NCBI GenBank assembly: GCA_913757435.1
Contig: CAJYDM010000001.1
Location: forward strand, 124,001 to 188,000
DNA from: Syntrophomonas sp. DTU019
GTDB lineage: Bacteria > Bacillota > Syntrophomonadia > Syntrophomonadales > Syntrophomonadaceae
Length of the DNA stretch: 64,000 nucleotides
Direction of reading: 5' to 3'
The notes beneath the pieces were generated by a model, which was not told the DNA's origin, did not search any database, and saw only the letters and a list, made by a program, of their open reading frames with translations. Both the position numbers and the translations under genes were made by a program. Below are positions 1 through 64,000 of the stretch, piece by piece. Numbering within the stretch: the first letter of the stretch is position 1; every line of letters begins with the position of its first letter.

Positions 1-1392
1 CAGTCAGGGCGCTTGGCCAGCGGGAGCAAAATGTGCCCCATCCGCCGTCTGGCCGAACACCTGGGGGTGAATACGGTTACGGTGGTTCAGGCATATCGTG
101 CCCTGGAGCGTGACGGTCTGGTGTCTTCGCAGGTGGGCAGGGGAACCTTCGTATGTGCACCCACTGAAATTACGGGCGCCTCTTCCTGGCCGGACAGCAC
201 AGTGCAGAGAATGGAGATACAGGCAGACAGCTGGCAGGTTCCGGTGTCTCCACAGGCCATCAATTTTGCTACTCTGACCCCGGCGGCAGAATTATTCCCC
301 GTAGATGATTTTCAATCCATTATCAACCAGGTATTGGACCGGGACCGTGGTCAGGCCTTTGGTTATCAGGAAAGCCAGGGCTATTACCCCCTGCGCTGCA
401 GTGTGGCTGAATACCTGGCCCAAAGGGGCATCATCTGTGATGCCGAGAGTATACAGGTGATCTCTGGGGCGCAACAGGGCATAGACATTATTGCCCGTTC
501 GCTGCTCTCTGGCGGAGACCGGGTAATGACCGAAAGCCCCACTTATACCGGAGCCCTGGCTTCCTTCCGTGCCCTGGGCGCCCACGTTATCGCGGTTCCT
601 CTTCAGTCTGACGGCATCGATATTGATGCTCTGAAGCATCGATTAAAGCTACACCAACCCAAATTGTTGTACGTTATGACCAATTATCAAAACCCGACCG
701 GCATCTGTTACAGCGTGGCCAAGCAGCAAGCCCTCCTGGAAATATGCCGACAAGAAGGGGTGGTGTTGATAGAAGACGATTCTTTCACCGAATTGGCTTA
801 TGACGGCTCCGAGCGGCGGGCCATTAAGGAATGGGATGAAGACAACCGGGTGATTTATATAAAGAGCTTCTCCAAAATACTCATGCCTGGTTTGCGGTTG
901 GCTTTTATGCTGGCCCCACAACATTTACAGCTACGCTTGATGGCTGCCAAGCACATCGCAGATATATCCACTTCCGGTTTGTTGCAGCGCGCTTTTGACC
1001 TGTATCTGCGCCAGAGGTTGTGGAAAGGCCATTTGGAATATATGCAAAAATGCTACCGCGATCGCTACCAACAGACCATTCGGGCTATGCAGATCAGCTT
1101 TCCTCCTCAGGCTGACTTCTCCGCTCCAGGGGGAGGACTCTGTATCTGGGTAAAAGGCCATCCCGAGCTATCCACTGACCGGCTTTATCAATCCTGCCTG
1201 GCAAATGGCGTGGTGATCGCTCCAGGAAGCCATTTTTTCCCTGACAAACGCGACAGCAACTTCTTCCGGCTCAGTTTTGCGGCCCTGTCGGAGGATACTA
1301 TAAGCCAGGGCATTCCCATAATAGCGCGGCAATTGCAGCTGCTGGATAATTCCAGCCCTAAGACTCGCAGGCGATTCAGCCCCTTGCTGTAA
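1..1392 (+). CDS. MocR/GntR-family PLP-dependent transcriptional regulator (5' end cut by window)
   Basis: The frame is open from base 1, so the gene starts before the window and only the end of its winged-helix domain is present (LASGSKMCPIRRLA, then a TVTVVQAYRALERDG recognition region). The rest is a fold-type I aminotransferase domain. It carries an NPTG motif in the YQNPTG stretch and an SFSKI motif whose lysine should bind pyridoxal phosphate. MocR proteins bind DNA through the N-terminal domain and use the PLP domain to sense amino acids or vitamin B6, and many control nearby metabolic genes. No target can be named here because the upstream neighbour is missing. Family assignment is firm; the ligand is unknown. 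Confidence 0.93.
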   Translation, partial: QSGRLASGSKMCPIRRLAEHLGVNTVTVVQAYRALERDGLVSSQVGRGTFVCAPTEITGASSWPDSTVQRMEIQADSWQVPVSPQAINFATLTPAAELFPVDDFQSIINQVLDRDRGQAFGYQESQGYYPLRCSVAEYLAQRGIICDAESIQVISGAQQGIDIIARSLLSGGDRVMTESPTYTGALASFRALGAHVIAVPLQSDGIDIDALKHRLKLHQPKLLYVMTNYQNPTGICYSVAKQQALLEICRQEGVVLIEDDSFTELAYDGSERRAIKEWDEDNRVIYIKSFSKILMPGLRLAFMLAPQHLQLRLMAAKHIADISTSGLLQRAFDLYLRQRLWKGHLEYMQKCYRDRYQQTIRAMQISFPPQADFSAPGGGLCIWVKGHPELSTDRLYQSCLANGVVIAPGSHFFPDKRDSNFFRLSFAALSEDTISQGIPIIARQLQLLDNSSPKTRRRFSPLL

Positions 1393-1483
1393 GCAAAGCG
1401 CAGGTTAAGCTCGAAGATTAACATCGCTGCTTGTGCAGGAATACAATACGATATAAAGCCTGAAACGAGTAGGATGATGTGTA

Positions 1484-1810
1484 ATGAGCAACAAAAAAGT
1501 CTTTGAAAATGTCAGCCGTAAGCGTTTTGCTGCCATGAAGGCTATTATGCATCGCCGGGTAAGTGCTTACGCCCGGCAAAACGGCTATGAAATCCAACGC
1601 TGGGTGGTTCCCGAGGCTGCAGAATCAGTGTGGCATATCACCCTGGCCAGCAAGAAAGGTCACAAGCCGAAACTGGATTTCGTGGCCCGAGTCAAACACG
1701 ATTCTGCCGCCAATCGCCTTTCCCTGATACTGATACGGAAACCCTGGTTTATCACCCCGGATAAGGCACTGGCTCAGGTCAATAGCGTTTACAGAGCTAC
1801 ACGTTACTAA
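1484..1810 (+). CDS. Hypothetical basic protein, 108 aa
   Basis: I do not recognise this protein. It is 108 residues, strongly basic at the N-terminus (KKVFENVSRKRFAAMKAIMHRR), and has no membrane segment or cysteine. The ATG start has an AGGA about ten bases upstream. It follows the MocR gene on the same strand after about 90 bases, and its stop lies 15 bases before the convergent dCMP-deaminase-like gene. The lack of overlap with any other plausible gene and the ordinary amino-acid composition favour a real gene. Function unknown. Confidence 0.6.
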   Translation: MSNKKVFENVSRKRFAAMKAIMHRRVSAYARQNGYEIQRWVVPEAAESVWHITLASKKGHKPKLDFVARVKHDSAANRLSLILIRKPWFITPDKALAQVNSVYRATRY

Positions 1811-1825
1811 TTTTCGTTAAGGTCT

Positions 1826-2290
1826 TCACTCATGATAACTGGGATGCCCTTCAGGTACTATCCCCCAGGAAGAGCCGTCCGCACTGCGGCAGATCACCTT
1901 ATAAATGCCCGCATTGAGGATTATCCTTTTGCATAAAAAGCAGGGCTCTGCATCCAGCACGGCCCCGCTTTTCACATCATACCCGGCCAGGTATAGAGTC
2001 GCTCCCAATGCCTTCCCGCGGCCTGCGTTGATAATAGCATTCATCTCCGCATGCACACTGCGACAAAGCTCATAGCGTTCCCCCCTGGGGATGTTCCTGA
2101 CTTCACGCTCGCAGACTCCCAGATCACAGCAATTAGGGAGTCCCCGCGCCGCGCCGCTGTAGCCAGTGGCCACAATGGCATCATCTTTCACCATCACCGC
2201 CCCGTAATTCCTGCGCAGGCAGGTTCCCCGCGAGGCCACATCAAGAGCGATATTGAGATAATAATCGGTCTTTCCTGGTCTGGGCTTCAT
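1826..2290 (-). CDS. dCMP deaminase / ComE-type cytidine deaminase-family protein
   Basis: This is a zinc-dependent deaminase of the dCMP/cytidine deaminase superfamily, about 154 residues. The zinc-site motifs are visible: HAEMNAI gives the His ligand and the catalytic Glu, and PCFLCK gives the two Cys ligands. An extra Cys-rich stretch (NCCDLGVCERE) is typical of dCMP deaminases, which convert dCMP to dUMP for thymidylate synthesis. I chose the ATG at 2290 over the upstream in-frame start at 2317 because an AGGGGGG ribosome site sits six bases before it. It is the last gene of the minus-strand run that begins with the selenoprotein, after a 130-base gap, so it may be transcribed separately. 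Confidence 0.88.
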   Translation of the reverse strand: MKPRPGKTDYYLNIALDVASRGTCLRRNYGAVMVKDDAIVATGYSGAARGLPNCCDLGVCEREVRNIPRGERYELCRSVHAEMNAIINAGRGKALGATLYLAGYDVKSGAVLDAEPCFLCKRIILNAGIYKVICRSADGSSWGIVPEGHPSYHE

Positions 2291-2420
2291 TTCAACCCCC
2301 CCTGTCCAGCTATGCAATTACTCTTTACCAGCTTAATATAGACCGATATCGGCCTGAAATCCTCCTCCCGTGCCTCAGTAAGACCCATTACCGGTCATAA
2401 ATACCCCGATCCCATGTATG

Positions 2421-3293
2421 TCAAGACGTCAAAACATCTACCCCGGTTTCAGTGACCCTTACAGTATGCTCCCATTGTGCGGATAATGATCCGTCCGCAG
2501 TCACGGCGGTCCAGCCGTCCCCAAGCACCCGGCAGTGGTAATTACCCGCATTGATCATCGGTTCGATGGTAAAAACCATATTGGGGACCAAAACCATACC
2601 CCGGTTGCGGCTGCCATAATGGGGGACAAAAGGGTCTTCGTGGAAGGCCACTCCGATGCCGTGACCACCATAATCGCGAACTACTGAATATCCGAACTTT
2701 TTAGCATGCTGTTCGATTGCATAGGCGATATCCCCGGTGCGGTTCCAGGGCTTTACCTGTTCGATGCCCAGCTCCAGACATTGTTTAGCTACCTCCACCA
2801 GTTGCCGGGCTTCTGGCGAAGGCTCACCAACTAAGTACATCCGGCTGATGTCACCATAAAAACCATCCACTATAGAGGTTACATCGACATTTATGATGTC
2901 GCCATCTTTTAATACATGATGCTGTGGAATACCGTGGCAAACAACTTCATTGATCGAAGTGCAGCAGCTCTTGGGAAAGCCCTTATAATTCAAAGGCGCT
3001 GGAACCGCCCCGGCAGATACAGTTTGATCATGTACGAACTGATCGATCTCCTCGGTCAGCACTCCGGGTTTAATCAATGGCCCAACCCGGTCCAGAATGG
3101 CCTTGCTGATTTGCCCGGCTCTGCGGATGCCCTCGATCTGCTCCTCAGTTTTTATAATACTCGCATCTGGTACCGGGATGCCGCGTGCTTTCAACTCTAA
3201 CAGCTTCTGTTCTTGCTCCATATGACATTTTTTATATTTCCTACCACTGCCACACCAGCAGGGGTCATTTCTATTTATACGACGGAATAACAT
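2421..3293 (-). CDS. map: Methionine aminopeptidase type I with N-terminal SEC-C zinc motif
   Basis: Removes the initiator methionine from nascent proteins in the cytoplasm. The 290-residue protein starts with a SEC-C motif (NDPCWCGSGRKYKKCH, residues 9-24), a zinc-binding tail also found on SecA. It continues with the peptidase fold. The five metal ligands expected for type I enzymes are present at D137, D148, H211, E244 and E275, and H120 matches the substrate-side histidine. The start at 3293 is preceded by GAGGTGATG. It lies 15 bases behind the SDR gene and is probably co-transcribed with it. The SEC-C fused form is common in Clostridia; such genomes often carry a second plain MetAP by the ribosomal protein operon. 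Confidence 0.95.
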   Translation of the reverse strand: MLFRRINRNDPCWCGSGRKYKKCHMEQEQKLLELKARGIPVPDASIIKTEEQIEGIRRAGQISKAILDRVGPLIKPGVLTEEIDQFVHDQTVSAGAVPAPLNYKGFPKSCCTSINEVVCHGIPQHHVLKDGDIINVDVTSIVDGFYGDISRMYLVGEPSPEARQLVEVAKQCLELGIEQVKPWNRTGDIAYAIEQHAKKFGYSVVRDYGGHGIGVAFHEDPFVPHYGSRNRGMVLVPNMVFTIEPMINAGNYHCRVLGDGWTAVTADGSLSAQWEHTVRVTETGVDVLTS

Positions 3294-3308
3294 AGCATCA
3301 CCTCATAA

Positions 3309-4070
3309 TCAAGCTTTCCAGCCTCCATCCAGGGCTAGAACGCTCCCATTTACAAAAGAATTCTGCGGAGACAGCAAAAACAGACAGGCTCGGGCCACAT
3401 CTTCCGGCTGTCCCCACCGACCTGTTGGCAACAGAGAAAGCAGGTCTTCCATTTCTCCTTCATCGAGGTCGGCTCTCAACATATCAGTAAGCACAGGCCC
3501 GGGTGCAATTGCGTTGACGGTGACGCCCGAAGGCCCCACCTCGCCGGCCAGGGATTTGCTCAACGCGATCAGCCCGCCCTTGGAAGCTGCATAAGCACCT
3601 TCACATGAACCTCCGCAAATCCCCTGCATCGAAGCAATATTGACGATACGGCCAAAACGCTTCTTGATCATAGATGGCAAGGCACGCCGTGAACAGAGGA
3701 ATGGTCCGGTCAGGTTGACCCCTATCAGCCGTTCCCAGTCATCATCACCGGTATCGGTTAACAGTCCTTTAAAAGCCACCCCGGCATTATTCACCAAAAG
3801 ATCGACCGCGCCCAGATGCCTTTCTATATAGTTGAACATATTGTCCACCTGAAAGGCATCACTGACATCGGCCTGTACTATTAAGCATCGTCCCCCCCGG
3901 TCAGTCAACTGATCAGCCAGATTTGCCGCAGCCTGTTCGGAACGATAATAGTTTAGGGCCACATCGGCGCCCGCACCACTGGCGGCCATCGCAATGGCCC
4001 TCCCTATGCCCCTGGAAGCGCCGGTCACCAAACAAACCAGGCCGTCGAGGGGGTTAGTCCTTTTTGTCAT
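3309..4070 (-). CDS. Short-chain dehydrogenase/reductase, FabG-like
   Basis: A classical SDR of about 253 residues. The Rossmann nucleotide motif TGASRGIGRAIA, the NNAG motif, the catalytic Ser (NIASMQG) and YAASK (Tyr/Lys) are all visible, and PGPVLTDM follows as in 3-oxoacyl-ACP reductases. It probably reduces a 3-oxoacyl thioester or another carbonyl with NAD(P)H; the substrate cannot be read from the sequence. I chose the ATG at 4070 because the earlier in-frame TTG at 4100 lacks a ribosome site. It sits 39 bases after the selenoprotein gene and 15 bases before map, so the three are likely one operon. Confidence 0.88.
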   Translation of the reverse strand: MTKRTNPLDGLVCLVTGASRGIGRAIAMAASGAGADVALNYYRSEQAAANLADQLTDRGGRCLIVQADVSDAFQVDNMFNYIERHLGAVDLLVNNAGVAFKGLLTDTGDDDWERLIGVNLTGPFLCSRRALPSMIKKRFGRIVNIASMQGICGGSCEGAYAASKGGLIALSKSLAGEVGPSGVTVNAIAPGPVLTDMLRADLDEGEMEDLLSLLPTGRWGQPEDVARACLFLLSPQNSFVNGSVLALDGGWKA

Positions 4071-4109
4071 GATAGTCCCTGCCTCTACCAAGCAACTCAA
4101 AAATTTTAC

Positions 4110-4448
4110 TTACTGTTCCTGCGTTTCATTCAAAAGCCTTTTAATTTGATTGACATCAAGGCCGCCGGCCATACGTGGCTGGCCATTGATAGCGATGATG
4201 GGGAAAATGTATCCCATCTGCACCACCCGGGATATCAATGGGAATGAATTCAAATCCCGGTTGGTAGTATCAATATAATCGACCTCGACCTTCTCGCCAT
4301 AAAGCTGCAGCATTTCTTCTTTTAGTTTTTCAACTGATTCCGCAACGGTTGATCCACAACCGCCCTCGAGTGAACAACCCGAGGAGCAGCTTCAACCCGA
4401 CTGGACAATGCCATCATAAATCTCAATCTTAACCACATCTTCGCTCAA
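4110..4448 (-). CDS. Thioredoxin-like selenoprotein with in-frame UGA (Sec19)
   Basis: A 112-codon frame starts at TTG 4448, seven bases after a perfect GGAGG. It is open to 4110 except for one TGA at 4392-4394, codon 19. The protein reads VKIEIYDGIVQSG-U-SCSSGCS, then an alpha/beta fold segment (VEVDYIDTT ... GYIFPIIAINGQPRMAGGL) resembling small thioredoxin/YuzD-like redox proteins with a cis-Pro-like IFPI. A stable hairpin follows the UGA at the spacing of a bacterial SECIS. A standard caller would start at ATG 4313 and lose the redox motif. The selenium genes at 7.1 kb fit. Expected role: thiol/selenol redox chemistry, partner unknown. It is the first gene of the SDR-map operon. It could instead be a pseudogene with a nonsense codon, but the hairpin and intact frame argue against this. 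Confidence 0.82.
4364..4394 (-). promoter_or_regulatory. Candidate bacterial SECIS element following UGA codon
   Basis: Directly after the UGA (4392-4394) come seven bases, then a seven-pair stem. The stem is CCTCGGG (4384-4378) with CTCGAGG (4370-4364), including one G-U pair, and it closes a seven-base loop TTGTTCA. The loop guanine is 17 bases past the UGA. Bacterial SelB-binding hairpins have this form: immediately 3' of UGA, short apical loop with a G, about 16-37 bases away. The stem lies inside the coding region, as expected in bacteria. Confidence 0.75.
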
Positions 4449-4499
4449 ATTACGACCTCCCTGAATGTGAAGAAACTTCCTTTTGTACCACTAACATAT

Positions 4500-4528
4500 A
4501 TTATACCGATACCTGGAGCTCTTAACCA
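4500..4528 (-). promoter_or_regulatory. Candidate sigma-A promoter for the selenoprotein operon
   Basis: On the minus strand a perfect TATAAT (4505-4500) lies about 50 bases before the TTG start of the selenoprotein gene. A weak -35 (TGGTTA, 4528-4523) is 17 bases upstream of it. The -10 is strong and the -35 matches only three of six positions. Confidence 0.4.
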
Positions 4529-5184
4529 CCACATTGGAGGGGGCCTTCATTAGGAGGAATGCAATTAACAAGCCCTGGCCTCACAAATTTTGTCCATATT
4601 TTCTCTGCTCTCTACATATATATAGCAATAAAACCATGATACAAGTCCCTGGAGAGTGAAGCATATTGACAAAACCCGATATCTCCAATAAAATAAAATC
4701 ACTTATGTATAGAATATACACCCATTGAATACAATTAATAGGTTAGCCAAACATATTCACTGTTTTAGTATAGTGTAAACGTGAGACCCGGTTTGGGGTA
4801 TGATTACAGGTTAAGATTTGAAGCTTCCTCCAACTGAATCCTCGATTTCAGGAAGGAAAGGCAGAGGAGATCGCAGAAAAACCGGAAATGCTGTATTCGT
4901 CGAAGCTACTAACAGCAATAATCATAGCCTAGATAAACTATTAATTGCCCAACCTCAACTACCTGTCATGGATAATACCTATCCCGTGGCGTCCTCAACA
5001 GAGACAGAAAGAGGAGAAAACAAACGCCACAGTCGATCTACCAACCTCTAACCCGGTGACACTGTTTTGGGCTTTTAGGGGAAACCATTTTGCTCCGGAG
5101 AGCCCATTGGATTTCTGAATAAGGAGGTGAACTGAGCCTAACGGAATCCTGAAATTTTAAGAAGAGGAAAAAGGAGGAGTTTAG
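4529..5184. other. Long intergenic region before the acetate-family transporter
   Basis: About 650 bases between the divergent selenoprotein operon and the transporter. It is AT-rich from 4600 to 4790. A 77-codon open frame (4818-5051, +) begins with TTG, has no ribosome site and a low-complexity hydrophilic product, so I do not call it. Near the transporter there are two purine-rich ribosome-like sites: AAGGAGGTGA near 5122, with no start codon at a usable distance, and AAAGGAGGAG just before 5185. A long untranslated leader for the transporter is likely, but I could not identify a known riboswitch in it. Confidence 0.4.
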
Positions 5185-5805
5185 ATGTCAGGTAATTCAT
5201 CTTGGGCAAATCCTGCCCCTGCAGGATTGGTAGCACTAGCAGTTGCATGTTTTACGTTTTATGCGGTTTTAACGGGCAAGGTAGCCGGGACCGCAGCACC
5301 TTTATTGGGATGCTGGATTATCGGTGGCTTCGTAGTGCAGTTGGTAGTGGGATTAATTGAATTGATGGAAGGCGCCGTTACTGGTGGTAATATCTTCCTG
5401 TTCTTCTCAGCATTCTTTATGCTGGTCGGCGGTCTGGAATTCTTTGTAAAGACTTACTCTGCAAAGCTGACTGGGATTGCACCAGACGCCCGTATAGACG
5501 GCTGGGCCTGGATGGCTCTATGGTTCGTGCTATGGCTATGGACCCCATCCTATTTTAAAGCTCCCCTGGTCATGACCATCCTGGTATTGGCATTAGACGT
5601 CGCAGTACCGCTAGTATCTCTGACTGACGGCCAGTGGCTGGACAAAGCTACGTATGCTCCCATCGCTGGTATCTTCCTGCTGATTTCGGGTATCTGCGGC
5701 ATTTACATGAGTGCAGCGATTGTGCTTAATACAGAGTTTAAGAAAGTAGTACTGCCGGTCGGCAGTCCCATAATCAAACCCGTAGCAGCTAAGATCGAAC
5801 AGTAA
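5185..5805 (+). CDS. GPR1/FUN34/YaaH (SatP)-family acetate transporter
   Basis: A 206-residue integral membrane protein with about six hydrophobic segments. It has the family's N-terminal NPAPAGL motif, and the spacing of Gly/Phe-rich helices matches SatP/YaaH proteins, which carry acetate or succinate with protons across the cytoplasmic membrane. The ATG has an AAAGGAGGAG ribosome site. The gene stands alone, with a long upstream leader and a strong terminator at 5905-5934. In a fatty-acid-oxidising or acetogenic anaerobe, acetate export or uptake is a natural role; the direction cannot be read from the sequence. Confidence 0.9.
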   Translation: MSGNSSWANPAPAGLVALAVACFTFYAVLTGKVAGTAAPLLGCWIIGGFVVQLVVGLIELMEGAVTGGNIFLFFSAFFMLVGGLEFFVKTYSAKLTGIAPDARIDGWAWMALWFVLWLWTPSYFKAPLVMTILVLALDVAVPLVSLTDGQWLDKATYAPIAGIFLLISGICGIYMSAAIVLNTEFKKVVLPVGSPIIKPVAAKIEQ

Positions 5806-5904
5806 TCGATTTTAGGCTGTTATTCCATTCTTCAGGGGATGGAATTGAGCCCCTAAGGTCTCATAAGATTATCGGGGTACTCGAGTAAAACGATGGTTTT
5901 AAAT

Positions 5905-5934
5905 AGGTGGGCAGATTCGCCCACCTACTTTTTA
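5905..5934 (+). terminator. Rho-independent terminator after the acetate transporter
   Basis: An eight-pair stem, AGGTGGGC (5905-5912) with GCCCACCT (5919-5926), is followed by a T-rich tract. It ends the transporter transcript. Confidence 0.85.
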
Positions 5935-5985
5935 TGCTTTGATCATGGCAAGATGCCCGGTATCTACCCGACCCCGGCAGTGCTG

Positions 5986-7125
5986 TTAAGTGCGGGCTAT
6001 CTCCCGTACGGCCTCGATCACCGTGTGGATATCACTGACCGAGGTGAAGCAACCCGGGCTGATTCGGCATGCTCCAATAGCGGCAGTCCCAATAGTCTTA
6101 TGAGCCAGGGGAGCGCAATGCATTCCGGAACGGGATATAATACCATATTCCTGGTCCAGCCTCAAGCTCACCTCTCCGCAATCCATGCCACCGATATTGA
6201 ACGAGACTACCGCTGTCATCCGTTGGCTGTCGCCCGGGCCATATAAGGTCAGGCCGGATATGTTCCGCAATTCTCGGCACAAAATATCTGTAAGTTCCTG
6301 TTCATGACGGCGGATGTTATCTATTCCGGTCGCCAAAATAAATTCTACCCCAGCAGCCAACCCTGCTATACCAGGCGTGTTAGGAGTGCCTGATTCCAAA
6401 CGATCCGGCATGGTCGCAGGTTGCTCCAAGAGCTCCGAAGCAGAGCCTGTGCCTCCCTCTCGGAGCAGGCGCAGCTCCAACCTGGGGTCAACATAGATAC
6501 CTCCCGTGCCCTGAGGACCTAAAAGGCCTTTGTGCCCCGTAAAGGTCAGAATATCAATATGAGCAGCTTCTACGTCGATGGGCAGAACCCCTGCAGTCTG
6601 GGCGCTGTCCACCATAAATGTCAGGTCGTGACGTCTGGCAATCAGCCCCACCTCTTCGATGGGCAGAATAGTGCCGGTCAGATTAGAGGCATGCAGCATA
6701 CAGATCATACGAGTATTGGCCTTGATAGCTGGCACGATATGGTCCGGGTTCAAAGAACCATCGGCCCTACACGGAATCGCGGTCCACTCCACTCCCAGCC
6801 GGGAGAGGGCATGTAAAGGCCTGGCCACCGCGTTGTGCTCCATGCTAGTGGTGATGATGTGGTCGCCGGGCCTTAATATTCCCTTGAGGCCAATATTGAT
6901 GGCATCGGTAATATTAGCCGTAAAAGCGATCTGCGCCGCATCTTTGACATTAAAAAGGCGGGCCAGCAGTTCACGACATTCCAGCAAAATTGCGCCCGCT
7001 CTAAGTGTAGCCTGGTGACTGCCCCGTCCCGGACTACCTCCGAGGTTGCGGTTAAAATGGTCAACCGCCTGGTATACCGCTTCCGGTTTAGGAAAGCTGG
7101 TGGCGGCGTTGTCCATGTATATCAA
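5986..7125 (-). CDS. Cysteine desulfurase-family PLP enzyme (selenium-associated type)
   Basis: A 379-residue class V aminotransferase-fold protein. It begins MIYMDNAATSFPKP, the opening of the cysteine desulfurase subfamily often found near selD/yedF. The PLP lysine lies in TGHKGLLGPQGTGG, and a likely catalytic Cys is in SGMHCAPLAHKTIG. Such enzymes remove sulfur from cysteine or selenium from selenocysteine. It lies 20 bases downstream of yedF on the same strand, which supports a role in selenium delivery. The exact donor and acceptor are inferred only. Confidence 0.9.
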   Translation of the reverse strand: MIYMDNAATSFPKPEAVYQAVDHFNRNLGGSPGRGSHQATLRAGAILLECRELLARLFNVKDAAQIAFTANITDAINIGLKGILRPGDHIITTSMEHNAVARPLHALSRLGVEWTAIPCRADGSLNPDHIVPAIKANTRMICMLHASNLTGTILPIEEVGLIARRHDLTFMVDSAQTAGVLPIDVEAAHIDILTFTGHKGLLGPQGTGGIYVDPRLELRLLREGGTGSASELLEQPATMPDRLESGTPNTPGIAGLAAGVEFILATGIDNIRRHEQELTDILCRELRNISGLTLYGPGDSQRMTAVVSFNIGGMDCGEVSLRLDQEYGIISRSGMHCAPLAHKTIGTAAIGACRISPGCFTSVSDIHTVIEAVREIART

Positions 7126-7145
7126 TTAATGGCCTTCTCCCTTCA

Positions 7146-7754
7146 TTAAATGGTGAGATTTCGTGGCGTGCTAGTCAATATCTCCATAGCGTTATACATG
7201 TTGGTGATCGTTCCAACCGCCAGTTTATCCTTTTTATTGTAGAAATCCAAACAAGTCCCGCAGCTGAGCAAGGATACTCCCAAATCTTGCAAAGCCTGCA
7301 ACTGATCTAATACCGGGGAACCTGCCACAGTAAGCAAGACCCCACGATTCATGAATACAACATATTTGATGTTGGCGGTCTCATTGAGGGTGTAAAGAAA
7401 GCTTTTCATCAACACCTGACCGAGTTCAGGGTCACCATCTCCAAAGAGATCACTCTTCACCAGTATGGACACCTCAGTTGGCCGGTTCTCCTGCCCCGAA
7501 TCACTTGCAGGGGAAACAAGCGGATCTGGTGCAGCCTGTTTTTGCATAGTTATCTGGAAAAACCCTTCCTGTGGTTCTACGGTAACATCATAACCTTGAC
7601 TTATGCCCAGTTTGCTGACATTCTCCCGGGCCGCCAGATTATCTACAATTATTACCAGCCGCTCCTCACCCTGGTCAATGCTTTTTTTGGTGAGTATTAC
7701 CGGCTCCGGACAGTTTAAGCCCCTGGCATCGATATTGAATGACAACGATCTCAT
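7146..7754 (-). CDS. yedF: Selenium-metabolism protein YedF (TusA domain plus DsrE-like domain)
   Basis: A 202-residue two-domain protein. The N-terminal TusA-like domain has the sulfurtransferase motif NCPEP near residue 14. The C-terminal DsrE-like domain has FMNRGVLLT and then a CGTCLDFY motif. This layout defines the YedF family, which tracks with selenium use in bacteria, especially selenium-dependent molybdenum hydroxylases. It is the first gene of a two-gene unit with the cysteine desulfurase. The ATG at 7754 has AAAGG directly touching it, so a TTG nine bases further in (7745) is a plausible alternative start. Confidence 0.9.
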   Translation of the reverse strand: MRSLSFNIDARGLNCPEPVILTKKSIDQGEERLVIIVDNLAARENVSKLGISQGYDVTVEPQEGFFQITMQKQAAPDPLVSPASDSGQENRPTEVSILVKSDLFGDGDPELGQVLMKSFLYTLNETANIKYVVFMNRGVLLTVAGSPVLDQLQALQDLGVSLLSCGTCLDFYNKKDKLAVGTITNMYNAMEILTSTPRNLTI

Positions 7755-8063
7755 CCTTTCAGCGTTATAGTCCTAATATACCACATCTTTAATTATACAT
7801 CATATAAAAATTGGTTATGCAACACAAAGAAATTGTCCCCCATAAACGCAAAGGGGACATTTTCCCGTATCCCAATTATTGAAGAATGAGGATGGGTTTA
7901 TGGCAAATCTGGGACAGCAGAACCACCTCCAGAATGATGGCATAGGCCGAAATATGCCGGGCATAAGATATAATAAGCTTGCAGCACTAAAGAGGATTGG
8001 GGACATTTGGAGTGATTCAACGCGTTTTCCGAATTTGATCTGTCATAGGAGTGGAGAAGCATT
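7755..8063. other. Divergent intergenic region between yedF and plsY
   Basis: About 310 bases serving both divergent genes. It holds a six-pair hairpin (GTCCCC 7836-7841 with GGGGAC 7854-7859) of unknown role. No open frame with a ribosome site was found. Confidence 0.35.
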
Positions 8064-8621
8064 ATGGGATTTGAATTTCTGCCAGCAATGGGGATAGTGG
8101 CCTTGTGCTATCTGTTGGGGAGCATTCCCAGCGCTTATCTTCTGGGCAAAGCATTTTTTGAATTAGATATCCGAGAACACGGTTCAGGCAACATGGGAAC
8201 CATGAATACCCGTCTAATTATGGGTTGGCTGCCAGCTCTGGCTGTATTGCTGGCCGATTGCGGCAAAGGGGCTCTAGCCGCCTGGCTGGCTCAATATCTG
8301 GGTGCCGATGCCCTATTGGGCGCGGCTGCTGCAGTAGTCGGGCATATCTGGCCGGTATGGCTCAAATTTTCCGGAGGCAAAGGGTTGGCCACCACCCTGG
8401 GGGGCCTGTTATGGGCCATGCAGCCCACTGCCATAGCAGTTTTTATCATCGCCTGGTTGTTGACCTATGTTTTATGGCGGCAAGGAGATCCGTCTTCAAT
8501 AGCGGGTGGCATCGCCATGGTAGTCTATGCTCTCAATATGGGTCCATTACTGTACATAACTGCCATCGGTGCAATTATTGCCGGCAAGCATTACCTCAGT
8601 TATCGCCACGCCCATCGCTAA
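8064..8621 (+). CDS. plsY: Glycerol-3-phosphate acyltransferase PlsY
   Basis: A 185-residue membrane protein with five or so hydrophobic helices. It has the PlsY motifs GSIPSAYLLGK, GSGNMGTMN (usually GSGNxGxTN) and the FSGGKGLATTLGG glycine-rich loop. PlsY transfers the acyl group from acyl phosphate to glycerol-3-phosphate, the first step of phospholipid synthesis. The ATG at 8064 is preceded by GTGGAG. The second conserved motif has MN in place of the usual TN, a mild change. PlsY paralogues are common in Firmicutes, so this may not be the only copy. Confidence 0.87.
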   Translation: MGFEFLPAMGIVALCYLLGSIPSAYLLGKAFFELDIREHGSGNMGTMNTRLIMGWLPALAVLLADCGKGALAAWLAQYLGADALLGAAAAVVGHIWPVWLKFSGGKGLATTLGGLLWAMQPTAIAVFIIAWLLTYVLWRQGDPSSIAGGIAMVVYALNMGPLLYITAIGAIIAGKHYLSYRHAHR

Positions 8622-8698
8622 GCAGCCCGTCTCTAGCCAAGACAGCTATCCATATCATCTGTGTATATCACCTGTGTATGATAAAGGCATAGTAGAAA

Positions 8699-9478
8699 TC
8701 AAACCCGGAGCTTCAACCTCTCTATGCACTGCTGCAGCCACAGCTTGATGGGCTGGTAGTCGCGTTGTATTCCCCGTCCCAAATAATCGGCTTCAGAGAG
8801 CAACAGCAGCTCGCTGATATCAACTCTGCCTAAAAGCCTTCGTATCGCCTTATCACTGATCTTATCTCTCTGTTTGAACAGCAGTACTGGCTGCATGTGC
8901 TCTCTAACCAATTGTTGCACCGCTTCTATCAATTTCTGGGGAGCATGGAGTTCTCGAAGAAACCCTGTTGCCAATTTACTGCCGGTCACATCATGCCCAT
9001 AAGAGGTCACCTTGCCCTTATGATAACCAGTAGTCACTGGTTTGCCGATGTCATGCAGCAGTGCTGCCAACATCAAGGCCTGGGGGTTTTGAGACAGATG
9101 CACTCGTCGCCGACACTGGTCGACCACTAACAGGGTATGCTGAAAAACATCACCTTCCGGGTGATGGCTCTTCTCCTGCTCACACCCCAACAGCGCATGG
9201 AGCAGAGGGTGAACCTCCCGCAGGATACCGGTTTCCTGCAAGCATAGTATCCCTCGGGAAGGCTCAGGCGCTTTGAGCAGGTATCGACTCAGCTGATACA
9301 AAACCTGCTTACGATCCAGTTTTCTGAAATAACCTGATGGCAGGCTATTAACCGGTAAACCTTCTATGGGAATAGAAAAGCGCCCGGCCATTAAAACCAG
9401 ACGGTATGCATGCATGGGATCTGCTTGCAAGCACTCCGGTCGGGCCAGTATCTGTTTTAAAATGCTACCTCTAATCAT
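8699..9478 (-). CDS. HD-domain phosphohydrolase resembling the C-terminal half of tRNA nucleotidyltransferase
   Basis: About 259 residues. A short region like the linker of CCA-adding enzymes (HPLLHALLGCEQ) is followed by an HD domain with HTLLVVDQ and LLHDIGKP. No nucleotidyltransferase DxD catalytic head is present, so this is a hydrolase relative, not a CCA-adding enzyme. The open frame extends to 9619, but I chose ATG 9478 because the upstream gene's stop is at 9510 and the extra N-terminal residues have no family likeness. The ribosome site before 9478 is weak. The gene is in an apparent unit with the alpha/beta hydrolase. Confidence 0.75.
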   Translation of the reverse strand: MIRGSILKQILARPECLQADPMHAYRLVLMAGRFSIPIEGLPVNSLPSGYFRKLDRKQVLYQLSRYLLKAPEPSRGILCLQETGILREVHPLLHALLGCEQEKSHHPEGDVFQHTLLVVDQCRRRVHLSQNPQALMLAALLHDIGKPVTTGYHKGKVTSYGHDVTGSKLATGFLRELHAPQKLIEAVQQLVREHMQPVLLFKQRDKISDKAIRRLLGRVDISELLLLSEADYLGRGIQRDYQPIKLWLQQCIERLKLRV

Positions 9479-9509
9479 GCTTAGACTAGCCCCCGCGCGT
9501 AAACTGAAA

Positions 9510-10286
9510 TCACTGGTACTTGTCGATGAATCCCTGTATAGCCCCAAAATAACGAGGGATATCACGGAAGATAATATCATTGTGGGAGGCCCCCGGTACA
9601 GTAAGCATATGCTTATCACCCTTGTTCAAGGTATCATGTATCAACTTGCCTTCACCCCAGGGAACCAGCGTGTCCCGGTCGCCGTGGATTACCAAAGCCG
9701 GTACTCGTATCTCTGCGATCATTGCCAGGCATTCCTCCTCAATACCCTTTAGCATGGAATTGGGGGCCATTATGCCCAGGTGGGTAATCAGGCGGGTAAC
9801 ACTTGCAAAACCGCTCTCAATTATGAATCCCTTCAATTCTTCAGGGTATCGGTGAGCCAGATGAAGTGCGGCGATACTCCCCATCGAGCGTCCCATGACC
9901 CAGTCGAATGATCGATTATAACGCTTTAAGACTTCTTGTTGGACCGCCTGCCATACCTTTTCTGCATCACTTACCAGGCTGTTGACAGTGGGCTGGCCCT
10001 GACTCAAACCATAACCACGATAATCAGCCACTGCCAGATTGATGCGGCTGAGCTGGTAAAACGAGGCTATTTCATCATAGTCAGCGGCTATCTCACCATT
10101 GCCATGAAAATACAGCATCCAGGGCCATTCAGGATCAGCCAGATAGAAACGGCACGACACTCTGATATTAGCCTCTACATTTATAAAAACATCATAGCTG
10201 CCAGGAGGCCCACCGGCATTATCAGGTCGGGGATAAAACAGATACTGCAGCAACTGAGGCTGGTCCACATAAGTATAATCTGGCAT
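9510..10286 (-). CDS. Alpha/beta hydrolase
   Basis: A 258-residue alpha/beta-hydrolase fold protein. The nucleophile elbow is GRSMGS, the acid is in HGDRDTLVPW, and the catalytic His is in ASHNDI. An oxyanion-type HGNGE segment appears in the N-terminal third. This combination matches the BAAT/dienelactone-like serine hydrolases (YqkD/FrsA group). No signal peptide is present, so it acts in the cytoplasm; the ester or peptide substrate is unknown. It starts at ATG 10286 and is followed after 31 bases by the HD-domain gene. Confidence 0.85.
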   Translation of the reverse strand: MPDYTYVDQPQLLQYLFYPRPDNAGGPPGSYDVFINVEANIRVSCRFYLADPEWPWMLYFHGNGEIAADYDEIASFYQLSRINLAVADYRGYGLSQGQPTVNSLVSDAEKVWQAVQQEVLKRYNRSFDWVMGRSMGSIAALHLAHRYPEELKGFIIESGFASVTRLITHLGIMAPNSMLKGIEEECLAMIAEIRVPALVIHGDRDTLVPWGEGKLIHDTLNKGDKHMLTVPGASHNDIIFRDIPRYFGAIQGFIDKYQ

Positions 10287-10492
10287 AGCATTCTCCTTTT
10301 CCTGTTTTAATACAACAATAGCATCTACTTAAGACACTGAGAGTCGCAGTTCGGGCCAAAAAATCTGAATTGTCCGGTATTGTACAGGCTCCGATTAAGG
10401 CCGCTTAAACCTGATAAAAACCTCTGTCAGAAGGTGCAACATGGAGTATAATACTTAAAGCGCGCTATTCGATAATAGGGGTGGTTATATTA

Positions 10493-11446
10493 ATGAAAAT
10501 ATTAGTATTTGGCCTGGGAGCCCTGGGAACAGTATATTCATGTTTGTTGAAAAAGGCCGGACATCAAGTCAGCGGTATCGACTTACCTGCAGTAGCATCT
10601 CACATAGAAAAGCAAGGTGTACAGGTCACAGGCATCTGGGGGGAGCACCACGCCTTCCTGGACCAAACTGTAGACTCCTTGAACCGGCTAAAGGACACCG
10701 ACTTTGACCTGGTTATTATAACCGTTAAGGCTTATCAGACCGCGGCGGTTTCCCGTCTGTTGAAGGCCTTAATTAAGGATAACACCTATGTGTTCCTGGC
10801 GCAAAACGGCTATGGCAATTATGAACAGGCGGTGGAATTCATACCACCTCAGCAACTCATTTTGGGCCGCATTATTTTTGGTGCAGTGACCATAAACCCG
10901 GGCTCATCAGAGGTAACCGTCATCGCCGATGATGTTCTATTGGGACATCCCCGCCAACTCATCGCCGCTGCCACCCTGCAAGCATGGGCTGACGTTTTTC
11001 GCCAGGCGGGCATACCTACCCGTTATTCCCCTGACATAATGCCATATGTATGGGCCAAGATAATATATAACTCTGCTTTAAATCCTTTGGGAGCTATACT
11101 GGAAGTGCCTTATGGCCGGCTGGCAGAAATGGAATGGAGCCGGGAGTTGATGGATGCCATCATTAATGAAATTTTCGAGGTCTTGAAAGCACAGCGACAA
11201 CCTACCCCGTGGGAAAATGCCGTTCTATACCGAAAGGATTTTTATGGTCAGATGGTACCCTCTACTGCAGCTCACCGGGCTTCTATGCTGCAGGACATAC
11301 AGGCTGGAAGGAAAACCGAAATAGATGCCTTGAATGGTGCGGTAGTAGAATTGGGTCAGCAACTGGGGGTAAATACCCCGGTCAACCGGGTTATAACCTC
11401 GCTTATAAAATGCAAACAGTCGCTGGGAATGGATGGTATTAATTGA
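10493..11446 (+). CDS. Ketopantoate reductase-family protein (PanE/ApbA)
   Basis: A 317-residue NADPH-dependent dehydrogenase. It opens MKILVFGLGALGTVYS, the GxGxxG binding motif of the PanE family. The central conserved lysine helix (VWAKIIYNSALNPLGAI) and a C-terminal SMLQDIQAGRKTEIDALNG motif are both visible and diagnostic. PanE makes pantoate for CoA synthesis, but many paralogues act on other 2-oxo acids, so panE is not assigned as symbol. I start at ATG 10493 rather than the earlier in-frame codon at 10481 because residue 1 then matches the family. It stands alone, ended by a strong terminator. Confidence 0.88.
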   Translation: MKILVFGLGALGTVYSCLLKKAGHQVSGIDLPAVASHIEKQGVQVTGIWGEHHAFLDQTVDSLNRLKDTDFDLVIITVKAYQTAAVSRLLKALIKDNTYVFLAQNGYGNYEQAVEFIPPQQLILGRIIFGAVTINPGSSEVTVIADDVLLGHPRQLIAAATLQAWADVFRQAGIPTRYSPDIMPYVWAKIIYNSALNPLGAILEVPYGRLAEMEWSRELMDAIINEIFEVLKAQRQPTPWENAVLYRKDFYGQMVPSTAAHRASMLQDIQAGRKTEIDALNGAVVELGQQLGVNTPVNRVITSLIKCKQSLGMDGIN

Positions 11447-11520
11447 TCGGTCTATGAAGAAGCAAGGGGGGCAATACTATTAACATTACCATTCAGAAAT
11501 ATCAAGTCTATTAGTGAATT

Positions 11521-11544
11521 GAGACCCCTGCGGGGTCTCATGTT
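11521..11544. terminator. Bidirectional terminator between panE-like gene and minus-strand unit
   Basis: A perfect eight-pair stem GAGACCCC/GGGGTCTC with a three-base loop (11521-11539), followed by TGTTTT on the plus strand. It separates two convergent transcripts. Confidence 0.8.
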
Positions 11545-11558
11545 TTACTGGTTACAAT

Positions 11559-11750
11559 TCAATTCACGTATTTTCGCAATGGAAATATCGATTCCAGTTC
11601 ATTCAAGGGCACATGAACCATATTCTCCTGGCCGATAACCGCCAGGATAACCATTTCCTCGCCGCTATATTCTTCACTGTATACCCCCAGAACACAGACA
11701 GTCATAACCACCCCATCGAGATATACAGTAAACAGGTCACCTTTATTCAC
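11559..11750 (-). CDS. Small hypothetical protein, about 63 aa
   Basis: The open frame reads back to 11879, but most of that overlaps the amidohydrolase gene. A GTG at 11750, preceded by GGGGTGAG, gives a 63-residue product (KGDLFTVYLDGVVMTVC ... IFPLRKYVN). This start overlaps the upstream stop (11743) by eight bases, a typical sign of translational coupling. The sequence is hydrophobic in the middle but has no clear transmembrane helix. I do not recognise the family. It likely belongs to the amidohydrolase operon. Confidence 0.55.
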   Translation of the reverse strand: MNKGDLFTVYLDGVVMTVCVLGVYSEEYSGEEMVILAVIGQENMVHVPLNELESIFPLRKYVN

Positions 11751-12888
11751 TATGCTCACCCCACAGTAAACCATCCACCATAACCTGGCGGATTCTGGAA
11801 CGGAATTCCAGGGGATGCCCATCGAAAATGGCCAGATCAGCGCGCTTGCCGACGGTAATCGTTCCCAGCCGATCAGCAACCCCGATTATTGATGCGGCTT
11901 GTGATGTGACAGCCTGCAAAGCCTGTTCTTCGTCAAGGCCCTCCCTGGCCGCTAGGGCCGCACATACCCTGAGCTGTTCAATAGGCACCACCGGGTGGTC
12001 GGTTATCAGGCAAAATTTCACTCCCAGTTCGGCCAGACGAAGAGCATTTTTGAAAGATACTGCCTTCATTTCCACTTTAGCCCGGTTGACCAGGAGTGGC
12101 CCCAGGCAGACCGGCACCTGATGCCGCTTCAACTCTTCAGCTACCATGAATGCTTCAGTGCCATGCTGTATAATCAGGTTGAAGTCATATTCGTCTTTAA
12201 TACGCAATGCCGTGAGGATGTCATCGGCACGATGCACATGCAGCAGTAGAGGCTGTTCTTTTCTCAATACCCGCATCATCGGTTCCCACTTAAATTGCTC
12301 GGCGGATGAAAGTGCAGCTTTTTTCTTCATAGCCCGGGACGCAACGTAAAAAGCCTCCCGCAGCAGACTTGCACTCGCCATTCTAGTAACCGGAGTCTTC
12401 TTGAGTTCGGAATAAACCCGCTTGGGATTCTCTCCCAGGGCGGCTTTGACCCCCCAGGGATTGCGGTCGATCATCTGCGTGGCTTGCGGGGCCAGGTGCT
12501 TCAAGAGAACCGCCTGGCCACCGATGATATTGGCGCTGCCAGGCATGCACAGTGATCGCGTCACCCCACCCCGCAAAGCATCATTAAACCCCAGGTCATA
12601 ATAATTGACCCCATCAGCAGCCATCAATTGTGGAGTTACCGGTTCATGGACCTCATTTACATCGTCACCTTCGATTCGGTATATCTCTTCCTCCAATCCG
12701 AGATGGGTATGAGCGTCAATCAGACCCGGAGTGATATAGCTTCCTCGGGCATCGATTACAGTGCACCCCGGCGGTATCTCCACTTCACTTCCCACACTAT
12801 GGATAATCGGACCATCAACTACTACTGTGCCTTGCAAAGCCCCACTGCCATCCATCGTTAGGAGGGTTCCACCTGTGATCGCTATCAT
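11743..12888 (-). CDS. Amidohydrolase-superfamily metal hydrolase
   Basis: A 381-residue member of the amidohydrolase superfamily, of the imidazolonepropionase-like type. The expected metal-site residues are visible: the DAHTHLG motif near residue 60, LLLHVHRADD, QHGTEAF and an Asp in ITDHPV. The C-terminal end (GKRADLAIFDGHPLEF) matches the closing strand of the small domain. It hydrolyses an amide or cyclic amide bond; the substrate cannot be deduced. The ATG at 12888 follows GGAGTCC with weak spacing. A small coupled gene follows. Confidence 0.85.
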   Translation of the reverse strand: MIAITGGTLLTMDGSGALQGTVVVDGPIIHSVGSEVEIPPGCTVIDARGSYITPGLIDAHTHLGLEEEIYRIEGDDVNEVHEPVTPQLMAADGVNYYDLGFNDALRGGVTRSLCMPGSANIIGGQAVLLKHLAPQATQMIDRNPWGVKAALGENPKRVYSELKKTPVTRMASASLLREAFYVASRAMKKKAALSSAEQFKWEPMMRVLRKEQPLLLHVHRADDILTALRIKDEYDFNLIIQHGTEAFMVAEELKRHQVPVCLGPLLVNRAKVEMKAVSFKNALRLAELGVKFCLITDHPVVPIEQLRVCAALAAREGLDEEQALQAVTSQAASIIGVADRLGTITVGKRADLAIFDGHPLEFRSRIRQVMVDGLLWGEHSE

Positions 12889-12994
12889 GAAAGGACTCCT
12901 TCCCTACTTCATATAATATGTGTGCAAAGTCGCCTCGGTTCGCCTAAAGATCTAGCATAATCTACCTGCCCAATTATGCCGGGGTTAATTTCGG

Positions 12995-13690
12995 CTAACG
13001 GCCAGACAATTCCGCAACGGCCACTAATTCTCTAAACAGGGCTTGTGAGCATTTATCCTCCAAGTCCTCAGGGTGCCATTGCACCCCCAATACAAATCCT
13101 GCAGTGTTGATTTCTATGGCTTCTATAGTGCCATCCAGGCTGGTGGCACTAACCTTGAAGCCCGGTGCCAGCCTGGCAACCGCCTGGTGGTGGAAGCTGT
13201 TCACCCCGGCCTGGCAGGTCATATAGATCTGTCCCAGCCGACTGGTCGTTTCAATAAATATATCATGAAACAGCTGGGTGCGCGGCGCATTTTGTTGGTG
13301 GTTCATCCCGGTCTGCAAATCCTGGCACAAGCTTCCCCCGGCAGCTACGTTTATTACTTGTATCCCCCGGCAGATGCCCAGGATAGGTTTTCCTGCCGCC
13401 AGGGCTAGATTCGTCAGGGTGATTTCAAAATAATCCCTGACTGGACTTACATATCCTAAAGCGGGTGAAGGCGGCTCTCCCCAATAGCTCGGATCCACAT
13501 CCCCCCCACCCGTCAAGAGAAGGCCCTGGCAAAATTCCAGGCATGTCTCGGCCTGGCCGGGCTCTCGTGTCGGCGGCAGAACCACCGGGATACCACCGGC
13601 CCGGATTATTGCATCCAGATACTGTCGGCGCAATGTAAGCAAACCATTTTCTACACCGACGTCGCAGGTCAGACCAATAACTGGTTTCAT
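12995..13690 (-). CDS. Class I glutamine amidotransferase-like hydrolase, PuuD/peptidase C26 type
   Basis: A 231-residue protein with the class I glutamine amidotransferase fold. The nucleophile is in LGICRGIQVIN and the His/Glu pair is in GVQWHPED. The opening (KPVIGLTCDV) and the SFHHQAV region match gamma-glutamyl-gamma-aminobutyrate hydrolases such as PuuD, which cleave gamma-glutamyl amides. No partner synthetase domain is present. It is the first gene before the amidohydrolase, about 100 bases upstream on the same strand, so a shared catabolic role is possible. Confidence 0.86.
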   Translation of the reverse strand: MKPVIGLTCDVGVENGLLTLRRQYLDAIIRAGGIPVVLPPTREPGQAETCLEFCQGLLLTGGGDVDPSYWGEPPSPALGYVSPVRDYFEITLTNLALAAGKPILGICRGIQVINVAAGGSLCQDLQTGMNHQQNAPRTQLFHDIFIETTSRLGQIYMTCQAGVNSFHHQAVARLAPGFKVSATSLDGTIEAIEINTAGFVLGVQWHPEDLEDKCSQALFRELVAVAELSGR

Positions 13691-13752
13691 ACATACTCCT
13701 CCCGCTGTGATTATGTTTCTATCGTTCTTACAGACTATGCACCTTTACTGAC

Positions 13753-13779
13753 AAAAAAAGCAGGTCCCAAAGACCCGCT
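13753..13779 (-). terminator. Rho-independent terminator after mazF
   Basis: On the minus strand an eight-pair stem AGCGGGTC/GACCTGCT (13779-13759, one G-U pair) is followed by seven T residues. It ends the acpS-to-mazF transcript. Confidence 0.85.
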
Positions 13780-13810
13780 TTCATTATTCTTATGTAGTTT
13801 GGATTATGTA

Positions 13811-14158
13811 TCAGATGTCAGTCAAACCTATGCTCACACCCAAGGCCTGGTCCACTCTGTGCATTACCTCCTCGGTCAAGACCGAGATACGTTGCTTGAG
13901 GCGGCTTTTATCTACAGTCCTAATTTGTTCCGCCAGAATCACCGAGTCCCTTTCCAGGCCGAATTCCTCACTTTTTAATTCAACATGGGTGGGCAACTTG
14001 GCCTTATTTATCTGCGAAGTTATAGCCAGAACAATGGTGGTCGGGCTGTACTGATTGCCTATGTCATTCTGCACCACCAGGACCGGCCGAATCCCGCCTT
14101 GTTCCGAGCCTACCACCGGGTTTAGCTGAGCGTAGTAGATTTCGCCCCTTTTTATCAT
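13811..14158 (-). CDS. mazF: MazF-type mRNA interferase (EndoA toxin)
   Basis: A 115-residue protein matching PemK/MazF endoribonucleases, which cut mRNA at short sequences when free of antitoxin. MIKRGEIYYAQLNPVVGSEQ, GGIRPVLVVQND and VILAEQIRTVDK are the family's three blocks. I start at 14158, not at the longer in-frame 14227, because the ribosome site GGAGTGAGG lies just before it and the product then matches the family length. It follows its antitoxin gene by eight bases. The acpS-nnr-alr-mazE-mazF order is usual in Clostridia and Bacilli. Confidence 0.94.
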   Translation of the reverse strand: MIKRGEIYYAQLNPVVGSEQGGIRPVLVVQNDIGNQYSPTTIVLAITSQINKAKLPTHVELKSEEFGLERDSVILAEQIRTVDKSRLKQRISVLTEEVMHRVDQALGVSIGLTDI

Positions 14159-14166
14159 GGAAGCCC

Positions 14167-14433
14167 TCACTCCATTAATTTTTCTATGCAGTTTGCCAAG
14201 GCCTCTTCTTCTCCTATATTTTCGCACGCAATGCTCAAATTTATCTGTGCCATTTCCAGGTAACCTTTTTTCATCTGCTCCCTAGCCAGGATCCGCCTGC
14301 GTTCTCCCAGATAAAAGCGGATCGCTTCGCGTACGATTTCACTGCGATTTTTGCTCTCGGTCATGGTCACTGAGTCCATCTCAAACAGCAGGGCTTCAGG
14401 CACCGTAATAATAATTCTCTTCGAGGCGGGCAA
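14167..14433 (-). CDS. mazE: Ribbon-helix-helix antitoxin (MazE/EndoAI type)
   Basis: About 88 residues with a CopG-like ribbon-helix-helix head (SKRIIITVPEALLFEMD, then NRSEIVREAIRFYL) and an acidic C-terminal tail that should wrap around MazF. It is the DNA-binding antitoxin and autorepressor of the toxin pair. The GTG at 14442 falls inside the GGAGG ribosome site, so TTG at 14433, eight bases after GGAGG, is the better start. No further operator was resolved. Confidence 0.88.
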   Translation of the reverse strand: MPASKRIIITVPEALLFEMDSVTMTESKNRSEIVREAIRFYLGERRRILAREQMKKGYLEMAQINLSIACENIGEEEALANCIEKLME

Positions 14434-14516
14434 AACGAACACCTCCGGCTAAAGTCAATCCCGATACTATATTATAGGGTCAGGCTTGGCTCAATCGCAA
14501 ATCCAATAATTGCCCA

Positions 14517-15641
14517 TTACTGCTTGTATGTGCGGGGCACTCTCGAGGTTATGGTGGTAACAATCTCATAATTGATAGTTCCTATTATATTAGCCAGGTC
14601 ATCAGCAGTGATGCCTGTTTCGGGCCTGCCAAACAGAATAACTTCATCCCCGACTTTGATATGCGCTCCTTTGGGCAGGGCAAACATACACTGATCCATA
14701 CAGACATTGCCGATCAAAGGGGTTCTGATTCCCTTGATCATTGCATAGGCCTGGTTGGATAATAGTCGGTTGTATCCATCCGCATAGCCGATAGGCACCG
14801 TGGCCACATCAGTATCTTCGCTGCAGCAGAAGGTGCGCCCGTAGCTCACTGACTCCCCGCAGGCCAATGTCTTAACGAAACTAACCTTGCTCTTCAGTGT
14901 CATGGCCGGAATAATATCCAGGTTTAAATTCTTCATGGACTGAGAGGGATAAAGCCCATAAATCATAATGCCAGCACGCACCATATCGAAGTGAGCCTCA
15001 GGAAAGCTCACTATAGCAGCGCTGTTGGCACAGTGTTTGATCGGGATGTGAAGTCCCCGGTTCTCCAGTTGGCAATTGAAGTCCTCAAAGCGGTGAATCT
15101 GTTCCAGGGTATAGGTCCGATCCAGACTATCTGACTCTGCAAAGTGAGTCATCAAACCCTCTGGTTTAATTCCGGGTAAATTAGAGGCTTGCACAACTTT
15201 ATCCACACCATGACTGCCTATTGGGAAACCCAATCGCCCCATGCCGGTATCGACCTTGAAATGGACCAGGGCCTCCTTGCCGAGGCACTGTGCAGCCTGG
15301 GACAGGTCTCGAGCGTAAGAGGTCTCATATACTACAGTTCTAATGCCGTGTTCGATCACCTGCTGCGCGAATTCACCGGGCACATAACCCAATACCAGAA
15401 TAGGCAGTTTGAGACCGGCCTCAACCAGAGGCATAGCTTCATCCAGAGTAGCTACACCCAGAAAATCCACTCCCTTATCCACACACAGTGCTGCTGTCTC
15501 CAGCATGCCGTGGCCGTAGGCATTGGCTTTTATCACCGCCATCATTCGGGTGGTTGGTTTAAGGTATTTCTGCACGGTGGTTATATTATGTTCTATAGCG
15601 GAGAGGTCTATCTCCGCCCAGGTTGGCCTTCTATTGTCCAT
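14517..15641 (-). CDS. alr: Alanine racemase
   Basis: A 374-residue fold-type III PLP enzyme converting L- to D-alanine for peptidoglycan. The PLP lysine is K38 in VIKANAYGHG. The C-terminal domain has GNVCMDQCMF, where the catalytic Tyr region and substrate pocket are found. Its start overlaps the CBS-gene stop by 11 bases, showing translational coupling. It sits in the conserved acpS-nnr-(CBS)-alr-mazEF block. Confidence 0.97.
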   Translation of the reverse strand: MDNRRPTWAEIDLSAIEHNITTVQKYLKPTTRMMAVIKANAYGHGMLETAALCVDKGVDFLGVATLDEAMPLVEAGLKLPILVLGYVPGEFAQQVIEHGIRTVVYETSYARDLSQAAQCLGKEALVHFKVDTGMGRLGFPIGSHGVDKVVQASNLPGIKPEGLMTHFAESDSLDRTYTLEQIHRFEDFNCQLENRGLHIPIKHCANSAAIVSFPEAHFDMVRAGIMIYGLYPSQSMKNLNLDIIPAMTLKSKVSFVKTLACGESVSYGRTFCCSEDTDVATVPIGYADGYNRLLSNQAYAMIKGIRTPLIGNVCMDQCMFALPKGAHIKVGDEVILFGRPETGITADDLANIIGTINYEIVTTITSRVPRTYKQ

Positions 15642-16089
15642 GTTGGCTTACCAGGACTTTCAATACATCATTGCGGGTAATTATCCCTACCAGTTTGTGG
15701 TTGCGCACCACCGGCACACGGTTGATGCGCTTATCCTGCATGATTTTTACCACATCGGAGACCGGAGTATCCTCATCCACGGTAATTACTTTGGTGGTCA
15801 TGGCATCTTTAACTTTAGTGGCAGTATACTTTTTTACCTCATTATTAAATCTTATGGGGTTTTCCAGAAAGATAATACTGTCAAACAAGGTTAAATAAAA
15901 AGGAACCCGTAATTCCTTGGCTCGTATCATTAAGTCTTTTTCAGTGATGATGCCCACTACATGATTTCTGTCATCTACAACAGGAATGCCGCTGATCTTA
16001 TTATCCAGCATCAGATGGGTGACGCTCTCCACCTTGTCGTCCGGCTTAGCCGCATGGACCTCCCGGGTCATAATGTCTTTTGCCAGCAT
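15631..16089 (-). CDS. CBS-domain pair protein
   Basis: 152 residues made almost only of two CBS domains: AKDIMTREVHAAKPDD with GIPVVDDRNHVVGIITEKDL, and VKDAMTTKVITVDEDT with RVPVVRNHKLVGIITRNDV. CBS pairs bind adenine nucleotides and usually regulate something else. There is no added effector domain, so the partner is unknown. The gene lies between nnr and alr and overlaps alr by 11 bases, an insertion into an otherwise standard cell-wall/repair operon. Confidence 0.92.
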   Translation of the reverse strand: MLAKDIMTREVHAAKPDDKVESVTHLMLDNKISGIPVVDDRNHVVGIITEKDLMIRAKELRVPFYLTLFDSIIFLENPIRFNNEVKKYTATKVKDAMTTKVITVDEDTPVSDVVKIMQDKRINRVPVVRNHKLVGIITRNDVLKVLVSQHGQ

Positions 16090-16174
16090 AATTTTTCCTC
16101 CTGTTATTATACATCTATATTTAGTGTGGGTCGTTTTACCTGGTATTAATGATTGACAGCCAATATTCCTTTAA

Positions 16175-17734
16175 TCAAAAGCTGCTTTTTTCAAATGCCA
16201 TAAGTATATCAGGCAGCGCAGCAATCAGGTCTCCAGCCACCAGGCCCCGCTGTCCTTTATGCTCGGCCACCTGGTCTCCGCAACGGGCATGAAGATAGAC
16301 CCCTGCTACAGCAGCCTCGGTAGCCTTTAGGCCTTGGGCGATAAGTCCGGTAATGATCCCGCACAGAACATCTCCGCTTCCAGCTGTTGCCATACCCGGG
16401 TTGCCGATAATGTTGACAAACAGGTTGCCCGCCGGGTCAGCTACTACTGTCTTATTGCCCTTCAAAACCAGGGTTACACCCCATTCCAGAGCATATTGAC
16501 GGGCTATCGCCAATCTATGGGATTGGATTTCGGCTATACTCTTTCCAGTCAGACGGGCCATTTCCCCTGGATGCGGAGTAAGCACTATCGGGACCTGACG
16601 CTGCTTGAATACTTCGGTGTTCCCAGCCAGGGCGTTTAGGCCATCGGCATCTATCACCAAAGGAATGCCGGAATGCTGCAGAATGTGCTGCAACACCGCC
16701 GCGGCCTCAGAGTGATCAGACATGCCAGGCCCTATAGCGCCTACCGACACAGTGTTCATGAGATTATCCAGAATCGCCAGAGCCTCTAAACCGACTACAG
16801 CCTGACCGGTTTCCGGAAGGGGAGAAGTCATGACTTCAGTCATGACCCCATCCACGACTGGCACCAGGGACTCTGGCAGCGCAGCGGTAACCAGCCCGGC
16901 CCCGCAGCGCAAAGCGGCATATGAAGCCATCACCACTGCCCCGGTCAGGCCTACCGAACCTCCGACTAAAAGGGCGTGTCCGAAAGTGCCTTTATGGGAC
17001 TCAGCCGGCCTGCGCTTGATAAGCGGCCCTACCATATCGGCAGTAATAAGGTTGGTCTGGAGACGGCTGTCCTCCAATAATTTATAAGGGATAGATATAT
17101 CCGCAATGCTGAGTGTGCCCACATAGTCTTTGCCGGGTTCCAATACCAGGCCTATTTTAGGCAGTGCGAAACTGATCGTATGGGTCGCTTTGATGGCAGC
17201 ACCATGCACCAGGCCAGTGTCAGCATCCACCCCCGAGGGGATGTCCACCGCCACTACCGGCTTATTACACCAATTGACCATGTCTACCAGTCGGGCTTCG
17301 TACTCACTCAGGCTGCCTTTAAACCCGATTCCATAAAGAGCGTCCACAATCAGATCACTATTCAACAGACAGAGCAAGAGACTGTCCAGGTCTTCTTCCT
17401 TTTGCAGTAGAGAGAACTGTCCCCCCATATTCTTAAAGATCTCATAGTTGGTCCTGGAATCAGGCGGAAGCACTTCAGGTGGGGACAGGGCAAAGACAAA
17501 AACGTGGGCTTTGGCGTTTAGCAGATGTCTGGCTATCACCAGACCATCACCGCCATTATTCCCCCGGCCCACCAGAATTACCACGGTTTTGCCTGCTGTG
17601 ACGCCCAATATCTCCTCGATCACTTCGACACAGCGGATGCCGGCGTTTTCCATCAATACTATGCCTGCAATCCCATATTCTTTAATGGCATTATGGTCGA
17701 TCGCTTTCATCTCGCGGGAGTTTACTAGTTTCAT
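16175..17734 (-). CDS. nnr: Bifunctional NAD(P)HX epimerase / ADP-dependent dehydratase
   Basis: A 519-residue repair enzyme for hydrated NADH and NADPH. The N-terminal YjeF domain (residues about 1-215) has the epimerase motif VGRGNNGGDGLV and DALYGIGF. The C-terminal ribokinase-like dehydratase domain shows IGPGMSD, DADGLNALAG, LTPHPGEMARL, KGNKTVV and the NPGMATAGSGDVL signature with its catalytic Asp. It follows acpS after four bases and precedes the CBS gene. Confidence 0.96.
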   Translation of the reverse strand: MKLVNSREMKAIDHNAIKEYGIAGIVLMENAGIRCVEVIEEILGVTAGKTVVILVGRGNNGGDGLVIARHLLNAKAHVFVFALSPPEVLPPDSRTNYEIFKNMGGQFSLLQKEEDLDSLLLCLLNSDLIVDALYGIGFKGSLSEYEARLVDMVNWCNKPVVAVDIPSGVDADTGLVHGAAIKATHTISFALPKIGLVLEPGKDYVGTLSIADISIPYKLLEDSRLQTNLITADMVGPLIKRRPAESHKGTFGHALLVGGSVGLTGAVVMASYAALRCGAGLVTAALPESLVPVVDGVMTEVMTSPLPETGQAVVGLEALAILDNLMNTVSVGAIGPGMSDHSEAAAVLQHILQHSGIPLVIDADGLNALAGNTEVFKQRQVPIVLTPHPGEMARLTGKSIAEIQSHRLAIARQYALEWGVTLVLKGNKTVVADPAGNLFVNIIGNPGMATAGSGDVLCGIITGLIAQGLKATEAAVAGVYLHARCGDQVAEHKGQRGLVAGDLIAALPDILMAFEKSSF

Positions 17735-17738
17735 GCCT

Positions 17739-18104
17739 TCATCCTTTCGTACACACTACTGCTGCCACCGCCTGTTGGTCTGAATGGGAAAGGCTTATGC
17801 TGGGGTCGGCCAATCGGGCCTGCAACTGGGCCAGTCGGGCCTGACCATGCAAATAAAGCTTAGGCATGCCATTTAGGTTCATGCAGACTTCAATATCCTG
17901 CCAGGGGCACGAGGCCAGAGCCGGATGGAGTTTACGCACTGCCTCTTTAGCGGCAAAACGGACTGCCAGAGATGGATAGGGATTTTTCTTGCCCAAACAG
18001 TAATCCCGCTCTGCCGCGGTATAAACCCGGGTTAAGAAACGGGGTGTTCTTTGAACAGCCAGTTTAACCCTGTCAATATCAATTATATCTATCCCAATTA
18101 ACAT
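17739..18104 (-). CDS. acpS: Holo-ACP synthase
   Basis: A 121-residue phosphopantetheinyl transferase that activates acyl carrier protein with CoA. It opens MLIGIDIIDIDRV and has FAAKEAVRK, the two metal- and CoA-binding motifs of AcpS. It is the first gene of the acpS-nnr-CBS-alr-mazEF run, with a four-base gap to nnr. Confidence 0.96.
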   Translation of the reverse strand: MLIGIDIIDIDRVKLAVQRTPRFLTRVYTAAERDYCLGKKNPYPSLAVRFAAKEAVRKLHPALASCPWQDIEVCMNLNGMPKLYLHGQARLAQLQARLADPSISLSHSDQQAVAAVVCTKG

Positions 18105-18144
18105 TATATACCCCCATTTTCAGCGTTAATGCCCATTACACAGA

Positions 18145-18176
18145 AAGCCCCGAAATCCCAAGGGATCTCAGGGCTG
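18145..18176 (-). terminator. Terminator after cheW
   Basis: On the minus strand a stem of AGCCCTGAGATCCC with GGGATTTCGGGGCT (a few wobbles) and a short loop, followed by TTTC. It separates cheW from acpS. Confidence 0.65.
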
Positions 18177-18195
18177 CAAAAATAATCCTTCACCT

Positions 18196-18669
18196 TTAAT
18201 TCACGGCGAAATCATACAGCTCCGTTCTTTCGCCCTCATTTAATATTTTATCCATATCCAGGAGAATTAAAAGCCGTTTCTCCAATTTGCCCACACCGGT
18301 GATATAGTCAGAAGCAATGGCGCCCATTACTGCCGGGGGCGGTTCAATACAATCCACCGGCAGACGCAAAACCTCGCTGACCTCATCTACAATTATGCCA
18401 ACCGTTTTTCCGCCTACTTCCACCACTACACTGCGGCTCTCCGCTGTTAAGTCAGATGTCCCCATGTTAAAACGCCTTTTCAGGTCTATGATAGGTATCA
18501 CCTTACCGCGCAGGTTGATTATACCTTCAATAAAATCAGGCGTTTGCGGCAGTCGGGTAGGTTGTGTCATGGGGATGATTTCCTGCACTGAGGTCACGCC
18601 TACCCCGTATTCGCAAGTCGAATCCTGTTGTTTGAGTTTAAACACCACCAGTTGGATTTCGTCGGCCAT
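18196..18669 (-). CDS. cheW: CheW-type chemotaxis scaffold protein
   Basis: 157 residues of a single CheW domain: VVFKLKQQDSTCEYGVGVTSVQEII, then INLRGKVIPIIDLKRRF and VGIIVDEVSEVLRL. CheW links chemoreceptors to the CheA kinase at the inner membrane. No other chemotaxis gene is near, so it is a stand-alone copy. Start ATG 18669 is preceded by GGAGGAGACA. Confidence 0.93.
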   Translation of the reverse strand: MADEIQLVVFKLKQQDSTCEYGVGVTSVQEIIPMTQPTRLPQTPDFIEGIINLRGKVIPIIDLKRRFNMGTSDLTAESRSVVVEVGGKTVGIIVDEVSEVLRLPVDCIEPPPAVMGAIASDYITGVGKLEKRLLILLDMDKILNEGERTELYDFAVN

Positions 18670-18812
18670 TTTTTGTCTCCTCCATTATCGAAATCACTTC
18701 ATCCTCTATGGTATTTATTCGGTTAAACCCCCTGATTAGATTAGTGTTTTTCGTGGCCTGGCCCAATTTGTTTTAGAAAGCCAAAATTGCATCGTTTGAA
18801 ACTGCTGTGTAT

Positions 18813-18860
18813 TTCATGCCTGTTTAGCGGTCGTTCATGTTTGTTTTGCGGCAATTCATA
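18813..18860 (+). repeat. Three 21-nt-spaced repeats upstream of the agr locus (candidate LytTR-regulator sites)
   Basis: TTCAT occurs at 18813, 18834 and 18855, exactly 21 bases apart. The unit between copies is also alike (TGTTTAGCGG and TGTTTTGCGG). LytTR regulators such as AgrA bind direct repeats two helical turns apart. The array sits about 130 bases before the first agr gene. No other gene lies between, so self-regulation by the agr regulator is the natural reading. The rest of the cheW-agr gap shows no recognised feature. Confidence 0.55.
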
Positions 18861-18985
18861 CCCGGCAAAAATTGGTTTTGTAAAGAAGAAACACTCAATT
18901 TAGGCTTTGCAGCAGGATAATGTTGCTTTTTGTGGTAAATTGATTATGGGTTGGTTTTTAATTATGCTATGAAAGAGGGAGCTAT

Positions 18986-19504
18986 ATGATTTCCATCTCC
19001 TGGTATTTAACGTTAACTGTTGGCATTCCCGAGTCCCTACTGATGGTCCTGGTGGGATTTCAATTGTACAACCTAAAGGTTAAAATTGAACATGCCGTCG
19101 TGATCGCTTCTGTTAGCGCAATAATATCCTATTATGTTAGACAATTACCCGTTGTCTTTGGAGTACATTCTCTCATTGGAATAGTTGTGTTGATTTCGCT
19201 TTGCTGGCTTTTTACCAGACTTCCATTATATAAAGTGATTTGGTCAGTTTTGACCGGGTTTGCGGTGTTGGCAGTAACGCAATCAATTCTGATACCGTTA
19301 ATTCTATGGCTAACATCAATCGACTATGAGCTAATAAAAAATGATGTACTGATTAATTCCTTACTGTTTCTAATTCAAGCCCTAATTGTTGGTGCAGCCT
19401 TGGTTTATTGCAAAGTCCGAAAGATATATATTTTCGATTTGAGTGATGGAGATCAAAATGCCAACCAACAAGCCAATAATAGCAATTTCGACGATATTAC
19501 TTGA
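18986..19504 (+). CDS. Membrane protein of the agr locus (probable sensor part)
   Basis: 172 residues with five hydrophobic segments and a hydrophilic, asparagine-rich C-terminus (SDGDQNANQQANNSNFDD). AgrC sensors have such a membrane domain joined to a kinase; here the membrane part is a separate gene whose 3' end overlaps the kinase gene by about 47 bases. ATG 18986 follows GAGGGAGCTAT. It has no homologue I can name. Its position makes it a candidate peptide-sensing subunit, which is inference from position and topology. Confidence 0.72.
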   Translation: MISISWYLTLTVGIPESLLMVLVGFQLYNLKVKIEHAVVIASVSAIISYYVRQLPVVFGVHSLIGIVVLISLCWLFTRLPLYKVIWSVLTGFAVLAVTQSILIPLILWLTSIDYELIKNDVLINSLLFLIQALIVGAALVYCKVRKIYIFDLSDGDQNANQQANNSNFDDIT

Positions 19505-20333
19505 AACTGCATTCATTGCTATCATCATTCTAGCAATAGTCTTTTTCCCTGACATTGAAGGGCTAAAAAATCTCTTGCCTATTGCTAGCTTGGTGATAAT
19601 GTTATTAAGCGGATTTGTCGTAATATCGATCCGGCAAATAGATGAATACAGCCGAAAGCTGGTTGAAAGCCAGTTGTTGCGAGAACATCTCCATAACATC
19701 GAAGACCTGATAAACAGTCTGAACAGCCAGCGGCATGAGCACACCAGACATATTCAAACCCTGCAGGCTATGTTGTATCTGGATGAGGTGGACCAGGCCC
19801 GCCACTATCTGGATGGGGTGACCGAGCAGTATTGGGAAACTCAGGATCTGGTCTACGTTGGCAATCCGGCCCTGACCGCCCTGGTTAATTCGAAGCGCAA
19901 GCTGGCTGAGACCAAGAATATCCATTTTGATTTCGCTGTAAAATGTGAGGTCAATGAGATGGGTATTCCGCCCTGGGATCTGTGCAGTATAATCGGCAAC
20001 CTGATTGATAATGCCCTGGATGCTACCCTCAGAGGACAGCCTCCGCGCCGCGTATCATTGGAGTTAAAGTATGAGGAATCACAGTACGTGATCTATGTTT
20101 ACAATAGTGGGGCTAAAATACCCAAGCAACAAGAAAACCTCATGTTTACCCCCGGTTTTTCCACCAGCGGTTCCGCTGGTCGCGGCTTTGGCCTCTATAT
20201 CGTGAAACGGCTGGTCAATAAATACGGCGGCAGTATCCGCATAGTTACCCAGCCAAAGACTACTTTCATAATTAATTTGCCTGACCGCAGGAGGATGCAT
20301 GAACAAGTGGCTTTCATCGAAAATAGCGTCTGA
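19458..20333 (+). CDS. AgrC-like sensor histidine kinase (GHKL type)
   Basis: About 291 residues. It has two N-terminal transmembrane helices, a coiled linker (REHLHNIEDLINSL), a phospho-acceptor region RHEHTRHIQTLQAML, an N box (GNLIDNALDA) and a G box (GRGFGLYIVKRL). These match the HPK10/AgrC and Spo0B-like kinases. The start at 19458 follows GGAGATCAAA; the open frame extends to 19443. It lacks the five- or six-helix sensor domain of classic AgrC, which is likely supplied by the upstream gene. It overlaps agrB by 35 bases. Confidence 0.87.
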   Translation: MPTNKPIIAISTILLETAFIAIIILAIVFFPDIEGLKNLLPIASLVIMLLSGFVVISIRQIDEYSRKLVESQLLREHLHNIEDLINSLNSQRHEHTRHIQTLQAMLYLDEVDQARHYLDGVTEQYWETQDLVYVGNPALTALVNSKRKLAETKNIHFDFAVKCEVNEMGIPPWDLCSIIGNLIDNALDATLRGQPPRRVSLELKYEESQYVIYVYNSGAKIPKQQENLMFTPGFSTSGSAGRGFGLYIVKRLVNKYGGSIRIVTQPKTTFIINLPDRRRMHEQVAFIENSV

Positions 20334-20928
20334 CATCGGCCGCCATTTGGGCAGCAGTTCAGATGAGGTCGAAGTGTATGCTTATGGCTTGGAGAATTTT
20401 CTGAACAATATGCTGGAATTACTGTTGTTATTCGTGTTCGCGTCGCTTCTGGGTCTATTGATCCCGGCTTTCCTGGTATTGATCGCATATGGACTGATAA
20501 GAGTCCCTGGAGGAGGCGCTCATCTCAAGACCTTCCCCCGCTGTCTGACTTGCAGTCTTTTGTTGATGTTGGGCCTGGCTAAACTGAGCCAGATGCTCCC
20601 TTTAAGATTCGAGTGGGCGATGGTTGCTATCATTGTGCTGGCTGCAGGCGGACTGAGCATCATCAGAGCCTGGGTGCCGGCTGGAACGGAGAAAAAACAG
20701 GTTACAGCAGTTCATGAAATCAGACAACAAAAACAGATAACCTCACTAACCTTGTTGCTCAATGTTCTGATAGCCGTAATTTTACTTTACTGCGGTTATA
20801 ACAGTCTGGCCAATGCCGTACTACTGGGTTGGCTATGCGGTCTGTTGGTTATAACCCCCTGGGGATATAAACTATTTCATACTCTTGATCACGGTATGGA
20901 TATCATGGAAGGGAGGTGTGCAATGTGA
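20299..20928 (+). CDS. agrB: AgrB accessory gene regulator protease/exporter
   Basis: A 209-residue membrane cysteine protease that trims and cyclises the AgrD peptide. The catalytic residues are visible: H75 in GGGAHLKTFPRC and C82, seven residues on, with R68 and G73 upstream as in AgrB of Staphylococcus. ATG 20299 follows GGAGGATGC. It lies between the kinase and the agrD gene and overlaps both. Confidence 0.95.
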   Translation: MNKWLSSKIASDIGRHLGSSSDEVEVYAYGLENFLNNMLELLLLFVFASLLGLLIPAFLVLIAYGLIRVPGGGAHLKTFPRCLTCSLLLMLGLAKLSQMLPLRFEWAMVAIIVLAAGGLSIIRAWVPAGTEKKQVTAVHEIRQQKQITSLTLLLNVLIAVILLYCGYNSLANAVLLGWLCGLLVITPWGYKLFHTLDHGMDIMEGRCAM

Positions 20929-21062
20929 AAGGCAAATTCATGTCCAAAGCTTATTCAAGCCTGGCTTCCTTCGCTGTGATGCTGGCGGTGTTCAGCGCGA
21001 TTAAGCCTATGTGCTGGCTACTCGTATATGAACCAGACATCCCCCAAAGCCTTAAGAAGTAG
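20925..21062 (+). CDS. agrD: AgrD cyclic lactone autoinducer precursor peptide
   Basis: A 45-residue gene too short for ordinary calling. It starts at GTG 20925, overlapping the agrB stop, eight bases after GGGAGG. It has an amphipathic N-terminus (SSLASFAVMLAVFSAIKP), then a single Cys (C30) in the MCWLLVYEPDIPQSLKK tail. The VYEPDIPQSL end matches the conserved charged tail of AgrD peptides that AgrB removes. The autoinducer ring should be a thiolactone formed by C30 and a residue of the WLLVY segment. It is followed after nine bases by the LytTR regulator. Confidence 0.92.
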   Translation: MKGKFMSKAYSSLASFAVMLAVFSAIKPMCWLLVYEPDIPQSLKK

Positions 21063-21071
21063 GAACTGAAC

Positions 21072-21800
21072 ATGTTTAAAGTCTTAATCCTAGAAGATGA
21101 AAACTATACTTTACGATTTCTCGAGAAGCTGATTGCAGAGCATGTCAAGGTTGAGCAGGTGATGGGAACCTCCAACAGTCAGGAAGCAATTCGTTTGGCC
21201 GGTGATTTTATGCCAGACCTGGCGTTTTTGGATATAGAACTGTCTCCTGAAGACCACCTGAACGGTATCGATGTCGCCCGGGCCATTAATACCGTCAGTC
21301 CGCGCACTGAATTCATCTTTGTGACCGGTTACGCCAAATACGCAGTAGATTCATTCACTGTACATCCTTATGATTATCTGCTGAAACCGATCAAACGTGA
21401 CAAAGTAATGCAGGTTATTTCCAGCCTCGACACCGAACGCGAAGCTGTCAGTCTACAGAAAAGTCCCACTGACCGCCTGGTCTTAAAATCGGCGGATAGC
21501 ATTGTGTTCATTAATATTGATGATATATTTTTTATTGAAAAGCAGGGTAAGAAAGCCTTCATCCACTCGCTCAGCGGGGTAAATGAGAGCAACTGCATTT
21601 TCAATGAATTGGAGTCATTGTTGGGGCCTAATTTCCTGCGGGTGCACAAATCATATGTGGTCAATATGAATAAGGTGAGCCAGATCAAAGATGCCGGCAA
21701 TCAGTCCTATACCGTGCATTTTGATGGTTATAGCGGCATGGCTATTATGAGCCGCAACCGTTTTCGGGTGCATATTGATAAGTTTACGCCATCTTTTTAG
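21072..21800 (+). CDS. agrA: AgrA/LytR-family response regulator
   Basis: 242 residues with a receiver domain (VLILEDEN acidic pair, LAFLDIEL phosphorylation Asp, YLLKPIKRD Lys) and a C-terminal LytTR DNA-binding domain starting near DRLVLKSADS and ending NRFRVHIDKF. It is the output of the agr system and most likely acts on the 21-nt repeats upstream of the locus. Its stop overlaps the convergent YedF-like gene by four bases. The symbol is by role and position. Confidence 0.92.
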   Translation: MFKVLILEDENYTLRFLEKLIAEHVKVEQVMGTSNSQEAIRLAGDFMPDLAFLDIELSPEDHLNGIDVARAINTVSPRTEFIFVTGYAKYAVDSFTVHPYDYLLKPIKRDKVMQVISSLDTEREAVSLQKSPTDRLVLKSADSIVFINIDDIFFIEKQGKKAFIHSLSGVNESNCIFNELESLLGPNFLRVHKSYVVNMNKVSQIKDAGNQSYTVHFDGYSGMAIMSRNRFRVHIDKFTPSF

Positions 21801-22387
21801 AATACGATCAGCCTTTTAGCGTCGGCTATTTTCTCAGTAATAGCGAACATATTGCTCACTGTACCGACTCTAAGCTTATCCAGTAATTGATAATAACTCA
21901 AACAGGTGTGGCTGGATACTATTTCCACGCCACATTCCTGCATGTGCTGTAAGTAGCTTAATACTTCTGATCCTTCTGTGGTAAGAAACACACCGCTGTT
22001 AATAAAGATCACCGTTTTTAAAAATCCTTCCAGCCGCATAAGGGAATAGACAAAACTGGTCATCAACTGTCCTCCCCAATGGTCTTCGCCTTTTCCCAGG
22101 GAAGTGCTGCTGATAACCAGAACGGTTTGACCGTATTCCGCCGATGCTATGCGCAGAGCTTCTTCGGCAGCCTCCTGTTTATGGATGCTGATATGGAATT
22201 GGCCCTGTTTTTCCACTACCCGGGCCTTGAAATTCATTCCAGCGATGAGCTGGGTGATTTCTTCTTTGGCGCCTAGGTCGTCTACTATAGCCAGAACCTC
22301 GTCGCATTTCCTATCAGACAAGGCTGCGCTGGTAAGAAGCCAGGTCTCAGGTAATGAAAGCCCGCGAGCATCCACGGTTTTTTTCAC
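21797..22387 (-). CDS. YedF-like protein lacking the TusA cysteine
   Basis: 196 residues with the same two-domain plan as the YedF at 7.1 kb. The TusA-like motif is SLPET where active members have CPEP or CPxP, so the sulfur-carrying Cys is gone. The C-terminal DsrE-like domain has FINSGVFLT and a single Cys in SSHTCLSYY, where the other copy has CGTC. It may be a regulatory or degenerate paralogue. It is converging on the agr regulator, with a four-base overlap, and stands alone. Confidence 0.85.
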   Translation of the reverse strand: MKKTVDARGLSLPETWLLTSAALSDRKCDEVLAIVDDLGAKEEITQLIAGMNFKARVVEKQGQFHISIHKQEAAEEALRIASAEYGQTVLVISSTSLGKGEDHWGGQLMTSFVYSLMRLEGFLKTVIFINSGVFLTTEGSEVLSYLQHMQECGVEIVSSHTCLSYYQLLDKLRVGTVSNMFAITEKIADAKRLIVF

Positions 22388-22470
22388 AGCCAGTGCTCCT
22401 TTTGGTTATTTTTGTTCATTTTAGATTATTGTATCATACCTCGGGTAATATTGGGCATATCCAGGCCGAC

Positions 22471-23448
22471 CTAACTCTTGGCCGCTTTTATCAGTCCCAT
22501 CATGCGATAAGTGGCTTCATCCATTTCTCCACTAGGGTCTAGACCATGCCAGGCCTGATAGTACTTGACCGCCAACACCGTCATATTCCCATAACGTCCA
22601 TCGGCACCACAAAACTCTACTCCCAATTCTTTTAAGCGGGCCTGCACATATACTACCGCCTGCCCCGAGGATCCTTTCTTCATTTTTACTGGCTTCATTT
22701 CCTGAGGAACCATAGTACCATTGTTGACGATCTTCACCCGACAACCGGCGGGGACCAGCGGATAAAGCTTCTCAACATCGCGATTAAACATACGGATGCA
22801 GCCATGGGAGGCATAGGTCCCAATCGAACCGGGCTTATTGGTGCCGTGTATGCCGTATATACCCCATGGTACATTGAGGCCCATCCAGCGTGTCCCAAAT
22901 CCGCTGCCCCAGTTGAGAGACTTGTGCACTACCCGCCATTCCCCAATCGGGGAGGGCGTGGAAGCTTTGCCTACCGCAACCGGGTATTTACACAGCACTT
23001 CCTTATCCTTATATAGTGTAAGGGTGCGGGTCTTGACATCAATTACGATTAACATCTTGTCCTCTTTGTTTTTTACAGCAGTTATGCAGGAGGCATCAGG
23101 TTCCTGAGGCATTAATGTGATCCATTCATCTTCATTGATGATACCGTCGTTGGGCAAACCATGAGCCACCTGAAATAGCCTCACGGTGCTGCTGGTAAAA
23201 GCATCATAAACCCCGCTCGGTTCAATATCATAACCGATCTCTTTCAGGCGCGCCTGAACCATCCATACCGCCTGTCCCTGGAGGTTTGGTTCGGTCAAAT
23301 ACAGGGTGGGAAAATCAGTACGGTCAATCAGGCTAGGCGGGGGATCAGGGGTGGAATTAATCGTCTGGGCAGGGGTAACCGCTGGCATCAAAACCGCAAT
23401 ACAAAGCACTGTAAGCACGAGTATAGCCGTCCATCGATGTTTGCGCAA
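22471..23448 (-). CDS. L,D-transpeptidase with two peptidoglycan-binding domains
   Basis: About 325 residues: an N-terminal signal/anchor (TAILVLTVLCIAVL), a peptidoglycan-binding domain, a YkuD catalytic domain and a second binding domain. The active site shows IHGTNKPGSIGTYASHGCIRM, with the catalytic Cys in SHGC. It cross-links or attaches to peptidoglycan outside the membrane. The open frame reaches 23619, but it runs across a terminator (23478-23503), so the TTG at 23448 after GGAGG is the likely start. Confidence 0.88.
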   Translation of the reverse strand: MRKHRWTAILVLTVLCIAVLMPAVTPAQTINSTPDPPPSLIDRTDFPTLYLTEPNLQGQAVWMVQARLKEIGYDIEPSGVYDAFTSSTVRLFQVAHGLPNDGIINEDEWITLMPQEPDASCITAVKNKEDKMLIVIDVKTRTLTLYKDKEVLCKYPVAVGKASTPSPIGEWRVVHKSLNWGSGFGTRWMGLNVPWGIYGIHGTNKPGSIGTYASHGCIRMFNRDVEKLYPLVPAGCRVKIVNNGTMVPQEMKPVKMKKGSSGQAVVYVQARLKELGVEFCGADGRYGNMTVLAVKYYQAWHGLDPSGEMDEATYRMMGLIKAAKS

Positions 23449-23477
23449 TGACCGCAACCTCCAATTCCTTATTTCTA

Positions 23478-23503
23478 TAAAAAAACCAGGGGGATGCCCT
23501 GGT
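23478..23503 (-). terminator. Terminator after the nitroreductase gene
   Basis: On the minus strand a seven-pair stem ACCAGGG/CCCTGGT (23503-23485) with a five-base loop is followed by a T tract. It lies between the nitroreductase and L,D-transpeptidase genes and argues against a start for the latter upstream of it. Confidence 0.8.
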
Positions 23504-23569
23504 CGTAGACTACTCTTTTTATATATGTGCCAGACCAGCCGGCAATATGCTTGGAAAATAAAGTGAAGC

Positions 23570-24127
23570 TCATTTGATTGGATAGCTCTGCCCAAATTTG
23601 TCAAGGTGTACGAATTCATTCAGGGATTTCCGCGGCGGCGCCTTGCTCTCCCGGGCAGCGTAGCCCAGAGGAATGATAACCACTGATTTAATGTCCTCAG
23701 GTAAGCCCAACACGGCATCGACCTTCTCATGATCGAAACGGCCAATATATACGGTCCCCAAACCCTGATTATGAGCCGCCAGGCAGAAGTTCTGGCAGGC
23801 TAGGGCGCAGTCGAACATCGACCAATCACCCTTGATGGTTGCGTAGGTCCCGTTTTTGGTTCCGGCTATCCCCTGGCGAGAACAGAATACCATTACCGCG
23901 GCTGCTTCTGTGATTGCCTGACTGGCTCGATTGGCATTGGTGGCATCCACCAGTTGTTGCCTGATGTCCGGGTCTTTAACCACCACCACCTCCCAGGTCT
24001 GGGTATTGGCCCAGGATGGTGCCCATCTCACTGCTTCAAGGAGTTCATGTATGATCTCCTCCGATACCTTGTCAGCAGTAAAATGGCGAATACTGCGCCT
24101 GGTAAGGATACACTCCATAGTCTCCAA
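23570..24127 (-). CDS. Nitroreductase-family flavoprotein
   Basis: 185 residues matching the FMN-dependent nitroreductase/NAD(P)H oxidoreductase fold: ILTRRSIRHFTADKV at the N-terminus, RWAPSWANTQTWEV, and the ending IIPLGYAARE for the second FMN contact. The natural substrate is unknown; the family includes nitro-, quinone and dehalogenating enzymes. It follows the large YyaL-like gene by 20 bases on the same strand and is probably co-transcribed. Confidence 0.9.
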   Translation of the reverse strand: METMECILTRRSIRHFTADKVSEEIIHELLEAVRWAPSWANTQTWEVVVVKDPDIRQQLVDATNANRASQAITEAAAVMVFCSRQGIAGTKNGTYATIKGDWSMFDCALACQNFCLAAHNQGLGTVYIGRFDHEKVDAVLGLPEDIKSVVIIPLGYAARESKAPPRKSLNEFVHLDKFGQSYPIK

Positions 24128-24147
24128 TTTTCAAGCCCCCTTTATAT

Positions 24148-26208
24148 TTATACATGAGTGGTAGCGGCTACCCGACCTAATAACTCTTCAGCGGTGAAGA
24201 CCGGTTCCTGACAGGAAAAGCCCTCACAGATATACCCAGTCACCCGGTCATCCACTTTTTGCATATCTTTGGTGAACGGGATCAACTCCTCTAGCAGGCT
24301 ATCCTGGCTGGTCTTCAATGCCAGAGTAGTATCGGGTGCAAATACCTGATCCAGGACAGAAACCATTTCCCGGACGGTCTTTTCGTGGTGATCACCGGTA
24401 ATGATCACATCTTTTCCAGCATAATGCCGTGACATAAGGGCCAGCAGGAAATAGGTATGGGCCCAGGGATGCTGACTTATCTGATCGGGAAAAGCCTTCA
24501 ATATCTTATCCCCCTTCTCTAGGATGTCGGCATCTCCGGTTAGTTGGCCCAGCCATAACAGGTTTCGCGCTGCCAGTGAATTCGGCGCAGGGATGGCGCC
24601 GTCGTAGACCTCGTGCGGATTGACCAGGAGTTCCTCTCCATCCCTGCCGTAATACAGCACTGCACCCCGGGACTGATCCCAAAACAGCTCTATCATTTCT
24701 GCATTGACCTGAAGGGCTTTTTGCAGATAAGCAGATTCCATAGTACTGCGATGCATCTCCAGAAGCCCCCATACTAGAGCAGCGTAATCCTCGGCAAGAG
24801 CCGGATGGGCAGCCTGCTCTTCCCGGTATCTCAGCATATAGCGGTCTTTAACCCGCATATTATCTTCGATAAATGACAAGGCTCTCCGTGCTGCTTCAAT
24901 ATAAGACGGCTCACCCAGCACTCGCCCGCCCAAAGCCAGGGCGGCAATCATAAACCCATTCCAGGACAGCAGGATTTTATCATCTTTGAAAGGAGCGATC
25001 CTTTTGGCACGGTGATCAAAAAGCTTGCGCCGGGCAGGTTCCAGTTGGCGGCGCTGCTCACGACTAAGCTCGGTATCCAGGAGGTTGGGTATGCTTTTAC
25101 CCTCAAAATTGCCTTGCCGTGTTATGCCATACGCTCTACAGAATTCCATGCCTTGAGTCTCTCCTAACACCTCCAATATCTCCGCCATGGACCAAACGTA
25201 GAATTTACCTTCCACGCCTTCAGAATCGGCGTCCTCGGCGGAATAGAATCCGCCTGCGCTGGAAGTCATATCGCGGAGCACATAAGTGAATATCTCGCGG
25301 GCAATATCGGCGTAGAATTCGTTTCCGGTAGCCTGATAAGTCTCCACCCAGGCCACCGCTAACAAAGCATTATCATAAAGCATCTTTTCAAAATGGGGAA
25401 CCAGCCAGGCACGGTCAGTGCTGTAGCGGGAGAAGCCATAACCGATGTGGTCATATATGCCGCCCTTGTACATGGCTTGCAGGGTTTTTTCCACCATTTC
25501 CAGAGCCAGGTCTTCCTGATGGTAATACCAATAACGCAGAAGAAAATACAGGTTATGCGGACTGGGGAACTTGGGGGCACTGCCAAACCCGCCGTAAACC
25601 GAATCAAAAGTATGAGTAAAATACTGGAAGGCCTTATCGAAGACATCGGGGCTGATTTCCCTACTCTGCCCGTCGCCTGATTCATTGCCCTTTTTCAGCC
25701 ATTCCTGGATGCGTTCCCCCATATCGCGGCAGGCCTGTGGATCGTTTTGCCACATCCTGGCTATCTGTGGCAAAAGGCTCATCATGCCGGTAAGGCCCTG
25801 GCGATCCCGCTTGGGCAAATAAGTCCCAGCAAAGAAGGGCTTTTTATCAGGAGTCATAATAATTGTGAGAGGCCAACCCCCATGTCCGGTCATGCCCTGA
25901 CAAACATTCATATACACGGTATCGATGTCCGGTCGCTCTTCACGATCGACCTTGATGCTAACGAAATGTTGATTAAGGATCCGGGCTACCTCGTCATCTT
26001 CGAAAGATTCCCTTTCCATCACATGGCACCAGTGACAGGTGGAGTAGCCTATACTTAAGAAAACCGGCTTGTTTTCCCTCTCAGCTCGCTTAAACGCTTC
26101 CTGCCCCCAGGGATACCATATCACCGGATTGTAGGCATGCTGAAGAAGGTATGGACTCTTCTCATTTATTAGCCTATTAGGTATCTTTGTACTTTGGGTA
26201 CTTGACAA
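24148..26208 (-). CDS. YyaL/SSP411-type thioredoxin-domain protein (DUF255)
   Basis: A 686-residue protein. The N-terminal thioredoxin-like domain has CHWC ([14 protein letters not shown] near residue 60). The remainder is an alpha/alpha toroid like N-acylglucosamine 2-epimerase, with [10 protein letters not shown] and [11 protein letters not shown] typical of this family. Function of the family is not settled. I chose TTG 26208, seven bases after AAAGGAGG, over the longer 26229. A promoter would fit in the 100 bases before OsmC. Confidence 0.88.
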
Positions 26209-26315
26209 CGAACCACCTCCTTTGCGCAAGTTTTTTGTTATTTTTCCTTTATTCCCAGGGCATCACTATTCTAGTTTGGTTATATTCACATCGTCTCTTT
26301 ATTGGCGTTTGGCAA

Positions 26316-26777
26316 TTAGATCCCGGTCATTTCAGGCTCTCTGACCAGTTTGGATTCAACTATGGTGGTGCCTTTCATGATGGTATCTTTAATCGGGCAG
26401 GCCTTGACTGCATAATCGACTATCTTGCGAACTTTATCCGGGTTGTCGGGGGAATCCACTCTGACCTGATAACGGATCTGCTGAAAACCAGGCCTAATAC
26501 CTGAGCTGGAACTGCTCATCCCTTGGGGATCATAGTCACCCTCAATAAAAATGCGAATGTCATCGATGGTTATACGCCGTTTTTCAGCCAGGCCACTTAT
26601 AAATACGATTATGCATCCTCCCAGAGATGCCAGGAATACTTCCATCGGAGAGGCTGACCGGTCTTCACTCTGACTGGTGATACCCTTGCCCATTTCCACG
26701 ATGGTTTGCCCTGCTCTGCGGGCTACTGATTTGACCCCAACATGGTCCCAGTCTACAGTCAGTTGAATGGTGTTCAT
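26316..26777 (-). CDS. OsmC-family peroxide reductase-like protein
   Basis: 153 residues of the OsmC/Ohr fold. The two family cysteines are visible in SLGGCIIV and KACPIKDT. Members reduce organic peroxides or act on thiols, and often serve in anaerobes' oxidative defence. The start ATG 26777 follows AAGGGG. It lies next to the trkH pseudogene and before the YyaL-like gene, on the same strand. Confidence 0.9.
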   Translation of the reverse strand: MNTIQLTVDWDHVGVKSVARRAGQTIVEMGKGITSQSEDRSASPMEVFLASLGGCIIVFISGLAEKRRITIDDIRIFIEGDYDPQGMSSSSSGIRPGFQQIRYQVRVDSPDNPDKVRKIVDYAVKACPIKDTIMKGTTIVESKLVREPEMTGI

Positions 26778-26845
26778 GAATAAAACCCCTTTTCATTGCG
26801 AAATTAGATGAGATTATAATCGATTTTTACCGCCAGCGGGCGGCA

Positions 26846-27480
26846 TTAATCCCTCAGATAGTGAGGCAGCAACAGTATCAGCAAGAAACAGATCTCCAAT
26901 CATCCTACCAGCATCAATATACCGCAAATATACTTTCCTGAATCGGAAACAAAACCGAAATTCCGAGTCGGTCCAACCAGGCCGAATCCTGCTCATATAT
27001 TGCCTATCCATGTAACAGAGGAAGTGAAAGCACTGATGATATCCAGGCCCGCTGACTCCATACATATTGTTCCCAGAGCCAGAAACATCATGTACAAAAA
27101 GAAGACTGTAGGACGTTGATAGGCAGATCATCACTGCCAATTCTCCCGGCAAAGCGCTGCGGCAGGAACGTTTAAGGATGGATCAATTTTTATTTCTATG
27201 GAAGCGCTGTGCTTGAATAAGATAACGCCAGGGGTTCATATTGCCGCCGGTTGATCCGGCACATCCGCCTACAAACATCATCAAAACAAGAGTCCCGGCG
27301 GCCAGAGACGCTTAGATATCGAAGCCAGCAGTGGCAAATCCGGCGGTAGTCAACGAGGAAACCACCTCAAGGGCAGCTGCAAAAGCCTTTCCTCCCTGTT
27401 TAATAACCTCTGAGGTTTCGATATTCATAGCCTCCGGGTTGTGCCCGCTCGGAAGGATATACTCAAAAGCTTATCTTAAT
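26846..27480 (-). pseudogene. Decayed TrkH/KtrB potassium-transporter remnant
   Basis: Reading the minus strand across frames gives the second half of a TrkH-type K+ transporter: VSSLTTAGFATAGFDI, then MFVGGCAGSTGGNMNP (the family's selectivity-loop GGSAGSTGG region), then GLVGPTRNFGFVSDSGK and LMLVG-stop-LEI. At least three stops break it: TAA after GFDI, TGA in GNI-stop-AGFG and TGA where CGA (Arg) is expected in VG-R-LEI. A frameshift separates the two halves, and the N-terminal half is absent. It is a true relic, not a recoded gene, since TAA is included. Confidence 0.85.
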
Positions 27481-27649
27481 TGAACCTCATTCACAATCTA
27501 ATATAAAGCAGAATTTTACAGAGCTTGTCTACCTGCCAGGGGATTTCAGTATAAAATCGTTGTCAGTGGCCTGTTTGCAAACAGAAGGGGCAGCAACAAT
27601 CGCCCCCCTTTTTAAGGTTGAATCTTGTGGGCATTAATCTAAAAAGAGG

Positions 27650-27677
27650 CAAAAGGAGGAGCTCAAATGCTCCTCCT
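27650..27677 (-). terminator. Terminator after tRNA-Pro
   Basis: On the minus strand the stem AGGAGGAGC/GCTCCTCCT (27677-27654) encloses a six-base loop and is followed by TTTT. It lies just downstream of the tRNA. Confidence 0.8.
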
Positions 27678-27691
27678 GAGGTTTTTCAAAA

Positions 27692-27768
27692 TGGTCGGGA
27701 TGACAGGATTCGAACCTGCGGCCTTCTGGTCCCGAACCAGACGCGCTACCAAGCTGCGCTACATCCCG
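27692..27768 (-). tRNA. tRNA-Pro (anticodon CGG)
   Basis: A 77-base cloverleaf on the minus strand. The acceptor CGGGATG pairs with CATCCCG, the anticodon stem is TCTGG/CCAGA around TTCGGGA (anticodon CGG), and the T arm has GGTTCGAATCC. The 3' CCA is encoded in the DNA (27694-27692). Confidence 0.96.
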
Positions 27769-28005
27769 TAATACTATTGCGGCGCCCAAATCAGCAAAAT
27801 CCTGGCGCAAACAATATTGTACCTCATAGCCGACAGATATTCAAGAAAAACCATTGTACCCGACCACAAAACATTTTTCAGACCCAGCTCCCGGTTAATC
27901 AAGCCGGTGCTTATAGATCAAATAATCATCACAAATCCCTCTCAAAATTTGAGAGGGATTTCCATCGTGCTTACGGGTAATATTACCTGATACGTCTACG
28001 TCAGA

Positions 28006-28284
28006 TCATCTTGAAGGAGAATAATTGTCGATTTGCGGTTGATAGCCATATTGACGCTGAATATCTACGATCTCCGCCGACCAGGAGCGCACCCGCTGCT
28101 TCATATCGGCATCTTGGACCTGATCGACGACCAACACCATATCGTCACCGATCTCAATGGCGATGTTATATTCACCACGGTCGGTGTCGCCGCTGACTAT
28201 CAGGCCTTCATATTCTTCTTTGGACCAGGAGCCTTTTTCCAGAAAGCTATTCCGGTTCATAATCATGCCTTTATTGATCTGCAT
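28006..28284 (-). CDS. Hypothetical protein, 92 aa
   Basis: A 92-residue acidic protein (KGSWSKEEYEGLIVSGDTDRGEYNIAIEIGDD...), without cysteine or membrane segment. ATG 28284 has a clean AGGAGG seven bases upstream. It is in a small run with the GIY-YIG gene. I do not recognise the family. Confidence 0.68.
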   Translation of the reverse strand: MQINKGMIMNRNSFLEKGSWSKEEYEGLIVSGDTDRGEYNIAIEIGDDMVLVVDQVQDADMKQRVRSWSAEIVDIQRQYGYQPQIDNYSPSR

Positions 28285-28340
28285 ATAAAAACCTCCTTTT
28301 TCAGATGTTCTTTAGATATCTTCTCCAGGAGGTATGGATT

Positions 28341-28595
28341 CTATGTAATTGAGCCGTTCCTGCTCAACAAGCCTTCTTTGGCTGCTTTTTTCATTCTTTT
28401 GATGGCCCATTCGCGTTTCAAAGCACTGTTTTTATCGGGATGTTGTTCTGCATAAACCAGCTTTACCGGCCTTCTCCCCCGGGTGTATTTGCTGGCCTTA
28501 CCCTCTTGGTGTTCTTCCAGGCGCCTAGTCAGGTCTACTGTATATCCCGTATACAGACTGTTGTCACTGCATCTTAAAATATACACGAAAGGCAT
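28341..28595 (-). CDS. GIY-YIG nuclease-superfamily protein (UPF0213/YhbQ type)
   Basis: About 84 residues of the GIY-YIG fold: FVYILRCSDNSLYTGYT, then LTRRLEEHQ and ALKREWAIK. It belongs to the small UPF0213 group, implicated in DNA repair, with an unknown specific target. I start at ATG 28595 because residue 1 then matches family members; the open frame extends to 28649. It is divergent in function from its hypothetical neighbour. Confidence 0.88.
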   Translation of the reverse strand: MPFVYILRCSDNSLYTGYTVDLTRRLEEHQEGKASKYTRGRRPVKLVYAEQHPDKNSALKREWAIKRMKKAAKEGLLSRNGSIT

Positions 28596-28666
28596 ATTCC
28601 ACCCCATTAAGAGGGGACAGCGTGCAACTGGCTGTCCCCGGAAAACCATTTCTTGTTGGCTTACGG

Positions 28667-29491
28667 CTAAAAGCGGTGATGGGAAACTTTTAGGGGCAGT
28701 TGAAACTTATGAGTGATGGTATTGGCAATCTGTTCAATATCCGCCATGGTCACATCAATGACGATGCATTTCAGTTTGGAATAAATCTGGTAGGCATTGT
28801 CCAGTTCTTCGGCTACCAGCTCATCAAGTGCTTCCAACTCTATAGGCTTATCGAAGCTGCGCATTCTCTCCCGACGCAGTTCAGATAGGGTCTCCAGGTC
28901 AATGGTCAAGCCGACCATCGGCTTTACGCCTTTCAAGTCCATTATCTCTTGGGGTATCTCAGTATCCTTGACTATCGGGTAGTTTGCTACCTTGATCCCA
29001 ACATTGGCTAGGTGCATGGCCAGGGGGGTCTTAGAAGTCCTGGGCATTCCCAGTATAATTAAATCGGCCTCGTTTACTGTTTCCAGATTCTGCCCATTGT
29101 CATGTTCGATGGTGTATTCAATGGCTTTCATGCGATTGAAATAGGAATCATCCATTTTGTGAGTAAGTCCTGTTATGTAGGCGGGCTTCAATCCGGTTTT
29201 GGCCTCCACAACCGCAAATAACGGTGCCATAACATTAATGGCGGTTACCCCTTTCTGCTTGGCTAAATCATCGAGATAGCATGACAGATCAGGCTTAACA
29301 ATGGTATAAATAACGATTGCATCTTCTTGCATAGCTCTATCGATAATTTGGTCAACCTGTTCCTTTTTAGTTACCCTGGAGAAGCGTGTAATGCTTCGGT
29401 CTACTTCAAATTGGAGCACAGAAGCTACTGCGATTTTTTCAGCAGTTTCCCCGACCGAGTCGGATACGGCAAAAATATGAAGTTTTACCAT
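28667..29491 (-). CDS. Pyruvate,phosphate dikinase regulatory protein (PDRP/PpsR, DUF299)
   Basis: A 274-residue bifunctional kinase/phosphorylase that switches off and on pyruvate phosphate dikinase or PEP synthase using ADP and phosphate. The opening HIFAVSDSVGETAEK and the P-loop GMPRTSKTPLAMHLA are diagnostic of the family. It implies a PPDK or PEP synthase elsewhere in the genome. Start at ATG 29491. Confidence 0.95.
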   Translation of the reverse strand: MVKLHIFAVSDSVGETAEKIAVASVLQFEVDRSITRFSRVTKKEQVDQIIDRAMQEDAIVIYTIVKPDLSCYLDDLAKQKGVTAINVMAPLFAVVEAKTGLKPAYITGLTHKMDDSYFNRMKAIEYTIEHDNGQNLETVNEADLIILGMPRTSKTPLAMHLANVGIKVANYPIVKDTEIPQEIMDLKGVKPMVGLTIDLETLSELRRERMRSFDKPIELEALDELVAEELDNAYQIYSKLKCIVIDVTMADIEQIANTITHKFQLPLKVSHHRF

Positions 29492-29600
29492 GTGAACGCC
29501 CCCTTTGCTGCTGATTTGTTAAGATCATCTGTTATAACTATATTCTATAATTGCTGCTGTAACTCCTCTTTCCTTAGGGCTTTTTCTACAGCTTTGAGAT

Positions 29601-30704
29601 CTAACTCCATATCTCCAGAATGCCGTTGTCTTTACCGTTCTGCTCCTTTACGGTACGATTGTCGGTACTGAGTAGGTTGCATATTTCCCTAATATCTGCG
29701 CAAACCGATTTGCCGTTGGTGAAGGGAGCTTCAACAAAAAAGGCTTCTTTGTTATTGACCAGGTAGCGACGGTCGCCCATCTTTATCTTGATGGATTTCC
29801 CCCCGGCAGGATCGAAGCTAAATAGACCGTAGCCATACAAGCGGTCAAACCCGGAAGAGCCAAGATCTATAGCCTGATAGTCAATAATATTACGCACCGT
29901 TTGCGCATCAGGATTGCTTCCAAAACGCTGCTTCCAGCGCGAACAGATCAATGCCACCGCACCGGCAATGTGGGGCGAGGCCATGGAGGTGCCGGATAAC
30001 TTGATATATCGGTTGTCAGTATAGGTGGAATAGGTTTCTACCCCTGGGGCCACGACGTTGATCTTATGGTTGGAATTACTGAAATTGGCAATACCGGTCG
30101 TCAGGTCGATAGCCCCGACCGCGATGGTTTCAGGATAATAGGCCGGATAGGAAACCTCGTCGGTATTGGGATCTCCATCCCCGGAATTTCCGGCTGCGCA
30201 TACTACTGTTATGCCTTGCTGGACCGCTTTGACTATCTCGGCATGCATGGTGGAGTTGGGTAATGGTCCCCCCAGGCTCATGTTGATAACGTCAACCTGT
30301 TCCCCATCTGGTCCGCGCCAGTTCCGGGCCCAGGCAATACCACGGTTGATATCTCCGATGGTTCCGCTGCCATCTCCATCCAAGACCTTGATCGCCAGCA
30401 TTTTGCATTCTGGTGCCACTCCCAGCAATTTGCCGTTAGCTCCAATGGTTCCAGCTACATGAGTTCCATGGCCATTGTCGTCCATATAGTCCTTTACTCC
30501 TTGCACCGTAGAGACTCCGCCTATCACATTCGCAGCCAAATCGGGATGACGATAATCCACACCGGTATCGATAACCGCCACCACGGCGCCTTTGCCTCTA
30601 GTGCTGGCCCACATCTTGCGTGTAGCCATAAGGGCTACTCCCGGAGGGGTAAACCCCTGTTCCGGCAGTTCCATACTGTTGATAATCACTTGTTTTACAG
30701 GCAC
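29601..30704 (-). CDS. Intracellular subtilisin-like serine protease (S8 family)
   Basis: A 367-residue subtilase with Asp46 in AVIDTGVD, His79 in DNGHGTHVAGT and Ser240 in LSGTSMASPHIAG as its catalytic triad, and the oxyanion Asn in AAGNSG. No signal peptide is seen, and a short LPEQG-like N-terminal segment precedes the domain as in the intracellular protease IspA of Bacillus, which has such an inhibitory extension. The C-terminal 80 residues are a family-unassigned tail. Start ATG 30704 is near AGGGATGC. Confidence 0.92.
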   Translation of the reverse strand: MPVKQVIINSMELPEQGFTPPGVALMATRKMWASTRGKGAVVAVIDTGVDYRHPDLAANVIGGVSTVQGVKDYMDDNGHGTHVAGTIGANGKLLGVAPECKMLAIKVLDGDGSGTIGDINRGIAWARNWRGPDGEQVDVINMSLGGPLPNSTMHAEIVKAVQQGITVVCAAGNSGDGDPNTDEVSYPAYYPETIAVGAIDLTTGIANFSNSNHKINVVAPGVETYSTYTDNRYIKLSGTSMASPHIAGAVALICSRWKQRFGSNPDAQTVRNIIDYQAIDLGSSGFDRLYGYGLFSFDPAGGKSIKIKMGDRRYLVNNKEAFFVEAPFTNGKSVCADIREICNLLSTDNRTVKEQNGKDNGILEIWS

Positions 30705-30890
30705 TATATACTTAATAGAGCATCCCTCCCATGCTCTATACTAAGCAGCCAGGGGTGAGATGTTTCCAACCGGAAGCAACTAAATATACATAAATCAGAC
30801 CTTTGTTAAATAAATAACAAATATAATAGGAACACTTTAGTGAATCATGCTATTATATTAGTAGACATAGAGTTAGGGTGGGTGATCTCT

Positions 30891-31010
30891 ATGAGTCCCG
30901 GTGCTACTGTAGTTGTGGTCATCGTGGCCGTATGCCTTGGACTGAGTATCGTAGCCGCAGTAGTTGGTGTATTCTTATTCCAGGGTTTTAAATGGTGGGA
31001 TAAATTCTAG
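30891..31010 (+). CDS. Small single-span membrane protein, 39 aa
   Basis: A 39-residue ORF starts at ATG 30891, with GGGTGGGTGAT upstream, and runs to TAG 31008-31010. It is one hydrophobic helix (VVVVIVAVCLGLSIVAAVVGV) with an FKWWDKF tail. Its function is unknown; it is flanked by a hairpin that may be its own terminator. Divergent from the subtilase gene. Confidence 0.5.
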   Translation: MSPGATVVVVIVAVCLGLSIVAAVVGVFLFQGFKWWDKF

Positions 31011-31111
31011 CCTCCATTGAGCATAGCAAATTAACGCAACCCCCCAAGGTGGCATGACAATGCCACTGTTTCTGTTTTTAGGCCCAAATAGTCCCATCGG
31101 CGTCCACCCGC

Positions 31112-31150
31112 ACAAGCCCGTGAGAACATTTGTTCCCAGGGGCTTTTTAT
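31112..31150 (+). terminator. Terminator-like hairpin before the DUF763 gene
   Basis: An imperfect stem AAGCCC ... GGGGCTT with an inner GAAC/GTTC, followed by TTTTT. It likely ends the transcript of the small membrane ORF. Confidence 0.55.
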
Positions 31151-31188
31151 GCTATGCTAAATATTAAGCAAACTCAGAGGTAACTATT

Positions 31189-32388
31189 ATGAAAACCGGA
31201 ACTGCCGATCTGCCCCTTCACGGCGGCCAGTGCCCAGCCTGGTTGTTCACGCATATGAAGCAGCTATGCCAGGCCATCGTGGAAGTGATAATAGAAGAAT
31301 TTGGCGTCGCTGAGGTGCTCAAACGGCTGTCTGATCCTTACTGGTTTCAGGCCCTGGGCTGTGTAGTCGGTTTTGATTGGCACTCTTCAGGGGTCACCAC
31401 CACAGTGTGTGGTGCTCTGAAAGAGGGTTTGCATAATATCGGTCCGCAAGCAGGACTATTCTGTGCCGGGGGCAAGGGACGCACTGCGCGCCGTACTCCT
31501 GATGAGATCCGTAGTCTGGCAGACCGATATCCTGTCGCGTTCGACGCCGAACTTCTGGTCTATGCCAGCAAAATGGCAGCTAAAGTAGATAGTGCCGCAG
31601 TGCAGGATGGCTTTCAGATCTACCATCACTTTTTTGTGTTTGACCAGGTCGGCACTTGGGCGGTAATACAACAGGGCATGAACGATTCGGTCAAGGGAGC
31701 ACGGCGCTATCACTGGTTAAGTACAGAAATGGCTTGCTTTACTGAAGAACCCCAGGCAGCGGTATGCAGCGACAACTTGGTGCCAACCTTGAATCTGGTG
31801 TCACAAACAAATCAGTCCCTGAACCGGCTCTGTGCCGACCTCAGTTGCCAACCCCCGGAACAGCTGATTAGGGAATTCCAAACCATCACCCGTCTGTCCC
31901 GCCACATAACCTTACCCGCCCAGCATGGCATCCCAGCTACTACTTATCTCAATAAGGCCTTGCGGGCAGCCTATGAAGAACAGCCCGGGGATTTCGAACA
32001 ACTCCTCCAGGTACCGGGGGTGGGTGCTTCCACGTTGCGCGCACTCTGCCTGGTAGCCGAAGTGGCCTATGGGAGCAGGCCCAGTTACACCGACCCGGTA
32101 CGGTATGCTTTTGCCCATGGAGGTAAGGATGGCATCCCCTTCCCGGTAAATCAGGATGACATCGCTAATTCCTACCGGACCCTGCGCCGGGCTGTACAAA
32201 AGGCTAGACAGGGCCGATCCGATCAGCTTCGCGCTCTGCGCCGCCTGGCTGCCTGGCACAGCGAGATGATTAAGGCCAGGGCTACCCCGTCTTCCATTAG
32301 CAATGATCAGACAATTCCCACAAACAACTCGCAATCTCCTCGATTCAAAGGGCAGGAAATGCCTTATTGCCAGCCCAGTCTGTTCTGA
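31189..32388 (+). CDS. DUF763-family protein
   Basis: A 399-residue protein matching DUF763, which is widespread in archaea and some bacteria but uncharacterised. The opening TGTADLPLHGG, GFDWHSSGVTT and KGRTARRTPDEI are conserved in the family. An internal helix-hairpin-helix-like segment (LLQVPGVGASTLRALCLVAE) suggests nucleic-acid binding. ATG 31189 follows CAGAGGTAACT. A role in DNA or RNA repair is inference only. Confidence 0.82.
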   Translation: MKTGTADLPLHGGQCPAWLFTHMKQLCQAIVEVIIEEFGVAEVLKRLSDPYWFQALGCVVGFDWHSSGVTTTVCGALKEGLHNIGPQAGLFCAGGKGRTARRTPDEIRSLADRYPVAFDAELLVYASKMAAKVDSAAVQDGFQIYHHFFVFDQVGTWAVIQQGMNDSVKGARRYHWLSTEMACFTEEPQAAVCSDNLVPTLNLVSQTNQSLNRLCADLSCQPPEQLIREFQTITRLSRHITLPAQHGIPATTYLNKALRAAYEEQPGDFEQLLQVPGVGASTLRALCLVAEVAYGSRPSYTDPVRYAFAHGGKDGIPFPVNQDDIANSYRTLRRAVQKARQGRSDQLRALRRLAAWHSEMIKARATPSSISNDQTIPTNNSQSPRFKGQEMPYCQPSLF

Positions 32389-32592
32389 GCCTATTCTTAT
32401 CTGATAGCAGATGAAATCTGAGGTAGTGAGGCTGTAAGTCCAAAAACGTTTTTTTGGATCCCTTCATTAATGGTCAAAATGGTTTTATCTGAGCCGAATG
32501 GTTTATTATTATGCCAGTTTACATTAAAATAATGTCTATGGTGTCTTATTTTGTCACAAATGGGACCCACTCATAGAGAGGAGACATTTAGT

Positions 32593-33414
32593 ATGACAGC
32601 AGCATCCGAACAGCATCAGGTTCTGGTCGTCGCCTCTGGTAAAGGCGGGGTAGGCAAGACTACCACCGTGGCCAACGTCAGCTGCGCCCTGGCCAGGATG
32701 GGGCACCGAGTGGCGGTGGTCGATCTAGATATCGGCTTGAAAAAGCTCGATTTGATCATGGGTTTGGAGAATAGAGTTATTTACGATATTGTTCAGGTTA
32801 TTGAAGGGGAGTGCAGTTTAAAGCAGGCCCTGGTAAAAGACAAACGTTTTCCCGGTCTATACATGCTTCCGGCGGCGCAGACCCGTAATAAAGATGACAT
32901 CTCCCCCGAACAGGTCAAAGGGGTCTGTTCACAGCTCAGGGAAGAGTTTGAATACGTGCTGGTAGATTGCCCGGCAGGGATTGAGCAGGGCTTCCGCAAT
33001 GCCATCGCTGCAGCCGACCGCGCTATCGTGGTGACCAACCCCGAGGTCTCGGCGGTCCGTGATGCCGACCGGATCATCGGTATGTTGGAATCCCATGGTT
33101 TTAAGGAGATCCAACTGATAGTCAACCGGGTGCAATGGGATATGGTGAGAAACGGGGACATGCTAAGCATTGAGGATGTTGCCGAACACCTTTATATTGA
33201 TCTTATCGGAGTAATCCCCGAAGACCAGCATGTGGTGGTATCAACTAATAAGGGAGAGCCGATAGTATTAGATGAAAGATCTCTGGCTGGAGCGGCTTTT
33301 GAAAATGTGGCCCGGCGTATAAAAGGTGAAGAAGTTCCTCTGCTCCCCCCGCCAGAGCCGTCTTTATGGGTAAGGATCAAGAACTTCGGCCGCGGCCTGT
33401 TTGCCGGCCACTAA
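32593..33414 (+). CDS. minD: Septum site-determining ATPase MinD
   Basis: A 273-residue ParA/MinD ATPase. Deviant Walker A GKGGVGKTTT is near residue 13, VVDLDIGL and the LVDCPAG motif follow, and the C-terminal amphipathic helix (WVRIKNFGRGLFAG) should bind the membrane. MinD with MinC blocks septation away from mid-cell and cycles with MinE. ATG 32593 follows GAGAGGAGAC; the open frame reaches 32551. It is first in minD-minE-minC. Confidence 0.95.
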   Translation: MTAASEQHQVLVVASGKGGVGKTTTVANVSCALARMGHRVAVVDLDIGLKKLDLIMGLENRVIYDIVQVIEGECSLKQALVKDKRFPGLYMLPAAQTRNKDDISPEQVKGVCSQLREEFEYVLVDCPAGIEQGFRNAIAAADRAIVVTNPEVSAVRDADRIIGMLESHGFKEIQLIVNRVQWDMVRNGDMLSIEDVAEHLYIDLIGVIPEDQHVVVSTNKGEPIVLDERSLAGAAFENVARRIKGEEVPLLPPPEPSLWVRIKNFGRGLFAGH

Positions 33415-33426
33415 GGAGGTAGGGTT

Positions 33427-33678
33427 ATGATAGGTATTTTCGACAGGCTATTTAACCGTTCCAGTTCCTCCAGCCGTGCCCAGGCCAATCAGCGCCTGCA
33501 AGTGGTCCTGGCTAAGGATCGCTGCGCTGCTTCGACGGAGACGCTGCATATGATCAGCCAGGACGTTGCCCGGGTAGTGCGCAAACATTTGGAAATTTCC
33601 GGGGAACCGCAGATCCGCCTGCTGCGCCAGGGACGCCAGACTGTAATCGATATTAACATCACCGTCAAAGCGAGGTAG
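33427..33678 (+). CDS. minE: Cell-division topological factor MinE
   Basis: An 83-residue MinE. It has the N-terminal membrane helix (IGIFDRLFNRS), the MinD-stimulating segment with QRLQVVLAKDR and a C-terminal ITVKAR dimer strand. It starts 12 bases after minD with AAGGAGGTAG upstream. It turns on MinD ATPase to drive oscillation. Confidence 0.92.
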   Translation: MIGIFDRLFNRSSSSSRAQANQRLQVVLAKDRCAASTETLHMISQDVARVVRKHLEISGEPQIRLLRQGRQTVIDINITVKAR

Positions 33679-33682
33679 CGCA

Positions 33683-34300
33683 GTGGAGCCATTGACCATC
33701 AAGGGGTTAAATCATGCCCTGATTGTGATATTTAACAAGGACTATGGCTATGAACAGTATCGCCATAGCCTGATCAAGCGCCTGGAATCCAACCCCAAAT
33801 TGTTCTGGGGATCACCGGTGATGTTCAAAGGGCCTGGGTTAAGAGAACTCGCCTATAATGACCTGCTTGAGCTGCAGAGGATCTGCTTAGAGCATGGCAT
33901 GATATTGGATAATATGCATCCCACAGCTACCGCACCGGTGCCAAGGGATGTATTCCTGCGCCGCCATGTGCGTAGCGGTCAGTGTGTAAATGCCGACGGC
34001 TCAGTATTGGTATGGGGCGACGTACATGAGGGCGCCGAAATCCATGCCGGGCAGGATATTGTAATCCTGGGAAAACTGGCAGGCCTGGCCCATGCCGGAT
34101 GCTATGGCAACCCCGCCGGTATAATCTTTACCCTGGAGATGGCCTCACGCCACATCCGCATCGCGCGGATGAATCTGGCAATCGATGATCTCAGCGGTTC
34201 TGGCATACCTACGGTAGCCTTTATAGAAGATGGCCTGATCAAGACCAGGAGCTACCGCACCAAGGAACCTATCGAACTGATGTTTAAGCCTAACGGTTGA
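33683..34300 (+). CDS. minC: Septum site-determining protein MinC
   Basis: 205 residues with an N-terminal MinC_N-like domain and a C-terminal beta-helix domain bearing the diagnostic VRSGQCVNADGSVLVWGDVHEG and GKLAGLAHAG. MinC blocks FtsZ polymerisation. It begins with GTG four bases after minE. The D-E-C order differs from the C-D-E order of enterobacteria. Its stop overlaps the convergent flavoprotein by 11 bases. Confidence 0.92.
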   Translation: MEPLTIKGLNHALIVIFNKDYGYEQYRHSLIKRLESNPKLFWGSPVMFKGPGLRELAYNDLLELQRICLEHGMILDNMHPTATAPVPRDVFLRRHVRSGQCVNADGSVLVWGDVHEGAEIHAGQDIVILGKLAGLAHAGCYGNPAGIIFTLEMASRHIRIARMNLAIDDLSGSGIPTVAFIEDGLIKTRSYRTKEPIELMFKPNG

Positions 34301-34889
34301 GTTCCAAGCCAGAAACCCAGCGCTTCACCGTCTTTCTAGTCTCCGCCAGCATCTGCTCGCGTTCCTGATCAGACACGCTCGGCACCGCATAGAGGTTGAT
34401 ATGCTGGCAGGAGCCGAATCCACAGGTGCCCAAAATGCCATTAAGGGTGATCTTTAACACATCCAACATGCCATATTTCTCAGCCTGGGCCTGGTCAGCG
34501 CCAGAAGTAGTAATTACCAGGGCTTGCTTCTCGGTCAGCAAACCCACCAAACCTTGAGAAGTGACTTTATAAGCAAACCCTGCGCTGAATACGCGATCAA
34601 AATACCCTTTTAGAATTGCCGGGAAATTCATCCACCATATAGGAGCTATGAACACCAAATGGTCAGCCCAGGCTATATCGTCCTGCTCTACCTGAATGTC
34701 ATGAGGTATTTCCCCCCGCCGAAAAGCTTTGAAATCCTCTTCTCCCAGACAGGGATCGAAATTCATGCCGTAGAGATCCTTTATTTTTACCTGTGAGCCC
34801 AGCTTTTCCATTTCCTCCTGTACCACCTCGGCCAGAGCAGCGTTAAAACTAATGGGGTTGGGATGGGCATAGATAATGACCGTATTCAT
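34290..34889 (-). CDS. NAD(P)H:quinone oxidoreductase-like flavoprotein (Kef/YwrO type)
   Basis: A 199-residue flavodoxin-like FMN enzyme. TVIIYAHPNPISFNAAL, PIWWMNFPAILKGYFDRVF and the ITTSGADQA segment are typical of the NAD(P)H dehydrogenase (quinone) family, which reduces quinones with two electrons. I start at ATG 34889 with AAGGAGGTAG upstream; the open frame reaches 34913. It converges on minC. Confidence 0.9.
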   Translation of the reverse strand: MNTVIIYAHPNPISFNAALAEVVQEEMEKLGSQVKIKDLYGMNFDPCLGEEDFKAFRRGEIPHDIQVEQDDIAWADHLVFIAPIWWMNFPAILKGYFDRVFSAGFAYKVTSQGLVGLLTEKQALVITTSGADQAQAEKYGMLDVLKITLNGILGTCGFGSCQHINLYAVPSVSDQEREQMLAETRKTVKRWVSGLELNR

Positions 34890-35057
34890 AGTCCTACCTC
34901 CTTTATATCTCATCCTCTGAATATTCCAATATAAAAATTATAATAAGCCGATAACAAATCAATCACTCCCGCACGACCAAAATACCCTTACAGGTCCAAT
35001 TTAGCTACGGGTTGGTTGAGCGAATGGGTTGGAGCCAACTAATCAGGCAAATATACA

Positions 35058-35083
35058 AAGCAGCCGGGTTTCACCCCGGCTGC
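35058..35083 (-). terminator. Terminator after groEL
   Basis: On the minus strand the stem GCAGCCGGG/CCCGGCTGC (35083-35060) is followed by TTTG. The loop is six bases. It ends the groESL transcript. Confidence 0.8.
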
Positions 35084-35103
35084 TCTAATCTGAAACTGAG
35101 TCT

Positions 35104-36735
<1,632 letters not shown>

Positions 36736-36777
36736 CTATGTATCCTCCTTTTATTAATTCCGTTCTATGGTGTTTTG

Positions 36778-37068
36778 TTAGGCTAATTTGGCTAAAACAT
36801 CCCTTTCAGACAGGATTAACAGTTCTTCGCCATCCACCTTGATGTCGGTACCCGCGTATTTGGCATAGATGACCTTGTCGCCCACGGCCACATACATCGG
36901 GATCCTCTCGCCCTTGTCGTTTAGGGCACCGGGACCTACTGCCAGGACCTCGCCCACTTGCGGCTTGTCCTTTGCAGTATCGGGAACATACAGACCGCTT
37001 TTAGTTTTCTCTTCGGTGTTCTCCACTACTTTTACTACCAGTTTGTCAGCCAATGGTTGAATGTTCAA
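36778..37068 (-). CDS. groES: Co-chaperonin GroES
   Basis: A 96-residue 10-kDa lid of the chaperonin. It has [17 protein letters not shown] and [13 protein letters not shown] near residues 5-20 and 65-77. First gene of the heat-shock operon, 38 bases after the CIRCE element. Confidence 0.98.
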
Positions 37069-37106
37069 AGGTATACCCCCTTATAAAATGTTACGTTGAG
37101 GTGTTA

Positions 37107-37133
37107 TTAGCACTCATCATTTGCGAGTGCTAA
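37107..37133 (-). promoter_or_regulatory. CIRCE operator (HrcA binding site) for groESL
   Basis: A perfect inverted repeat TTAGCACTC (37107-37115), nine bases, GAGTGCTAA (37125-37133). This is the consensus CIRCE that the HrcA repressor binds, here 39 bases before groES. hrcA itself is not in the window. Confidence 0.97.
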
Positions 37134-37362
37134 CATCTATTAATAATATTAGGCAAGACCAACCAAGTATTCAAACAGAAAACTCGGTTGATTCTGCCCG
37201 ATATTACTAATTAGTATTATGTTGCGAAGATTTTCTTTTTATACCTTTGAATAACATTAAATTTCACTTTTACATTATCCGCAATGACGTCTAGCGACAA
37301 ACTGCGCAAATAAAAACGGCCATTATCAAAAAGGCCGTTATCCGGTTGCTGTTTTCCGTATC

Positions 37363-37845
37363 TCAATCTATCTCAGGGCGCCTGACGTGCCCGCTTTTGC
37401 CCCCGCTTTTCTCCAAAAGACGAACGCCAGTAATCTCCATCCAACGGTCTACTGCTTTGCACATATCGTAAATGGTCAGAGCGGCAGTCGCCGCCGCAGT
37501 GATGGCCTCCATTTCCACGCCGGTTTTACCAGTGGAAGTGACCACAGTCTCTATGATCAGTTCGCCAGCCTCTTGATCGAAAGCATATTCAACATCCACC
37601 GCGGCTATCATCAGAGGGTGGCACATGGGAATCAGGTGCGGGGTTTGTTTAGCTCCCATTACGGCAGCTACCTGTGCCACAGCCAGCACATCCCCCTTGG
37701 TAATGGCCCCTTGTCTGATAGCCTCCAGGGTTGCAGGCTTCATCCTGACTACCGCCGCGGCCCGGGCCTGGCGAATGGTATCCGCTTTGCCGCTGACATC
37801 TACCATGCGAGCCCGGCCGGCCGAATTAAGGTGGGTGAATTCCAC
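37363..37845 (-). CDS. moaC: Cyclic pyranopterin monophosphate synthase MoaC
   Basis: A 160-residue enzyme. With MoaA it converts GTP to cyclic pyranopterin monophosphate, the first step in molybdopterin synthesis. FTHLNSAGRARMVDVSGK, IPMCHPLMI and the KTGVEMEA and MCKAVDR motifs are typical. It follows moaA after two bases. Confidence 0.96.
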   Translation of the reverse strand: MEFTHLNSAGRARMVDVSGKADTIRQARAAAVVRMKPATLEAIRQGAITKGDVLAVAQVAAVMGAKQTPHLIPMCHPLMIAAVDVEYAFDQEAGELIIETVVTSTGKTGVEMEAITAAATAALTIYDMCKAVDRWMEITGVRLLEKSGGKSGHVRRPEID

Positions 37846-37847
37846 TT

Positions 37848-38825
37848 TTATCCCCCTATTTGATACATCTTGCGATTATTGTTGGCGCCCCAGCCGCCAT
37901 TCATGTAATGCCGTTCAGGTTTACGGATGATAGCCTGGGCTATCATTTGGGCCAATTCGGCCCGGTTTATGCCTTGCAACAAAACCGATTTGAGATCGGT
38001 TTCATGATGATCGTAAAGGCAGGTCCTGAGCTTGCCTTCCGCAGTCAGCCGGATGCGATTGCATTTGGCACAAAAATGGTTGCTTAATGGACTGATAAAA
38101 CCGATTCCGCCCTGGCCACCTTCGAGACTGAACTGCTCAGCCGGACCATTGCCCACCTGCGCGGTATGAAGCAGATTATACTGCTTAGTAATGATGGATT
38201 TTACTTCCCGTATGCTGATGACCTTGCTCTGATCCCAAAACAGCAGATCTCCAACCGGCATAAACTCAATAAAGCGGATCTGCAGCGGAAACTTATATGC
38301 CAACTCGGCGAAATCCAGAATCTCGTCATCGTTGAACCCTTTGATTATCACCACATTTACCTTGACCGGATGCATACCGATCTCCATAGCGGCCAATATG
38401 CCCTTCCATGCATCCTGCAGTGATCCTCCTCGGGTTATGAAACTGTATTTCTCCTGCACAAGGCTATCCAGACTGAAGTTTACACGCTTCAGGCCTCCTG
38501 CGTGCAAAGCTCTGGCCATCCTGGCAAAGAGAGTACCATTGGTAGTCAAGGTAACTTCTTCAATGCCCTTTACCGCGGCTAAGCACTCCACCAAGGCGGT
38601 AATCTTAGTCCTCACCAGAGGTTCCCCCCCGGTAAGCCTGATTTTACTTATGCCAAGGTCGCTAACCGCCTCCGCAATAGCAATTATATCCTCAAATGAC
38701 AGAATTTTGGAGTGTTCCAGTTTTTTAATTCCCGATTCAGGCATGCAGTAACGACAACGCAGATTGCAGCGGTCGGTTACCGACATGCGTATATAACTTA
38801 TACTACGTCCATAGTTGTCAAGCAA
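37848..38825 (-). CDS. moaA: GTP 3',8-cyclase MoaA (radical SAM)
   Basis: A 325-residue radical SAM enzyme. The N-terminal CNLRCRYC binds the SAM cluster, the C-terminal CAKCNRIRLTAEGKLRTC binds the second cluster and GTP, and the protein ends in the GG dipeptide. It works with MoaC. It is downstream of a 57-residue Cys-containing gene and a structured leader. Confidence 0.96.
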   Translation of the reverse strand: MLDNYGRSISYIRMSVTDRCNLRCRYCMPESGIKKLEHSKILSFEDIIAIAEAVSDLGISKIRLTGGEPLVRTKITALVECLAAVKGIEEVTLTTNGTLFARMARALHAGGLKRVNFSLDSLVQEKYSFITRGGSLQDAWKGILAAMEIGMHPVKVNVVIIKGFNDDEILDFAELAYKFPLQIRFIEFMPVGDLLFWDQSKVISIREVKSIITKQYNLLHTAQVGNGPAEQFSLEGGQGGIGFISPLSNHFCAKCNRIRLTAEGKLRTCLYDHHETDLKSVLLQGINRAELAQMIAQAIIRKPERHYMNGGWGANNNRKMYQIGG

Positions 38826-38862
38826 CTAAGACCCCCCTCCCCGGGCTAGTCTTATTTCTACC

Positions 38863-39036
38863 CTAGAAACATCCTAATTCACAGGCTGATATCTTTATTC
38901 CGACCAGATCGCACAGAGTACCCATACGCGACAACTCGATCTGCATTTCTTTGGCAAATTCTCTAGCTTCGGCACAGCTGATGCGCTTGCCTGGGAACTT
39001 GTCCAATAATACTTGGGCGATCTCTTCGTCTCTCAT
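38863..39036 (-). CDS. Conserved-looking small Cys-containing protein at the moaA operon head, 57 aa
   Basis: A 57-residue gene missed by length cut-off. ATG 39036 follows GGGAGGGAAAGGG, and TAG lies at 38865-38863. The sequence RDEEIAQVLLDKFPGKRISCAEAREFAKEM, with GTLCDLVGIKISACELGCF at the end, resembles a small family of uncertain function often seen with molybdopterin or redox genes; I recognise the pattern but no validated function. It has four cysteines. It starts 37 bases upstream of moaA and is likely co-transcribed. Confidence 0.65.
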   Translation of the reverse strand: MRDEEIAQVLLDKFPGKRISCAEAREFAKEMQIELSRMGTLCDLVGIKISACELGCF

Positions 39037-39060
39037 TCCCTTTCCCTCCCTATTTATATT

Positions 39061-39137
39061 GCCGCACCACCCCAGACCAAGCAGGAAGGTATATCACCTT
39101 CATGCCTGGAATGGCCATCTGTAGATACGGCTTGGTG
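39061..39137 (-). promoter_or_regulatory. Structured 5' leader before the moaA operon (candidate riboswitch)
   Basis: The minus-strand leader can fold into three stacked stems: GCCG/CGGC outer, GCCATTCC/GGGGTGGT middle, and a long inner hairpin built on GAAGGT/ACCTTC around a five-base loop. It lies between a good promoter and the 57-residue gene. A molybdenum- or tungsten-cofactor-sensing RNA is the functional expectation for this place, but I could not match it to the known Moco motif by eye. Confidence 0.45.
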
Positions 39138-39143
39138 ATTTCT

Positions 39144-39172
39144 ATTATACACTGCACAACTTATTTCTACAA
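39144..39172 (-). promoter_or_regulatory. Sigma-A promoter of the moaA operon
   Basis: A perfect TATAAT (39149-39144) and a TTGTAG -35 (39172-39167) are 17 bases apart on the minus strand, with the structured leader starting about seven bases downstream. Confidence 0.65.
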
Positions 39173-39396
39173 ATGAGGCTAGCTTTCGTCAAATACCACA
39201 GGAAACCAGCCACTTTCAGGCTGACCCGGATCCAGCCGGGGTGTCATATCAAGATTATGGTCCCGTTAAGTCTTAATTTATTAATCAACTTATGAAAGTA
39301 TCGCGTCTTTTGGTATAATTTATATATATTTCTATATAAACTTGGTACTATTGTTATACGAAAATATAATAAGGTGTTCCTTAAATACCACCAAGG

Positions 39397-39484
39397 AAAA
39401 AGGCAAACCCATCGAAAGATGGCGACGCAAAGCTATAGGGGCTAAAACGTGCGTATCGTAAAGCCAGCCAGTTGCCGGTACAGG
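39397..39484 (+). promoter_or_regulatory. Cyclic di-GMP-I riboswitch (GEMM-I)
   Basis: The motif is close to the GEMM consensus: GGCAAACC, GAAA tetraloop stem, GACGCAAAGC and GGGGCTAAA, then CCAGTTGCCGG closing the outer stem. It sits about 65 bases before a secreted transglutaminase-like gene, with a hairpin between. Binding of c-di-GMP should switch that gene; the direction is not deducible. Confidence 0.94.
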
Positions 39485-39500
39485 TTATCCGCTCTTCCAC

Positions 39501-39530
39501 CTATCCGGTCAATGGCCGGATAGTTTGCTG
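39501..39530 (+). terminator. Hairpin in the c-di-GMP riboswitch expression platform
   Basis: Perfect eight-pair stem CTATCCGG/CCGGATAG with a seven-base loop (39501-39523), followed by only a short T run (TTT). It could be a weak terminator or part of a switch that hides the downstream start. Confidence 0.6.
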
Positions 39531-39550
39531 AGAAAGGGGCGTTTAACCTT

Positions 39551-40438
39551 ATGAAGCGGAATGGCAGCATAGTATTGGCCTTATCTATTGGTTGTTTCCT
39601 GTGGCTGTCTTTAATCACACCTATAGCAGCAGAAGCCGCCTATAGCATAGGCTTCAGCAATCGCTTTATCGACATAAGTTCTCCTCAACAGAGCAACCTG
39701 GATTGTTCAGGCACTATCACCGTGACCGGGTCGAGCTGTTTGCCCGCGGTATGGTTTTGCACCCGGGGTCCATCCCAGGAATTGGCAGCCTACAAAGCCG
39801 AAGTTGAAAATGGACATTTCAGCATAGATATCCCGTTGCGCTTCGGAGAGGGCCAATACACTATCTGGGCTGGGGATAACGGCACCCGTTTCGATGGCTC
39901 CATCCGCTTTTTGGTCACCAACATCAACTGCGCCGACAATCGTTTTTCTTCAGCCTCAAATTACATTAATAGCGATGATGAACGTATCGCCGCGCTGGCA
40001 GAAGAACTCAATCTGGTCCAGCTGGGGGATCGCGAAAAGGTACAGGTCATTCATGACTGGATTGCTGCCAACATCGAATATGATTGTGCAGCTTATTTCG
40101 AACATCGTGTCGAACTGAATTCAGCTACCGCCGTTCTGGAACAGCGCAAGGGGTTATGCCGGGATTTCTCGTTCCTTTTCGCAGCCTTGAGCAGACACTG
40201 CGGAGTGCCCTGCAAAGTGGTATACGGACAGGTCTGTGATGGCAATAACGACCAAAGCCGGCTGCATGCCTGGAATGAAGTGCTGATCGATGATGAATGG
40301 GAATGCGTCGATGTGACTTGGGATGCCGGTTATATTACCGGCAGCAGGTTTGTTCAGTCTCCGTCCAGCAAATATCTTACCCCGGACAGAACCTTCTTCG
40401 CCAGGTCCCATTCCCCTACCTTGGTAACAGCCCATTAG
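39551..40438 (+). CDS. Secreted transglutaminase-like protein under c-di-GMP control
   Basis: A 295-residue exported protein with a signal peptide (IVLALSIGCFLWLSLITPIAAEA). The C-terminal half is a transglutaminase-like cysteine protease domain: Cys in RKGLCRDFSFLFAAL, His in RLHAWNEV and Asp in VDVTWDAG make the triad. The N-terminal half is a beta-rich domain that may bind another surface. Given the riboswitch, a role in cell-surface remodelling or biofilm is likely, but is inference. Confidence 0.87.
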   Translation: MKRNGSIVLALSIGCFLWLSLITPIAAEAAYSIGFSNRFIDISSPQQSNLDCSGTITVTGSSCLPAVWFCTRGPSQELAAYKAEVENGHFSIDIPLRFGEGQYTIWAGDNGTRFDGSIRFLVTNINCADNRFSSASNYINSDDERIAALAEELNLVQLGDREKVQVIHDWIAANIEYDCAAYFEHRVELNSATAVLEQRKGLCRDFSFLFAALSRHCGVPCKVVYGQVCDGNNDQSRLHAWNEVLIDDEWECVDVTWDAGYITGSRFVQSPSSKYLTPDRTFFARSHSPTLVTAH

Positions 40439-40515
40439 GCCTGCGGTCCACCAGAAAATGCATGATTGCAGCGTAAAAATAATCTCCGCTGTTGTATCAT
40501 GCCATCGTGCAAAAG

Positions 40516-41151
40516 CTAAACCGGGCGTATGTCTGCCCCCAGCAAATACGCCAAGGCTTCGATGCGGTTGCGCACCTTTAATTTTCTAAAGGAATTGCGC
40601 AGATGGGTTTTAACAGTTGATTCCGAAATACACATGGCAGCTGCTATTTCCTGGTTAGATAAGCTTTTGCCTAGAAATGAAAGCACCTCACGCTCTCGTG
40701 GGGTTAAATTCTGAATGTTGCCTGTTTCGTTAGCAGTCAGCTGCTGTCGCGATGTTATGGTCGTATTTATGCGGGGCAAGCAGAGGATACCGGCCACTAC
40801 AATGAGGTCCACCGCGTTGACAATCTGCCGGGGAAGCATGCGCAGCGGCAGACAACCCCTGACACCGCTTTTAACCAGATCTGCCATGCTAAAACTATTG
40901 GGGTTTTCTACTATCATGATCGGCAATTGGTAGGGACAATGTCTTTTAAGCTGCATCACCGCAGGCAGCAGATCTGCATCATCTAATCTTAGAATGACCA
41001 CATCTGGCTGCATACCGGTAGCGGCATCAAGCAAATCGCTGTAATCGACCTGCCCGACTACTTGAAAACTGTGACTTTGTTGGAATGCCACCGCCAGGGT
41101 TTGATTATACAGCATCGAACTGCTACACAGCAATACTCTGAACTGGCTCAT
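40516..41151 (-). CDS. LuxR-family response regulator with atypical receiver
   Basis: About 211 residues. The C-terminal LuxR helix-turn-helix is clear (LTPREREVLSFLGKSLSNQEIAAAM, then SESTVKTHLRNSFRKL). The receiver-like N-terminus lacks the acidic pair (RVLLCSSSML in place of the usual DD), so it is probably not phosphorylated in the usual way. It starts at 41151 after GAGGATATG. No kinase is nearby. Confidence 0.85.
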   Translation of the reverse strand: MSQFRVLLCSSSMLYNQTLAVAFQQSHSFQVVGQVDYSDLLDAATGMQPDVVILRLDDADLLPAVMQLKRHCPYQLPIMIVENPNSFSMADLVKSGVRGCLPLRMLPRQIVNAVDLIVVAGILCLPRINTTITSRQQLTANETGNIQNLTPREREVLSFLGKSLSNQEIAAAMCISESTVKTHLRNSFRKLKVRNRIEALAYLLGADIRPV

Positions 41152-41412
41152 CCACATATCCTCATTCAGTATTAATCCTGGTTCAATTAATATGCTATAT
41201 TCTAACCGATTGCCTAATATCTGGCAATAAATGTAGTCATAACGGCTGACATGACAGACTTATCCTGACCTTTAGGATGAATGGCAGTCACCTGCAGGCT
41301 TGCACGGGATTGCAGCAAATGCTGCAACAAATGCCTGGTATGTTGTATATCGTTTATACTGTGGATCATCTATAGAGCCTGGTAGCAGATGGATTATTGG
41401 ATAGGTGCCAAT

Positions 41413-42009
41413 TTAAAAATAGGCTTCGTCTATCATCAATTCGGAACGTTCGGTCATTATCCAATCAACCGGAAAGTCAGCTTGGTGTGGGTTGCAGGAG
41501 GGGATCACCTGAAATTCATAACACACTCCGCAGAGAAAGGCATTTTTCCTGAGCTGAGGCAAGAAACGATCATAATACCCCTTACCGTACCCGATGCGGT
41601 AACCCTGATAATCAAATGCCAAACCCGGCACCAGGACCACATCGATCTGCTGTGGGTCCCAAACCGGGCCCGAAGGTTCCAATATACCAAAAGCGCTCTT
41701 TTTCAGGGCACCAGGACCGGTGTACTGTACAGCCTGGATGTGTCTTCCTTCGACCCGGGGCAAAAGCAAGATGCGGTCCGGTCGGGTGAAGTGCTCCAAC
41801 ACCAAGCCGATGTCAACCTCATTGTCTATGCTCATGTACCCCATTATTACGCGTGCTTCACGCAAAGGTTTTAACTGCAGCAGCCTTTTTGCTATCTGCA
41901 GACTGCAGGTCTGCACCTCACTGGAGGGCATTCCATCACGGAGTTGCCTTATTTCTTTTCGGATCTGTTCTTTATCTATATCTGCCTGAGGATGATGGTT
42001 TATCATCAT
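41413..42009 (-). CDS. 5-formyltetrahydrofolate cyclo-ligase
   Basis: A 198-residue enzyme of folate metabolism that turns 5-formyl-THF into 5,10-methenyl-THF with ATP. The N-terminal EIRQLRDGMPSSEVQ and the C-terminal LVPGLAFDYQGYRIGYGKGYYDRFL motif are diagnostic. It starts within the lgt stop (a four-base ATGA overlap). Confidence 0.95.
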   Translation of the reverse strand: MMINHHPQADIDKEQIRKEIRQLRDGMPSSEVQTCSLQIAKRLLQLKPLREARVIMGYMSIDNEVDIGLVLEHFTRPDRILLLPRVEGRHIQAVQYTGPGALKKSAFGILEPSGPVWDPQQIDVVLVPGLAFDYQGYRIGYGKGYYDRFLPQLRKNAFLCGVCYEFQVIPSCNPHQADFPVDWIMTERSELMIDEAYF

Positions 42010-42791
42010 AACCGATTCCTGTTTCTAGGCACATACACAGCACTTCCACACTGTTTAAAGCGCCAGTAGTAGAGAGCTAGCCCCACTGCCAGCAATCCCA
42101 ATGTGTATATCTGCCCCAGAGTGAACGGGCCGACATAATAAACACTAAAGCGGAAGAATTCGATTATAAAGCGGTAAACCCCATAACCTAAAAGGTAGGC
42201 TAGAAACACCTGCCCATTGTAGCGGCGACGATCATACAGCCACAGCAGGTAGGCAAATAAAAGCAGGTTCATGGCTGAACTAAATAATTGGGTGGGATAG
42301 CGATAGAAATTATCTATATATGGAAACACCATGCCCAGGGGACTCTGAGTTATATTGCCATAACAGCAGCCCCGCAGGAAACAACCGATGCGCACCAGAG
42401 CGTACCCTAGTGCCAGGTAAGGACTGAACATATCGGCAATTCTCCAAAATGAATGATTTTTCTTCCATATATATAATGCGAAGACTGCCAGCCCACCGAT
42501 AAAGGCTCCATACCAGATCATACCTTCGATGCCGCTGGGACCGATTTTAAATAGCACCAGGGGGTTGGCGATAAAAGCCTGCCGATCATAGATAATAAAA
42601 TGAGCCAGTCGAGCCCCTATCAATCCTCCCAAGACAGACAGGATAACCAGGTCAAAGACCATGTTGTCGTCGTAACCCTCGCGCCGGGCTATCCGGCTGA
42701 TGCCCCATATGGCTGACAACACCGCCACAGCCAGCATAGCTCCCCAGGAGTAAACCGTAAACGAACCTATTGTAAAGAGTTCCGGATGCAA
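42006..42791 (-). CDS. lgt: Prolipoprotein diacylglyceryl transferase
   Basis: A 261-residue membrane enzyme adding diacylglycerol to the lipobox cysteine of lipoproteins. The RIGCFLRGCCYGN signature and the helix pattern are those of Lgt. It overlaps the folate cyclo-ligase by four bases. Confidence 0.95.
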   Translation of the reverse strand: MHPELFTIGSFTVYSWGAMLAVAVLSAIWGISRIARREGYDDNMVFDLVILSVLGGLIGARLAHFIIYDRQAFIANPLVLFKIGPSGIEGMIWYGAFIGGLAVFALYIWKKNHSFWRIADMFSPYLALGYALVRIGCFLRGCCYGNITQSPLGMVFPYIDNFYRYPTQLFSSAMNLLLFAYLLWLYDRRRYNGQVFLAYLLGYGVYRFIIEFFRFSVYYVGPFTLGQIYTLGLLAVGLALYYWRFKQCGSAVYVPRNRNRL

Positions 42792-42812
42792 AACTCAATT
42801 CCCCTCCTATAG

Positions 42813-42950
42813 TTATCCACAACCACTTTTCGAGCTGATTGGAAAGATTTTTGATTAACCTTGATTATAACAGATATACCGCAATTTTAGCCGTCTATAT
42901 CTTCCATTTATCAACAGACTTATCCACAATATCCACAGGGATTTTTCACA
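42813..42950 (+). promoter_or_regulatory. Cluster of DnaA-box-like 9-mers
   Basis: Two perfect TTATCCACA boxes (42813-42821, 42920-42928) and three one-mismatch ones (TTATCAACA 42908, ATATCCACA 42929, TTTTTCACA 42942), all on the plus strand within 140 bases. The last overlaps the end of tsaD. The middle of the region is AT-rich. No dnaA gene or other origin sign is near. Confidence 0.45.
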
Positions 42951-43956
42951 GGGACAATAGGCCGGGGTAGGCATTGAGGTCCAGTCCCGCAAAGTCTCGT
43001 CTCATATACTGAACATAAGCCCGGCCCGCGATCATGGCAGCATTATCGGTGCATAAGGACAGTGAAGGATAAAAGACCTGCATACCTTGAACTTGCGCCT
43101 TCTCTGCTATAGTGCTCCTCAACAAGGAATTGGCTGCCACTCCCCCAGCCAATAGCACAGTTTTCACCTGAAATTTTTTTGCCGCGTGCAGCGTCTTTTC
43201 CGCCAAAACCTCAACCAAGGCGGCTTGAAATTCAGCAGCCATGTTATTCACATCGGCCTCACCGCTTTTCTCTAGTTTCCGCCACAGGTTCATAACTGCC
43301 GTCTTCAGACCGCTGAAGCTAAATTCGAAGTCATCCCGATCGAGAAAGATGCGGGGCAATTTGTATAAACCCGGTTGGCCTTGGAGGGCTGCTTTCTCCA
43401 CCGAAGGACCTCCCGGGTAGGCCAGGCCGAGGAAACGGGCTACTTTGTCGAAGGCTTCTCCGGCAGCATCATCGCGGGTCTCACCAATAAGGTGATATTC
43501 ATGATGAGAAGGCATATAGAGCAGACTGGTATGCCCCCCGGAAACCACCAAACAGACACAAGGAAATGCTATTCCGGGGTTTTCCAAAAAATTGGCATAT
43601 ATATGGCCATGAAGGTGGTTCACGGCGATTATGGGTTTGCCTAAAGCGTAAGCTAGAGATTTGGCAAAGCTCAAACCCACTAACAGGGCTCCAATCAATC
43701 CCGGCCGGTGAGTAACCGCTACCGCATCAATGTCCTGGTAGGTAAGCGCGGCCCGCGCAAAGGCTTCCTGGGTTACTGCGGTTATGGTTTCGATATGTTT
43801 GCGCGAAGCCACCTCAGGTACTACCCCGCCGAACTTCTGGTGCAGGCTTATCTGTGACTGCACTATATTGGAGAGGATCTCTTGGCCATTCTTTACGATG
43901 GCCGCAGCGGTTTCATCGCAGGAGGTTTCGATCCCGAGTATGTTGATGTCATTCAT
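42946..43956 (-). CDS. tsaD: tRNA N6-adenosine threonylcarbamoyltransferase TsaD
   Basis: A 336-residue ASKHA-fold enzyme that makes t6A37 in tRNAs with TsaB, TsaE and TsaC. ILGIETSCDETAAAIV, the metal motif HLHGH and GGVAANSLLR are characteristic. It follows rimI by 10 bases in the order tsaE-tsaB-rimI-tsaD. Confidence 0.97.
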   Translation of the reverse strand: MNDINILGIETSCDETAAAIVKNGQEILSNIVQSQISLHQKFGGVVPEVASRKHIETITAVTQEAFARAALTYQDIDAVAVTHRPGLIGALLVGLSFAKSLAYALGKPIIAVNHLHGHIYANFLENPGIAFPCVCLVVSGGHTSLLYMPSHHEYHLIGETRDDAAGEAFDKVARFLGLAYPGGPSVEKAALQGQPGLYKLPRIFLDRDDFEFSFSGLKTAVMNLWRKLEKSGEADVNNMAAEFQAALVEVLAEKTLHAAKKFQVKTVLLAGGVAANSLLRSTIAEKAQVQGMQVFYPSLSLCTDNAAMIAGRAYVQYMRRDFAGLDLNAYPGLLSL

Positions 43957-43966
43957 ATGTAATCCC

Positions 43967-44416
43967 TCAGTTTATCTGCCTCATCATGACGACAGCATCC
44001 TCATTGTTGTCAGAGTAATATGCCGGCCGCCTTCCGGCAGGCTTAAAGCCCTGCCCGCTGTATAGTTTGCGGGCGGCATCATTGGAAACCCTTACCTCTA
44101 AATAGATCCGGCTGGCCCGCTTTTGCCGGGCTGCCTCCACCAGGGCCTGCAACACCCTGGTTCCCATACCCTTCCTGCGATGTTGCGGCGCAACCGCTAC
44201 GTTGGTTATGTGCGCTTCATCAGCAACTACCCAGATACCACCATAGGCTGCCACGTCTCCTTCGCAGTCAGCCACCATATAGGTAGCATATTGGTTGCTG
44301 AGCTCATTTTCATAGGATTGTCGCGACCAAGGCAAGCTGAAAGATTCCAATTCTATCTGCATGATCTCGTCCAGGTCACGCCCGGTCATCTTGCGTATCA
44401 TATACTCCTGGATCAC
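43967..44416 (-). CDS. rimI: Ribosomal protein S18-alanine N-acetyltransferase RimI
   Basis: A 149-residue GNAT acetyltransferase with the acetyl-CoA loop QHRRKGMGTRVLQALVE. The position between tsaB and tsaD is the usual one for rimI in Firmicutes. It acetylates the N-terminal Ala of ribosomal protein S18. Confidence 0.93.
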   Translation of the reverse strand: MIQEYMIRKMTGRDLDEIMQIELESFSLPWSRQSYENELSNQYATYMVADCEGDVAAYGGIWVVADEAHITNVAVAPQHRRKGMGTRVLQALVEAARQKRASRIYLEVRVSNDAARKLYSGQGFKPAGRRPAYYSDNNEDAVVMMRQIN

Positions 44417-44418
44417 AA

Positions 44419-45135
44419 TTATGATACTCCTTTTTGCAGTCGATATTCAGCTTCAGACAAGCGCAAGTATATCGGCTTGACAGTCAAGCTGTTATCCAAT
44501 TGGCCTTTATCCAGGGCCTCCCAGGCCAGACTGGCCAGGGCTGCGGCCCGGGGCAGCATAACATGGGGGCTGACCGGTATTAGGTATTGGCCCAGGATGT
44601 CCGTAAAATAATCATGGTAAGAGGTTGCACCGTCTCCCAGCAGGATTACCTGCTCGCGCCCAGTCGCCCCGATCAGATCCAGTATTTCACGGCCAGCTTG
44701 CTGTGGGGGACAAGCCTTCATAGGCAACAGCATTCGCGGGAAGCGGTCTTGCACATCATAGCATGAGAAATAGACTTCTTCACGGCGGGCATCAAGCATG
44801 GCGGCAACCAGGGCCGGGCTCCTCACTACATTATGTGCCAATACGTCTAGTGTGGATATGGCTGCGATAGGCAAACCTGTGGCCAGGCTCAGTCCTTTCA
44901 CCGTAGCCATGCCAATGCGCAGGCCAGTAAATGAACCTGGGCCCGTAGTTACTGCCAGGGCTGCGATCTGCGACCAGTCACACTGGCTGTCCTTCATTAC
45001 CCGGTCAATTTTGGGCAGCAGGATTTCGGAGTGGTTGCGCTTGAAGTTAACAAACTCTTCACAGACCACCCGGTCCCGTCCCGCCAGGGCCACGCCTGCC
45101 ACCTGAGTAGCGCTGTCAACAGCCAGTATCAACAA
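44419..45135 (-). CDS. tsaB: tRNA threonylcarbamoyladenosine biosynthesis protein TsaB
   Basis: A 238-residue partner of TsaD with the opening MLILAVDSATQVAGVAL and the TTGPGSFTGLRIGMATVKGL motif. It overlaps tsaE by 20 bases and precedes rimI by two bases. Confidence 0.95.
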   Translation of the reverse strand: MLILAVDSATQVAGVALAGRDRVVCEEFVNFKRNHSEILLPKIDRVMKDSQCDWSQIAALAVTTGPGSFTGLRIGMATVKGLSLATGLPIAAISTLDVLAHNVVRSPALVAAMLDARREEVYFSCYDVQDRFPRMLLPMKACPPQQAGREILDLIGATGREQVILLGDGATSYHDYFTDILGQYLIPVSPHVMLPRAAALASLAWEALDKGQLDNSLTVKPIYLRLSEAEYRLQKGVS

Positions 45136-45598
45136 TCTGTTCCAACTCCTTTATTTTGCGGCGGCCTTCTTCTCCTCCGGCCTCTATTTGAACCAGCCTT
45201 TCCCGGTCATAATCTTCCTCGGCCAGGCTGATATATATGTGCATCGCCTCCCCGGGAAGAACACCCGAGCCGACTTCCGGCCATTCAATCAAACACAGCT
45301 CCTTCTGCAGGTAATCCTCCATCCCCAGGTCAATTAAATCTGCACCTTCCAAGCGGTAGAAATCGAAATGATGTATGGGCTCCTGGGCCTGGTAAATATT
45401 CATCAGGGTAAAGGTAGGGCTGGTCACCCGTCCCTGGTAACCTTTGCCCCTGGCAATACCTCGTACCAGGGTGGTCTTGCCCGCCCCCAGAACACCATGC
45501 AGGCACACCACGTCCTGTTTGTTCAAAATTCGGGCCAGTGTTTCGCCCAGTTTATTCATATCCTCTTCCGTCCTTATAATCAGTTCCAAATCGGTCAC
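45116..45598 (-). CDS. tsaE: tRNA threonylcarbamoyladenosine biosynthesis ATPase TsaE
   Basis: A 160-residue P-loop ATPase of the t6A complex (GVLGAGKTTLVRGI; then FYRLEGADLIDLG and LIEWPE). It starts 17 bases after the uracil-DNA glycosylase gene and overlaps tsaB. Confidence 0.95.
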   Translation of the reverse strand: MTDLELIIRTEEDMNKLGETLARILNKQDVVCLHGVLGAGKTTLVRGIARGKGYQGRVTSPTFTLMNIYQAQEPIHHFDFYRLEGADLIDLGMEDYLQKELCLIEWPEVGSGVLPGEAMHIYISLAEEDYDRERLVQIEAGGEEGRRKIKELEQIVDTGC

Positions 45599-45615
45599 CT
45601 CAAAAATATTGCCAT

Positions 45616-46305
45616 CTATCTGGGAGCTAACTCCTGGTAGGCCTGACGTAAAGCCTTAAAGTCCTCCCAGACGGGGCGTTTATAAGCCGCATTGCGCAGC
45701 AGGGCGGCGGGATGATAGGTAGCGATGATGCTCCTGCCCTGGCGAGTAAACCAGGTTCCACGAATCCTGGTTATCCTGGCCCCGGGGTCAATTATGGCCT
45801 GGCTGGCCGTTGATCCCAGACAGACTATAATGGCCGGGTCAATAATCCGAATCTGTGCCTCCAGATAATTGCGGCACTGCTTAACTTCATCAGGATTGGG
45901 CAGCCGGTTGCCTGGAGGTCTGCATTTTACAATATTGGCTATGTAGACCTCACTGCGATGTAAATCTACCGCAGCCAGGATTTTGTCCAGCAATTTTCCC
46001 GCCCGTCCCACAAAGGGCAGGCCCTGTTGGTCCTCGTCTTGGCCCGGACCCTCACCCACCAGCAAAAGGCGGGCATGAGGATCGCCTGCACCGAATACTA
46101 CCTGCTGGCATCCCTCCCGCAAACGGCATCGGCTGCAGCTTAGGGCGATGTTTTTTAATTCATCCAGCGTTCTTACATGGGGATAACTGTGATCGCTATC
46201 AACTCCGGGCAGAAAAGCCTGGTTTGGCAATGCCGCCTGCGGGGATGCTTTACGAATCTCTGCCCTATCCGGCAAATCAAACAATCCCGGTTGCTCTGTT
46301 GACAT
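45616..46305 (-). CDS. Uracil-DNA glycosylase, iron-sulfur type (family 4-like)
   Basis: A 229-residue enzyme that removes uracil from DNA. It has the Cys pattern SCSRCRLREGC for one half of the 4Fe-4S site, the active-site GEGPGQDEDQQGLPFVGRAG and a late TYHPAALLR. The first 40 residues are a non-conserved extension. It leads the tsa operon. Confidence 0.92.
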   Translation of the reverse strand: MSTEQPGLFDLPDRAEIRKASPQAALPNQAFLPGVDSDHSYPHVRTLDELKNIALSCSRCRLREGCQQVVFGAGDPHARLLLVGEGPGQDEDQQGLPFVGRAGKLLDKILAAVDLHRSEVYIANIVKCRPPGNRLPNPDEVKQCRNYLEAQIRIIDPAIIVCLGSTASQAIIDPGARITRIRGTWFTRQGRSIIATYHPAALLRNAAYKRPVWEDFKALRQAYQELAPR

Positions 46306-46401
46306 TTTCCCCTCTCCCCTCGGCTTCTAATCCATATTTCCATGTAATTGCCATTAATATTATAATATATAAGGCCTACCCCGACCAGAGCGCTAAACCA
46401 T

Positions 46402-46435
46402 GAGGGCCAGGCTACACTCAGTGTGCCTGGCCCTC
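46402..46435. terminator. Strong hairpin terminator after the GH18 gene
   Basis: An 11-pair stem GAGGGCCAGGC (46402-46412) with GCCTGGCCCTC (46425-46435), interrupted loop of 12 bases containing ACACT/AGTGT pairs. There is no long T run on either side, so it may work with its stem strength alone. Confidence 0.6.
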
Positions 46436-46463
46436 GGTTATACTATGACGTTCTGTTTACTGA

Positions 46464-47810
46464 CTAATGGCGTAAAACCTGATAAAGGTCGTCGAATCCA
46501 TTGCCGATGCGCCAGAATGCGATACCGCCCAGGCGGTTATTGGTGGCCTGGTTCAGCTTTTCGGCCAGACTGGCCTCGTTCTCCATCCAAATGGTATGCT
46601 TTTTACCGTTTTCATCGGTATACGTATAATAGGGACTCATGCTGGCGGTGTCGAAGCCTCCCTCTACGCGGTATTTGCGCTTGATTTCCTCCAGCCGGGG
46701 CCTGGTAACTGTCACTGCTCGACTCCCAGCGGCCCAGTTATATCCATAGGTGGGCAGGCCCAAAAGGATTTTTTCCCGGGGTATAGTGGAAATCATGTAG
46801 GCAGTCACGTCCTTGACCCACCATAACGGTGCCACTGGTCCCGGTGCACTGTCGGCATAGGAATGATCATAGGCCATAACCACCACCCGGTCGGCAATTT
46901 TCCCGATCTCTCTGTACTGGTAAGCCACCGGCCAATTCTCCTTGCCGGTGCGGGCGAATACCGCCACTGAAAGCATCTTGTTCTCTCCTAATGCAGCCTT
47001 AAGTTCGCGCAGGAATTGAGTGAAATAGGCTGCGTCGGTGCTGGGAATGAATTCAAAGTCGATGTTCACCCCATCATATTTGTCCGCTGCTACCTTATCG
47101 TTCAGCTGCTTGATCAGATTGCGGCGGGCAGCTGGATCGCAAAGCAAGCTGTGCAAAGCCTCCTTGTCCATTAAGGCCACTCCCAGATGGGCCTGTATAC
47201 CCCGCTCTCGGCAATATTGCATGACTTTTTGGTATTGATCCTGGTATTCATAAATCAAATCTCCCCGGCTGTCGGTAATGAACCAGCGCAGAGCTATATC
47301 GGTAAATAGATCCGCATTGGCGGAGAATTCATCCCAGGGGGTGTAATAGTAATAAGCAAACACTTCGGGATGGTAGCTGAAGGAGATATTGACCTGCTGT
47401 TTGCTGCTGTCCCAGCTCACCGTGGCGCCAAGATTCTCAGCCAGAAAGCGCAAGGGGACATAAGTTCGGTCCTTATATATGAGCGGGGCCGTATCCAGCT
47501 GCCTTGCCACCCCATCGACTTTAGCCTCTTTCCTGCCGATAACAAGTTCCAGGTAGCGTCCGCGACAATCCATGGCGACTTTGCGCTGAAGGCCGTCCCA
47601 GTATACGGTGCCCTGCAAAGCCGGATCCTCTACCACAAAACGCACCGGCACCATGGTCCGCCCCCCCAACAGTATAGCCCCAGGTTGAAAATGCCGCAGT
47701 TGCCCTTCAATACATATCGAGGGGCTGATATCGGCTGATACCGGCAGAATAGATGGGGTAAACATCAACATGGCTATCATTAACACAATAACTGCTTTTT
47801 GGCCCCGCAT
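46464..47810 (-). CDS. Glycoside hydrolase 18-type spore/cell-wall protein with stalk-binding domain
   Basis: A 448-residue exported protein. A signal segment (AVIVLMIAMLMFTPSILPV) is followed by two copper-amine-oxidase-N-like repeats (VPVRFVVEDPALQG, then YVPLRFLAENLGATV) and a GH18 domain with DGVNIDFEF (DxxxDxE), whose E should be catalytic. Enzymes of this type cleave N-acetylglucosamine bonds, for example in spore cortex or peptidoglycan. Start ATG 47810. Confidence 0.9.
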   Translation of the reverse strand: MRGQKAVIVLMIAMLMFTPSILPVSADISPSICIEGQLRHFQPGAILLGGRTMVPVRFVVEDPALQGTVYWDGLQRKVAMDCRGRYLELVIGRKEAKVDGVARQLDTAPLIYKDRTYVPLRFLAENLGATVSWDSSKQQVNISFSYHPEVFAYYYYTPWDEFSANADLFTDIALRWFITDSRGDLIYEYQDQYQKVMQYCRERGIQAHLGVALMDKEALHSLLCDPAARRNLIKQLNDKVAADKYDGVNIDFEFIPSTDAAYFTQFLRELKAALGENKMLSVAVFARTGKENWPVAYQYREIGKIADRVVVMAYDHSYADSAPGPVAPLWWVKDVTAYMISTIPREKILLGLPTYGYNWAAGSRAVTVTRPRLEEIKRKYRVEGGFDTASMSPYYTYTDENGKKHTIWMENEASLAEKLNQATNNRLGGIAFWRIGNGFDDLYQVLRH

Positions 47811-48020
47811 CTCACTAACCTCCAATACAGGCAGATGTTATTTGTTTAGACGAGATTCTGCCAGTACTGGTTCCTGTTGCCTCGCAGCATATAAAATTCC
47901 ACCTGGATTAGCCGGTAATTACGATTTACCAAACCTCTCGGTCCATTGTGGGCACAGACTGGGAGGACGCAGGATTGGGCTTTTTTTCCCTGACCATCCA
48001 AAACTATTTAAAAACAAAAA

Positions 48021-48052
48021 AACGCTGCCTGTCTCAAAAGCCAGGCAACGTT
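48021..48052 (-). terminator. Terminator after the acyl-CoA dehydrogenase
   Basis: On the minus strand AACGTTGCCTG with CAGGCAGCGTT (one wobble) and a 10-base loop, followed by seven T residues. Confidence 0.85.
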
Positions 48053-48074
48053 TCTGTTTCTGTTTGATCGTAGT

Positions 48075-49214
48075 TTAGCGCAAAACGTTTCCGGCGATGA
48101 CCATTCTCTGCGCTTCCGAGGTGCCTTCGTAGATCTCGGTGATTTTGGCATCTCTCATCAGGCGCTCCACCTTCTGTCCCTTCACATAACCATACCCCCC
48201 GTAGACCTGAACCGCTTTAATGGTATGGCGCATGGAGCACTCGGCCGCAAATAATTTGGCCATGGCGGCTTCTTTACTGAATGATTTACCTTGGTCTTTA
48301 AGACAACTGGCATTATAGGTCAGATAACGGGCCGCAGCCACTTCGGTTACCATATCGGCTATCCACCATTGCACAGCTTGATTCTTGCTGATGGGTTTGT
48401 TGAATTGGATACGCTGTTTGGAATATTTTATGGATTCGTCCAAAGCTGCCTGAGTTATGCCGACAGCCTGCGCAGCTATACCGATGCGGCCATGGTCAAA
48501 ACTGTTCATGGCGATCTTAAGGCCATCGCCGATCTTGCCGACCAGGTTATCTTTGGGGATGCGGCAATCTTTGAAGATGATTTCTGAAGTCTGTGAGGCT
48601 CTCAAGCCCATCTTGGCAAAATGGGCTCCTACGCGCATACCGGGAGTACCCTTGGGAACGATGAAGCAGGTCATAGCCCGGCCGCCCTCTTCTTTTTCGA
48701 CCCAGGCAAAAGTAATATATGTATCCGCCACCGGGCCATTCGAGCAGAAGGTTTTGGTGCCATTGATGACCCACTCATCCCCATCCAAAACCGCGGTTGA
48801 GGTAGCCGCACCGACATCGGTTCCAGCCCCCGGTTCAGTCAGGGCAAATGCCCCCAGGTGTTCTCCTTTGGCCAATGGAGTCAAGTATTTCTGTTTTTGA
48901 TCTTCGCTGCCGAACAGGTACAGCGGCATGCAAACCAAGCCAGTATGTACAGACATGGTAAAACCTGTGGCAGCACAGCAATAAGACAGTTCTTCCACCG
49001 CTATGGCATAGGTCAGATAATCTGTGCCTGCGCCGCCATACTCCTGGGGTATGGGCATACCCATCCATCCGCCCTCGCCCAGTTTTTGAATGACCTCGGC
49101 GGGGAAGCGGCTGTTCTCGTCGATCTCTACCGCTATCGGGTCAACATAGGTTCTGCCAAACTCTCGCATGTTCTCTCTAACCAGTACTTGCTCTTCGGTT
49201 AATTGGAAATCCAT
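48075..49214 (-). CDS. Acyl-CoA dehydrogenase (short-chain/butyryl-CoA type)
   Basis: A 379-residue FAD enzyme that makes the first double bond of a short acyl-CoA. FALTEPGAGTDV, FCSNGPVADTYI, QVYGGYGY and the catalytic Glu in EIYEGTSEAQRM are those of short-chain members. ATG 49214 follows AAAGGAGTGAG. It is set alone after a good promoter, next to marR and the DUF35/thiolase pair; butyrate or similar short acids are a likely substrate. Confidence 0.92.
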   Translation of the reverse strand: MDFQLTEEQVLVRENMREFGRTYVDPIAVEIDENSRFPAEVIQKLGEGGWMGMPIPQEYGGAGTDYLTYAIAVEELSYCCAATGFTMSVHTGLVCMPLYLFGSEDQKQKYLTPLAKGEHLGAFALTEPGAGTDVGAATSTAVLDGDEWVINGTKTFCSNGPVADTYITFAWVEKEEGGRAMTCFIVPKGTPGMRVGAHFAKMGLRASQTSEIIFKDCRIPKDNLVGKIGDGLKIAMNSFDHGRIGIAAQAVGITQAALDESIKYSKQRIQFNKPISKNQAVQWWIADMVTEVAAARYLTYNASCLKDQGKSFSKEAAMAKLFAAECSMRHTIKAVQVYGGYGYVKGQKVERLMRDAKITEIYEGTSEAQRMVIAGNVLR

Positions 49215-49289
49215 TACACTCACTCCTTTTAACGTATACTTCCACCTGAATTTGTGAACACAGGCGGACGTTCCCCCTCTAGTAACTGC

Positions 49290-49319
49290 ATTGTATTAAA
49301 CAGGCAAATGCTTTGTCAA
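49290..49319 (-). promoter_or_regulatory. Promoter of the acyl-CoA dehydrogenase gene
   Basis: On the minus strand a perfect TTGACA (49319-49314) and TACAAT (49295-49290) are 18 bases apart, about 75 bases before the start. The region also has a partial TTTGC/GCAAA pattern that a MarR-type regulator might bind. Confidence 0.6.
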
Positions 49320-49443
49320 TCATTTATTTGTATGCAAAGTAATGCCCCATAATGTCATCATCAGGTGGCAGGCGAATCTTGTAAATTAAAGTGTGATCTC
49401 TGCTGTGTGCCGGGTAGGTATATTGTCGGAATAGGCAAGGTTG

Positions 49444-49860
49444 CTATGATACGTGGTTCAGTTCTTCCAGCAGTTTTTTAAGTAAAGCCGATTCCTGAGG
49501 ATTGAGTTTTTGCAAAGCCTTTTGGTTGGCACTTTCAATAGCGGCATTGACCGGTTCTTTTAGAGCCCGGCCCTTTTCCGTCAGCATCACCCGGACCGCA
49601 CGACGATCCTTAGAGTCGGGCTGCCGGTTGATCAAAGACTTATTCTCCATACGGTCCAGTATTCCAGTGACGGTTGATCCGTCCAGATAAAGCCGTTCGG
49701 AGAGCTGTTTGGCAGTCTGACCATCTCTATCCCAGAGGCACTTTAAGACCGCATATTGGCCAGGGGTAACCCCATAAGGGGCCAATTCGGCCTTAAAAAG
49801 CTGTTGCACAGCGTTCTGAGCTTTGGTCAGCACGAAGTTCACGCATTGTTCTAATTCCAT
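49444..49860 (-). CDS. MarR-family transcriptional regulator
   Basis: A 138-residue winged-helix regulator: PYGVTPGQYAVLKCL, QTAKQLSERLYLDGSTVTGILDRMENKSLINR (helix-turn-helix) and DSKDRRAVRVMLTEKG (wing). It lies between the DUF35 gene and the acyl-CoA dehydrogenase, so it may control one or both. The ligand is unknown. Confidence 0.92.
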   Translation of the reverse strand: MELEQCVNFVLTKAQNAVQQLFKAELAPYGVTPGQYAVLKCLWDRDGQTAKQLSERLYLDGSTVTGILDRMENKSLINRQPDSKDRRAVRVMLTEKGRALKEPVNAAIESANQKALQKLNPQESALLKKLLEELNHVS

Positions 49861-49941
49861 TAGAAAACTCCTTATCTCTATATCTCTATATAGTACAAAT
49901 TATAACATACTGACAGACAATTCAGTTCGACATTGTCAGCC

Positions 49942-50328
49942 CTAACCTGGCCGGCTGCAAACAGGCCTGAAAACCGGCATCATTTGTCCTCCAAAGGTCT
50001 GCAATGTCATCTCCACCGGCATATCGACAGCTGCCTCTTGCAGGCCGCAGTCCACGATCCGAGATGCCATGCGCACACCTTCGTCCAGGGTGATCAGGGC
50101 ATAAATATAGGGTACTTCCCCATCTCCTCCCAGACTACTGACCCGAATCACGCTGTAACTGTATATCCGCCCTTTGCCCTGGCTCCGGTGCCATTCCCAG
50201 TGCTGGCTCCAGCAGCCCGGGCAATGACTGCGCGGATAAAAAATATAGCGTTGGCACTCAGGGCAGTATTGCAGCCATAATTCACCTTTATTGAGATGCT
50301 CGAAATAGAACTGGGTGGGATTACACAT
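49942..50328 (-). CDS. DUF35 zinc-ribbon/OB-fold protein
   Basis: A 128-residue protein with an N-terminal rubredoxin-like zinc ribbon (YCPECQR and HCPGC give four Cys) and a C-terminal OB-fold. DUF35 proteins bind thiolase-like enzymes and can hold the acyl-CoA. Its start overlaps the stop of the thiolase gene by eight bases, a strong sign that the two make one complex. Confidence 0.92.
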   Translation of the reverse strand: MCNPTQFYFEHLNKGELWLQYCPECQRYIFYPRSHCPGCWSQHWEWHRSQGKGRIYSYSVIRVSSLGGDGEVPYIYALITLDEGVRMASRIVDCGLQEAAVDMPVEMTLQTFGGQMMPVFRPVCSRPG

Positions 50329-51493
50329 ATTCCGTCCTCCCTAATATTAGACTGCTTTCAGTGCTCATCACGCCGCCGTTGCCATTCACAAATGCCAGAT
50401 GATTGCGGGCCACCTGCCGCTCCCCGGCCTCTCCCCGCAACTGACGCACCGCTTCTATAACATGGGACATACCTCCGGCAAATGAAGCCTGCCCCATAGA
50501 CAGCTGCCCGCCGTGCGTATTGCAGGGTCTATCCCCCTGATAGCTGAGGTCATGTTGGGTTACGAATATACCTCCTTCACCCTTGGCACAGAAACCGGCA
50601 TCCTCCAAGGTTATTAAAACCGTTATGGGATAGCAATCATACAGGGACAATAGATCAATATCCGCCGGCTCGCAGCCCGCCATGCCAAATGCCCTATGCG
50701 CTGATTCTTTTACCGGGCTGGTGGTGATCTCTTCCGCATATACTATGGAATTATGACTAAAGGCCTCTCCCCAGCCAAGGATACTGACACTATCATGCAG
50801 ACTTGCGCCGCGCTCATTGCTCACTACCACTGCAGCCGCGCCGCTGCAGGGGCGGACTATTTCCAGCAGGTGTAAGGGGTCAGTGATCAGCGGTGATTGT
50901 AAAACCTGGTCGACGGTCAAAGGGGCCTGGTTGAATAAGGCCAGGGGATTAAGCAGCGCACTCTTGCGCTGATCGACGGCCACCTTGGCCATCTGTTCGG
51001 GGGTAGTACCATAGAGGTGCATATGGCGATGGGCTATCAGGGCATAACCGGTATTGAAGCCCAGAGGTTGATAAGGCAATTCGAAATCGATTTCCGCCTG
51101 TGACATCACTGATTTTTTACCCTGCAAGGTGTTGAATACCTGACTGTCCCAAACCCCGCCGCTAAGGCAAAGGCAGTTTTTTACCAGGCCGGCTTTTACC
51201 AGCAATGCAGCTCTGGACACTGCACCCACCGCACTGGCTCCGCCCAGTTCCACCATATTTAGCAGTGACGGCCTGATCTGCAAATACTCGCATACCTGGG
51301 CTGGCCACATGAAAGCGCTGTCTTCGCTGGGCGGGGTGACTAGCAGTCCGTCGATTTGGGTGTTGTGCAGGCCGGCATCGGCAATGGCCAGTCTGGCCGC
51401 CTCTGCCAGTAAGGCCAAAGTCTTTTGCCCGGCAGGATCCTTGATGGGTGCCAGTTCTGAAATACCGGTGATCATTGCATATTTGCGTTTCAT
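50321..51493 (-). CDS. Thiolase-superfamily protein of the SCP-x/lipid-transfer type, lacking canonical Cys and His
   Basis: A 390-residue thiolase-fold protein. Where thiolases have the nucleophile Cys near residue 90, this one has VELGGASAVGAV, and the usual GHP is GQAS in NTHGGQLSMGQASFAGG. Thiolase cleavage is therefore doubtful. This resembles the lipid-transfer Ltp2-like proteins, which act as retro-aldolases with a DUF35 partner. I chose ATG 51493 (GGAGG six bases upstream); the open frame reaches 51544. Confidence 0.87.
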   Translation of the reverse strand: MKRKYAMITGISELAPIKDPAGQKTLALLAEAARLAIADAGLHNTQIDGLLVTPPSEDSAFMWPAQVCEYLQIRPSLLNMVELGGASAVGAVSRAALLVKAGLVKNCLCLSGGVWDSQVFNTLQGKKSVMSQAEIDFELPYQPLGFNTGYALIAHRHMHLYGTTPEQMAKVAVDQRKSALLNPLALFNQAPLTVDQVLQSPLITDPLHLLEIVRPCSGAAAVVVSNERGASLHDSVSILGWGEAFSHNSIVYAEEITTSPVKESAHRAFGMAGCEPADIDLLSLYDCYPITVLITLEDAGFCAKGEGGIFVTQHDLSYQGDRPCNTHGGQLSMGQASFAGGMSHVIEAVRQLRGEAGERQVARNHLAFVNGNGGVMSTESSLILGRTEYV

Positions 51494-51610
51494 TCCATGC
51501 CTCCTCTCGGTCCTCATGATTTTGGATGAGGAATGGCTGTACAAAGCAGGCCACTACCATAGCCATCCTTTACTCACAGGCTTTAATAAGCCTGCATAAT
51601 CATAGTGAAA

Positions 51611-51638
51611 TATCAAAAAGGGCGGAAATATCCGCCCT
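51611..51638 (-). terminator. Terminator after the coiled-coil gene
   Basis: On the minus strand AGGGCGGATA/TTTCCGCCCT-type stem (51638-51619) with nearly no loop, followed by TTTTTGATA. Confidence 0.75.
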
Positions 51639-51672
51639 AGTGCCAAGTTTACCATAACTGCAATTCATGGCA

Positions 51673-51948
51673 TTATTCCTGAGAATTGTCTAACTGCGCC
51701 TTTATCTCGTCAATCTGCTGATAAAGGGCATCGATCTTCTGGCAGATTTCCATCAAGTCTGCCTCAGCATTAACATTGCTGCGATAAGCGGTATACAGCT
51801 TATCGCCCAGCTCGGTTTTAAGCTGGGTGATGTCCCGCTCCAGGTTGGAGATGTTTAGTTTCAGCTTGCCGCTCTCTATTAGTTTCCCGGACTTTTGAGC
51901 CAGTTTGTTGGCCTGTTCCTCTAATTTTTCTTTGCTAAATTTGAACAT
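51673..51948 (-). CDS. Coiled-coil hypothetical protein, about 91 aa
   Basis: A small acidic/basic heptad protein (KEKLEEQANKLAQKSGKLIESGKLK, then LKTELGDKLYTAYR). The whole chain is predicted as coiled coil by its heptad pattern. ATG 51948 follows GAGGAGGAG. It is monocistronic with its own terminator. No family named. Confidence 0.7.
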   Translation of the reverse strand: MFKFSKEKLEEQANKLAQKSGKLIESGKLKLNISNLERDITQLKTELGDKLYTAYRSNVNAEADLMEICQKIDALYQQIDEIKAQLDNSQE

Positions 51949-52073
51949 ATTACTCCTCCTCAACAGAATGTAGATAATTCCATTTTATATTGCTGCCATA
52001 GTTCTGACAACGTGTAAAACCGCTGCACCCCAGGGTCTGGGCCTGCATGGCCGCCAGACTTCAGACCCTTCTC

Positions 52074-53321
52074 CTAACTCAGTTTATGGATGAATATGCC
52101 GCTTCTGAGCTTGGGTTCAAACCAGGTCGACTTGGGAGGCATTATCTGCCCGGCGTCAGCAATGGCCATCAAATCATCAATGGATGTGGGATACATAGCA
52201 AAGGCGACCTTCATATCACTGCCAACCCTCTCTTCAAGTTCTCCCAGGCCTCTGGCCCCGCCCACAAAATCAATGCGCTTATCGGTACGGGGGTTGTTTA
52301 TACCCAATACCGGTCCCAAGAGGTTGTTCTGCAGTATGGAGACATCCAGCCGGGCTACTGGGTCAGTGGCGTCATAGCTGCCGGGCCGTGCTTTGAGAAT
52401 ATACCATACCCCCTCCAAAAACATGCCGTATGTCTTGGGCTCTTGCGGCTGATAAGGCCCAACCTGGGGATTAACTTGTACTTCAAAATCTTTTTCCAGA
52501 AGGGTTAGAAATCCTTCAGGGGTGAGATTATTGAGATCACGGACCAGGCGGTTATAATCCATTATATACAGATCCTTGTCGGGAAAAACCACCGCCAGAA
52601 AGTAATTGTACTCTTCTGTGCCGGTATACTGCGGGTTCTCAGCCCGGCGCTGCATCCCCACCTGCACTGCTGAAGCGGACCGGTGGTGCCCATCAGCGAT
52701 GTATAAAGCACTAACGGAAGAGAATAGCCCTTGTAAGCGCTCAATGACACCACTGTCGTCTATTATCCATACGGTGTGGGCGATGCCGTCCTCAGAAATG
52801 AAATCATATAAGGGCTGGTGCTGGCTGGCCCAATTGTCGATAAGAGAGGCGATCTCCTCCTGGTGGCGATAGGTGATAAAGATCGGTCCAGTCTGGGCAT
52901 CGCACCTATCAACATGGCGGATGCGGTCCTGCTCCTTATCAGCCCGAGTCAGTTCATGCTTTTTGATGGTATCACTCATATAGTCATCTATGGACAGGCA
53001 CGCCACCAGTCCAGTCTGGGTGCGGTGTGCGAGCTTTTGGCGGTAAATGTACAAACACGGTTCCTGGTCCTGAATAAAAACCCCCTCCGCCGTCATTCTA
53101 TCCAGGTTGTTCCTGGCTTGGGCGTACACCCGATCATCATATATGTCTGTACCGATATCCAAATCGATTTCGGCCTTATCTATATGCAGAAATGAATAGG
53201 GATTACCTCGTACCATATCCCGAGCTTCATCACTGCTCATCACATCGTAGGGCAAGGCCGCCACCTTATCCACCAACGAGGGGATAGGACGGAGCGCTCT
53301 GAACGGTCTGATAACTGCCAT
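52074..53321 (-). CDS. DUF1015-family protein
   Basis: A 415-residue protein matching DUF1015 (FRALRPIPSLVDKVAALPYDVMSS; RHVDRCDAQTGPIF; YIADGHHRSASAVQVG). The family is uncharacterised but is often next to serine-pathway genes, as here. It follows the aminotransferase gene after 23 bases in the same direction. Confidence 0.9.
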   Translation of the reverse strand: MAVIRPFRALRPIPSLVDKVAALPYDVMSSDEARDMVRGNPYSFLHIDKAEIDLDIGTDIYDDRVYAQARNNLDRMTAEGVFIQDQEPCLYIYRQKLAHRTQTGLVACLSIDDYMSDTIKKHELTRADKEQDRIRHVDRCDAQTGPIFITYRHQEEIASLIDNWASQHQPLYDFISEDGIAHTVWIIDDSGVIERLQGLFSSVSALYIADGHHRSASAVQVGMQRRAENPQYTGTEEYNYFLAVVFPDKDLYIMDYNRLVRDLNNLTPEGFLTLLEKDFEVQVNPQVGPYQPQEPKTYGMFLEGVWYILKARPGSYDATDPVARLDVSILQNNLLGPVLGINNPRTDKRIDFVGGARGLGELEERVGSDMKVAFAMYPTSIDDLMAIADAGQIMPPKSTWFEPKLRSGIFIHKLS

Positions 53322-53344
53322 GTTGATCCTCCTTTGAAAATTGA

Positions 53345-54421
53345 TCAGGCCTGAAGTTTCAAGATATCCTGAATATGCCCTAAGAGCTCTCCGATATCCT
53401 CTACAGTGTGATCCCCCATGTGAGCGATGCGGAAGGTCTTGTCTTTCATTTTGCCGTAGCCGTTGGAAATCTGGAATCCACGTTCACCCAATTTTCGGTT
53501 CAGATCTGCCACATCTATATTACGAGTATTGGTAATAGCGGTTACGGTATTGGACAGATAGCGTTCATCAGCAAACAGGGCGAAGTACTTCCTGGCCCAG
53601 GCCCTGACTATTTCAGCCATCTGCCAGTGTCTGTCAAAGCGCGCCTCAAGGCCTTCGGTCATTATGCGCTCCAACTGATAATCCAGCGCATACATATGGC
53701 TCAGCGATGGAGTTGAGGGGTATTGGTAATCTTTATCACGAATATATTCATACAGCTGCAACAGGTCCAGGTAGTAGCCACGGAAGGGGACCTGGGCAGC
53801 TCTATCAATGGCTTTGCGAGAAAATGTGCAGATAGCCATTCCCGGGGGCAGACCCAGGGATTTTTGTGTAGAGGTGATGCAAATATCGACTCCCAATTGG
53901 TCTACATTTATGGGGGTGCCTCCAGTGGAACTCACCGTATCCATACAATAAACTACCTCAGGGTATTGGCAGGCCACTGTAGCAATCTCTTCTACCGGAT
54001 TCATCACTCCGGTAGAAGTTTCATTATGGGTAATGGTCATCAAGTCATAATTACCCGTGGCCAAGACTTGTTCGATCATCTCTCGGGTATTGGCCTGACC
54101 CCACTCCACCTCGAAAAGATCAGCGGGGATGTTATTATTGACTGCCATCTCGTACCAGCGCTTGCCAAAGGCCCCCATGGAAAATATGGCTGCCCTTTGT
54201 GCGGTGCAGGATCTTAGCGCTCCCTCCATAAGGCCGCTGCCAGAACTGGTAGATAGTAAAATCTCATGCTGAGTGGACCATAGAATTTTCATCTTGTCGC
54301 TAATGCGGCGCTGTAAGGCTGAAGCCTCTTTGCTGCGATGCCCGATCATGGGGCTGGCCATTTTCTGCAGCACCTCTGATCGCACCTCGACCGGTCCCGG
54401 GATGAACAACCTTTTATACAT
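53345..54421 (-). CDS. Class V aminotransferase (alanine/serine-glyoxylate aminotransferase type)
   Basis: A 358-residue fold-type I PLP enzyme: LFIPGPVEVRSEVLQKM, GHRSKEASALQ and the PLP lysine in ITSTQKSLGLPPG. In bacteria this subgroup is used as a serine-pyruvate or phosphoserine-type transaminase in serine metabolism. With DUF1015 it forms a two-gene unit; serA was not seen in this window. Confidence 0.88.
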   Translation of the reverse strand: MYKRLFIPGPVEVRSEVLQKMASPMIGHRSKEASALQRRISDKMKILWSTQHEILLSTSSGSGLMEGALRSCTAQRAAIFSMGAFGKRWYEMAVNNNIPADLFEVEWGQANTREMIEQVLATGNYDLMTITHNETSTGVMNPVEEIATVACQYPEVVYCMDTVSSTGGTPINVDQLGVDICITSTQKSLGLPPGMAICTFSRKAIDRAAQVPFRGYYLDLLQLYEYIRDKDYQYPSTPSLSHMYALDYQLERIMTEGLEARFDRHWQMAEIVRAWARKYFALFADERYLSNTVTAITNTRNIDVADLNRKLGERGFQISNGYGKMKDKTFRIAHMGDHTVEDIGELLGHIQDILKLQA

Positions 54422-54734
54422 TTTCTATAGCCTCCTAGACAATCATCTTAACGGTCTTTTACCATTCTACTTATTTCCAGGTTATTTCTCAATATGGCTT
54501 TAATTTACCCTATTTTACCTGGGTAAATGCCGGCTACCGGTAACAGCTGATAAAACACCATGGGCTTCAGCAATAAAAGCATAACACAAGCGGAGAATAA
54601 TTGTATGATATACTATTAAAAGGCCAATCCCGGCTGGCTGTTTTTTGGGGCTTTATTTCCATCGCGCCGGTAGGAGCAAGCCATGGTCGCAGCAACAGTT
54701 AGCAATATGGAATAATTAAGGATAATGCATCACT
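54422..54734. other. Divergent intergenic region between the aminotransferase and DedA-like genes
   Basis: About 310 bases holding the promoters of both divergent genes. No open frame with a ribosome site and no recognised RNA element were seen. Confidence 0.4.
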
Positions 54735-55325
54735 ATGTGGGACTCTATCGTCAGCCTTCTAGAACAATACGGTATCTGGGGTCTGCTTATTACCGCTTTT
54801 GCTGAATCATCGTTTCTGCCCCTGGCACCGGATTTTTTTCTCATACCTTTGGGGCTGGCCATGCCGCGCTGGGCACTGGCTTTGGCTTTGATCACAACCA
54901 CGGCCTCTATCTGCGGATCAGCCTTCGGCTATTACCTGGGTTCACGCATCGGACGTCCCTTGCTAAAAAAACTGGTGTCGCGCCGCAGCCTGGCACGAAT
55001 CAAGATAATCTTCAACCGCTATGGAGGCTGGGCTATTCTGGTAGCAGCCCTTATTCCGCTGCCTTTTAAGCTTTTCACCATATCGGCAGGCGCATTCTCA
55101 ATGCGCTTTTCCACCTTCCTGATCACAGCTTTGATCGGTCGAGGCATCAGGTTTTTCGGGGAGGCTCTGTTATTGATGTATTACGGTCCCAAAGCACTGA
55201 CTCTCTTGCAATCAGACTTGTCTGACATCAGCCTTATCCTGGTCATAATAGCCATCGCTCTGATTCTGCTCTACTATTTCTGGCGCAGTCGTAAACCCCG
55301 CCTCAAAAAACAAGCCCTGGTTTAA
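54735..55325 (+). CDS. DedA/VTT-family membrane protein (YqaA-like)
   Basis: A 196-residue membrane protein with an SNARE-associated VTT domain (AESSFLPLAPDFFLIPLG, then GSRIGRPLLKKLV and PLPFKLFTISAGAFSM). Members are thought to flip lipids or lipid carriers. It is followed 183 bases later by a second DedA protein in the same direction. Confidence 0.85.
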   Translation: MWDSIVSLLEQYGIWGLLITAFAESSFLPLAPDFFLIPLGLAMPRWALALALITTTASICGSAFGYYLGSRIGRPLLKKLVSRRSLARIKIIFNRYGGWAILVAALIPLPFKLFTISAGAFSMRFSTFLITALIGRGIRFFGEALLLMYYGPKALTLLQSDLSDISLILVIIAIALILLYYFWRSRKPRLKKQALV

Positions 55326-55508
55326 TTGATTAGCTTACCTGCGCGCCGAAATAACCTCTGCTGCTCAATGCGCTGCCCCATGTACAGGGCAGCGTTTTGG
55401 CCCCTAACCACTTCGGGGTTGATTAAGGTCAGGCTGGACATGTAGTATCATAATTAAGATAGCAATCCTTCCCATCAATCCGCTTGTTCTTATAAATGGA
55501 GTATTTTA

Positions 55509-56129
55509 ATGGAATGGCTGGAATACTTATACCATATCGCAACCACATATATAGATGCCTGGGGTTACTGGGGACTGATCATCGGGATGGCGTTGGAGAG
55601 TGCCTGCATTCCCATCCCATCTGAAATAATCCTGCCCTACGGAGGATACATGGTATCGCGGGGCTTATTGGGATACTGGCCCGCTGTTCTGGCGGGCACC
55701 TTGGGCGGCGCCATCGGTTCCAGCCTGGCCTACTGGGTAGGATCAGTTGGGGGGCGCCCTTTCGTTCTGAAGTATGGCCGCTACATCCTGGTCACTCCCC
55801 GTGATATGCAGATCGCTGACCGCTGGTTCACCCGTTATGGGCATCTGGTGGTGTTCTGGGCCCGGCTCTTGCCGGTGGTCAGAACCTTTATATCGCTGCC
55901 GGCGGGCATTTCCCGTATGAATTTCAAACGATTTTTGATGTACACCATCCTGGGTTCGATCCCATGGAGCATATTATTCGTTTATCTAGGGGTTAAATTG
56001 GGACAGAATTGGGATCAGGTACGCAAGCTATTTGAAGAGTTTGACATTATTATACTCTCTGCATTGGTGGCATTGGTTGCGATCTACATCGCCACCAAGA
56101 TACGCCACAGTCGTTCTGGCCCTGCTTGA
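55509..56129 (+). CDS. DedA-family membrane protein
   Basis: A 206-residue DedA protein. ESACIPIPSEIILPYGGY, GGAIGSSLAYWVGS and FWARLLPVVRTFISLPAGISRM are the family motifs, with the R in the last motif needed for function. It lies between a VTT protein and a hemolysin III protein. Confidence 0.93.
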   Translation: MEWLEYLYHIATTYIDAWGYWGLIIGMALESACIPIPSEIILPYGGYMVSRGLLGYWPAVLAGTLGGAIGSSLAYWVGSVGGRPFVLKYGRYILVTPRDMQIADRWFTRYGHLVVFWARLLPVVRTFISLPAGISRMNFKRFLMYTILGSIPWSILFVYLGVKLGQNWDQVRKLFEEFDIIILSALVALVAIYIATKIRHSRSGPA

Positions 56130-56234
56130 TCGCGCTGGTGGTTATTGACGCAGTCTTTTGGCACGGTCGATACGCATCGGTGGGTACAGCTTATAACCGG
56201 TTAAGCTGATAATAAAATAATGAGGTGATTTATT

Positions 56235-56921
56235 ATGGATAATAAACCTTCCCCAGGGTTGTGGCATGACATTCTGCGCAGCTTCCGTCATCCCCGAGAA
56301 GCTTTCAGCAGCTACAGTCACTTTGCTGGCGCCCTTTTGTCTATCATAGCCCTGATCGCTCTGCTTCTACAGCTTCCCCAAGGCAGCGGACCTGGCGCTT
56401 ACATATCGCTGGCGGTTTTTGCAGCCAGCATGTTTTTGCTCTACACCACCAGTGGCTTTTATCACCTGGTGGTTTCATCCCAAAGGGTGATAGAAGTGCT
56501 GCGCCGTCTGGACCATATTATGATATATATGCTCATTGCCGGCACCTGTACTCCGGTATGTGTGATTTTCCTCTCCGGAGGGTGGCGCTGGGGAATGCTT
56601 ACCGTCATATGGTCACTGGCCGCGGCTGGATTGGTTTTCAAACTGCTGTGGCTTTCCGCGCCCCGCTGGCTATCCACCCTGAGCTATGTGCTGATGGGTT
56701 GGGTGGTGGCAGTGGCGATTCTGCCGCTCTCCAGGTCGCTGGCTGCTTCCGGCCTGGTCTGGCTGATCATGGGCGGTTTGTTATACAGCATCGGAGCTTT
56801 GTTGTACGCTACCCGCTTCCCTCGGTTAAGGTTTCGCGGGTTCGGTTTTCATGAGATATTCCACTTATTTGTATTGGCTGGCAGTGGCAGCCATTTTTGG
56901 ATGTTCTTCAGCTCCATTTAA
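56235..56921 (+). CDS. Hemolysin III-family membrane protein
   Basis: A 228-residue seven-helix protein of the PAQR/hemolysin III family. HFAGALLSIIAL, YTTSGFYHLVVSS, LDHIMIYMLIAGTCTPV and GFHEIFHLFVLAGS give the putative zinc-site histidines. The function in bacteria is uncertain. ATG 56235 follows GAGGTGATTT. Confidence 0.9.
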   Translation: MDNKPSPGLWHDILRSFRHPREAFSSYSHFAGALLSIIALIALLLQLPQGSGPGAYISLAVFAASMFLLYTTSGFYHLVVSSQRVIEVLRRLDHIMIYMLIAGTCTPVCVIFLSGGWRWGMLTVIWSLAAAGLVFKLLWLSAPRWLSTLSYVLMGWVVAVAILPLSRSLAASGLVWLIMGGLLYSIGALLYATRFPRLRFRGFGFHEIFHLFVLAGSGSHFWMFFSSI

Positions 56922-57186
56922 GCTGATATCAGGCTCATAATCGGCTCTTCACCGGTACCCCTATCTCACTCTTAAATTCCGCCAGGTCAATTCCTGGTTT
57001 AGGTTCCAAGTGAAGATATAACCCGACGGCACGTTGCTGTAATTGAAATCGGGCAGAATTTTGTATTTAAGGCATAGCAATAAGCAAGCAAAAAGATCGG
57101 CTCCATGATACCCCCAATGCTGGGTATTTGAAATGAGATATAATTATTATTATCCAGTAAATTTGCTCATTGATAGAGGTGATACA

Positions 57187-59148
57187 TTGTTTGGTAAACG
57201 AAGCAAGCATGATATCAAAAAAGCCTGGCAAGACTTTCAGAATAATAAACCGGTGGGAATTGGTCATGTCCGTGAGGTAATTCTTGATTCATGGGAACGC
57301 AGCCGGCAGTATGGCGTAAATGCCTTACATCAGAATAAACAGTTATGCTCTCCAGAAGAACTAATAAATAGACAAGCTAAAAACATAATCTTATTGAATG
57401 CTGCACATGATTACTTGGAACATCTCTATTCCAAAATTCTTAATAGCCAGGGAGTCGTGGTTTTGTCTGACGCAGAAGGCACTATTATTTTTGCTCTGGG
57501 CGACGAAAAAACCATGCGGAAAACTACGGCACCTGAACCTGGTCACGATTGCAGTGAAGCAACCATGGGGACTAACGGAGTAGGGACCTGCTTGGCATTA
57601 GAAAGGCCTATCCAAATATGGGCTGCTGAGCATTATTATCAGGGCAACCATATATGGTATTGTTCCTCAGCCCCCATTTTTGATCCGGCCGGAAATATGC
57701 TCGGATGTTTAAACGTTACTGGTACTTCGGAAAGCGTGCATGCTCATACCTTAGGCATGGTACTGGGTATGGCCAATGCCATTGAAAGACAAATTAAAAT
57801 TAACCAAATTACAGAAGAAAACCAAAAAGTTATTCGGAAGCAAGAAATAATCCTGAATTTGATCACAGATGGGGTTTTAATAGTTGATCCAACCGGTAAA
57901 ATCACCGAGATAAATCAACATGCCCTGCAAATGTTTGGCATGGCTAAAAAAGAGATTGTAAATCAGCCAATAAGCAAGCTTATCCCTTCTGGATTGGACA
58001 TTGATGATATTTTTATCAAGCACCGAATGCTTAAGAATAAGGAAATTGACTTTGCGTTACATGATAAAGATTTGTCCTGTTCCGTTTCTACGGCTATTAG
58101 TAGGAACGAAAAAGGACTGCTTGAAAATTTAATCTTAACCTTTACTCCCAGCAAGAATATCCATGCCTTGGTCAACCAAGTGACAGGTTCCTGGGCCAGA
58201 TACACTTTCGAACAAATGATAGGTCACTCATCAGCTTTTCAGGAGGCCATCCGTCAGGGTAAGCTGGCAGCCTTGGCCAATTCCAACGTCCTAATTACCG
58301 GAGAAAGCGGGACGGGGAAGGAACTAATGTCCCAGGCTATTCACAACGCCAGTAACCGCTTTCATAAGCCTTTCATAATTATAAATTGTGGTGCTTTGCC
58401 ACGTGGATTAATAGTTAGTGAATTATTTGGCTATGAAGGAGGATCTTTTACCGGTTCCAAGAAGGACGGTAATCCAGGCAAGTTTGAACTCGCAGACGGA
58501 GGCACCATTTTCCTGGATGAAATAGGCGAATTACCATTGGATGTCCAGGCTACTTTACTCCGGATTATACAACACAAGGTAGTAAACCGGATTGGCAGCA
58601 GCAAACCCAAACCGATCGATGTCCGGATTATTGCCGCCACCAATAAGAATCTAGCGGAGGAGGTTCTAAACAAAACCTTCCGCCAAGATCTCTTTTACCG
58701 CTTAAATGTTCTGGCAATCAATATGCCTAGCCTTAGAGAGCGTAAGGAAGATATTGAAATCTTGATAAACAGTACGATGGATAGAATAAAGAAACAAACT
58801 AACAAATCCTCTCTGACCATTGAGAGCCAGACCATGGTTTTACTAAAAAATCATGAATGGCCTGGTAATATCCGCGAACTGGAAAACGTTTTGGAAAGGG
58901 CGGCCAACATATGCGAGGATTCTGTTATCAGGTGCAGCGATTTGCCAAATTACATTACCGAGAAGGGTTTTAAAGCAGTGCCAGACATTAATATTATTGA
59001 ACAAACCGAAATGACTTTAATCATGGATACGCTGCGGGAGACCCACGGAAATATTAGGCGAACCGCTGAAAAACTGGGTATTGCCCGCAATACGGTTTAC
59101 CGCAAAATGAAAAGATATAACATTGCTAGGAATATCGGAGAACAGTAA
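57187..59148 (+). CDS. Sigma54-dependent transcriptional activator (AcoR type, GAF-PAS-AAA-Fis)
   Basis: About 653 residues: an N-terminal GAF-like region, a PAS-like region (IVDPTGKITEINQHALQM), a sigma54-activator AAA+ domain with GESGTGKELMSQ, the FLDEIGELP Walker B, and a C-terminal Fis helix-turn-helix (NIRRTAEKLGIARNTVYRKM). The loop usually written GAFTGA is GSFTGS here. The open frame starts at 57133, but TTG 57187 after GAGGTGATAC fits better. Just downstream is a sigma54 promoter and an SDR gene, its obvious target. Confidence 0.93.
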   Translation: MFGKRSKHDIKKAWQDFQNNKPVGIGHVREVILDSWERSRQYGVNALHQNKQLCSPEELINRQAKNIILLNAAHDYLEHLYSKILNSQGVVVLSDAEGTIIFALGDEKTMRKTTAPEPGHDCSEATMGTNGVGTCLALERPIQIWAAEHYYQGNHIWYCSSAPIFDPAGNMLGCLNVTGTSESVHAHTLGMVLGMANAIERQIKINQITEENQKVIRKQEIILNLITDGVLIVDPTGKITEINQHALQMFGMAKKEIVNQPISKLIPSGLDIDDIFIKHRMLKNKEIDFALHDKDLSCSVSTAISRNEKGLLENLILTFTPSKNIHALVNQVTGSWARYTFEQMIGHSSAFQEAIRQGKLAALANSNVLITGESGTGKELMSQAIHNASNRFHKPFIIINCGALPRGLIVSELFGYEGGSFTGSKKDGNPGKFELADGGTIFLDEIGELPLDVQATLLRIIQHKVVNRIGSSKPKPIDVRIIAATNKNLAEEVLNKTFRQDLFYRLNVLAINMPSLRERKEDIEILINSTMDRIKKQTNKSSLTIESQTMVLLKNHEWPGNIRELENVLERAANICEDSVIRCSDLPNYITEKGFKAVPDINIIEQTEMTLIMDTLRETHGNIRRTAEKLGIARNTVYRKMKRYNIARNIGEQ

Positions 59149-59155
59149 TACAAGC

Positions 59156-59215
59156 AGAAGGTGTAACAAAATGGAGCATGTCCAATGGGACATGCTCCAT
59201 TTTGTTACACCTTCT
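59156..59215. terminator. Perfect 28-bp inverted repeat with 4-base loop after the activator gene
   Basis: Arms 59156-59183 and 59188-59215 pair perfectly over 28 bases. The left arm begins seven bases after the stop of the activator gene. It is probably a bidirectional terminator, but such a long perfect stem without a T run is unusual. Confidence 0.65.
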
Positions 59216-59284
59216 TATAGTTTCCTACTCTGCCATAAACCATAATATCCCATTAGATTCACGCTCTATTCGTTAGCACTTACC

Positions 59285-59300
59285 TGGCATAGATTTTGCT
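59285..59300 (+). promoter_or_regulatory. Sigma54 (-24/-12) promoter before the SDR gene
   Basis: TGGCAT, five bases, then TTGCT gives GG at 59286-59287 and GC at 59298-59299, the strict sigma54 spacing. The start of transcription would be near 59311, about 60 bases before the SDR start. The upstream sigma54 activator is the likely controller. Confidence 0.8.
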
Positions 59301-59371
59301 TAAATGCATTAGTAACCATATCGAGATATATATCCGATATTGTGAAAATTATAATTATGGGGGGAAAATCT

Positions 59372-60134
59372 ATGTCGAACGAGTTTCAGGGGAAAGTCGC
59401 TATCGTATCCGGGGGGGGGATCCGGAATCGGTGCTGAAACGGCTAAAATTCTTGCTGCCGGGGGCATCGAGTCGTTCTGTCCGACATAAGTCTACCATTG
59501 GTCATGGAGGCTGTGGCGGCTGAGATCTTGAAGGCGGGGGGCAAGGCGGCGGCATTTAGGGAAAGCTGATGTGGAAAAGCCTGAGGATGCTGAAGCTACC
59601 GTCGAATTCGCCAAAAAAACATATGGCGGCCTACATCTGGCATTTAATAATGCCGGCATAGTAGGTGCTGAGAAACATGTCGACGGACTCACGCCTGAAG
59701 AGTGGAACAGTGTCATTAACATCAATTTAAATGGGGTATTCTATGCCATGCACTACCAAATCCCAGCAATTCTAGCGTCGGGCGGTGGTGCAATCGTAAA
59801 CACCTCATCGATCGCTGGTTTTATTGGGATCGAGAATCTGAGCCACTATTGTGCCTCTAAGCATGGAGTCGCCGGTCTCACCAAAGCAGCTTCGATTGAA
59901 TTCGGCTGCAAAGGTATCCGTATCAACTCGCTGCACCCGGGTTATATCTTGACCCCGCTCATCGCTCAGTGGACGGACACAGAATTGAAAGACACTCTGA
60001 TTGGGCTGCATCCATGCGGGCGACTAGGTGAACCTAAGGAAATCGCCGAAGTTGCTTGCTTCCTACTTTCGGACAAGGCTTCGTTCATGAGCGGTTCTCA
60101 GGTCGTTGTTGATGGTGGATTCCTTACCGTTTAA
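59372..60134 (+). pseudogene. SDR-family dehydrogenase with three apparent frameshifts
   Basis: An SDR gene starts at ATG 59372 (NEFQGKVAIVSGGG). It breaks at a nine-G run (59411-59419), near 59470 and near 59562; each looks like one extra base, and together they restore the frame. From 59571 on the protein is intact: NNAGIVGAEK, NTSSIAGFIG, the YCASK triad, and the end SQVVVDGGF. It is either a recent pseudogene or an artefact of sequence errors. If intact it would be an NAD-dependent alcohol or acyl reductase under sigma54 control. Confidence 0.8.
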
Positions 60135-60192
60135 GTGGAACATTATTCCCAGGGATCTTCACATTACTATCAAAATCAATATTTAGAGCCGT

Positions 60193-60222
60193 TTGGCACC
60201 GCCCCTACAGAGGCGGTGCCAA
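60193..60222 (+). terminator. Terminator after the SDR gene
   Basis: A perfect 11-pair stem, TTGGCACCGCC with GGCGGTGCCAA, with an eight-base loop, about 60 bases after the SDR stop. Confidence 0.6.
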
Positions 60223-60379
60223 TGGTGAATTAGATTCATATTGATCTAATATAAAGCACAAGAGATGGCCTAATAGGGGGTAGACTTCTTATAGAATGAG
60301 AGTGTATTTATTTAGATCTTATCAATCATTTTAACAAGATATATGATTCCAATCATATATATCCTCAGGATTCATGTTC

Positions 60380-60419
60380 AAGCCAAAAGGCCTTTCTACC
60401 CAGAAAGGCCTTTTGGCTT
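60380..60419. terminator. Perfect 18-pair hairpin, likely bidirectional terminator
   Basis: Arms 60380-60397 and 60402-60419 pair perfectly around a four-base loop; T residues follow on the plus strand. It is between convergent transcripts. Confidence 0.7.
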
Positions 60420-60493
60420 TCTGACATCAACAGCGAACGTTTCCTACTTGGTTGTTCAGGGTTGGGATGCTCCCAATGCCCAGAGAGCAAAGA

Positions 60494-60537
60494 AAAACCT
60501 GTGAGAGTTTTAGCTTTGGCTTACCCTCACAGGTTTT
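60494..60537 (-). terminator. Terminator after glmS
   Basis: On the minus strand AAAACCTGTGAG pairs with CTCACAGGTTTT, loop about 20 bases with some inner pairing, then T residues. It is 40 bases after the glmS stop. Confidence 0.75.
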
Positions 60538-60578
60538 GATTTAACCATTCTGCCCGCATCAATACCGCTATGGAACCA

Positions 60579-62405
60579 TTATTCCACCGTCACGCTTTTG
60601 GCCAGATTCCTGGGCTTGTCAACATCCAAGCCCCGCATCACGGCCATATAATAGGCGAATATCTGCAGCGGTATTACCCCGATGATAGGTGCTAAAATGG
60701 GGTTAATATCAGGCAACAGAATCTGTTCGTCACATTCCTGGCAGGCCTCCTGCAAGTTATTCTTACAGATAGCTACGACTATTGCTCCCCGGGCTTTGAC
60801 CTCTTTGATGTTGGACATGGACTTTTCCACCAGGTTATCCTGAGTGATCAAGGCTAAGACCGGAACCCCATCATCTATGAGGGCCAGGGGGCCGTGTTTC
60901 AATTCACCAGCCGCATAGGCTTCAGCATGGATGTAGGAGATCTCTTTCAATTTCAAAGCACCTTCCATGGCTACTGCGTAGTCAAAGCCGCGCCCCAGGA
61001 AAAAGGTGCTCTGCACGCTGGCATACTTGTAGGCCAGGGCTTTGATTTTCCCCTCTTCAGCTAACACCTGTTCCGCCAGAGTATCAGTATAAAGCAGGTC
61101 GCTGTATATGTGCTGCAGTTCCGGGGTGCTCATCGTACCCCTCACATCAGCCAGATATATGGCCAGAAGATACATTACCACCAACTGAGTGGTGTAAGCT
61201 TTGGTGGAAGCCACCGCGATCTCTGGCCCGGCGTGAGTGTATATCACCTGATCGGCCTCACGGGCTATGGCGCTCCCTACCACGTTAGTGACCGCCAGGA
61301 CCTTAATGCCTTGACGCCTGGCTTCCTGCAAAGCCGCCTTGGTGTCAGCTGTCTCCCCCGACTGGCTTATCACGATCATTAAATCATTAGGTTGCCATAA
61401 CACCTCGCGATAACGAAATTCGGAGGCAATGTCAGTTTCCACCGGCACCCGGGCCAGTTTCTCTATAGCTACCCGTCCTACTAAACCGGCATGATATGCT
61501 GTGCCGCAAGCCACTATGAAAATCCTGCCCAGGTTTTTAAACACCTCATCCAGGCCTAGATAAGAGAAATCAACCCGCCCGTTGAGGGAAGTGCCCCTTA
61601 GGGTGGCGCGTATCGCTTCTGGCTGCTCATGGATCTCCTTGAGCATGAAATGCTCATATCCGCCTTTTTCGGCAGAGATAGGATCCCAGGTCACAGTAAA
61701 TACCTCTTTGTCAACCGGATCACCTATCAAATCAGTTATAACTACCTCGTCTGCCTTGACTACAGCAAACTCGTTGTCTTCCAGAATATACACCTGTGTA
61801 GTCCGTCCCAGAATAGCAGGGATGTCGGAGGCCACATAGTTCTCACCTTCACCCAGCCCGATGATCAATGGACTGTCTTTCTTGGCCACCACGATCTTAT
61901 CAGGTTCATCTTGATGAATCACCGCCAGAGCGAAAGAGCCGTGAATGACCGCCAGGGTCTGGCGCACTGCCGCTTCAAGTGAATGGTGATAATATTTTTC
62001 CACCAGGTGAGCGACCACTTCGGTATCGGTTTCCGATACGAAATCATGGCCCTCCAGTATCAGTTGTTTCCTTAAGGAAGCATAGTTCTCGATAATGCCG
62101 TTATGCACCACCGCAACACGCCCGCTGCAGTCGTTGTGAGGGTGTGCATTGCGGTCGCTGGGAACCCCATGGGTAGCCCAGCGGGTGTGCCCGATACCCA
62201 AAACGCTGGCGGGAAAATCCTGTAGACAGTCGACCAACTCTGCCAGGCGCCCTTTACGTTTAAGCACCTCCAGGTGGTCGACTGCTCCGTTGCGGTAAAC
62301 CACGATCCCAGCCGAATCATAACCTCGGTATTCCAGTCGGCTCAATCCCTCTATAATTACCGGCACAGCATCAGACTGGCCGATATAACCCATAATTCCA
62401 CACAT
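60579..62405 (-). CDS. glmS: Glutamine-fructose-6-phosphate aminotransferase GlmS
   Basis: A 608-residue enzyme that makes glucosamine-6-phosphate from fructose-6-phosphate and glutamine. The Cys nucleophile is the second codon (MCGIMGYIG), the glutaminase domain spans the first 240 residues, and the two SIS domains have SQSGETADT and STKAYTTQLV. The C-terminus ends KSVTVE as in all GlmS. It is controlled by the ribozyme upstream of it and lies downstream of glmM. Confidence 0.98.
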   Translation of the reverse strand: MCGIMGYIGQSDAVPVIIEGLSRLEYRGYDSAGIVVYRNGAVDHLEVLKRKGRLAELVDCLQDFPASVLGIGHTRWATHGVPSDRNAHPHNDCSGRVAVVHNGIIENYASLRKQLILEGHDFVSETDTEVVAHLVEKYYHHSLEAAVRQTLAVIHGSFALAVIHQDEPDKIVVAKKDSPLIIGLGEGENYVASDIPAILGRTTQVYILEDNEFAVVKADEVVITDLIGDPVDKEVFTVTWDPISAEKGGYEHFMLKEIHEQPEAIRATLRGTSLNGRVDFSYLGLDEVFKNLGRIFIVACGTAYHAGLVGRVAIEKLARVPVETDIASEFRYREVLWQPNDLMIVISQSGETADTKAALQEARRQGIKVLAVTNVVGSAIAREADQVIYTHAGPEIAVASTKAYTTQLVVMYLLAIYLADVRGTMSTPELQHIYSDLLYTDTLAEQVLAEEGKIKALAYKYASVQSTFFLGRGFDYAVAMEGALKLKEISYIHAEAYAAGELKHGPLALIDDGVPVLALITQDNLVEKSMSNIKEVKARGAIVVAICKNNLQEACQECDEQILLPDINPILAPIIGVIPLQIFAYYMAVMRGLDVDKPRNLAKSVTVE

Positions 62406-62464
62406 ATATAATTTCGAACCTCCGTCAGATATAAATTCAATTTAGAGAACGCCATAAAACAGGC

Positions 62465-62481
62465 CGGGAACGTGGTTCCCG
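62465..62481 (-). other. Short perfect hairpin between the glmS ribozyme and the glmS start
   Basis: A seven-pair stem CGGGAAC/GTTCCCG with a three-base loop, followed on the minus strand by GCCTGTTTT. It may be a structural part of the ribozyme's 3' side or an expression-platform element. No ribosome site is inside it. Confidence 0.4.
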
Positions 62482-62484
62482 ACT

Positions 62485-62640
62485 CTTCCAATATGGGCTT
62501 CCACATGAAGGCCCTTTGTCGCAGGCATTGCTGCCTGTTTTACTGGCCTCCTGACGGTGGTGGGCACCGGGGCATCCGCCGAACGATTCGATAAACCTCC
62601 TCGTCAACCCGCAGTATAAAACAAAGCGGGTCCAGGCGCT
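62485..62640 (-). ncRNA. glmS ribozyme/riboswitch
   Basis: On the minus strand the element starts with AGCGCC at 62640 and has the conserved core GACGAGGAGGTTTATCGAA, then TCGGCGGATGCCCCGG, followed by the 3' pairing region. The RNA self-cleaves before the first G of GCGCC (between 62640 and 62639) when glucosamine-6-phosphate is high, and the glmS message is then degraded. The 3' edge is approximate. Confidence 0.95.
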
Positions 62641-62644
62641 GACT

Positions 62645-63994
62645 TTATTGTTTGGCTACCTCTTCCACTGCTTTCTTGATATCATTGATCACTTCCTTTA
62701 ACAGATAATGGTCCGGCCTGAGCCATAAGCCTGACCAGCGGTTCAGTTCCTGAAGGTCTCAACACCAGTTTGCCCCATTCCCCAACCTGGTTTCAGCATC
62801 GGCCAGAGCGGCTTGCACCAGATCATGGCTTAGCACCGCTTCCTTATTCTCGATGCGCATTGACCAGTAATTGAGGATATTTCTCCATTTCCGGCCCAGT
62901 TCAGACAGACTCAAACCAGTCCGTTGCATCACCTCCACCAGTTTGATTGAAGTCAACAGACCGTCTCCGGTGTTGGCATACTGTTTGAAAATAATGTGCC
63001 CCGACTGCTCGCCACCTAGCAGAGCTCCGGTTTCCACCATTTTTTCCAACACATAGCGATCCCCCACCTTGCAGCTGTCGACCCTCACATTCTCCCTCCG
63101 CAGAGCGATCTCAAAGCCGATATTGCTCATTACCGTAGCCACCACTGAGGCAGGCTTAAGAAGCTTCTGGCGGCGCATATCCAGAGCGCAGATCAGCATA
63201 ATATGATCGCCGTCAAGTTCATTGCCCTTTTCATCTATGGCAATGCAGCGGTCAGCATCACCATCATATGCGATGCCTAAATCGGCGTGGTAATGCAGCA
63301 CCGCCTTTTTCAACGGCTCGGTATGGGTGGAACCGCAACGGTCATTGATATTGATGCCATTCGGCTTGTCGCCAATGCTTATGACCCGTGCGCCCAGGCG
63401 CTGCCACAACTCTGGAGCTACATGGTAAGCCGCCCCGTTGGCACAGTCTAGAACCACTGTCATGCCCTGTAGATCCATGTTCCCGACGCAGCAGGAGCAA
63501 AGATGCTGCAAATAACTCTGGTTGGCGGCTTCCACACTGTAAACCCGGCCTACATCAGGTCCCTGCGGCCTGCTCAAGCCTTCGGTACCGTGTTGCACCA
63601 ACTCCTCAATCTTATGTTCTATCTCATCGGGTAGTTTATATCCTGCCGGGCCGAAGAATTTGATGCCATTATCTTCAACCGGGTTGTGTGATGCAGAAAT
63701 CACTATACCGCAATTGGCCTGATATTTTTCTGTCAAATAGGCCACCGCCGGAGTAGGGACTATTCCTGCGGTCAAGACGTCCGCACCGGTGGAACATATT
63801 CCCGCTAAAAGGGCGGATTCAAGCATATCCCCGGATATGCGGGTATCTTTACCTACTAAAATTCGCGGCCTTCCCGCAGGATTCTGCTGCGCCAGTATAT
63901 AGCTGCCCGCCCGCCCCAGTTTAAAGGCCAGCTCGGCTGTTAAATCCAAATTGGCGATGCCTCTGACTCCATCTGTACCGAATAAACTCCCCAC
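62645..63994 (-). CDS. glmM: Phosphoglucosamine mutase GlmM with frameshifted C-terminal domain
   Basis: GlmM makes glucosamine-1-phosphate from GlmS product. The first 411 residues are typical: LFGTDGVRGIAN, the phosphoserine in ISASHNPVED (S102) and DGDADRC. The given frame stops at 62759 after GNGANWC, where GNGGKLVLRPSGTEP is expected. A one-base loss at a G run (62773-62776) and a two-base loss (or one-base gain) near 62717 restore the frame; the conserved PSGTEP lies between in the other frame. The reading frame ends at TAA 62647-62645, five bases before the ribozyme. Start GTG 63994. Sequence error or real mutation cannot be told apart. Confidence 0.88.
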
Positions 63995-64000
63995 GGTTGT

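Follow-up and report, generated by a model that had tools for sequence, protein, structure and literature searches.

Selenocysteine (Sec) is found in UxC, UxxC or CxxU motifs of several small proteins with a thioredoxin fold, namely Sec-Trx, SaoT, HUIPC and the Brachyspira proteins Sec.1 and Sec.2, and both the predicted fold and the motifs are shared by the family described here. The arsenic metallochaperone ArsD has a cluster of cysteines after its first strand. In the Brachyspira proteins, Sec lies in a short extension preceding a Thioredoxin_3 domain (PMC5330540), and DUF1462, the family of YuzD, is accepted as thioredoxin-like (PMC3091736). Selenoproteins of the FdhA type with a bacterial SECIS element (bSECIS) have a UGA followed, within the gene, by a stem-loop with a G in its loop; the bSECIS model specifies a loop of 3-9 nt, a stem of 4-16 bp and a distance of 16-37 nt from the UGA (PMC13188914). 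For Syntrophomonas wolfei, a list from 2006 gives ten selenoproteins, and the present family is not among them (PMC1794560).

We analysed a stretch of 64,000 nucleotides from Syntrophomonas sp. DTU019, referred to here as the window, in which a thioredoxin-like selenoprotein with an in-frame UGA had been proposed from the letters of the DNA. Comparative analysis indicates that the UGA at 4394-4392 almost certainly encodes Sec. The joint assignment, Sec coding together with membership of the thioredoxin-fold class, is also highly probable.

A UGA codon within a conserved reading frame

The candidate selenoprotein gene (4110..4448, minus strand) has 112 codons, a TTG start and a TAA stop, and its translation reads LSEDVVKIEIYDGIVQSGUSCSSGCSLEGGCGSTVAESV...NETQEQ*. 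The only TGA inside the frame is codon 19 (4392..4394, minus strand), which encodes the candidate residue U19. A Shine-Dalgarno sequence, GGAGG, is found 7 nt upstream of the TTG (4456..4460, minus strand) and is conserved in the genus; further upstream, a TATAAT kept in four species (4500..4505, minus strand) is a probable -10 promoter element. The TTG start is supported by alignment, since ATG occupies the equivalent position in the other three sequenced genomes of the genus. Translation therefore confirmed the original prediction in its frame, start, ribosome-binding site and lone in-frame TGA. Its claim that standard calling would truncate the gene also held: the ORF listing yields only a 67-aa ORF from the ATG at 4313 (4110..4313, minus strand), which covers the C-terminal part and lacks the Sec/Cys motif.

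Among four members of the genus, pN/pS was 0.40 before the TGA, 0.44 just after it and 0.24 in the remainder, values which indicate that purifying selection is acting on both sides of the TGA. In the same four members, the 26 codons that follow the TGA, where the hairpin described below overlaps the frame, show a pS of 0.47, down from about 0.75, as would be expected if the RNA were constrained there.

A homologue was present in 35 genomes in a search of 61 relatives. In an order-wide profile search, 42/63 genomes had a member, and in about 30 of these genomes a member holds a TGA; in a sample of the phylum the profile found members in 80 of 398 genomes, with a TGA-containing member in 44 of these 80. 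The closest relatives in named collections are metagenome-assembled genomes of Syntrophomonas, while S. wolfei subsp. methylbutyratica, S. palmitatica and S. zehnderi belong to the wider set. S. wolfei has a UGA member of its own (L023/L069). No relatives of the family were found in plasmid records or viral contigs.

Codon 19, at which the original prediction had expected homologues to carry Cys or UGA, does correspond to a column of UGA or Cys in the aligned members, and TGA occupies it in all three other sequenced members of the genus (4/4 with the window gene). Motifs across the family include GGUSCSxxC and GGUxxC, with CxxGGUGP in another large branch. The UGA can also shift to the partner cysteine, as two members with UxxC (L035 and L030) have relatives with CxxU (L022 and L028). 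On an 83-member tree, 19 changes between UGA and Cys are needed; the tree is poorly resolved, and its starred branches alone force 4.

Several members deserve separate mention. One UGA member (L073) has U-N-Y in place of U-x-C, and the middle cysteine is therefore dispensable in at least one species. A large branch (L058, L059 and most of L163-L187) has the motif FGSRxxDxCxxGGUGPxQSQEE and only UGA forms in our sample; two of its members were compared with NCBIfam and matched nothing near cut-off, and its genes often follow queD-queC or lie near trxB. This branch is likely a further uncatalogued selenoprotein group. The host genome also encodes a second, Cys-only paralogue without a TGA (L040, G000:C6:94855-95190; SCEGCSGGGCCG), which the other three members of the genus have as well. 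Decoding of UAG had been suspected from TAG counts and was rejected, TAG being the normal gene end in L148, L158 and L167. One Cys-form member (L017:1483-1842) has an in-frame TAG (GAG GTA TAG CAG GGG) where its relatives have Leu, which may reflect a pseudogene, an assembly error or recoding.

The host is equipped for Sec and has UGA within other genes of classical selenoproteins, given that its genome contains selA with selB directly behind it, a tRNA-Sec gene (selC) above the Rfam cut-off, a selD carrying its own in-frame TGA, and two full-length formate dehydrogenase genes (fdhA) with one TGA in each. All four sel genes, named as a check in the original prediction, are thus present, and together with the aligned homologues that have UGA or Cys they support its reading of a true selenoprotein. 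A curated SelB model found SelB in 44/44 genomes with a TGA member, compared with 26/36 genomes with TGA-free members only (Fisher p 1.5e-4, uncorrected for kinship). This comparison was made in the phylum sample because nearly all genomes within the order encode SelB, so that its presence there does not discriminate.

A conserved hairpin downstream of the UGA

A bSECIS-like hairpin of 8 pairs, GGCGGUUG-UGGAU-CAACCGUU, spans 4364-4344 (minus strand) over the codons Gly-Cys-Gly-Ser-Thr and is marked by conservation and compensatory pairs. Its loop, UGGAU (4356-4352), is 35 nt 3' of the UGA and has G at the second position, and its folding energy is -12.3 kcal/mol. The hairpin with G in its loop at SECIS distance, as originally proposed, is real. 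Two tandem hairpins follow the UGA, and this is a difference from the FdhA-type elements; the conserved one is distal, and the intervening 8-bp hairpin has no G at its first two loop positions.

We applied the bSECIS rule of the published model (PMC13188914), with a G at one of the first two positions of the loop and an MFE of at most -7.5. The window hairpin passes this rule, its spacing of 35 nt being near the upper limit of 37. So do 47/55 UGA members, and also 57% of synonymous-codon shuffles, the rule being a loose one. For the window gene alone the hairpin energy is ordinary, with 45% of synonymous-codon shuffles as low, while the UGA members as a group have hairpin energies below those of synonymous shuffles (p about 1e-8). 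The evidential weight of the hairpin therefore lies in its conservation across the family and not in the energy of a single gene.

In the 28 UGA members compared, the hairpin lies over the codons Ser/Gly-Cys-Gly-x-Thr/Ala. When sites were aligned, all five core pairs were intact in 24/28 UGA members versus 2/20 Cys members, and four UGA members (L027, L029, L030 and L077) lack the full conserved hairpin. Compensation is visible at the third base of the Ser/Gly codon, which is U with Thr (A) in 18 sequences and C with Ala (G) in 6. Since some covariation in these columns is seen among the Cys members too, the share of six-pair cells that are paired (92% in UGA members vs 59% in Cys members) is the sharper difference. 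The site-aligned pair count was used in place of a comparison of mean energies between UGA and Cys members, which was marginal (p 0.04) and included misassigned sites. In the CxxU members L022 and L028 the hairpin stays in place and is now 17 nt from the UGA. One of the two Cys members with an intact hairpin, from S. zehnderi (L019), may represent a recent change from UGA to Cys that kept the stem.

These observations bear on two readings in which the UGA is not a Sec codon. If the TGA were a genuine stop, left by a pseudogene or a sequencing error or separating two genes, the product would be the 67-aa protein from ATG 4313 that standard ORF calling returns; we regard this as very improbable, given that independent genomes, and members across the phylum, share a TGA at this codon, that it alternates with Cys, and that the frame is open and under purifying selection on either side. 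Insertion of some other amino acid, through a general reassignment of the stop codon or natural suppression, would account for the open frame and for nothing further, and it is hardly credible in a host with a complete Sec system that also has UGA in selD and fdhA. Moreover, the conserved hairpin is mostly missing from Cys members, the alternating residue is Cys, and every TGA genome in the phylum sample encodes SelB. Decoding as Sec remains the reading that we prefer.

A predicted fold related to DUF1462 and ArsD

An AlphaFold2 model built with the family alignment had a mean pLDDT of 85 and a pTM of 0.77. The best match among solved structures was 1xg8, the DUF1462/YuzD protein of Staphylococcus aureus, with Z 10.0 and a Foldseek E of 3e-4; ArsD came next (Z 9.7), ahead of thioredoxins with Z near 8. 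The family profile also finds 1xg8 by sequence (E 7e-8), and the YuzD-like domain guessed at in the original prediction is thus supported by both profile and fold comparison. DUF1462/YuzD resembles the window protein in its thioredoxin-like fold of about 110 residues. It differs in that the window protein matches PF07315 at E 0.008 and 16.9 bits, below the gathering cut-off of 25; one family member (L028) passes this cut-off with 26.9 bits.

In the numbering of the 112-residue form, the loop after strand 1 holds U19, C21 and C25. This Sec loop was modelled poorly (pLDDT under 50), and the redox pair is not visible in the model on account of that low confidence. At the site of the thioredoxin CGPC motif the protein has C31-G-S-T, in which the second Cys is absent. 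P83 is invariant and likely occupies the cis-proline position of thioredoxins. With E values up to 1 allowed, the general thioredoxin model PF00085 did not match the window protein.

ArsD has a similar fold, and relatives of the window protein adjoin arsD and arsA. The window protein, however, looks more like a thioredoxin in its C31-G-S-T at the CGPC position and in P83, and its gene has no ars genes adjoining. The ArsD models NF033727 and PF06953 did not match it, and against other family members they gave weak matches, at best E 0.003, below cut-off.

Other catalogued families were considered and rejected. A SaoT-like thioredoxin selenoprotein had been suggested as one comparison, which proved unsupported: the SaoT model NF040730 matched neither the window protein (E up to 1) nor 45 members (E up to 0.1) nor a further test of 8 members (E up to 10). 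No Sao-type transporter was recognised among the scanned neighbours of the window gene, and in one member (L063) a neighbouring permease matched SaoE with 134.6, below the cut-off of 325. The best score for HUIPC (NF047660) was 18.8 bits in one member against a cut-off of 105, PF13192, which represents the Brachyspira Sec.1 and Sec.2 proteins, gave no match above cut-off, and TsoX was dropped for want of a match.

Gene neighbourhoods and possible function

In the genus of the window the gene order is yedF, a desulfurase gene, a transporter gene on the opposite strand, a gap of about 730-735 bases, the selenoprotein gene, a short-chain dehydrogenase gene and a methionine aminopeptidase gene. 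In the window, YedF, a selenium-metabolism sulfurtransferase-like protein, is encoded at 7146..7754 (minus strand; TIGR03527, 194 bits over 110), and its genus-conserved neighbour, a cysteine-desulfurase family protein (TIGR01977), at 5986..7125 (minus strand). Both had been read as markers of selenium use; this stands for YedF, which passes TIGR03527, but not for the desulfurase, which matches only the general TIGR01977 and stays below the cut-off for selenocysteine lyase. The opposite-strand transporter is of the acetate type, and the short-chain dehydrogenase identified by Pfam (3309..4070, minus strand) lies directly downstream of the selenoprotein gene, in an order kept in the genus.

The gap itself (4446-5184) is conserved in length and in long blocks in four species. 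A plus-strand segment of it, 4800-4905, shows weak similarity to the ylbH leader (18.9 bits against a cut-off of 50) and may act as a leader for the transporter gene at the RNA level. Elsewhere in the window, a glmS ribozyme (62497-62651, minus strand) and a c-di-GMP-I riboswitch (39392-39479, plus strand) score above their Rfam cut-offs.

Across the family the contexts are varied. The gene directly follows arsD-arsA-arsA in five members (L158, L160, L161, L167 and L170), and others adjoin genes for ACR3, ArsR or a SaoE-like permease. Six members have trxB within a few genes; the window gene itself has no neighbour from the thioredoxin system. Further members follow queD-queC or precede riboflavin genes, in many Syntrophomonadaceae miaB, a ylbF-like gene with a Cys-rich tail and mutS lie downstream, and in L148 and L152 yedF does. 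Because these contexts share thiol, metalloid and redox chemistry and no single pathway, we place a general selenol/thiol redox role first and a metalloid chaperone second.

We propose that the stem-loop at 4364-4344 would direct SelA, SelB, SelC and SelD of the host to translate the UGA at 4394-4392 as Sec. The product would be a 112-residue thioredoxin-fold protein, probably cytosolic and remotely related to DUF1462/YuzD and ArsD, with U19, C21 and C25 in the flexible loop that follows strand 1. U19 would attack a disulfide or a thiol substrate in another oxidised form; a selenenylsulfide would then form between U19 and a cysteine of this loop, most likely C25, to be reduced again by the thioredoxin system or by low-molecular thiols. 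For this selenol/thiol mechanism, with its presumed redox pair, substrate and recycling, we judge the chances to be about even.

The Sec/Cys cluster might instead bind arsenite or some other metalloid or soft metal and pass it on, in the way that ArsD delivers As(III) to ArsA, with Sec acting as a ligand and not as a redox catalyst. The rank of ArsD as second-best structural match, the weak ArsD-model matches in some members, the five genes placed after arsD-arsA-arsA and the proximity of others to ACR3, ArsR or SaoE-like permease genes all point in this direction. Yet the window protein has no ArsD match, its gene and most of those in Syntrophomonadaceae are away from ars genes, and the trxB, queDC, miaB and rib contexts fit poorly with a purely arsenic role, so that we hold this function to be possible but doubtful for the family. 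A role as carrier or regenerator of sulfur, selenium or Fe-S clusters, for example for MiaB, or as partner of the desulfurase and YedF, seems to us unlikely. The evidence for it comes from neighbouring genes: the miaB - ylbF-like - mutS arrangement, the nearby yedF and desulfurase genes in the genus, the yedF that follows in two other members and the position of Bacillus subtilis yuzD next to the NifU-like yutI. The yedF-desulfurase pair of the genus, however, sits beyond an opposite-strand transporter gene, and miaB-ylbF-mutS may simply be a stable block. We therefore retain selenol/thiol redox chemistry as the favoured role.

Conclusions

No NCBIfam model matched the window protein or the tested relatives near cut-off, neither DUF1462 nor anything comparable is listed among the 119 prokaryotic selenoprotein families of an inventory from 2026 (PMC13188914), and no paper linking DUF1462 to selenoproteins came up in our text searches. 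A thioredoxin-fold selenoprotein family new to the catalogues is thus a probable conclusion, with unpublished or record-level annotation possible. We put forward more tentatively the broader view of an uncatalogued, Firmicutes-wide family in which Sec switches between the partners of a single redox or ligand pair over a fixed SECIS, and some of whose members would accompany ArsD/ArsA in handling metalloids, as partners that contribute Sec.

The family adds a selenoprotein candidate to the model syntrophs, and the more than 50 UGA-bearing members read here would each be split or truncated by gene callers that take UGA as a stop. The alternation of UGA and Cys, together with the swap of UxxC and CxxU over a fixed hairpin, offers a natural series for understanding why Sec is kept or lost. 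The members in ars operons point to a testable role of Sec in metalloid handling; if the broader view is true, the companions of ArsD/ArsA would be selenol-based metallochaperones or arsenic-thiol reductases.
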